A DNA stretch of 27,024 nucleotides. Source: a virus. Positions 1 to 27,024 of the stretch are shown piece after piece (within the stretch, counting starts at the first letter, position 1; every line of letters begins with the position of its first letter). The translations under genes and the position numbers were made by a program. A model generated the notes under the pieces. The model saw only the letters and a program-made list of their open reading frames with translations. It was not told the origin of the DNA and did not search any database. The DNA lies in the IMG/VR virus record IMGVR_UViG_3300042861_001069, positions 1 through 27,024 of that record. One strand, given 5' to 3'.

Positions 1-251
1 TTCATGTCACCTCCTGCGGAGATAGTCTTGCCAATAATTACATCGCCTACAGGTCTAACCTTTGCCCAGCTATAAGAACGCTTATTGATAGGCTTCTGAA
101 GCTCACGCAGAGCAATCCTGGCATTAACTTGTAGTTCAAATGCACGATCCTGCGCTCCGGTTGTTGGGTTGAGTTCCCATCTTACTACTGTCACTTGTGA
201 GTTATGCCCACCATCCCGGATGGCATCTCTGATGTACTGAAGATTATCCAT
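1..251 (-). CDS. Hypothetical phage protein, 3' end cut by window edge
   Basis: An open frame starts with ATG at 251-249 and stays open for 83 codons to the left edge, so only the N-terminal part is visible. The protein begins MDNLQYIRDAIRDGG and is charged, with no membrane segment or motif that I recognise. It follows the glycosyltransferase gene after an 18-base gap and is the last visible member of the minus-strand operon. Its neighbours upstream are tail-completion-like and connector-like genes, so a structural or assembly role is possible, but nothing in the sequence proves it. Confidence 0.6.
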   Translation of the reverse strand, partial: MDNLQYIRDAIRDGGHNSQVTVVRWELNPTTGAQDRAFELQVNARIALRELQKPINKRSYSWAKVRPVGDVIIGKTISAGGDM

Positions 252-269
252 TATATGTTAATTAATAAG

Positions 270-938
270 TTACCCTGTGTGGTGAATCTGACTTCTTTGA
301 TGCCCGGTTAAATGTGGGTCTTGGAAGCAGACATGCGGCTGGAAGCCATAAGAGAGCATTAGGTCTTGAATCCAAGCTGTCATGGCATCAAGTCCATTGT
401 TCTGGATATAGGTATGCTCTAAGAACAACTGTGCTGCCTTACGATTGACAATGTAGCCATGAGTAAGCCACATTTGATTTCCTTTCCATAGCTGAAGCCC
501 CTCAATGCACTCAACAGGCTCAATGGTCTGCTCTCCCCATCCGGGATAATAGTTCCAGCCTAGATGCAGAAAGTCAAACTCAGGCAACCTGTTCCAATTT
601 GTCACGAGTTGATTGGTCTTTTCCACATCAAATCGGGCATCATCTTCCAGAATTAAGGCAAGTTCATTGCCATTATCCAGCATCCTTTGCCAGACATCAC
701 GATGAGAAGCACAGCAGCCTATTTCGCTCAGGCTTATGATTGGCCTTTTATTAGTCTTCTTTAAAGTATTATCAATCCGGTGGCTGATGTGATTGCCATT
801 GGATGCTACAACTAGCTCCGGCTTATTGCCATGCCTATCCGTTAAGCCTATATCTTCAAAGTGCTTTATTAATTTCTTGCGCCTTTGGGCAGCCCTAGGC
901 AGGCTAATGTAATAGATTGAATCAACAGGAAACTTCAC
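270..938 (-). CDS. Glycosyltransferase family 25 (LPS biosynthesis-type)
   Basis: The product probably transfers a sugar from a nucleotide-sugar donor; family 25 enzymes act in lipopolysaccharide or protein glycosylation. Visible family features are the N-terminal strand IYYISLPRAAQRR (residues 8-20), the GCCASH segment (74-79) and the acidic donor/metal-binding motif LILEDDA (95-101). The frame is open to an ATG at 1055, but that would overlap the preceding gene by 134 bases. A GTG at 938-936, preceded by an A-rich stretch, leaves a 17-base overlap and puts the first conserved strand at the normal distance from the N-terminus, giving 222 residues, a plausible length. The target (host surface glycan, virion protein or modified DNA base) cannot be told from sequence. 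The family call is firm; the start is likely. Confidence 0.85.
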   Translation of the reverse strand: MKFPVDSIYYISLPRAAQRRKKLIKHFEDIGLTDRHGNKPELVVASNGNHISHRIDNTLKKTNKRPIISLSEIGCCASHRDVWQRMLDNGNELALILEDDARFDVEKTNQLVTNWNRLPEFDFLHLGWNYYPGWGEQTIEPVECIEGLQLWKGNQMWLTHGYIVNRKAAQLFLEHTYIQNNGLDAMTAWIQDLMLSYGFQPHVCFQDPHLTGHQRSQIHHTG

Positions 939-1407
939 AACTAATTTTTTCGATGACTGATAAGTCCAGGGCGAAAAAGTAGGTCTCAAAGTTTCTCTCC
1001 GCAAGACCGAAGTATTGGTTTGCGATTGCTTTGGAGTTGTAGTCCGTACCTTCATAGGTGATTCCTTTTGTCCTATTGATTATAGATGTAAGCGCAAACT
1101 CAGCATTTTCGAGCTTGCTATTTGCGACCAGTTTAAAATTGACTCTTCTAAGCAGGCTTGTGGCTCTGCCTCCGGCTGGAGTAGGTTCAACCGATGCACT
1201 CTCCCTGACCAGGAACAGCACAATCGGATAAGTGTCATTCACTGCACAGTAAGTTGAGCCATCAAGAGTCACATAGTTTCCTGCTGATCCTTCAATGATG
1301 CTCTCCACAGCTTCTCCATAGTTAAGAGCTAACCCAACATAGGTGCTGGCTATGTTTTCACACAGGTTATTAATTGCGCTCTCAACGGTTACCTTAGTCA
1401 GCTTCAT
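922..1407 (-). CDS. Unknown phage protein, possible head-tail connector or tail terminator
   Basis: The 161-residue product has no motif that I can name. It shows alternating hydrophobic strands and a central TYPIVLFLV segment too short and polar-flanked for a clear membrane span. It starts with ATG at 1407 in a 4-base ATGA overlap with the stop of the tail-completion-like gene upstream, a sign of coupled translation. In siphophages the gene after the tail-completion protein often encodes the tail terminator or another neck protein of about this size, so that role is suggested by position only. The GT25 gene overlaps its 3' end. Confidence 0.6.
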   Translation of the reverse strand: MKLTKVTVESAINNLCENIASTYVGLALNYGEAVESIIEGSAGNYVTLDGSTYCAVNDTYPIVLFLVRESASVEPTPAGGRATSLLRRVNFKLVANSKLENAEFALTSIINRTKGITYEGTDYNSKAIANQYFGLAERNFETYFFALDLSVIEKISCEVSC

Positions 1408-1955
1408 TTGCTCAAGAATTCAATGGCTAGTCTGTTGATGATTTGGAGTGATTGTGCCAGCTCTTCATCCGTAAGTTCAAAGATAGGGCCAAATCGCTCT
1501 TCCAAGTAGCCTGCAATCTTAGCCTGTTCTGAAGTGGTAAAGGTAATACCATAGGCTGTGTTGCTTATTGGTATAGGTTTCCAGCTGGCCCACATTGCCC
1601 CGGTTAAGGTTAAGTCCATGTAGGCAGTCTGAAGTCCTAATGATCTGCGGAAGTCAGCATATCCATAGAACTCATCAACATCACCAAAGGCTTTCATTCT
1701 AGCTTTTACTTGCTTCTTACTGGCAATCTCCCCAAACTTCCTGCTGATAGGGCTTCCCTTGCCTATTACTCGCTTTGAATCATAAGGAGGAAGCTCAGAG
1801 CCATCAGACTTTCTGCCGCTATCCTGAACTCTATCACTCACCGCAGGAGCAGCATAAAGAGCAGCTGCTCTAAGCACCTTGTCGGCCTTGGATGCCTCTC
1901 TGAAATTCTTGAGCTGCTGCTTCAAGAATGCGGAAGTGGAGTCATAGACAGGCAT
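1404..1955 (-). CDS. Putative tail-completion / neck protein
   Basis: The 183-residue product resembles the phage tail-completion (gpS/HK97 gp10-like) class: a helical, basic N-terminal half, then a stretch around residues 113-150 reading LTLTGAMWASW and a strand-rich part, then the C-terminal segment RFGPIFELTDEELAQ. The last segment matches the 'R..FGLTDEE' type ending common in these proteins. Such proteins cap or connect the tail tube to the head. Gene order (connector-like gene next) fits. It lies directly after the plus-strand island, 48 bases from the divergent start region, so it needs its own promoter or antisense read-through of about 4 kb. The assignment is by pattern and not certain. 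Confidence 0.5.
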   Translation of the reverse strand: MPVYDSTSAFLKQQLKNFREASKADKVLRAAALYAAPAVSDRVQDSGRKSDGSELPPYDSKRVIGKGSPISRKFGEIASKKQVKARMKAFGDVDEFYGYADFRRSLGLQTAYMDLTLTGAMWASWKPIPISNTAYGITFTTSEQAKIAGYLEERFGPIFELTDEELAQSLQIINRLAIEFLSK

Positions 1956-1971
1956 AAATTATTTTGTAAAA

Positions 1972-2005
1972 TATTTTTGCAGATAAAAACTTCTGTTTAC
2001 TATTG
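1972..2005 (+). promoter_or_regulatory. Candidate Bacteroidota-type promoter for the plus-strand accessory block
   Basis: The AT-rich gap between the divergent genes holds TATTTTTG (1972-1979), a perfect match to the -7 consensus TAnnTTTG. It also holds TACTATTG (1998-2005), one mismatch, with TTTG at 1976-1979 placed 18 bases upstream where a -33 element would sit. Either would start a transcript just ahead of the ATG at 2033. No matching promoter was seen for the divergent minus-strand gene. Confidence 0.4.
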
Positions 2006-2032
2006 CATCACAAATCTAACCAATTAAACAAC

Positions 2033-2377
2033 ATGCAGACAAGAGTAACATTCAATGACCTTTTCCCTGAATTTGGGATTAGCGTAGATTCAAAAGGCAC
2101 AATTCATGATGTTCAAAAGTATGCCCATCTCTATGGTGGCACTTTAACTGTCTATGACATGAGCAAGACTCAATTTGCTGAAGACTTCCCAGATAAGCCA
2201 TATAGACTCTCATATAGGCTTGTTAAATACCCATTCGAATTATTTATCTATGGAATTGAATTGACCGAGGATGAGTATAATACTCAAATATTAGCTTGGA
2301 ATGGCAATAGGGTCATAGAAGTTAAACCAAATTCTCCGATTACCTTGATTGATAACTCTTACCTTCTGCTCAGATGA
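2033..2377 (+). CDS. Hypothetical protein, first gene of the plus-strand block
   Basis: The 114-residue product begins MQTRVTFNDLFPEFGIS. It is rich in aromatic residues (YGGTLTVYDMS, PYRLSYRLVKYPFELFIYGIE) with no known motif or membrane span, and looks like a small globular beta-rich protein. The frame also has a TTG ten codons earlier at 2003, but that lies inside the candidate promoter. The ATG at 2033, preceded by an A-rich stretch typical of Bacteroidota start sites, is preferred. Its TGA overlaps the ATG of the next gene (ATGA). Function unknown. Confidence 0.65.
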   Translation: MQTRVTFNDLFPEFGISVDSKGTIHDVQKYAHLYGGTLTVYDMSKTQFAEDFPDKPYRLSYRLVKYPFELFIYGIELTEDEYNTQILAWNGNRVIEVKPNSPITLIDNSYLLLR

Positions 2378-2496
2378 TTAACAGAGGCATAAAGCAAGTA
2401 ATTAAAGAGGCCTTGTTTCAGGGCTTTTTCTGGATTGTCTCTCTCATTCTAGTCATATTGATAGCCATTAAATTCATAATCTATGTCAAAGGATAG
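2374..2496 (+). CDS. Small single-pass membrane protein (40 aa)
   Basis: A 40-codon frame starts at the ATG of an ATGA overlap with the previous stop and ends 14 bases inside the next gene. It encodes a short basic N-terminus (MINRGIKQVIKEA) followed by one strongly hydrophobic segment, residues 17-37, with FFWIVSLILVILIAIKFIIY, and a Lys-Gly end. The tight junctions on both sides and the clean membrane profile support a real gene. Small membrane proteins of this kind are common in phage accessory operons; no function can be assigned. Confidence 0.6.
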   Translation: MINRGIKQVIKEALFQGFFWIVSLILVILIAIKFIIYVKG

Positions 2497-3199
2497 AGAC
2501 ATCACCATCTGCCTGACCAGCTGCGGAAGGTTTGACTTACTTGAGAAAACGATCAGCTCATTGGTTACCTATTGGGATGGCCCTCCTCCTGCTGCATTCC
2601 TCATTCATGAGGACTCAGGAGCTATACCTACATCACTTGGCATTGAGCTTAACCGATTTCTAAAAAGGCATTGGCAGATTGAGGCTGAATGGTCAATGAG
2701 TAATCGGGCAGGACAAGTGCATGCAATAGATGTATTATACCAAAAGGTAGAAACTCCTTACATATTCCATTGCGAAGATGATTGGGAGTTCTACCAAGAG
2801 GGATTTATAGCTGATTCTAAGGCTGTGCTGCAACTTGACCGAACCATTTACACTGTATGGCTTCGGCATCCATCTGACCGCAATGGTCACCCAGTGCTGA
2901 ATGGAGCTAGAATTACCTTTAATAATGTCAGGTTTCAGGAGATGGCGGTTAATTTTAGAAGTCATAATCAAACCTGGCATGGCATGACCTGGAATCCGGG
3001 TCTCCGTAGGCTATCAGATTATATTGCTGCTGGCCCTTTCTCTAATTTCTGCGAGTGGAATACCAATGACCACTATGCAACTGAATTAGCATTCAATGCT
3101 CACTACCGGAAGCTAGGCTTTAAAGCAGCTACACTTTGCAGAGGATTTATTAAGCACATTGGCGATGTAAATACAACCAAGAAACTTCAGTCAAAATGA
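2483..3199 (+). CDS. GT-A fold glycosyltransferase (GT2-like)
   Basis: The 238-residue product has the opening strand ITICLTSCGRFDLLEKTISSL (residues 7-27, an 'LTSxGR..LL..TI.SL' pattern typical of GT-A enzymes) and an acidic motif, IFHCEDDWEF (94-103), in the place of the metal/nucleotide-sugar binding DxD. The C-terminal part (residues 150-235) is rich in Trp, His and Asn. It is a second glycosyltransferase, unrelated in detail to the family 25 enzyme at 270-938. Phage enzymes of this type may modify host surface sugars, virion proteins or hypermodified DNA bases; the sequence does not decide which. It overlaps its upstream neighbour by 14 bases and its downstream neighbour by 4 (ATGA). Confidence 0.75.
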   Translation: MSKDRDITICLTSCGRFDLLEKTISSLVTYWDGPPPAAFLIHEDSGAIPTSLGIELNRFLKRHWQIEAEWSMSNRAGQVHAIDVLYQKVETPYIFHCEDDWEFYQEGFIADSKAVLQLDRTIYTVWLRHPSDRNGHPVLNGARITFNNVRFQEMAVNFRSHNQTWHGMTWNPGLRRLSDYIAAGPFSNFCEWNTNDHYATELAFNAHYRKLGFKAATLCRGFIKHIGDVNTTKKLQSK

Positions 3200-3426
3200 A
3201 AGCAACATTGATTTTTAACCTTGATAATACAGATGATGAACTGAATCACAAGAGGTGCATAAAAAGCCTAGACATGGCTCTGTTCATCTTTGATTTCAGT
3301 AATAAAATCAGAAGGCTAGTGGACACCTCAGAGGATGGCAAGTACATTAATGAAGAGCATCTCTGGAATGCTTGGAATGAATCTTTGGAAGCCTATGACA
3401 TCAACATAGACAGGCTAATAGTATGA
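3196..3426 (+). CDS. Small conserved phage protein (76 aa)
   Basis: The product begins MKATLIFNLDNTDDEL. It resembles small phage proteins that start 'MKAT..FNLP.D..ef', continue with a helix containing 'lw.fd..lR..i', and end in an acidic helix, common in phages of several hosts; the match is from memory of the pattern. It is acidic and probably alpha-helical after the first strand, with no catalytic motif. It is joined to both neighbours by ATGA overlaps (3196-3199 and 3423-3426), so its expression is coupled to them. Function unknown. Confidence 0.65.
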   Translation: MKATLIFNLDNTDDELNHKRCIKSLDMALFIFDFSNKIRRLVDTSEDGKYINEEHLWNAWNESLEAYDINIDRLIV

Positions 3427-3599
3427 CACAATTAGAGCAGCTCAGAGTTATTCTAATCAAGGAAATTAAGACCAAGCAATGGCTGGCAGAGCAGCAGTCA
3501 AATAGCCCAAAGACAAGCTATTACTTTGCAGGAGGCTTGGCTGCTTTACACTATGTAAAACATATAATTGACAGATTAATAGATGAAACTGGAAGATAA
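3423..3599 (+). CDS. Small hypothetical protein (58 aa)
   Basis: A 58-codon frame starts at the ATG that overlaps the TGA of the preceding gene by the ATGA arrangement, and ends at TAA 3597-3599, 17 bases inside the next gene. The protein is helical: a charged first half (MTQLEQLRVILIKEIKTKQW) and a second part with AGGLAALHYVKHIIDRLIDE that looks amphipathic and not membrane-spanning. Its place in an unbroken chain of overlapping genes and its codon composition support it. I do not recognise a family. Confidence 0.6.
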   Translation: MTQLEQLRVILIKEIKTKQWLAEQQSNSPKTSYYFAGGLAALHYVKHIIDRLIDETGR

Positions 3600-3777
3600 G
3601 CAGACAGCAGTGGAATGGTTATTCCGCGCTCTCTGGGATACCCCAAAGGATAAATTGACTTGGTGGGCAATATTCGATAAGGCTATGGCTATCGAGAAGC
3701 AGCAGATAATTGATGCCTATAACAATGGAGAAGATAGAAGTGCAGAACTATATTACGATGACAATTATGCCAACTGA
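3583..3777 (+). CDS. Small conserved phage protein, KQTAVEWLF type (64 aa)
   Basis: The product carries the segment KQTAVEWLFRALWDTPKDKL (residues 6-25), then a helix ending in EKQQIIDAYNNGEDRSAELYY. The pair 'KQTAVEWL..L' and 'EKQQI..AY..G' recurs in many short phage proteins from Bacteroidota, where no function is known. It starts with ATG at 3583 inside the end of the previous gene. Its end overlaps the next gene by 20 bases if that gene starts at 3758. Confidence 0.7.
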   Translation: MKLEDKQTAVEWLFRALWDTPKDKLTWWAIFDKAMAIEKQQIIDAYNNGEDRSAELYYDDNYAN

Positions 3778-4015
3778 TAAGCTAATTCAGAGACTAGAGC
3801 GAGAAATCATTGCTCTCCAGGATGAGCAGACTGCAATACTCAAGAAGAAATACAGCCTTGAGGATGAACTAAGATTGCAGAAGAAGCGCATAGCTGACCT
3901 TGAGCTAAGAGAGACTGATGCTGTGGAGGGTAAAAAGGGATGGCAAAGGGTCTCTGCATTCTTGTTGGCTATCTGGGTGCTTGTGCTTTCACTGCTTGGA
4001 ATTGAGCGCAAGTGA
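3758..4015 (+). CDS. Coiled-coil protein with C-terminal membrane anchor (85 aa)
   Basis: From ATG 3758 (or 3767) the product has a long heptad-like helix, about residues 8-55 (KLIQRLEREIIALQDEQTAI and onward), rich in Lys, Glu and Leu. A hydrophobic segment then covers about residues 64-80 (VSAFLLAIWVLVLSLLG), ending in basic residues. This is a tail-anchored coiled-coil layout. An upstream ATG at 3710 would add residues that only restate the other frame of the preceding gene, so the inner start is chosen. A spanin-like or scaffold role could be imagined, but the gene is far from the endolysin and I assign none. Confidence 0.55.
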   Translation: MTIMPTDKLIQRLEREIIALQDEQTAILKKKYSLEDELRLQKKRIADLELRETDAVEGKKGWQRVSAFLLAIWVLVLSLLGIERK

Positions 4016-4021
4016 ATACTT

Positions 4022-4594
4022 ATGAAAGATAATCTGGAATTGATTAAAACATTAGAAGAAGAAGTTCTTGTAACTAAGCAACAAATAGATAATTATGAAA
4101 AAATTATAACTCCATTAAAAAATTCAATCTATGAAAAATGGGGTCAGATTAGAGAATTAAGAAAAACAATCTTGTTAAATTCTTTAGAATTATTTATATC
4201 AAATACAGATTATGTTTTAACTGACTATAATGAATCAAAAGAAAAGACCTTGGGTTGTTATTTTCTATATAAAAATAATGAGGTAATTTATATTGGAATT
4301 TCTATTGATATAAAAAATAGACTTGTTTCTCATAAGAACAGTGGCAAAGATTGGGATTATGTCAAATATATTTCGTGTACTGATTACTTAGAGGTTATTA
4401 AGATTGAATCCTATTATATTAATAAGCACAAGCCAAAACTAAATATTCAATTAGGTAACTATATGGAAATAGCCAAAAATCACGGATTCAAAGTAGATGA
4501 TGAACTAATAAATTATCAAAAAGGATGGCCCGATAAAGTAGTAGGTGAAACCAAAAGGTCAAAGTTTAAAAAGTTTAAATCAGATTACAGATAA
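4022..4594 (+). CDS. GIY-YIG endonuclease family protein
   Basis: The 190-residue product has an N-terminal coiled coil (about 1-60) followed by a GIY-YIG nuclease domain. The first strand CYFLYKNNEVIYIGIS (79-94) holds the Y...YIG motif. Arg100 and His104 (KNRLVSHK) are the usual helix residues, Glu129 (KIESYYI) the metal-binding Glu, and Asn141 follows in PKLN. These positions match the active site of the family (UvrC, homing enzymes such as I-TevI). The gene is far more AT-rich than its neighbours: rows 4081-4140 and 4261-4320 contain 10 and 9 G+C of 60. That points to recent acquisition. It has no intron or split gene around it, so it is best seen as a free-standing, possibly homing, nuclease. 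Confidence 0.8.
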   Translation: MKDNLELIKTLEEEVLVTKQQIDNYEKIITPLKNSIYEKWGQIRELRKTILLNSLELFISNTDYVLTDYNESKEKTLGCYFLYKNNEVIYIGISIDIKNRLVSHKNSGKDWDYVKYISCTDYLEVIKIESYYINKHKPKLNIQLGNYMEIAKNHGFKVDDELINYQKGWPDKVVGETKRSKFKKFKSDYR

Positions 4595-4601
4595 TTTGAG
4601 A

Positions 4602-4627
4602 ACACCATGTTGGCATCAACGATGTGT
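4602..4627 (+). other. Imperfect hairpin in the gap after the GIY-YIG gene
   Basis: In the 88-base gap between 4594 and 4683, the arm at 4602-4612 pairs with 4617-4627 around a GCAT loop: four pairs, two mismatches, then five pairs including one G-U. No T-run follows, so it is not a standard terminator on this strand. It could be a mobile-gene boundary or a structure in the mRNA. Nothing else stands out in the gap except an AATATTTG, one base off the -7 consensus. Confidence 0.3.
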
Positions 4628-4682
4628 CACAATAATTACCAATATTTGCGACAGTCGGCTACAAATTGTATCCATCTAAATT

Positions 4683-4904
4683 ATGACTAACCCAATCGAA
4701 GAGCTGATAGATTTCATTATTGGCAATGAAGGCAAGATAGACCTCAATGATGTGCTGATTAAGGCTGAGCTAATTAATATGCGCTCAAAGCCTAGGCATG
4801 CCGGATGGTACTTTAATGGCCAGCTGGTTCAGTCACTTGATGACCTTAAAGGCAGAACCATGTCAGAAAATAATACTCCAAAACCTATTTATTACTATCC
4901 GTGA
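4683..4904 (+). CDS. Hypothetical protein (73 aa)
   Basis: The product begins MTNPIEELIDFIIGNEGKID, an acidic helix, followed by a basic centre (INMRSKPRHAGWYFNGQLVQ) and a polar tail ending YYYP. No family is recognised. Its TGA overlaps the GTG start of the DUF3310 gene (GTGA), so the two are coupled. GC content returns to the level of the rest of the phage here, unlike the preceding nuclease gene. Confidence 0.55.
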   Translation: MTNPIEELIDFIIGNEGKIDLNDVLIKAELINMRSKPRHAGWYFNGQLVQSLDDLKGRTMSENNTPKPIYYYP

Positions 4905-5194
4905 ATATGCTGGACTATTGGGATGAACCGCATTATGAGAAGCCATTGAGTAAGCACATTGAGCAAATGAAAAAGAAGCCTGATGCTATCAATCATCCAG
5001 AGCATTACGGAGGCTCAGACAGCACCTATGAGGCCATTAAGGTCATTGATGCTTGGAAGCTAGGCTTCTGCCTTGGCAATGTGATCAAGTATATTTCAAG
5101 AGCTGGCAAGAAGGGAAGCAAGCTGGAAGACTTACGGAAGGCTCAGTGGTATCTTAACCATGAGATTGAGAGGCTGCAAGGAGGTTGCTTTTAA
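4901..5194 (+). CDS. DUF3310 family protein
   Basis: The 97-residue product (GTG start at 4901; an ATG two codons in, at 4907, is the alternative) carries the whole DUF3310 signature. INHPEHYGG is at residues 30-38, then YEAIKVIDAW (43-52), GFCLGNVIKYISRAGKKG (55-72), and EDLRKAQWYLNHEIERL (76-92). DUF3310 proteins are common in phages, are sometimes called nucleotide-kinase-like, and have no settled function. It is followed after one base by the PAPS-reductase-like gene, so the two are probably made together. Confidence 0.88.
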   Translation: MNMLDYWDEPHYEKPLSKHIEQMKKKPDAINHPEHYGGSDSTYEAIKVIDAWKLGFCLGNVIKYISRAGKKGSKLEDLRKAQWYLNHEIERLQGGCF

Positions 5195-5195
5195 A

Positions 5196-6014
5196 ATGAA
5201 AAACATTCTTATAGCAGTATCTGGAGGTAGGTCATCAGCTATGATGGCTTACCACATTCACACAAGTGAAAAATATAAGCACTATAATAAAGCCTATGTG
5301 TTTGCCAATACCGGCATGGAAAGGCCTGAAACTATTGAGTTTCTTAAAAACATTCAGTCAGTATGGGGAATTCCTTTAACACTAATTGAAGGCACTTATT
5401 CAAATGTTATGGGTGTTGGTGTTGGCTATAAAATTGTTGATTGGCATAGTTTAGATATGAAAGCGAATGTTTTTGAGCAGTGTATTATGCACATGAACAA
5501 AGGATCTTTTGATGGGTTGCCAAATCAAGAAGTACCTTACTGCTCGGAAAGGATGAAAACTATTCCTTGTAATAAATTTGCTAAAGATATTTTTAATGGT
5601 GAAAAATACATCAAGGCTATTGGCTTTAGAAGGGAGGACATGCCGAAGAGAATTTCTTGGGCAGAAATCAAGCACGATGAGCAAAGGATATTTCCACTGC
5701 TTACTGACTTTATTGAACCTATTGGTTTGCCTGAATTAAACTCTTGGTGGAATCAACAACAATTTAAACTTGGCATTAATTCTAAGTTTGGCAACTGCGA
5801 ATTGTGTTGGAAAAAGTCAGACAATAACCTAGTTGAAATTATTCGTAATGGGACAAGATTTGTTGATTGGTGGCAAAAAATGGAAAACCAATATGGCAAC
5901 ACTTCATTTAGAAATCGAAAATCAATAGTAGATTTAGTGGCTATGGCTGCTCAGCCTAAAACTATGAGCATTGACTTTTCTGATTCATCAGAAGGTTGTA
6001 TGTGTCAGATGTAG
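5196..6014 (+). CDS. PAPS reductase-like PP-loop enzyme
   Basis: The 272-residue product belongs to the phosphoadenosine-phosphosulfate reductase / adenine-nucleotide alpha hydrolase family. It has an ATP-pyrophosphatase-type P-loop, AVSGGRSSAMMAYH, at residues 7-20, and the second-strand motif FANTGMERPETIEFL at 36-50. It also has YCSERMKTIPCNKF (115-128), IGFRREDMPKR (142-152), a CELC pair (Cys201, Cys204) and a C-terminal CMC (Cys268, Cys270). Family members reduce PAPS or activate nucleotides for sulfur transfer, as in tRNA thiolation and DNA phosphorothioation (DndC). Six cysteines in three pairs suggest an Fe-S cluster or a redox relay; this is inferred. The frame reaches back to 5160, but ATG 5196 starts directly at the first conserved strand and avoids overlap with DUF3310. 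Substrate unknown. Confidence 0.82.
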   Translation: MKNILIAVSGGRSSAMMAYHIHTSEKYKHYNKAYVFANTGMERPETIEFLKNIQSVWGIPLTLIEGTYSNVMGVGVGYKIVDWHSLDMKANVFEQCIMHMNKGSFDGLPNQEVPYCSERMKTIPCNKFAKDIFNGEKYIKAIGFRREDMPKRISWAEIKHDEQRIFPLLTDFIEPIGLPELNSWWNQQQFKLGINSKFGNCELCWKKSDNNLVEIIRNGTRFVDWWQKMENQYGNTSFRNRKSIVDLVAMAAQPKTMSIDFSDSSEGCMCQM

Positions 6015-6019
6015 CGCAA

Positions 6020-7054
6020 TTAAGGCCTAACAAAGCCTTGTTGAATCAGGCCAGCATTGTCGCAATTAAAGCACAGGCCTTCTCCTCTCAGGTTTAACTG
6101 CCTCGCCCAGATAGCCAAGCTCTGCTGATATCCATCAAGGAAGGTTGCCATAGCTCTCTCGGTGAACTCACGATTGCTTTGGGCGAAGTAGTTAGCCCTT
6201 GATGATGCGACCTTCTGCCAAAGTATCTGATAGCATAATAGATTCGCCCAGGCATCAAGCAGAAACTCTTTTTGCTGGCAGATGAATGAATCAAGGCTGC
6301 ACAATAATTGAGCATCAATGTATATTCCTGACTGACTGTTGTCCTGAGTCCAGCTGTCTCCGAACCCATAGCCTAGCGGAGCAGTAACCGGAAAGATGCT
6401 CCAGCCGTTGCGCCATAGGTAGGTGAATCTGGTGGCACATTCCAAGTCCATCTGATTCCAGCCCCAGTCAATGAAGAAGCCTGAAGTGGTGGGCAGGTTT
6501 GTGCAATCCATAGCCACCATGATGTTAATCTTATCGAAGTCAGAATAGAACTCATTATTGACAGGCAGATAGTTCATGCCCTCAACTAGGTCAGCAGTTC
6601 CTTGATCTAGCACCTTACCATCCTGAGTCTGGAAAATATACCAAGGCACTCCGGCAACAGCTGGCCCGGCATTGTAAACATAAATCTGCTTAACTCTTAG
6701 ACTTAGATACTTACTTCCCTGAACGCTGACAAATGCTCCCTTTAATATTGCCTCTGCCGGAACAGTTGTAATCTGCTGCCATTGCTGCACAAAGTTCTTG
6801 CTGGTCTGGAATAGCACCTGATCAAGCTGAGCCTCTGCTGATGTGAATAAGGCAGACTGAATGTCTCTCTTAATTCTCACATAGCTCACGGCCTGTGCTG
6901 AGTTCCACATGCCTACATAAGACACCTGCTCAGGAGTTGCAATCTTATCGAGCAGCTCCGAACTCATGCCCGGGTAGTCATTGATGTAGAGGCCAGACAG
7001 AGGTGCATCAGCAGTGCATCCTTTTAGTCCAATGTAATCTTCGAGGCAATTCAT
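6020..7054 (-). CDS. Bacteroidota-phage virion-type protein (SGLYINDYPG family), function unknown
   Basis: The 344-residue product begins MNCLEDYIGLKGCTADAPLS followed by GLYINDYPGM. I know this N-terminal layout from many uncharacterised proteins of Bacteroidota phages. The body is rich in beta-type segments and aromatics (VPWYIFQTQDGKVLDQGTAD, FFIDWGWNQMDLECATRF), and the C-terminal third is helical with a late Cys pair (CFNC). The N-terminal half has a likely structural fold; no enzyme motif is seen. Size is in the range of a capsid or tail protein, but I cannot say which. It converges with the PAPS-reductase-like gene with only 5 bases between stops. A -7-like TAACTTTG stands four bases before its ATG. 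Confidence 0.6.
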   Translation of the reverse strand: MNCLEDYIGLKGCTADAPLSGLYINDYPGMSSELLDKIATPEQVSYVGMWNSAQAVSYVRIKRDIQSALFTSAEAQLDQVLFQTSKNFVQQWQQITTVPAEAILKGAFVSVQGSKYLSLRVKQIYVYNAGPAVAGVPWYIFQTQDGKVLDQGTADLVEGMNYLPVNNEFYSDFDKINIMVAMDCTNLPTTSGFFIDWGWNQMDLECATRFTYLWRNGWSIFPVTAPLGYGFGDSWTQDNSQSGIYIDAQLLCSLDSFICQQKEFLLDAWANLLCYQILWQKVASSRANYFAQSNREFTERAMATFLDGYQQSLAIWARQLNLRGEGLCFNCDNAGLIQQGFVRP

Positions 7055-7058
7055 TTTA

Positions 7059-7066
7059 CAAAGTTA
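7059..7066 (-). promoter_or_regulatory. TAnnTTTG element ahead of the 344-residue virion gene
   Basis: TAACTTTG on the minus strand is a perfect match to the Bacteroidota -7 consensus and ends four bases before the ATG at 7054. If it is a promoter, transcription would begin at or beside the start codon, giving a leaderless message. It overlaps the stop of the upstream holin-like gene. No -33 element was found. Confidence 0.3.
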
Positions 7067-7297
7067 AACATTATCAGCACTCCCAATATTAGGTGCTGTA
7101 ATCCTAAATATCTTATTAGTTAAGGCTACCCATGCGGACAGAACCTGACCCAAAATAAACATCAGGACAGAGTCTGAGGTTTCTACTTTTTCGATTTTAT
7201 AGAGCCAGCCCACTCCACCAAGGAGGCCAACAAGCACAATAGAGGTGCAGGTGTAGGCATAGACCTGCATGCGCTTACTGAATAGTGCATGACTCAC
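7064..7297 (-). CDS. Holin candidate, two-span membrane protein
   Basis: The product has two hydrophobic segments: about residues 14-33 (AYTCTSIVLVGLLGGVGWLY) and 43-64 (SVLMFILGQVLSAWVALTNK), joined by a short charged turn (KIEKVETSD). That is a class II/III-like holin layout. The start chosen is GTG 7297, which overlaps the upstream TGA by four bases (GTGA) and gives 77 residues; ATG 7270 would give 68. An ATG at 7387 reads the upstream gene out of frame and is rejected. It sits two genes from the endolysin, which supports a lysis role. Other small membrane proteins could look alike. Confidence 0.55.
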   Translation of the reverse strand: MSHALFSKRMQVYAYTCTSIVLVGLLGGVGWLYKIEKVETSDSVLMFILGQVLSAWVALTNKIFRITAPNIGSADNV

Positions 7298-7614
7298 ATG
7301 CCGGGAATAAGGCTTTTCAGAAGCCCTCCCACGAACTTGCCCCTTCTCTCTGCCCTGTCCTGCTTGATGCTCTTGTTCTGCTGGCATGAATCGAGATAAA
7401 TGACTGACTTACCTAGGCCTTTGATTTGGATTTTCAGGCTATCAACAGATTCAATCATCCTGTTCTGCCTGATGTTGCTATTTGTCAGCCTCTCCTGATT
7501 CATGGCTATCAGATTGTCAATCTTATTGTGGTTTACATTAGTAACATAAACATCACCACCGATGTATATGACAACCACTGCAAGAATAAGTGCGAACTCC
7601 TTTGATATGCTCAT
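7294..7614 (-). CDS. Membrane-anchored coiled-coil protein, spanin-like layout
   Basis: The 106-residue product has one N-terminal hydrophobic segment (FALILAVVVIYIGGDVY, about residues 7-23), then a polar helix with heptad spacing (residues 28-70), then a basic tail ending in LKSLIPGM. An inner-membrane anchor with a periplasmic coiled coil resembles an inner-membrane spanin, and the gene lies between the endolysin and the holin candidate. No lipoprotein partner was found, so the spanin idea is only a suggestion. Junctions are ATGA upstream and GTGA downstream. Confidence 0.5.
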   Translation of the reverse strand: MSISKEFALILAVVVIYIGGDVYVTNVNHNKIDNLIAMNQERLTNSNIRQNRMIESVDSLKIQIKGLGKSVIYLDSCQQNKSIKQDRAERRGKFVGGLLKSLIPGM

Positions 7615-7904
7615 CTGAATAGGTTTTTAAATTTCTGAAATAGCTTCTGGTAGCCTGTCATCTTAACCAGCTCAAGGCTATCATCATAGTATAGCACCGT
7701 TTCCATCATGCCCTTGTGCATGTCAATGGTCATCCGGTAAAGCCGATACAACAGAATGATTGACCATCCGTGATGGTAGAGCCATTCCTCTCCTGGATTG
7801 TAAAAGTGCGGCTCTGGGTTAGCCATTTTAGTCAGTATAATAGCTCCGTAGGCAGGAGTATCATAAATAAATTTAACTAGCTCCTCCCTTAATTCGTGAG
7901 TCAT
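7611..7904 (-). CDS. Hypothetical protein in the lysis region (97 aa)
   Basis: The product begins MTHELREELVKFIYDTPAYG and is rich in Tyr, Leu and Met, with a central stretch (GWSIILLYRLYRMTIDMHKG) that is amphipathic. It ends with basic residues (FQKFKNLFR). I do not recognise a family. It starts four bases after the endolysin stop and overlaps the next start as ATGA, so it is part of the lysis gene group by position. Confidence 0.5.
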   Translation of the reverse strand: MTHELREELVKFIYDTPAYGAIILTKMANPEPHFYNPGEEWLYHHGWSIILLYRLYRMTIDMHKGMMETVLYYDDSLELVKMTGYQKLFQKFKNLFR

Positions 7905-7908
7905 AATA

Positions 7909-8274
7909 TTAGTAAGTCCAGATGACCTTCGCAGGCTTGGTTGGATCGCAGTCAGCGTGAATAAATGTGCTGCTCACTCCAATTCTATTGATACCGGACT
8001 TCAGCAGGCTGTCAATTATCACAAATCGCTTATCGCCATCTGTGCAATGAATATCAGCTGCCCATCCCTGACAGTGGCTGCTTCCCTTTACTCCCTTCAC
8101 TTTAGCATTATGAGCCTCTGTCCGATAGCCTGAGTTAATTTTAAAAGGCACTCCGGCAATGGCTCTGGCATTATCCAGCATCTGAATAAACTTAGGCTGC
8201 ATCTTAGCTCCTGAACCAGGAGCATCAGGGGAATCAAACTCTGTTATTTTAAAATGCTTAAGCGGGAATTGCAT
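7909..8274 (-). CDS. Peptidase M15-type endolysin
   Basis: The 121-residue product matches the short M15 (D-Ala-D-Ala carboxypeptidase-like, M15_3) peptidases used by many phages to cut peptidoglycan cross-links. The pattern is a helix at 25-45, INSGYRTEAHNAKVKGVKGS (46-65), the first zinc ligands His67 and Asp74 in SSHCQGWAADIHC (65-77), and the third ligand His106 in FIHADCD (104-110). No signal peptide is present, so it probably needs the holin to reach the cell wall. It starts at ATG 8274, with TAACTTTA (one base off TAnnTTTG) just before it. The family call is firm. Confidence 0.88.
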   Translation of the reverse strand: MQFPLKHFKITEFDSPDAPGSGAKMQPKFIQMLDNARAIAGVPFKINSGYRTEAHNAKVKGVKGSSHCQGWAADIHCTDGDKRFVIIDSLLKSGINRIGVSSTFIHADCDPTKPAKVIWTY

Positions 8275-8283
8275 GCTGTAAAG

Positions 8284-8517
8284 TTACTTGATGCGAGTGA
8301 ATTTTTTAGCTGCACTTTTCACGGACTTTTTGCCCACACAGCCCCAAGCCTTTCGGCTTAAATCATTGGCACATGGTGGCTTTGCGCACTTCTTAATGCC
8401 TGATGACCTTGCACAATAGTTGTCACCTTTTGGAGTTCCAGGAGCGATGGAGTAGCCCTTAGCCCCGAAGCTGACTGTCTTGCCATTGACTTTGGTTTTA
8501 AACTTCTTGTCCGCCAT
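8284..8517 (-). CDS. Small Cys/Lys-rich phage protein (77 aa)
   Basis: The product contains VSFGAKGYSIAPGTPKGDNY followed by CARSSGI and later DLSRKAWGCVGKKS. I know this pattern ('GAKGY.IAPGT.KGD.YCARS.GI ... LSR..W.C.GKKS') from small proteins of many phages, and they have no known function. It is strongly basic, with four cysteines spaced so that they could bind a metal, suggesting nucleic-acid binding. Its ATG overlaps the TAA of the upstream 41-codon gene (TAATG). Confidence 0.7.
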   Translation of the reverse strand: MADKKFKTKVNGKTVSFGAKGYSIAPGTPKGDNYCARSSGIKKCAKPPCANDLSRKAWGCVGKKSVKSAAKKFTRIK

Positions 8518-8642
8518 TATCTTCCTTGTCCTTTATATTTCTTCTGATTTCCTGCCTTTGGGCCTGAGGTCTTACTGTGCTTGCCCTCTCTTCTCTTCCC
8601 GAAACTGATTTTAACTGATGACTCTTTGGATGCCTTTTTCAT
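8517..8642 (-). CDS. Tiny basic protein (41 aa)
   Basis: A 41-codon frame runs from ATG 8642 to TAA 8519-8517, which overlaps the next ATG (TAATG). It encodes a Lys/Arg/Ser-rich peptide containing VKISFGKRREGKHSK and a Gly-Lys end (KKYKGQGR), similar in style to the gene after it ('SFG.K'). Coupled junction, absence of stops and a shared motif support translation. It could bind nucleic acid as a small basic protein; nothing more can be said. Its start faces the divergent nuclease gene at 8692. Confidence 0.6.
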   Translation of the reverse strand: MKKASKESSVKISFGKRREGKHSKTSGPKAGNQKKYKGQGR

Positions 8643-8667
8643 AGGGTAAATATCTTAATTATTGAGT

Positions 8668-8675
8668 TACTTTTG
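8668..8675 (+). promoter_or_regulatory. Bacteroidota -7-like element for the nuclease gene
   Basis: TACTTTTG matches TAnnTTTG and ends 16 bases before the TTG start chosen for the downstream nuclease. The same spacing is seen at the 25860 and 23219 starts. It lies within a small palindrome, TTAC-N4-GTAA (8667-8678), which might be an operator. No -33 element is clear. Confidence 0.4.
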
Positions 8676-8691
8676 TAATTCCTTATGCGAG

Positions 8692-9192
8692 TTGAAGATA
8701 ACTATCACAGAGCCAGAACTCAAGTTTCTCAAGTTGCTGGCAACAGGCAGGCATATTCTTAAGGATCAAGATAAACCAAATAGAAGAGATTTTATTTGGG
8801 GAAATTCCAATGAAAGGAGAGACCTAATTGGAGTAATGGGTGAATATGCCGTAAGCAAGGCATTAAAACTACCTATGGATATGAGCTTTGGATTAAAAGG
8901 AGATGGAGGCACAGACTTAATCATGGGCGAGTATGACATACAAGTTAAATCCACAAAGTATAAGACAGGCAGGCTAGTCTTCAACAATCGAAAAGAGATT
9001 GGAGCTGATGTGTTCATCTTATGCTGGGTAAATGAGGAGGCAATGCAGGTTTCCATTTTAGGATACATCAGAAAGCAATCAATCGAAGATTGTCTGATTG
9101 AGATGAACCTGGGTCATGGCAAGAGGTTAGTTGTGGAGCAGAAGTTCTTAAAACCAATCAGCTTGCTGACTGCCTATCTGAGCAAGTTGTAA
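8692..9192 (+). CDS. PD-(D/E)XK-type nuclease
   Basis: From TTG 8692 the 166-residue product starts MKITITEPELKFLKLLATGR. Its core fits the restriction-like nuclease fold: Glu51 in RDLIGVMGEYAVSKAL (43-58), Asp75 in GGTDLI (72-77), and the IQVK motif with Gln84 and Lys86 in YDIQVKST (81-88). The order E ... D ... QxK is the catalytic set of PD-(D/E)XK enzymes, with Gln replacing the usual Glu, as happens in several subfamilies. The open frame reaches back to TTG 8662, which lies upstream of the -7 element; the 8692 start agrees with the spacing found elsewhere. It stands alone on the plus strand inside the minus-strand operon. Restriction, repair or homing roles are all possible. Confidence 0.65.
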   Translation: MKITITEPELKFLKLLATGRHILKDQDKPNRRDFIWGNSNERRDLIGVMGEYAVSKALKLPMDMSFGLKGDGGTDLIMGEYDIQVKSTKYKTGRLVFNNRKEIGADVFILCWVNEEAMQVSILGYIRKQSIEDCLIEMNLGHGKRLVVEQKFLKPISLLTAYLSKL

Positions 9193-9215
9193 ATAATCCT
9201 TACAGGTTGTAATAA

Positions 9216-9250
9216 CCTTGAACCACTTTCAGAACCACCTTGAACCACTT
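9216..9250. repeat. Three phased GAACCAC repeats at a convergent gene end
   Basis: CCTTGAACCACTT occurs twice (9216-9228 and 9238-9250), and the core GAACCAC occurs three times at 9220, 9232 and 9242, spaced 12 and 10 bases, about one helical turn. Just upstream, AGGTT-GTAAT-AACCT (9203-9217) can form a five-pair hairpin. The block fills the gap between the nuclease stop and the MuF stop (9249-9251), the convergence point of two transcripts. It may be a protein-binding or termination site. Confidence 0.55.
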
Positions 9251-10115
9251 ACCTTATCCCTGCTCTGCCTTTCTCCTTGGCTGACTCATACTGCTCTTTA
9301 GCAACAGGCCAGAGCTGATGGCGGCAGTTGTAGCCTCCACGATAGCTGAATATAGTAGTGCTGTTAGTGCCAGCCATGCGTCCCTGCCAGCCTTTAAGGT
9401 TAGGCCACTTCTGGACTTCTTCCTTAGTGAAGAACCTGCCTGCCCTAGCCACACAGAATGGCCTTGAGTCCTGAATTAATGTGCCTTGATATAGGTAAAA
9501 CTCAACATCAAGGTCTTCAGCTATGGTTTGGATGTACTCAGCGTTAAAGGTCATCACTGAGTCATTGGTAGTCTGCTTGATGTATCGCTCAAGAAATGCT
9601 TTCTCTGTGTCAGTTCCCTCAATGAACTTCCTTAAGGTTTTATTCAGCTCAGACCTTGTGCCAATCCCTGCAATGTTGTCCTTCAGTACCTCCTGAATAG
9701 CAGTTCCAAAGTTGTTTCTGATGCCTGCTCCTAGGAGTGCATCCTTGGTTGTGGCTATATTGGTCTCCAGGATTGCCTTGTAAAGCTCGGTCTTAGGCTT
9801 AAAGTCATCAATTATGAGACTGATGTAATCATTTGATAGCTTGGCAAGCTGGTCAAACCCGGCAACTACTTCAGCCACTTGTGCCTGATATAGGCTATTA
9901 TTAACAATCGTATCTGAGATGTCCTTCTTGAGCTTAATCATCTCCTTTAATGACTTCGCCCTATCCTTGGCATCTAGGTTGAGATTGCCAGCTAGGTCAA
10001 TCACCTGATTGGATAGCTTTTCAAAGACTTTAGGAAGCGCATCATCCATGCGCCTCTCAATAGCCATCTGAAGCTCCTGAATCTTCTTGATTAACTCAAG
10101 CTGCTTGTCGGTCAT
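9249..10115 (-). CDS. MuF-like minor head protein
   Basis: The 288-residue product has a long helical N-terminal part (about 1-200). Its C-terminal domain matches the Mu gpF / SPP1 gp7 pattern: DSRPFCVARAGRFFTKEEVQ (about 218-237), then KGWQGRMAG, and finally FSYRGGYNCRHQLWPVAKEQ (255-274), the 'GG..CRH...P' ending of the family. MuF proteins sit at the portal and are packaged into the head, often with a role in DNA delivery. It starts at ATG 10115 in an ATGA overlap with the portal gene, the usual portal-MuF pairing. Confidence 0.8.
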   Translation of the reverse strand: MTDKQLELIKKIQELQMAIERRMDDALPKVFEKLSNQVIDLAGNLNLDAKDRAKSLKEMIKLKKDISDTIVNNSLYQAQVAEVVAGFDQLAKLSNDYISLIIDDFKPKTELYKAILETNIATTKDALLGAGIRNNFGTAIQEVLKDNIAGIGTRSELNKTLRKFIEGTDTEKAFLERYIKQTTNDSVMTFNAEYIQTIAEDLDVEFYLYQGTLIQDSRPFCVARAGRFFTKEEVQKWPNLKGWQGRMAGTNSTTIFSYRGGYNCRHQLWPVAKEQYESAKEKGRAGIR

Positions 10116-11950
10116 ACTTGGTCATCTGGACTTGACGTGTCCTCAACATCATCCATTAAAGGCACTAATCCAGATTGAATCTCTGACATCTTAATTGCTG
10201 CTAGAGCATACACATCAGCTCTCTGCTGCTGCACGGGCTTATCATACCATCCGGCATCTTCATCAACTTTCTGCATGACAAATGCCGCTAGGTTGGCACT
10301 CAGGATGTAATCTAATTGAGTGCAGCCATTGCTTGCCAGCAGGACAGTCTTTTCATCTGTACTCTTGAATGGCAGTGGATCAAGCTGACTTAGTATCTTC
10401 AGATATGTTTTCTGAATGCTGTTCTCGCCATAGAGCTTTTCAACATAGTCTTTTTCAATGCCTGCTGTGATAAGTGGGTTAAACTTATTGGTCATTGCCT
10501 TAGATAGCTGCTCAGCTACCATGTCGGCAGTCATCACATCATAGTCAGTAGGCACAGTAATCTGAGGCAGAGCAGCCATCACTTTGTCGCTGTCCATCAG
10601 AGAAGAGCCAAACAGCGAATTGTAACGCTGATACATGATGTAATAGCAGACCTTGCGATAAACCTGAGCCAGATGCACAGTCACAGAGAAGCAGAAGGTG
10701 TTTAGCTCTTTGCGGTCATACTCCTTGGCTATGCCTGATTGAGCTGCCGGAATCTGCCCTAGTAACTCAAGGCCAATGGCTTTGAATCCTTGAAACTCCT
10801 TCTGAAGAATGTCCTCCTGGAATAACTTAACAGTTTCAGTTGGCCTCTCAATGTAGCCAGCTGGAGGCACAGGCGGCACAAGTGGGTTAGGATTGACAGC
10901 ACTCACTCTGTCAATATTGATTTCCATCAGGCCAAATGGTGAGCTTGATGCTCTTCCAGAGCCTTGACAATCATTACAGCCTATCTTCTCATCCTTCCTA
11001 TTTGTCCTAATTCCTGTGCCATTGCAGGTCTTGCATGGTGACATCTTCAATGCCCACTTCTGTGGAAGGGCATGAGTGGCCCACAATATATTCAAGTCAT
11101 CAGTCCTGAATAGGACTTCATTCCATGCCGGGAGGCAAGGAGCAAGGACTGAGTCATAGACTAACTGACCATCTTCTTCTTCATAGATAATATTGCCAAC
11201 CTTACAGGCAGGCAGGTAGCTGAACTCGTAAGGCAGGATGAACACCTGAAAAGGCTGGTCATAGGTGTACTGATTGACCTGCCGGAACAGCATAAGCCCT
11301 TGAGTAGTGAAGCAGAGAAACTGATCCCACTTCTTGCGGTTCATGTCCTTGTAATCCTCGGTCTTAGTGATGACATAGTCCTCACCTTCCCAAATTAAAT
11401 CTTCAGATTCAATGATGTGAGGGTAAGGCTTTGACCAGTCTAGGGTAGTGACCTGAGATGGATTCTTAACGAACTCATCATAGTCTGGCACAGTAATTAC
11501 AACGGCATTACTGTCCTTCAGATAAGTCTTAAGAAACACATTGAAAAGCCACTTCTCCAGGCTTCCTGTTTTTGGCAGTTCATACTCAACATAATTCTTG
11601 AGCGTGTTGTCCATCAGGCCTATGCGTTCAGCAATGCCTGTCTTTTTAAAGTCAGATTCAAATGTGATTTTAAAATCATCAGCTTGCTGAATCTTTTGGA
11701 GGAAAGTAAAGACTCTCCCGGTGGCAGTTGTTGTAGGAGCTTGCCATCTGCGCCTCCTGTACTCCTTCATCCATGGCTCTTCGCTCGGATGCTGAGTAAC
11801 CAAGAGTTTTTCGGGGTACTCATTCTCAAAGTGGTACTCAAGCTCTTCAGCTTTTTCCCTAGCCTCCTCAATATAGTCGTGCCTGCCTTCTCTGATTTTC
11901 TGATCCAGCAACTTTGACAATAAGACCCCGATTAACTCTTCCATGCTCAT
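10112..11950 (-). CDS. Portal-like protein with DnaJ-type zinc-finger insertion
   Basis: The 612-residue product is the best candidate for the portal: right size, directly before MuF, an N-terminal helical part, a beta-rich middle, and the segment QSGIAKEYDRKELN (404-417), similar to the 'SG.A..yd...l' segment of siphophage portals (DUF4055-like). Unusually, residues 306-332 hold two CxxCxGxG units, CKTCNGTG (306-313) and CNDCQGSG (325-332), as in the DnaJ cysteine-rich domain, enough to bind one zinc. The region around the insertion follows a conserved-looking segment, WATHALPQKWALKMSPCK. The portal makes the dodecameric ring through which DNA enters the head. It starts one base after the previous stop. 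Confidence 0.72.
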   Translation of the reverse strand: MSMEELIGVLLSKLLDQKIREGRHDYIEEAREKAEELEYHFENEYPEKLLVTQHPSEEPWMKEYRRRRWQAPTTTATGRVFTFLQKIQQADDFKITFESDFKKTGIAERIGLMDNTLKNYVEYELPKTGSLEKWLFNVFLKTYLKDSNAVVITVPDYDEFVKNPSQVTTLDWSKPYPHIIESEDLIWEGEDYVITKTEDYKDMNRKKWDQFLCFTTQGLMLFRQVNQYTYDQPFQVFILPYEFSYLPACKVGNIIYEEEDGQLVYDSVLAPCLPAWNEVLFRTDDLNILWATHALPQKWALKMSPCKTCNGTGIRTNRKDEKIGCNDCQGSGRASSSPFGLMEINIDRVSAVNPNPLVPPVPPAGYIERPTETVKLFQEDILQKEFQGFKAIGLELLGQIPAAQSGIAKEYDRKELNTFCFSVTVHLAQVYRKVCYYIMYQRYNSLFGSSLMDSDKVMAALPQITVPTDYDVMTADMVAEQLSKAMTNKFNPLITAGIEKDYVEKLYGENSIQKTYLKILSQLDPLPFKSTDEKTVLLASNGCTQLDYILSANLAAFVMQKVDEDAGWYDKPVQQQRADVYALAAIKMSEIQSGLVPLMDDVEDTSSPDDQV

Positions 11951-11951
11951 T

Positions 11952-12851
11952 TTAAACTACTTCTGGGCAATCAACATTCAATGTGATGGTCTCCTGACCG
12001 AAAACACATCCGTACTCATTGGTAACAGTTACAAGGAAAATGTAAGTACCAATGAAACTAACAGGATTCCAGGTAATCACACCTGTGGCAGCATCAATCA
12101 CAAGACCAATCTCAGTGATGTCATCACTTCCAGCAGCTTGCTCGATTGTCCATACTTGCTCAGGCGCACCAGAGATAGCACCGATGTTTAGAACAGCTGA
12201 AAAAGTAACAGTCTGTGGGTCTGTGCAGGCACTTGTAATGGTGTTGCCAACATAGGTGCTACCTGAACCTCCGGTATAGCTGATGATGTAGTACAGGCCT
12301 TCTAAGAAGCTGTCTGTATCAAACTCATAAGGCAATGAATTGACCTTAGAAACCCAGTTCACAGTAACTTCAGCCATCTGGTAGGTGTTCAGGTCAGCAG
12401 TAATCACAGGATCACCGATAACTGTCACATAGTAGCCTGATGCATCCCAGATGCGGCCCGGAGTGAAGTAGTAAAAGTCATAGTTCTGAGATGAGCCAAG
12501 AATGTCATTATAGAACTCAACATTGCTCTGAACTACACCCTGCATGTCCTGATAGGTCAGTGTGTGAGTCTTGGCAAGAGCCTTAGTGTTCTGCATGCCT
12601 CGGCCAGCAGTTGTTGCTGTCTCAGGCTTAGGCTTTTCACCGGATGTGTTGAACACTAGGTAAGCCTCACCATGTAGGTAGCGGTCATAAAGAGCAGCAA
12701 TCCAAAGGTCAGCAGTGGATTTCTCTTGGGCGGTCAAGGCATCTGACTTACGCACATAAGCCACAGCCACAATCTTATTCTGAAACTCTGGGTCGCAGAG
12801 GAAGTTCTGATAGCACCCAACATCGGGGCAAGTCAGCGAAAATATTGACAT
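11952..12851 (-). CDS. Virion protein with C-terminal Ig-like domain, possible tail tube
   Basis: The 299-residue product has an N-terminal region (1-200) with RKSDALTAQEKS, FYNDILGSSQNYDFYYFTPG and IWDASGYYVTVIGDPV. That layout is seen in structural proteins of Bacteroidota phages and is plausible for a tail tube subunit. Residues from about 205 form a separate beta-sandwich: VIDAATGVITWNPVSFIGTY followed by IFLVTVTNEYGCVFGQETIT is the pattern of cadherin/He_PIG Ig-like domains, which decorate many tail tubes and capsids and can bind carbohydrates. It lies between the 863-residue protein and the portal gene. The Ig-like call is good; the tube call is only likely. Confidence 0.55.
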   Translation of the reverse strand: MSIFSLTCPDVGCYQNFLCDPEFQNKIVAVAYVRKSDALTAQEKSTADLWIAALYDRYLHGEAYLVFNTSGEKPKPETATTAGRGMQNTKALAKTHTLTYQDMQGVVQSNVEFYNDILGSSQNYDFYYFTPGRIWDASGYYVTVIGDPVITADLNTYQMAEVTVNWVSKVNSLPYEFDTDSFLEGLYYIISYTGGSGSTYVGNTITSACTDPQTVTFSAVLNIGAISGAPEQVWTIEQAAGSDDITEIGLVIDAATGVITWNPVSFIGTYIFLVTVTNEYGCVFGQETITLNVDCPEVV

Positions 12852-12855
12852 AATT

Positions 12856-15447
12856 TTAGCAGTTTAAACAACTTGAGTTCCTGGGCTGGAAGCCCTGAAG
12901 TAGTGCCTGAAACTTGACTTGCGCCAGAGTCTCAAATGATGATTGTGTCGTGAAATCTTGGATGGTGGCAACATCAATATCTCCCTTCACAAAAATTGGC
13001 TTTCCATCCCAAACCAAGTAAGCATGACGAGTGGCATCGACCAATGCTAGCTGAGTTTCTAGGTCTAAAAAGTCTGAGTGCAAATCTAACGATAAATCCT
13101 GCTTGTTCTGAGGCCTTCTGTGGACACCATTGCTCTGCCTGTATAGGCTCTCTTCAATGATTGGCTTCTCTCCTCCTCCATTAATGCCTATCCTCACCTT
13201 CTGCTTCCAATTATCAAAGTATTCATAGCCCTGAGCCATCGTGTTGTTATCTGACCAAAACTCAAGCATGGTGCTAAAGCAGTCAGATGGATCAATGTTG
13301 ATGATGTTGCTCAGTGAATAAAGTGAGTAGGCATTCACATCAACTACCTCGCAAGAGCAGCTCTGATATTCAGTTGCAAACAATAGAGTTACAACTGAGT
13401 CATCTTCGTTGAACACATTATTGCTCATTCTGTAATTCACATTGCAATCCACTGTCACCGTCCAGCTCCAAGCCAAGGTGTTAGTCTCCTCGGTGTAAGT
13501 ACATGACATTCCTGGAATGGTGTTGCTAAAGTCAATTATGTCTTGCAAGTCAAATCCACCCGGAGGAGGAAAGGTGTCTGGAATTTGAATCTTGTTGATC
13601 TGTGAATAATTAACCCCATCAAATAGAGCAAAGCCATAATACTTCAGCGGATAGGTCTCATTTATCTGATCAATGTAAGTATTGATTCCATCCACAAGCT
13701 CATAAGTGAATGTAAGCTGGCAGGTAGTTCCTCCGCCTGTCTCCTCTGCATTATACAGCCCCATGCGATAGCATCCTGCCTTAACAGCCGGAATGGTTAC
13801 ACTTGCCTGCATCTGGGTTGGATTGCAGCATAGCTCTTGAATGTAAGAACTGTAATAAGTAACCTCATCAATTATTGACCTAGTCTGGATAGTTGGATAG
13901 TTAGCTGATTGATAGTTGCAGAAGTTTAGCTGCACTCTCTCCTGACCCTCAATGAATACAAGCTCACCATTGACCTCAATGCCTGCTGGCCAAGTCAGGG
14001 CAACAACAGCATCAATAAACACCTGCTTATCATAGACAGTTACCGTGCCTGCTGGCAATGTTGCTGCCACAATGCCAAGCTGAGCAGTGATGTCATCAGC
14101 TGCTCCTGTGCCAGTAAAGTTGGTTGTGGCATTACTGAACATAAACTGAAGTGGAGCAGGCCCGACTAATAAGGTGATGAATGAATCCCAGTCATCATAG
14201 GCTGGCACTTCCTCATCAATGGTGATGTAGGGCAGGACTATGCTCATGCAGCAGTTCCTGCTGGCCTCACCTATCTTTTGAACAAGCTCTCCATTCTCCT
14301 TGAATAGGCCAACATCAACTGAATTGATGCCTGTAAGATTGCCATCAACTACATTAAACTGATATTGGTCACCAGGCTTAGCTGGCATAGGGTAGAACTC
14401 AGGAGACACATAGCAATCTGAAGTGAAGTGAATGAACTCAAAGTCGAATGTATCATCATTGTATAGCCATCTGCCAGCTTGCAGAGGCTCATAAGGCAGA
14501 GCAGTTACTTCTGAATAGGCACTCAGGAAGTTGTACGGAGAATTAGCGTAGATATCAGATACAAACCTCTGCCATAGCCACTGCCCATCAAATCTGCCAA
14601 CTAGAATGAACTTCCTTCTATTGGCATCAACAAAGTCTATCTGGTAGCGATTGTAAGTAGTGAAGCTCGGATTGGCAATGGACTTAGTCCATCCATCAGG
14701 CATAGTGTACTTGGCATATTCAGTTGCCACAGAGTTAATGTCACTCAATGAAGCCTGAATGATGCGCTCCATTACGCTTACGATGTATTCATCATCACCA
14801 TCAAGTGATGGCAGTTCAAATGTCCTTCTGTTCTCGTAAGGCAGGTTTGGCACAGGTTGCCTATCCGGTTGCCCATTGGCATCAATAAACCAGTTGTCTC
14901 CTCTGGCTAGTCCAGAAGTGGCAACATTGGAGATTGGATTAAATGAGTAGGTAATCGGGAAGATGGCAGAGCCATTGATATTCACAATCTCCAATGCCTC
15001 ACTTACCTTAATCTCCTCATTAATTAATGGCTCGGCAAAAGAACCAGAGAAAGAACCAGGAGTAAAGGCATTGACAACGCTACTGACAACGATGTTAGTG
15101 CTTGGAACATAAAAACCATTTACAACAAATGCTCTACCGGGCAGACCAAGGGCGGCCATGTCTGGATTAAAAACAGTTATGTTATACTCCGTGTTAAATG
15201 GTGGATCAGGAATCTTCTGGATGCTGAAGTCAAATCGGCCATAGTAAGGATGCTCTTCATAGACTTTGACCCATTGCTTAATGGCAGAATAAAGCCCATC
15301 AATGGTCTTGCCCGGCCAGATGCTTGGCAAGTCAATGGTCAGTTGCCCAACCATCTCATTGATAAGGTCGGTCATAATTTGGTTATCCGGATAAAACCCG
15401 GCATTCCATGCCTGTTTAAACCGATAAAACGGATTAGGATTGCCCAT
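12856..15447 (-). CDS. Large distal tail or baseplate-type protein (863 aa)
   Basis: The product begins MGNPNPFYRFKQAWNAGFYP and is long, beta-rich and acidic, with many Asn, Tyr and Thr and scattered Cys (RNCCMS, ELCCNPTQ, CSCEV, ending SSCLNC). No enzyme motif or membrane segment is seen. Length, composition and location between the fibre and tube-like genes suggest a distal tail, baseplate or upper-fibre component. I do not recognise a named family. Its ATG lies 14 bases inside the end of the small gene upstream. Confidence 0.6.
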   Translation of the reverse strand: MGNPNPFYRFKQAWNAGFYPDNQIMTDLINEMVGQLTIDLPSIWPGKTIDGLYSAIKQWVKVYEEHPYYGRFDFSIQKIPDPPFNTEYNITVFNPDMAALGLPGRAFVVNGFYVPSTNIVVSSVVNAFTPGSFSGSFAEPLINEEIKVSEALEIVNINGSAIFPITYSFNPISNVATSGLARGDNWFIDANGQPDRQPVPNLPYENRRTFELPSLDGDDEYIVSVMERIIQASLSDINSVATEYAKYTMPDGWTKSIANPSFTTYNRYQIDFVDANRRKFILVGRFDGQWLWQRFVSDIYANSPYNFLSAYSEVTALPYEPLQAGRWLYNDDTFDFEFIHFTSDCYVSPEFYPMPAKPGDQYQFNVVDGNLTGINSVDVGLFKENGELVQKIGEASRNCCMSIVLPYITIDEEVPAYDDWDSFITLLVGPAPLQFMFSNATTNFTGTGAADDITAQLGIVAATLPAGTVTVYDKQVFIDAVVALTWPAGIEVNGELVFIEGQERVQLNFCNYQSANYPTIQTRSIIDEVTYYSSYIQELCCNPTQMQASVTIPAVKAGCYRMGLYNAEETGGGTTCQLTFTYELVDGINTYIDQINETYPLKYYGFALFDGVNYSQINKIQIPDTFPPPGGFDLQDIIDFSNTIPGMSCTYTEETNTLAWSWTVTVDCNVNYRMSNNVFNEDDSVVTLLFATEYQSCSCEVVDVNAYSLYSLSNIINIDPSDCFSTMLEFWSDNNTMAQGYEYFDNWKQKVRIGINGGGEKPIIEESLYRQSNGVHRRPQNKQDLSLDLHSDFLDLETQLALVDATRHAYLVWDGKPIFVKGDIDVATIQDFTTQSSFETLAQVKFQALLQGFQPRNSSCLNC

Positions 15448-15655
15448 TGCTTAGTGTGTCAAATATCATCTGTGCCGATGTTTGAAGTATGCCGTTGATT
15501 GTGGTTTCATTTTCAATAAAAACCATCCAAAAATTATTGACTGAATTTTCTAAATGAACAAACACACCATTTGTTTCAATGTATAATTCAGTTATTGGCA
15601 ATATTTCGCCAAAACTATTAATAATTGAGTTATTAATATATTCTATGGTTGCCAT
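15434..15655 (-). CDS. Small AT-rich protein coupled to the fibre gene (73 aa)
   Basis: ATG 15655 shares its A with the TAA of the fibre gene (TAATG), so this gene is translated by coupling. The frame is open to 15745, but those residues merely read the fibre 3' end in another frame. The 73-residue product (MATIEYINNSIINSFGEILP...) is acidic and hydrophobic-patterned, with no motif that I know. Row 15541-15600 has 17 G+C of 60, well below the rest of the operon. Genes in this position often encode fibre chaperones or receptor-binding accessory proteins; this is inference by position. Confidence 0.55.
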   Translation of the reverse strand: MATIEYINNSIINSFGEILPITELYIETNGVFVHLENSVNNFWMVFIENETTINGILQTSAQMIFDTLSNGQS

Positions 15656-17463
15656 TACATTGGTGTTGTTGTTATTCCTAATGAAGTAAGTGTTCTTGAT
15701 GCAGATGCCTGACAATAAAGTATTAAATATTGGTTTACTGTCCAATCTATAGTATTTATAGTTAATACTGGAGTAGTAGCATTAGTACCGATTGCCTGAG
15801 TTCTTAAATTTGGGCTTCCTGTGTTTGTAAAAACCAACATTGACTGAGCGGAAAAGTAAGATATTCCAACATTAAGAAGATGAACAGCAGACAAATTCGT
15901 CACCCCACTAACTGAATCGGCAGTATTAATACCCAAGAATACATTGACGGCAGATGTAGTTACCGATGATGTTAATCTATAAGTAATTAAAAACAAATCA
16001 TTTGCAGAAAATGTGTTAGCAGGAATTAAAAGTGATTCAATTTTAGTGTTTCCTGTCGGATTGGTAACTGTGGTTTGAGTAAAGTTCCTCCTGTACTTAT
16101 TGGCAATGTCTGAGCCAGTATAAGCCCAACTTGTTACCCCTGAACCATTTGTAATCAATCCATAGCCTGAAGTTCCAACTCCTGTTGGCAAGGTCATTTC
16201 CCAAGGAGAGGCGAGTAGAGCCGGAGACTTAATTGCTACATAATCACTTCCATTGGCAGTAGCCTCTCTTAGCCTTATCTCTCCGGCACTTGCTCCATTG
16301 TTAAACGATGGAATTGTTGAATCAATTACCACATTACCAGAGGCATCAGGAAGAGTGATAGTCCTGTCGGCAGTAGGTGCAGTTAATTGGATGTTGGTTA
16401 CATTGGCATCTGTTTCAGACCTGAATCCCAAGGCTCTTGTAGCCACTTGCCAGAACATTGTCAGGTAATTATTGATACCTGTTGGGGCAGAATTGGCACT
16501 GTGCATGTGGAAATGCCCAGTAGTGTTGCTATCACCAATCTTAGGGCTATGAGCCACTACAAATCCACTTGCATATCTTAATTGGTTGTTGCCATCAAAT
16601 GCTCCTCCATTTTTAAACTGATAATCACCATTTGAGCCTCCTGGTGAACCTCCTCCTCCGCCCGGAGGAGTTGCCCATGTATTATCTCCTCTCAAGAATG
16701 TAGTTGAGTCTGGTGTGCCTGTGGCAGAGAGCATAGGTATATCAACCGCACCATTAGCAATGGTAGCAGTAACTGATCCTGTGCCTGATGCAGTAACATC
16801 TCCGGTTAGGGCAGTAATGCCTCCTCCTGAACCATTAGCCGCAGCAGTTATGCGCCCTTGGGCATCAACAGTTATATTGGCATTGGTGTAGGCAGCAGGA
16901 GTAACCGCAGTGTTGGCAAGGTTTACAGTTACCACTCCGCTTGACCCTCCTCCACTTAAACCTGTTCCGGCAGTTACTCCGGTGATTGTGCCTACCGGAA
17001 GGCCTCCTCCCGGGAAGTAGCTTATCACTCTCCAATTACCTGAACCCTCGGAGATGAGCATGATGCAATCACCTGCGGCAGTTGTTACATTGGCTGCCCC
17101 TGGAATAATCAGGCTTGTAGCATTGTAAACAAGTGTAACAGGAATGTCAAAGCACAACACAAACCTTGATCCGGCAGGAAGAGTGCCAAAGGAGTTGATT
17201 GAGATTGAGCCTGTGCCTGTGATGTGAACAAAATTGCCAGAGGCTAAGGCTAGGTCAGTAGTTCCTGAAGTAGCTGTGATGGCATTGCCTCTGTTCTCAT
17301 AAAAAGCATTCTCAAAGGTTGATTTGTCCTTCTGAGTGACAAATGACTCAATCCCATTGGTTATCCAATCACGCAAGTCCTGCGGAGTTATGAGCTGACT
17401 GGTATTGTCAGGGAATAAGCCTAATGAATCTGTGCTTAATTGTGTTCTGGTTCTGTTAGCCAT
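15655..17463 (-). CDS. Tail fibre / receptor-binding type protein
   Basis: The 602-residue product has the composition and repeats of a phage fibre. The N-terminal part (1-60) mentions SLGLFPDNTSQLITPQDLRD, a common fibre attachment segment. The shaft has Gly/Thr/Ser/Ala-rich repeats with TGVTAGTGLSGGG, LTGDVTASGTGSVTATIANG and LRGDNTWATPPGGGGGSPGG, and later RTITLPDASGNVV. These are widespread in trimeric fibres. The C-terminal part (about from residue 450) is a different, AT-rich segment with shorter strands, probably the receptor-binding tip. It overlaps the preceding gene by eight bases. Confidence 0.75.
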   Translation of the reverse strand: MANRTRTQLSTDSLGLFPDNTSQLITPQDLRDWITNGIESFVTQKDKSTFENAFYENRGNAITATSGTTDLALASGNFVHITGTGSISINSFGTLPAGSRFVLCFDIPVTLVYNATSLIIPGAANVTTAAGDCIMLISEGSGNWRVISYFPGGGLPVGTITGVTAGTGLSGGGSSGVVTVNLANTAVTPAAYTNANITVDAQGRITAAANGSGGGITALTGDVTASGTGSVTATIANGAVDIPMLSATGTPDSTTFLRGDNTWATPPGGGGGSPGGSNGDYQFKNGGAFDGNNQLRYASGFVVAHSPKIGDSNTTGHFHMHSANSAPTGINNYLTMFWQVATRALGFRSETDANVTNIQLTAPTADRTITLPDASGNVVIDSTIPSFNNGASAGEIRLREATANGSDYVAIKSPALLASPWEMTLPTGVGTSGYGLITNGSGVTSWAYTGSDIANKYRRNFTQTTVTNPTGNTKIESLLIPANTFSANDLFLITYRLTSSVTTSAVNVFLGINTADSVSGVTNLSAVHLLNVGISYFSAQSMLVFTNTGSPNLRTQAIGTNATTPVLTINTIDWTVNQYLILYCQASASRTLTSLGITTTPM

Positions 17464-19729
17464 TGTCGAAGCCTGTGCTGTAACCGTCTGTGAATGCTCC
17501 TCCTACTCCTGATGTCTGGGCAGACATGAGCAGAGTGAACTTAGTAGTACCACCGGAAGCATCTTCTGGCTGATTCATTGCCTCGGTTATGAAGCCTTGA
17601 ACATCTAAGCTGCCTGAAGTGAGCCTGACTTTCCGATATTGCTCATCTTGGCTCAAAGTTAAGAAATCACAGAGACTTTGAGGATAGCTAAACTCAATGC
17701 CTATTGGCTTAAAGAGGTACTCCTTTTCGCCTGCTCGAAGTAGGTCGGCATAGATATTTGAGTTCTCATAAACATCTGAGTCGCTGGCATACTGCTGGCA
17801 TGGTTCAATGCTGTCTGCTATCGTGCTTATGTAGGCAACCTGATACTCTCCAACTTGGAATCTGAGCATCTTAGAGTTAGTGCCGTAAGTGTGCATGCCA
17901 AGCACCTTCCACCATCTGAAGGCTACTCTGGCTGGTGTGTGCCAGATGTTGTATAGGTTGTTAAGTGGTGAGCTGCTAAAGTTAATTAAGCTCGATGGCA
18001 TGCTGATTTCCCCTGGATCAAATGTAACTGCTCCGACTTCTTGCGGCAGATTGAAGCAACTGTCTTCAATGTCATCATAAATGACCTCATTTCGGTTGAG
18101 CCAGATGATGAATGTCTCATAGTCATTAGGCCTGTCAGAAGTAGCTCCGCCAAAGGTGATACCTGAGAGCCTCCTGCTGAACTCAATGGCATAGCCTTCA
18201 GCAATAATCTGACTTCTGATGTCGAGCTTGGCACTACTGGCCTCATTCATGGCCCTATTATCCACAAAGTAGTTTCGGTCAGTGTGAATGGCATACACAC
18301 CTGAGAGCTGAATGTTCTTCCACTTGTCTGAATAGCCAAGAGTGATATTATTCTTCAATAAATCAACCTTAGCCATCTGATCTACTTCACCTACATTCTC
18401 AAAGCTCTGGCTGATGCTGTTCTGGTAGAAGTATTCCCTCGGCTCTACTCTGATTTTCCATTCCGTTCCTGTCCATTCGTATGCCCATCCAAGGCAAAAG
18501 ATTTTATCTAAGTCCTCAAAAGTGTTCTTCCAGGTTGTCTTTAATGCGCCTAGGTTATTAGTATTCTCAGCTCTTCTGATGCGTAAGCCATTGGTCAGCG
18601 CATTGTTCCAATAGCAGCCATTGCCAGCCTCTGAGAAGGCATCGGATAGCAGTTTATCATTGCTGCCTGTCATCAAGTAGATGCACCTTCTTAGCCATTG
18701 TTCAATGGTCAGGCAGTTGGCAGTCGATGCAAATTCTCCAGCATTGATTTCATTGAGGCTTATCTTATAGCCATCAGCAATATCAACTGTTACCGCTGCT
18801 GTTACTGTTGAGAAGCTGTCTTGGCCAATAAAAAGAGAAATTGTGTAGCCAGTTGGAATGGTAAATGAGCCTGTAAAAGTCTGATTGACATTTAAAATCT
18901 GACCCGGAGTAAGAGAAACAGAATATAATAATTCAGTTCCAGATGCAATATTCCCATTTAGGGCAAGAAAATAAAAAGATATATCAACATTGCCTGTGGT
19001 GTCATTATTGGTCAGCGTGAAGTCAATGGTTACTTGATAGTTCCAGGTTCTGGTTGTACTTCCATTGTTTTTTAAAATTGGTGTAGTCTCCCATGATGCT
19101 CTGGTGATAAAAATCACATTTGTGTCAAAGGTTGAGCCATAGGTGTCTTTAAAGTCACTCTGCTGCCAATAAGTAGGCACAACTGCGAATCTTTGAAATA
19201 CTGGCCCAGCAGGGCCATTCGATGTGTAGGTTGAGCTGCTGGCCAAGTTCTTACCATTGGCCTGAAGGTATAAGTCCTGCCTGTGCATCCTTATCTCTTT
19301 CTGAACCAGAGCAGCAACAGCATCACCATTAAGATCAGTGGTGCTGGTCAGGTCAATCTCTACATCCTGCCTTGACTTGAATTGCTCCCTGAAGTTGTCA
19401 TCAATGATGCCAACGGTTATCTCCCAGCTGTCAGTGTCACATACATTATGCTCCTGGTAGATGCTAAGGTTGAGCATGCCTTCGAACTCATAGAGTGAGC
19501 CGCTGTAACCAACATCCGATGTGATTTTAATTGCTATCTCGGCATTGATGAATTGCACATCGTATAAGTCCTTTATCAGCTTTGCGCCTTTATTGTAGAA
19601 CCTTAGCTCAGTGCTGAATGGCTGGTCAATGCCATGACTCTCCATGCGTAGGGCTGTGAACTCAATGGCATCCCAGCCTATTGGCTCTTCTACCTCAGTT
19701 CCATTCAGATAAAATTTCCATCCTGCCAT
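17456..19729 (-). CDS. Tail hub / baseplate-type protein (757 aa)
   Basis: The product starts MAGWKFYLNGTEVEEPIGWD and continues TALRMESHGIDQPFSTELRF, a layout seen in large proteins encoded just after the tape measure in Bacteroidota phages. This is the position of distal tail and tail-hub proteins. A beta-sandwich-like insert fills about 220-320 (FTLTNNDTTGNVDISFYFLA), and the C-terminal half is mixed alpha/beta. No lysozyme or peptidase motif is evident. The frame is open to 19762, inside the terminator hairpin, so ATG 19729, downstream of the hairpin, is the true start. Role assigned by order and style; exact name unknown. Confidence 0.6.
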   Translation of the reverse strand: MAGWKFYLNGTEVEEPIGWDAIEFTALRMESHGIDQPFSTELRFYNKGAKLIKDLYDVQFINAEIAIKITSDVGYSGSLYEFEGMLNLSIYQEHNVCDTDSWEITVGIIDDNFREQFKSRQDVEIDLTSTTDLNGDAVAALVQKEIRMHRQDLYLQANGKNLASSSTYTSNGPAGPVFQRFAVVPTYWQQSDFKDTYGSTFDTNVIFITRASWETTPILKNNGSTTRTWNYQVTIDFTLTNNDTTGNVDISFYFLALNGNIASGTELLYSVSLTPGQILNVNQTFTGSFTIPTGYTISLFIGQDSFSTVTAAVTVDIADGYKISLNEINAGEFASTANCLTIEQWLRRCIYLMTGSNDKLLSDAFSEAGNGCYWNNALTNGLRIRRAENTNNLGALKTTWKNTFEDLDKIFCLGWAYEWTGTEWKIRVEPREYFYQNSISQSFENVGEVDQMAKVDLLKNNITLGYSDKWKNIQLSGVYAIHTDRNYFVDNRAMNEASSAKLDIRSQIIAEGYAIEFSRRLSGITFGGATSDRPNDYETFIIWLNRNEVIYDDIEDSCFNLPQEVGAVTFDPGEISMPSSLINFSSSPLNNLYNIWHTPARVAFRWWKVLGMHTYGTNSKMLRFQVGEYQVAYISTIADSIEPCQQYASDSDVYENSNIYADLLRAGEKEYLFKPIGIEFSYPQSLCDFLTLSQDEQYRKVRLTSGSLDVQGFITEAMNQPEDASGGTTKFTLLMSAQTSGVGGAFTDGYSTGFDNG

Positions 19730-19734
19730 AATCG

Positions 19735-19742
19735 CAAAGGTA
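19735..19742 (-). promoter_or_regulatory. TAnnTTTG element after the tape-measure terminator
   Basis: TACCTTTG on the minus strand matches the Bacteroidota -7 consensus and ends five bases before ATG 19729. It follows directly on the terminator's T-run. If functional, the transcript would be leaderless or nearly so. No -33 element was found. Confidence 0.3.
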
Positions 19743-19772
19743 AAAAGAAAAAGCCCCTGCATCGCAGAGGCT
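19742..19772 (-). terminator. Intrinsic terminator after the tape measure gene
   Basis: On the minus strand, a nine-pair stem (19764-19772 with 19752-19760, one G-U pair) closes around a GAT loop and is followed by TTTTTCTTTT. It lies 31 bases after the tape measure stop. The structure is a textbook rho-independent terminator in the direction of the operon. Confidence 0.8.
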
Positions 19773-19803
19773 CTTTACAGTAATCTAATCTAAACCAATA
19801 ACC

Positions 19804-22329
19804 TCATGAATCAGTCCTGAACCTATTGTTCAAAATTTTAGTTGTCCTTCTGGGCGTTCTGATGAATTTCTCAAAGCCTCGCTCATCCATGCTGAGCTGA
19901 GTGATAGGCAATGACTTTAAGATGCTGCCCAGCTCATCCAACTTGCCCACCACCGGAGAGCCTGAGCTGCTGTTGCGGTTGGAATAGTGGTTAGCCAGGA
20001 ACAGCTCTTGCCTGCTTAAGGCATGGTTAGGTATTACTTGTGAGCCTTTAGGGAGATCAACCAAGGTTGCAGATGCCGGAGTGAAGTAAACTTTGCCCGA
20101 CTCAGTCACAACTTTCTCCACCCCTCGCTCACCGACTATTGCTTTCCCTCCTTTGAATGGCTTTCCTTTTGTTCCTTCTGCAAACTCAGGCACAGGCTGG
20201 GCCATGATAAAGCCTATCTGTGCAGCCTGATTAAACAGTGTAAGTGCAGCAAGTGGCAATGTAACCGGGTTACTTGACCACTTAGCAACTATTGATGCGG
20301 TCTCAAATATTACCCTAGCCACAGCAGCTGTCTGCTCAGCCTTCCATGCCTTCATTTTTAGCTCTCTTTCCTTCTGCTCCCTGCGCTGATTTATTTCATC
20401 AATCTTTTGCTGATTGCCATCTGCTAACCTAATTTCTTGTTCGTATCTCTTGTCATTCAGAGCCATTTCATTGTTTATTCTAGCCTGAAATAATCCAAAT
20501 GCGCCATCAGATAAAGTCTGTGCCAGCTCAATGCCTTTTTGAACAGCCTCAATCCTTTCCTCTAGCTCTTTCTGCCTTCGCTCTTCTCTTTCTTTGGCAA
20601 ACTTTTTATCAAGCTCATTTAGTTTTTCTAATAGGTCGATCTCAAGTTGCTCAATTTCAAAATTTACCTTTTGTCTTTTAAATGTTCTTTCCTCTTGTGC
20701 CTTGGTTTTTTCAGCTTCAAATTTTGCATTTTCCTCTCGCTGTTTTTTAATCGCATCAAGCACATCTTGAGTTTCTGACTTTAAATCTCTAATTGTCTGA
20801 ACCCTGTTAAGTTCTTTTTCAAGTCTTGTTTTTTCAATTCCATCCTTAGCCGCCTCTACTCCTAATGCAGCATACTGAACTTGCAGCTTATAGACATCTT
20901 TTAAAAATTTATCCTCAGCCTTAAATTCTTCTCTGAGTAGGTCAATTTTATTATCATATCTAATTTTATTAATGATAGATGATAATTCTCTTTCAAGTTG
21001 TAAAAGTTTAAGCCTTCTCTCATATTCCTCCTTATCTCTTTTTGCTTTTTCTTTCACATCTTCAGGGGAAGCTAAGACAGGTGTATTGATGATAACCCCA
21101 GCAATTTTGGAATACTGTTCCTCCATTGCCTGAAGTATTTTTAGCTCATTCTCCTGCTTTGTTAAGTTCATCTGAAGCCTACTGCTCATAGTTCCAGCAG
21201 CTGATATTCTAGCCTCTGATACTTTAAGCATCTGCGCTTCAATTCTACCCTCAATGCCTAAAAGCTGATTTAAAGCAATCTTTTTCCTGATGTCATCCAG
21301 ATTAGCAGCTGTTATCTTGACTATTCTCTGCTGATCCAATTTAATTGTCTCTTTGGTTAGCTCGGTCTCAATGCGCTTCTGAGCCACCGCTTCAGCATTA
21401 AACTTAGCTTGCCTTTCAGCTGTTGTCTCTCCTCCAGCCTTAGCTAAGTTAGCTGCAATCCCAGCAGCCAAATCATAAGCACCTTTCAGGAATGGATTAA
21501 GTTTATTGCCTATGGCTAAAATTAGCTGGTCAATGGATGAGTTAAATCTATTCTGGCTGGCAGCTAATGTAGTAACCTGCTGATTGCCCTTACCGAATGT
21601 ATTTTCAAGCTCAGTGGCAAACTTTGGAAGGAAGTCGCTAGCAAGTACTTGACCTTTCTGAAGCATCTTGTTAAGCTCTCCGGTAGTTACTCCCATAGCC
21701 TTGGCTGCTATGCCGAATGCGCCTACAAGTCTCTCACCTAACTGTCCTCTGAGTTCTTCAGCCTGCACGTTGCCTTTGGACATCATTTGTCCAAGTGCCA
21801 GGAATGCGCCTTTAGTATCTTCCGCAGATAAGCCCATCACTTGAGCTGCCTTGGCTACCGCTGCAAATTGCCTGTTAGTTTCTTGGCTGCTCTGCCCTGC
21901 CAGATTAGAGGCAGAGGCAAAGGTCTTATAGCCTTCAACTGCGCCCCTCAAATCAAGGCCCAGCTTCTGAGCTGTCTGTCTGACAAATTCAAAGTTCTTA
22001 TTGCCCATCTCGGCAGAGCCAGAGGCAAAGTCAATGGCCTTTCGCATTGCCTCGAACTTGATGGTAGTCTCAACCACAGCAGAGGCGAACTGCTTAATCT
22101 GACTTACCGCAAATAGGCCGCCTAAAACACCTCCAACTTTCCCGGCTATGCTTCCAAGCTCGCCAAATGACTTATTGGTGTTCTGGCTCTCCTGGTTAAA
22201 CTTTTTAAGCTCAGCTAGAGCCTGCTTTTCTTCAGCAGATAATTTATCAAAGGCCTGTGCTGCCGCTTCCAGATTGGAAGTCTCAACCAGATACCTAATC
22301 TTGATGTCATTAGTAGAAATAGTAGCCAT
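19804..22329 (-). CDS. Tape measure protein
   Basis: The 841-residue product sets tail length and is threaded through the tail tube. Near the N-terminus it has the TMP_3-type domain: FASGSAEMGNKNFEFVRQTA, LGQMMSKGNVQAEELRGQLG and ERLVGAFGIAAKAMGVTTGE, about residues 95-230. Long Lys/Glu-rich coiled coils fill about 330-640, then a hydrophobic segment (ASIVAKWSSNPVTLPLAALT) and a Gly/Pro-rich region before the C-terminus. The frame is open to TTG 22350, which lies inside the candidate promoter, so ATG 22329 is chosen. At 0.15 nm per residue the tail would be about 126 nm, an estimate from a general rule. It follows the chaperone gene, the usual place. Confidence 0.9.
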   Translation of the reverse strand: MATISTNDIKIRYLVETSNLEAAAQAFDKLSAEEKQALAELKKFNQESQNTNKSFGELGSIAGKVGGVLGGLFAVSQIKQFASAVVETTIKFEAMRKAIDFASGSAEMGNKNFEFVRQTAQKLGLDLRGAVEGYKTFASASNLAGQSSQETNRQFAAVAKAAQVMGLSAEDTKGAFLALGQMMSKGNVQAEELRGQLGERLVGAFGIAAKAMGVTTGELNKMLQKGQVLASDFLPKFATELENTFGKGNQQVTTLAASQNRFNSSIDQLILAIGNKLNPFLKGAYDLAAGIAANLAKAGGETTAERQAKFNAEAVAQKRIETELTKETIKLDQQRIVKITAANLDDIRKKIALNQLLGIEGRIEAQMLKVSEARISAAGTMSSRLQMNLTKQENELKILQAMEEQYSKIAGVIINTPVLASPEDVKEKAKRDKEEYERRLKLLQLERELSSIINKIRYDNKIDLLREEFKAEDKFLKDVYKLQVQYAALGVEAAKDGIEKTRLEKELNRVQTIRDLKSETQDVLDAIKKQREENAKFEAEKTKAQEERTFKRQKVNFEIEQLEIDLLEKLNELDKKFAKEREERRQKELEERIEAVQKGIELAQTLSDGAFGLFQARINNEMALNDKRYEQEIRLADGNQQKIDEINQRREQKERELKMKAWKAEQTAAVARVIFETASIVAKWSSNPVTLPLAALTLFNQAAQIGFIMAQPVPEFAEGTKGKPFKGGKAIVGERGVEKVVTESGKVYFTPASATLVDLPKGSQVIPNHALSRQELFLANHYSNRNSSSGSPVVGKLDELGSILKSLPITQLSMDERGFEKFIRTPRRTTKILNNRFRTDS

Positions 22330-22347
22330 GAGCTTGTCTTTAGGCTT

Positions 22348-22355
22348 CAAAGATA
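22348..22355 (-). promoter_or_regulatory. TATCTTTG -7-like element ahead of the tape measure
   Basis: TATCTTTG on the minus strand is a perfect TAnnTTTG match, ends 18 bases before ATG 22329, and sits six bases after the T-run of the preceding terminator. The same octamer stands 16 bases before the starts at 23219 and 25860. No -33 element was seen upstream, where the terminator stem lies. Confidence 0.45.
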
Positions 22356-22361
22356 GTAATT

Positions 22362-22386
22362 AAAAAAGCCACCGGAATCCGATGGC
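22362..22386 (-). terminator. Intrinsic terminator between chaperone and tape measure genes
   Basis: An eight-pair stem (22379-22386 with 22368-22375, one G-U) with an ATT loop is followed by six T on the minus strand (22367-22362), and A's on the other side extend the pairing. It begins about 30 bases after the stop at 22417 that ends the frameshifted chaperone reading. It separates the chaperone transcript from the tape measure, whose own -7-like element follows. Confidence 0.8.
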
Positions 22387-22416
22387 CTTTTCGCAATTAT
22401 GAAAAACTAAACAAAT

Positions 22417-23219
22417 CTATCCCTTACCCTTTCTTGATTTCTGCGCTGCAATATAGCTGCTGACAATCAAATAGTACTCATAGATTGGCCTTTCGACCAG
22501 GAATTTAGCTCTGATAGGATCTCCACCTGAGACTCTAGACTGCTCATCAAATCTAAGTCTGTGCTGTCTGGTAATTGCAGTCCAATAATGTGTTTCAGGT
22601 TGTTTAGGCTTTGCAGCGTTTCGGCCTGCAAATAGGTCGGGAAATTCGTGCTGTATTCTGTCAAAGAGGGCAGATATGCGTACTCTGGCAGTGTCAAAAA
22701 AAAACCCTCAACATCATTGTGCTTCATCCAATGCTCCAACTTCTGCTTATTGTATGGATATTGATAATCCAGTGGATTTTCGTGTTCATCAAAGTACACA
22801 ACTGTTGCCAGCTTCAGCTGCCGGAGTAGGCTTACGGACATCTCCATCTGCTCCTTGAGCCTTGAGGCCATAACACCTATCTCATACAGCTTCTTATCAT
22901 CCTTCTTTTTCTTGTCCATGAGCAGGTTTATCAGCCCATTGTTCCAGCCTCTCAGAAAGTCTGGGTTAATCTGCCAAAGTTCTTCTGTAAAGATGTCCCG
23001 GGCAGCCACTGCCCTCTGGAATGGCACATTGACCTCAGACACAAACTTGAAGTAATTGACTCCACCGGAGGTGAACGCAAATTCAATCTGATCCCATCGG
23101 TCAGCAGGAGCTACTCCCCTGTAAAGTATTCGGCCTGCTTCTCCCTGAATAGGAGCTTCTTCTGCCACTTGTTCAGCAGCAGGAGGCACAGATGGTTTGC
23201 GCCTAAATAAATTGAACAT
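22417..23219 (-). CDS. Tail assembly chaperone, predicted -1 frameshift (long) product
   Basis: Reading frame 0 from ATG 23219 for 174 codons, slipping back one base on the T-run, gives a 267-residue protein ending at TAG 22419-22417. The last 92 residues come from the -1 frame: it is open, uses mostly AGA for Arg like neighbouring genes, and contains LFDRIQHEFPDLFAG, THYWTAITRQHRLRF and ERPIYEYYLIVSSYIAAQ. It ends about 30 bases before a terminator. Long/short chaperone pairs made by frameshifting (lambda gpG and gpGT) are standard just upstream of tape measures; they coat the tape measure during tail assembly and are absent from the virion. The position and slip heptamer support this strongly. 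An alternative is a single-base sequencing error in the run, in which case this is the only product. Confidence 0.72.
22467..23219 (-). CDS. Tail assembly chaperone, frame-0 (short) product
   Basis: Without a slip, translation from ATG 23219 gives 250 residues. The N-terminal 174 are shared with the long form: MFNLFRRKPSVPPAAEQ, then WDQIEFAFTSGGVNYFKFVS, INPDFLRGWNNGL and a Lys-rich helix. After the T-run, 76 more frame-0 codons end at TGA 22467. This tail is Leu/Ser-rich and less protein-like than the -1 reading; it may be a real short-form C-terminus or a chance opening. The gene overlaps the membrane protein upstream by 109 bases. It does not look like a portal despite the similar-looking start. 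Confidence 0.65.
   Translation of the reverse strand: MFNLFRRKPSVPPAAEQVAEEAPIQGEAGRILYRGVAPADRWDQIEFAFTSGGVNYFKFVSEVNVPFQRAVAARDIFTEELWQINPDFLRGWNNGLINLLMDKKKKDDKKLYEIGVMASRLKEQMEMSVSLLRQLKLATVVYFDEHENPLDYQYPYNKQKLEHWMKHNDVEGFFLTLPEYAYLPSLTEYSTNFPTYLQAETLQSLNNLKHIIGLQLPDSTDLDLMSSLESQVEILSELNSWSKGQSMSTI
22695..22704 (-). promoter_or_regulatory. -1 ribosomal frameshift site (T9, heptamer T TTT TTG)
   Basis: On the minus strand nine T's (22704-22696) are followed by G. In frame 0 the codons are GGT TTT TTT TTG, so T TTT TTG is a perfect X XXY YYZ slippery heptamer. Slipping at it places the ribosome in the -1 frame, which stays open for 92 codons. No stimulatory downstream structure was searched for in detail. 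Confidence 0.75.
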
Positions 23220-23506
23220 AGATAGAATGGATAGTCAAAGATAAGGCATGAGATGACCAGGAACTGCCAAGCTCCTGAGCAGAAAGGGCATTCACCTAGT
23301 GGCTTCGCCCACAGTGTCGGCAGCTTCTGAATCTGGGAAAGATACCACTGCCCAAGTGGGTGATCCTCCAGCAGAAAGTCCAAGAATAAAGAGAAAGTCG
23401 CACTGATCAGTGCTATTAAGAGTAAGGTAAGCAGGCTGCTCATCGTGTGGTAACTCGATAATGCAGCAGCCTCTGCGCTTACCTCCACAATTTGATTTAA
23501 AGTCAT
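23111..23506 (-). CDS. Membrane protein with CPFC motif (131 aa)
   Basis: The product has a hydrophobic segment (MSSLLTLLLIALISATFSLF, residues 22-41), a polar turn with LGECPFCSGAWQF (70-82), and a second hydrophobic part (LVISCLIFDYPFYLCSIYLG, 83-102) plus a Leu-rich third. A CP(Y/F)C-x-G-(A/F)W motif next to a membrane span is typical of small phage and bacterial membrane proteins of the DUF1360 kind. The start is ATG 23506, or ATG 23443 if the first 21 residues are not translated. The end runs 109 bases into the chaperone gene. Role unknown. Confidence 0.6.
   Translation of the reverse strand: MTLNQIVEVSAEAAALSSYHTMSSLLTLLLIALISATFSLFLDFLLEDHPLGQWYLSQIQKLPTLWAKPLGECPFCSGAWQFLVISCLIFDYPFYLCSIYLGANHLCLLLLNKWQKKLLFREKQAEYFTGE
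23236..23243 (-). promoter_or_regulatory. TATCTTTG -7-like element ahead of the chaperone gene
   Basis: TATCTTTG on the minus strand matches the -7 consensus and ends 16 bases before ATG 23219. It lies inside the coding sequence of the upstream membrane protein. The octamer and spacing equal those at 25877-25884. No clear -33 element at 17-23 bases was found. Confidence 0.4.
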
Positions 23507-23517
23507 TGTTCATTGGT

Positions 23518-23901
23518 TTATCCGAAAATGTTTAAGACTAAAATGTTATCCTCCTGATTGCTGTAAGTTGTAGCAAAACTCAGGCAGATGCTGTCATACT
23601 CATTGCCATCAGTCGGCATAAAGATATATGGATTATTGTTGCCCGGCTCATAGAAGCTGATGTGATATTGCCCACCGTAGCTATTGATGAATCCTTCAGG
23701 CATTGCTGTCAGGTCAATCTCAATGAAGCCCTCAAGGTCAATGGTAAGCAACTGCTCAACGATGACATTTACTCCTGGCTTAGTGATTTTAATTACTATG
23801 TCAGCCTCGGTGTAGGTAATAGGCACAGCGATGTAAAACGCAAAAGGGCAGCCATTGAGAGGCTCACAGACCTTGAAACAATCACTGCAGCATAGTGCCA
23901 T
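23518..23901 (-). CDS. Small beta-rich structural-type protein (127 aa)
   Basis: ATG 23901 lies 20 bases inside the end of the terminase gene; an earlier ATG at 24012 only reads that gene out of frame. The 127-residue product begins MALCCSDCFKVCEPLNGCPF, with five clustered cysteines, then strands with IVIKITKPGVNVIVEQLLTI and DLTAMPEGFINSYGGQYHIS. The all-beta pattern resembles small tail-associated proteins of Bacteroidota phages. No specific role can be given. Confidence 0.6.
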   Translation of the reverse strand: MALCCSDCFKVCEPLNGCPFAFYIAVPITYTEADIVIKITKPGVNVIVEQLLTIDLEGFIEIDLTAMPEGFINSYGGQYHISFYEPGNNNPYIFMPTDGNEYDSICLSFATTYSNQEDNILVLNIFG

Positions 23902-25216
23902 ACTTCTCCAGGTTAAAGTTGCTTGTAATTTCAGCAAAGTTAGAGAAAATAAAATAGCGGAAGGCATCCAGAGCATGAGACTTGTCTGGGTTCTTATTCT
24001 TCCAAGGGTCAAGGCTGCCCTGCCTGTCTACCTTGGCCTCCTTGAGGTCTGTGACCAGCTCCTCACATCGCTTGCCACTAATCTGCACCTTGGCCTTCTG
24101 AAGAACTAGGATTGTCACCAGCCTGCTGGCTATGTGGCTAGGATTGGACTTGGCAACTTGAAGCTGCATGTCATTTACCTGAAGATAGTTTTTAATGAGC
24201 GCATAGGCACTGATATTGTCCATCGTAAACGCATTACGAGCAGCACCGGAGGCATCACCGTTGATGATGTAGGTCATGCCTGGGAACTCCTGCCGGATAG
24301 TTTGGCACAAGCCAGCTAGATCGCCAATGCGATAAACCTTAATCACATTGATGGTGGCATAGTAGATGCCTTCCTCAGAGTTCTTGATGTACTGAGCAAC
24401 TACGCATGTGTTGGTAACATTGAAGTCAAAGGCTAAGTATAGATTGTGAGCAGGAGAGGCCTTGATGTAGCCATCATAGACATGCCTGCTGAAGTCGAAG
24501 CTGGTGGCAAATAGGCTTTCCCTATCCCAAATGCCCCACTGACCAAGTGCATAGACTTCGTAATAAGTCTGGCTTACCGACTTGAGTGCCTCCATCCTTG
24601 TGACATACTCATCATCTAGGAAGTCTATGGCATCCTTGTAAGTGCCATGCAGCCGCAGCACTTGATTGGCCTCCTTTGGCGGCACATCATCAAAAAACCT
24701 TTTCTTAATCCAGTGTGAATCGGAGACCGGATTAAAAGTCAGGAAGAAACGCTTTGGATGCTCTGACTTACCTCTCAAGCGCAAAGTTATCTGAGTGAAG
24801 TCCTCAAGAGTCAGTTCTGTTGCCTCCTCAATCCAGATGTATTTAGCCTGGCTAAGTGACTTCAGCTTTTCAGGATCATCACAGCCAAGGAACACAATCT
24901 TATTAGTGCCGGATTGCAGCTCCATGTAGCCTGTCTTAGCCTTGATGAGCTTATCCAATCCCCATTGGCTAATCTTGTTTCTGAAGTCAGCAAAGACTGA
25001 GTTTCTGATGGTAGCCGCAACCTTGCGAATCACGAAGAAGGTCTGGAATTGATTGGCCTTATTGTCGCATATCTCAGCAAGGAATAGTTGAATCATGGTC
25101 TGGCTCTTGCCACTTCCAGCTCCGCCCCAAAGGATATTGTAAGTCTTAGGGTCTGTTACTGCATCAAGATATTTCTCCTGCCATAAGTCAGGGCTTGACA
25201 AATCAACCTTCGGCAT
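23882..25216 (-). CDS. terL: Terminase large subunit
   Basis: The 444-residue product is the ATP-driven packaging motor and nuclease. The ATPase has Walker A GGAGSGKSQT (31-40), Walker B YIWIEEATE (126-134) and the coupling segment FFLTFNPVSD (157-166). The nuclease domain has Asp264 in LAFDFNV, Asp321 in INGDASGAARN, and Asp411/Asp417 in PDKSHALDAFRYF, the metal-binding acidic residues of RNase H-like terminase nucleases. Length is normal. It starts 14 bases inside the small subunit gene. Docked to the portal, it cuts and packs DNA. It is assigned with high certainty. Confidence 0.95.
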   Translation of the reverse strand: MPKVDLSSPDLWQEKYLDAVTDPKTYNILWGGAGSGKSQTMIQLFLAEICDNKANQFQTFFVIRKVAATIRNSVFADFRNKISQWGLDKLIKAKTGYMELQSGTNKIVFLGCDDPEKLKSLSQAKYIWIEEATELTLEDFTQITLRLRGKSEHPKRFFLTFNPVSDSHWIKKRFFDDVPPKEANQVLRLHGTYKDAIDFLDDEYVTRMEALKSVSQTYYEVYALGQWGIWDRESLFATSFDFSRHVYDGYIKASPAHNLYLAFDFNVTNTCVVAQYIKNSEEGIYYATINVIKVYRIGDLAGLCQTIRQEFPGMTYIINGDASGAARNAFTMDNISAYALIKNYLQVNDMQLQVAKSNPSHIASRLVTILVLQKAKVQISGKRCEELVTDLKEAKVDRQGSLDPWKNKNPDKSHALDAFRYFIFSNFAEITSNFNLEKYGTMLQ

Positions 25217-25679
25217 CAGCCTCCTGCTCTGCTCCTTTCTTGTTAGGCCTTGGCTTAATGACCTCCACCACTTGCATGTTCACTTGCTCCTGGTTCATTA
25301 GGCCAAGGTCACGAGCGATGATGTTGTGATTAAATAGGCCACTTGCAGCCCCTTCCAGCTTGCTTGTGTAGATGGCCTGCTCTATGCGTGTAAAGACTTG
25401 AGCGAAATCTTTTGACTTGCCCTTATAAACTGCAATCGTAGCCCATGAAGCAAATCCACAGGCTAGCGCAAATCCTTCTTTCGTGAGCAGCCTTTTTTTA
25501 GGCAATCTGACCTCTGTTGCATCCTTGCCTCTAAAGTCCACTTCAATCAGTGGATTCTCTTCCGCCCATTGAACATATTGCTCAAAATTCTCAAGGATTT
25601 CCTCTGGAGTCTTGAACCTACCATCTAGCCCATGCTTCAGCCTGAGCTGCCAACATTGATTTCCCTTAGGTGCTGCCAT
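25203..25679 (-). CDS. terS: Terminase small subunit (gp3-like)
   Basis: The 158-residue product starts MAAPKGNQCWQLRLKHGLDG and continues FKTPEEILENFEQYVQWAEE. It has LPKKRLLTKEGFALACGFAS and, near the end, YTSKLEGAASGLFNHNIIAR followed by DLGL. This order is that of the gp3-like TerS proteins found in Bacteroidota phages and prophages; they bind the packaging-start DNA and load the large subunit. ATG 25679 is chosen over 25769 because the upstream residues read the basic small gene out of frame and the family begins at MAAPKGN. It overlaps TerL by 14 bases. Confidence 0.9.
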   Translation of the reverse strand: MAAPKGNQCWQLRLKHGLDGRFKTPEEILENFEQYVQWAEENPLIEVDFRGKDATEVRLPKKRLLTKEGFALACGFASWATIAVYKGKSKDFAQVFTRIEQAIYTSKLEGAASGLFNHNIIARDLGLMNQEQVNMQVVEVIKPRPNKKGAEQEADAEG

Positions 25680-25719
25680 AATTTTAGTACCGGGATTGCT
25701 CCCCTTGTTTTGTGGTTGA

Positions 25720-25860
25720 TTATTTCTTTTTCGCTGCCTTCTTAGCTTTCTTAGCCACAGACAGAGCAATGGCTACTGCCTGCTTCTGAGGCTTACCTGC
25801 TTTCATCTCGGTCTTAATGTTGGAGCTAACTGTCTTAGCTGAGTAACCTTTCTTGAGCAT
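25720..25860 (-). CDS. Tiny Lys-rich protein upstream of terminase (46 aa)
   Basis: A 46-codon frame from ATG 25860 to TAA 25722-25720 encodes MLKKGYSAKTVSSNIKTEMK followed by AGKPQKQAVAIALSVAKKAK and a Lys-rich end. The 'GKPQKQAVAIAL' motif is common in very short phage proteins. The clean start, the -7-like element 16 bases upstream and the 40-base gap to TerS support it. It is basic and helical, so DNA or RNA binding is possible. Confidence 0.75.
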   Translation of the reverse strand: MLKKGYSAKTVSSNIKTEMKAGKPQKQAVAIALSVAKKAKKAAKKK

Positions 25861-25864
25861 AATT

Positions 25865-26122
25865 TTAATATTTAGGCAAAGATAGGTATTTCAAAATTGC
25901 CTCATAGACTTCAAGCTGATTAGACCATCTGCGCTTATGCCCTTTGGCGGCATCCTGAAGTTCCAGCTTATTTTTTAGCTGAGTAATTTTTCTGCCTAGG
26001 TAATCCTGGCAGTCTTGTCTGTTCATGTCTGGTTGTTTTAGTGAATAAAGTAAATCATTGGAATAGGTGCTTCTGCCCTCCCATTGGGCAGGAATTTGGC
26101 TGATGTGAATTGAATTATACAT
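25865..26122 (-). CDS. Hypothetical protein (85 aa)
   Basis: The product begins MYNSIHISQIPAQWEGRSTY and is mostly charged and helical in its second half (RKITQLKNKLELQDAAKGHK). No motif is recognised. Its ATG overlaps the last codons of the helicase gene by eight bases, and a -7-like element for the next gene lies within its 3' end. It might be a helicase-associated factor by position only. Confidence 0.55.
   Translation of the reverse strand: MYNSIHISQIPAQWEGRSTYSNDLLYSLKQPDMNRQDCQDYLGRKITQLKNKLELQDAAKGHKRRWSNQLEVYEAILKYLSLPKY
25877..25884 (-). promoter_or_regulatory. TATCTTTG -7-like element ahead of the small basic/terminase genes
   Basis: TATCTTTG on the minus strand ends 16 bases before ATG 25860 and is identical in sequence and spacing to the element at 23236-23243. 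It would start the transcript for the Lys-rich gene, TerS and TerL. It lies within the end of the upstream gene. No good -33 element is seen. Confidence 0.45.
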
Positions 26123-27024
26123 AGTCTCTGAGTCGCATTAATGGCGCATCAAATTTAAGTGGAATAATCCCGGTTGATCCTGACCGCATTTTGACTTGGT
26201 CAATTATACATAGGTTCTCATTGCTAAACTCCTGACTGCCGACTTTGGTGGTTGATGTTGGCTCAAAGTAGTGAGCTGGCCTCATCATCATCCAGATGAC
26301 ATCGGCATCTTGCTCAATGCTCCCAGACTCACGAAGGTCAGACATTAGCGGCATCTTATCAGGCCTCTCATCTACTCTTCTGCTTAGCTGGCTAAGTGCT
26401 ACCACCGGAATCTGAAGCTCCTTAGCAAGCAGTTTCAGGCCTCGGCTAATTTCGCCTACTATGTTCACTCGATTAGTCTCTTTAGGATTGACTGAATCAA
26501 TCAGGCCTATGTAGTCGATGAACATCACCTTGATGTCATATTTATTTTTCCACATGGTTGCCTTGGTTCTAATTTTACGGATATTCAAATAGCCTTCATC
26601 AGTAATCTTAATCGGCCAATGCCTCATGCGATCTATTGCCTGTTTGAGCGAGTCTTTATCAAGTGAGTTCATATCACCTTGCTTAATCTTGTAGGCAAAG
26701 ATTTGAGACTCCTGACTTGCCAGCCTCTGCACTAGCTCATGCTTGGTCATCTCAAGGCTGAACAGCCCACATCCTATGCCTTGCTTGGCTAAATTACGCA
26801 TAAGGCTTACCACTAGGGCTGTCTTGCCCTGCCCAGGTCTAGCACCTACAACAGTAAGCTCACCATCGGTCAGGCCTCCGCAAAGTCTATCTAGGCTATC
26901 AATGCCTGTGGAGTAGCCTGCAATCGTACCGGAGGCTTTATTAAACCATTGCTGTGCGCTTATTGTCAGCTGGCTCTGGAAGCTATCATCTGAATTGGTA
27001 AGGCTTGATGAGAGCAGGCTGTCA
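26115..27024 (-). CDS. DnaB-type replicative helicase, 5' end beyond the window
   Basis: The frame is open to the right edge, so at least 303 codons are present and the N-terminus is missing. The part seen is the RecA-like C-terminal domain: STGIDSLDRLCGGL, Walker A GARPGQGKTA, LFSLEMTKHELVQRLAS, Walker B VMFIDYIGLID, VALSQLSRRVDERPDKMP, DLRESGSIEQDADVIWMM and a late RSGSTGIIPLKFD. These are the standard DnaB motifs (H1, H1a, H2, H3, H4). Hexameric DnaB unwinds DNA at replication forks. An internal GTG at 26813 is not the start, because Walker A lies before it. Function is certain; only the length is unknown. Confidence 0.93.
   Translation of the reverse strand, partial: DSLLSSSLTNSDDSFQSQLTISAQQWFNKASGTIAGYSTGIDSLDRLCGGLTDGELTVVGARPGQGKTALVVSLMRNLAKQGIGCGLFSLEMTKHELVQRLASQESQIFAYKIKQGDMNSLDKDSLKQAIDRMRHWPIKITDEGYLNIRKIRTKATMWKNKYDIKVMFIDYIGLIDSVNPKETNRVNIVGEISRGLKLLAKELQIPVVALSQLSRRVDERPDKMPLMSDLRESGSIEQDADVIWMMMRPAHYFEPTSTTKVGSQEFSNENLCIIDQVKMRSGSTGIIPLKFDAPLMRLRDYV

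Follow-up and report, generated by a model that had tools for sequence, protein, structure and literature searches.

A putative tail assembly chaperone gene with two alternative C-terminal domains and a predicted -1 frameshift, probably ribosomal, in a so far undescribed phage family of Bacteroidota

The sequence analyzed here, hereafter called the window, is the whole stretch of 27,024 nt of the IMG/VR record IMGVR_UViG_3300042861_001069, and all positions given below follow its numbering. On its minus strand lies an open reading frame of 250 codons plus stop (22467-23219, hereafter the 0-frame), which shows full-length homology in related sequences and which we consider to encode a putative tail assembly chaperone. 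The slip site within this gene is a run of nine T's (T9) at 22696-22704 on the minus strand, equivalent to nine A's on the plus strand, which the 0-frame reads as GAG GGT TTT TTT TTG ACA; the core of this sequence, GGT TTT TTT TTG, contains the overlapping heptamers T_TTT_TTT and T_TTT_TTG. Homopolymers of at least seven nucleotides are represented in the window by this T9 and a single T7, none other reaching eight. Codons 1 to 174 (22698-23219, minus strand) encode the N-terminal part common to both predicted products. Beyond it the 0-frame continues for 76 codons (175-250; 22470-22697, minus strand), whereas the -1 frame runs for 92 codons (22420-22695, minus strand) to a stop at 22417-22419, the predicted product of a -1 slip having 175 + 92 = 267 residues. 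A previous sequence-only reading of this DNA had placed nine T's with an in-frame T_TTT_TTG at the same positions and had predicted the 92-codon frame and the 267-residue form; these features are correct, with the addition of the overlapping T_TTT_TTT, which it did not name. The C-terminal parts were modelled by AF2 at low confidence, the 0-frame tail as a helical hairpin (pLDDT 54 for the 0-frame product) and the -1 part as all-helical (pLDDT 68).

The tape measure gene follows directly downstream (19804-22329, minus strand), as the same reading had proposed, and is recognized by PF20155 TMP_3 (E 1.7e-29) together with many PHROG tail length tape measure families; its listed start is a TTG at 22350, but the ATG at 22329 is likelier. 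Among the 26 copies of the chaperone gene examined for this arrangement, 24 have an open reading frame of tape measure size (752-1168 aa) within about 210 nt downstream, and in the other two none was found within the available stretch; PF20155 matched six of the ten downstream frames that were scanned. Between the two genes of the window, 30 nt past the -1 stop, lies a terminator-like hairpin followed by T6 (22362-22386, minus strand; stem GCCATCGG/CCGGTGGC). A terminator in this place, also anticipated from the sequence alone, is detected by our hairpin scan in 90/105 near relatives, in 0/28 far relatives and in 0/139 cases in a control stretch, even if a consensus terminator scan did not list the hairpin at 22362-22386. 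In far relatives the chaperone and tape measure genes abut. The hairpin may set the ratio between the chaperone and the tape measure protein.

Upstream of the chaperone gene, a small membrane protein is encoded at 23111-23506 (minus strand), carrying a conserved ECPFCSGAWQ-type motif, and the 3' end of its frame extends over the initial 109 nt of the chaperone gene (23111-23219). An overlap of tens of nucleotides between these two genes is retained in relatives, and the chaperone gene is thus overlapped at both ends, its 3' part being dual-coding as described below. The large terminase subunit, TerL (23882-25216, minus strand; PF04466), lies farther upstream, and the order of the cassette, namely TerL, small gene, membrane gene, chaperone and tape measure, is the same in far relatives. 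The major tail protein gene does not precede the chaperone, the upstream positions being taken by TerL, the small gene and the membrane gene, and neither a capsid gene nor a major tail gene could be recognized in the window. Positions 9249-11950, far downstream of TerL and past the tail genes, hold a portal-like gene (weak match to phrog_7376) together with its neighbour, and apparent moron genes occupy 5160-6014, 4022-4594, 2483-3199 and 270-1055; one of these frames resembles a PAPS reductase (phrog_424), and visual inspection suggests likeness to a GIY-YIG nuclease for another and to glycosyltransferases for the remaining two. The window is probably partial (relatives span 34.5-36.9 kb).

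The gene family is absent from the annotated phage records and domain libraries that we searched. A tblastn comparison with 50,697 annotated phages gave no match for the protein of the window, nor for that of a very remote relative, L155, and both products lack matches above chance in Pfam and PHROGs, in agreement with the earlier statement that the chaperone shows no recognizable family. Sequence searches of Pfam, PHROG, NCBIfam and the PDB matched no known chaperone, and a fold search of the PDB with the weak AF2 model of the 0-frame product (pLDDT 54) returned nothing at E <= 0.001. A scan of IMG/VR identified 149 contigs encoding relatives of the gene. Remote relatives were added by further scans and by a genome scan, and deduplication left a compared set of 143 distinct sequences, 114 near and 29 far; the counts of run length and heptamer given below were taken over these 143. 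A search for remote copies in 395 Bacteroidota genomes of one class yielded seven new matches in five genomes, excluding a known one.

None of the 143 distinct relatives lacks an in-frame T_TTT_TTN heptamer, the run being T9 in 134 of them, T8 in three, T7 in three, T6 followed by C in two and T10 in one, a degree of conservation that is far beyond chance. The eight relatives with T6-T8 runs belong to at least two lineages (mostly to one clade, and once to L164); all retain both T_TTT_TTY and the -1 architecture, two of the eight reading TTTTTTC. The codon on the 5' side of the run differs among relatives (GGT, GAT, GCT, AGT or ACT), with T as its third base in all but three, and in these exceptions T9 fills three Phe codons (GAG/GGC TTT TTT TTT). 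Copies in Bacteroidota metagenome-assembled genomes (MAG), with 31-36% protein identity, retain the invariant residues of the N-terminal part and carry T9 at an unchanged codon. In five very remote Bacteroidota copies the run is again exactly T9, in one case in a different codon phase (CGC TTT TTT TTT); this count covers five of the seven new matches, L247 and L249 being left out. Considering the 43 upstream codons that specify a conserved amino acid, the only invariant third positions are the three inside the T-run, and the run itself is therefore under selection; upstream of the site, silent positions show no conservation beyond the run that would point to a Shine-Dalgarno-like element. By this distribution the slip site is ancient. 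Two relatives deserve mention for their organization: in L176 (IMGVR_UViG_2881677958_000001), T10 brings the C-terminal part into the 0-frame and the homologue of the tail into the +1 frame, which is either a read error or a case of the default product having been exchanged in nature; L251 has an apparent second, diverged tandem copy of the chaperone N-terminal part, located 3' of the first copy.

Beyond the slip site, both frames are maintained. The 0-frame tail has 76 codons in 81/99 near relatives and 82, 67 or 85 in the others (setting aside L002, discussed below, and sequences cut by contig ends, lengths are constant over 95 near relatives), and extends for 39-72 codons in remote relatives, the shortest being that of L155. 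The -1 part measures 90-101 codons in the near clade and 85-103 over all relatives, and is homologous in all of them save L002, L176 and the sequences cut by contig ends. The chance of finding the -1 frame open given the 0-frame protein is 0.3-3% by codon permutation, and that of finding the 0-frame open given the -1 protein is 3-18% in one sequence (codon redraw or permutation). Because codon permutation alone is insufficient to prove the 0-frame, we chose to measure divergence at 4-fold degenerate sites. Within the overlap, the 82 near relatives compared diverge at these sites by 0.068 in the -1 frame and by 0.258 in the 0-frame; the corresponding values are 0.551 in the upstream N-terminal part and 0.656 in the portion of the -1 frame immediately beyond the 0-frame stop, and the bootstrap ranges of the overlap and the controls are disjoint. 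Far relatives show the same pattern: 0.349 upstream, 0.107 and 0.167 in the overlap for the -1 frame and the 0-frame, respectively, and 0.511 past the stop. A 4-fold site of the -1 frame occupies the second position of a 0-frame codon. The low divergence of silent sites in the overlap (22470-22695, minus strand) points to purifying selection in both frames over about 228 nt, a long overprinted region, and indicates that the gene is organized as one N-terminal part with two alternative C-terminal domains. Since the 0-frame runs on for 76 conserved codons, its product and that of the -1 frame are to be regarded as forms with alternative C-termini rather than as a short form and its extension. 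The sequence comparison indicates that the programmed -1 shift predicted at the T-run is real and ancient, in a new protein family; the conservation of both frames and of the T-run, which had been proposed as a check of the prediction, is evident on both counts. The slippage itself we infer from the site, the frames and their conservation.

Could the 0-frame tail be a by-product, selection acting on the -1 domain only and the 0-frame remaining open by chance? The 3-18% probability calculated for a single sequence and the shorter tail of very remote copies such as L155 (39 codons) would fit such a situation, but the -1-frame divergence of 0.068 in the overlap against 0.656 past the 0-frame stop, the steady tail lengths of the 95 near relatives and the comparison of the window with its relative L003, which shows no difference in the 0-frame tail and 92.5% identity in the -1 part, largely refute this reading, which we deem very improbable. 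Even less credible is that the two frames derive from a homopolymer error in sequencing or assembly, the true gene being a single open reading frame. Homopolymers are error-prone, and two relatives, L002 and L176, do have a continuous C-terminal part in the 0-frame; however, the same T9 recurs in 134/143 distinct sequences from many metagenomes and both frames are under selection, which rules out sequencing error as well as a pseudogene. Relatives with a single intact frame, which the sequence-only reading had named as evidence against itself, are limited to these two doubtful cases. L002 (IMGVR_UViG_3300007169_001207) was rejected as a single-frame relative: its N-terminal and C-terminal parts come from different lineages, joined with one extra base just after T9 (junction around 941-975), and normal geometry is found in its sister L082, with which it shares 99% identity in the C-terminal part, for which reasons L002 is probably an assembly chimera formed at the shared slip-site sequence. 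With regard to function, the gene might encode a frameshifted virion or packaging protein instead of a tail assembly chaperone, in line with the lack of sequence homology to chaperones and with upstream neighbours consisting of TerL and small genes. This we consider unlikely, for a -1 slip gene lying directly before the tape measure gene reproduces the layout of the chaperones of lambda, P2, HK97, Mu and D29; position and layout thus make, by analogy, a function in tail assembly likely.

The agent of the slip is less clear-cut, for two mechanisms compete. RNA polymerase could slip at T9 and produce mRNAs with one additional U (or two fewer), which ordinary translation would then read in the -1 frame, whereas transcripts shorter by one U would end soon after the run, with an immediate TGA in the near clade. 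Bacterial RNA polymerase slips in vivo on nine T's, slippage at nine A or T is established in bacteria, with the dnaX gene of T. thermophilus making use of it, and the heptamers U_UUU_UUU and U_UUU_UUA are weak slip sites for E. coli ribosomes (PMC5009743). The same mechanism would suit the prevalence of exactly T9 (134/143 relatives), including the few in another codon phase (GAG/GGC or CGC TTT TTT TTT), would tolerate the T10 of L176 with its C-terminal part in the 0-frame, and is compatible with the +1 frame being closed at once in 99/99 near relatives checked. It also agrees with the lack of an RNA stimulator near the slip site: RNAalifold, applied to 55 nonredundant sequences, gave no conserved downstream stem-loop and an energy of 0 (pseudoknots are not modelled), and the folding z downstream of the site averaged about 0, no group showing structure. 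A candidate stimulatory structure in L164 was dropped when its window z of -4.4 in the first run became -1.6 on repeat. Against slippage by the polymerase stand the eight relatives with T6-T8, in at least two lineages, that retain the -1 architecture and the heptamer, and the fact that P2 frameshifts with T_TTT_TTG on just six T's; moreover, T9 can be accounted for by the heptamer together with a two-frame constraint on the Phe-Phe-Leu codons. Because lineages with only T6-T8 retain the heptamer, we favour ribosomal -1 slippage, to which we assign a probability of about 0.6, and which may act together with slippage of the polymerase. The latter appears about half as probable, and somewhat more doubtful still is the combination of an unshifted chaperone having its own conserved C-terminal domain with a switch set by RNA polymerase slippage on T9. 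We know of no other tail chaperone with a switch of this kind, and the present one would be the first, if true.

Under ribosomal slippage, most ribosomes would pass U9 in the 0-frame and produce the 250-residue protein, while a minority would slip by -1 on U_UUU_UUU or U_UUU_UUG and produce the 267-residue protein, in which the first 174 residues would be shared and the C-terminal domain would be different. Slipping on both heptamers would make residue 175 a mixture of Leu and Phe, as reported for the HIV slip site (PMC5009743). If lambda gpG/gpGT is taken as the model, the tape measure protein should be bound by the shared part, and tail tube subunits should be recruited by the rarer -1 domain; being conserved, the 0-frame tail must have a role of its own. 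It follows that the unshifted form of a chaperone can carry a dedicated C-terminus, and the overlap of about 228 nt with two selected frames provides a strong example of DNA-phage overprinting. Frameshifting in tail chaperones is among the most widely conserved recoding events, and Bacteroidota phages are poorly represented. For such phages, T9 with two open frames before the tape measure gene provides an annotation signature, and the natural series of runs (T9, T8, T7, T6C and T10) offers clean material for distinguishing ribosomal from RNA polymerase slippage.

Comparable organization of alternative C-termini is known outside phage tails. In influenza PA-X, an extended dual-coding segment is read, after a +1/+2 slip, into a second C-terminus. 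Potyvirus P3N-PIPO likewise obtains its alternative C-terminus by slippage into the other frame of a long dual-coding region (PMC5009743). Both are proteins of RNA viruses with other functions and without homology to the gene described here. Transcriptional slippage at T9/A9 in T. thermophilus dnaX and in Shigella spa13 and mxiE similarly yields proteins that differ in their C-termini, again with no RNA stimulator involved (PMC5009743), but these are not tail genes, whereas in our gene the ribosomal heptamer is retained when the run shortens. Closer to the present case is gpE/gpE+E' of phage P2, which has the heptamer in the same codon setting (GGT TTT TTG), a -1 shift and the tape measure gene T directly after the frameshift gene; it differs in having a T6 run, an E protein of 91 aa and a 0-frame that ends six codons past the site, instead of 76, and no sequence similarity was detected between E and the gene of the window. 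The sequence-only reading had compared the locus with lambda gpG/gpGT, and this comparison stands for the two products with a common N-terminal part, which arise by a -1 slip, and for the position before the tape measure gene (PMC5009743). It does not extend to the slip site, which is GGGAAAG in lambda, to the 0-frame, which in lambda ends five codons later, in contrast to the conserved tail of the present gene, or to the upstream genes, gene G following the major tail protein gene V in lambda, whereas the present gene is preceded by TerL and two small genes. On the evidence of lambda and P2, with overlaps of 52, 38 and 223 nt, respectively, for the chaperones of HK97, Mu and D29 that are upper bounds only, such a long 0-frame tail appears to be unusual, and the short 0-frame end seen in lambda and P2 may not be a defining trait of the whole chaperone kind. 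A -1 slip in a tail chaperone gene is thus already known, and what is new, and unusual, is the conserved alternative C-terminus of the unshifted frame.
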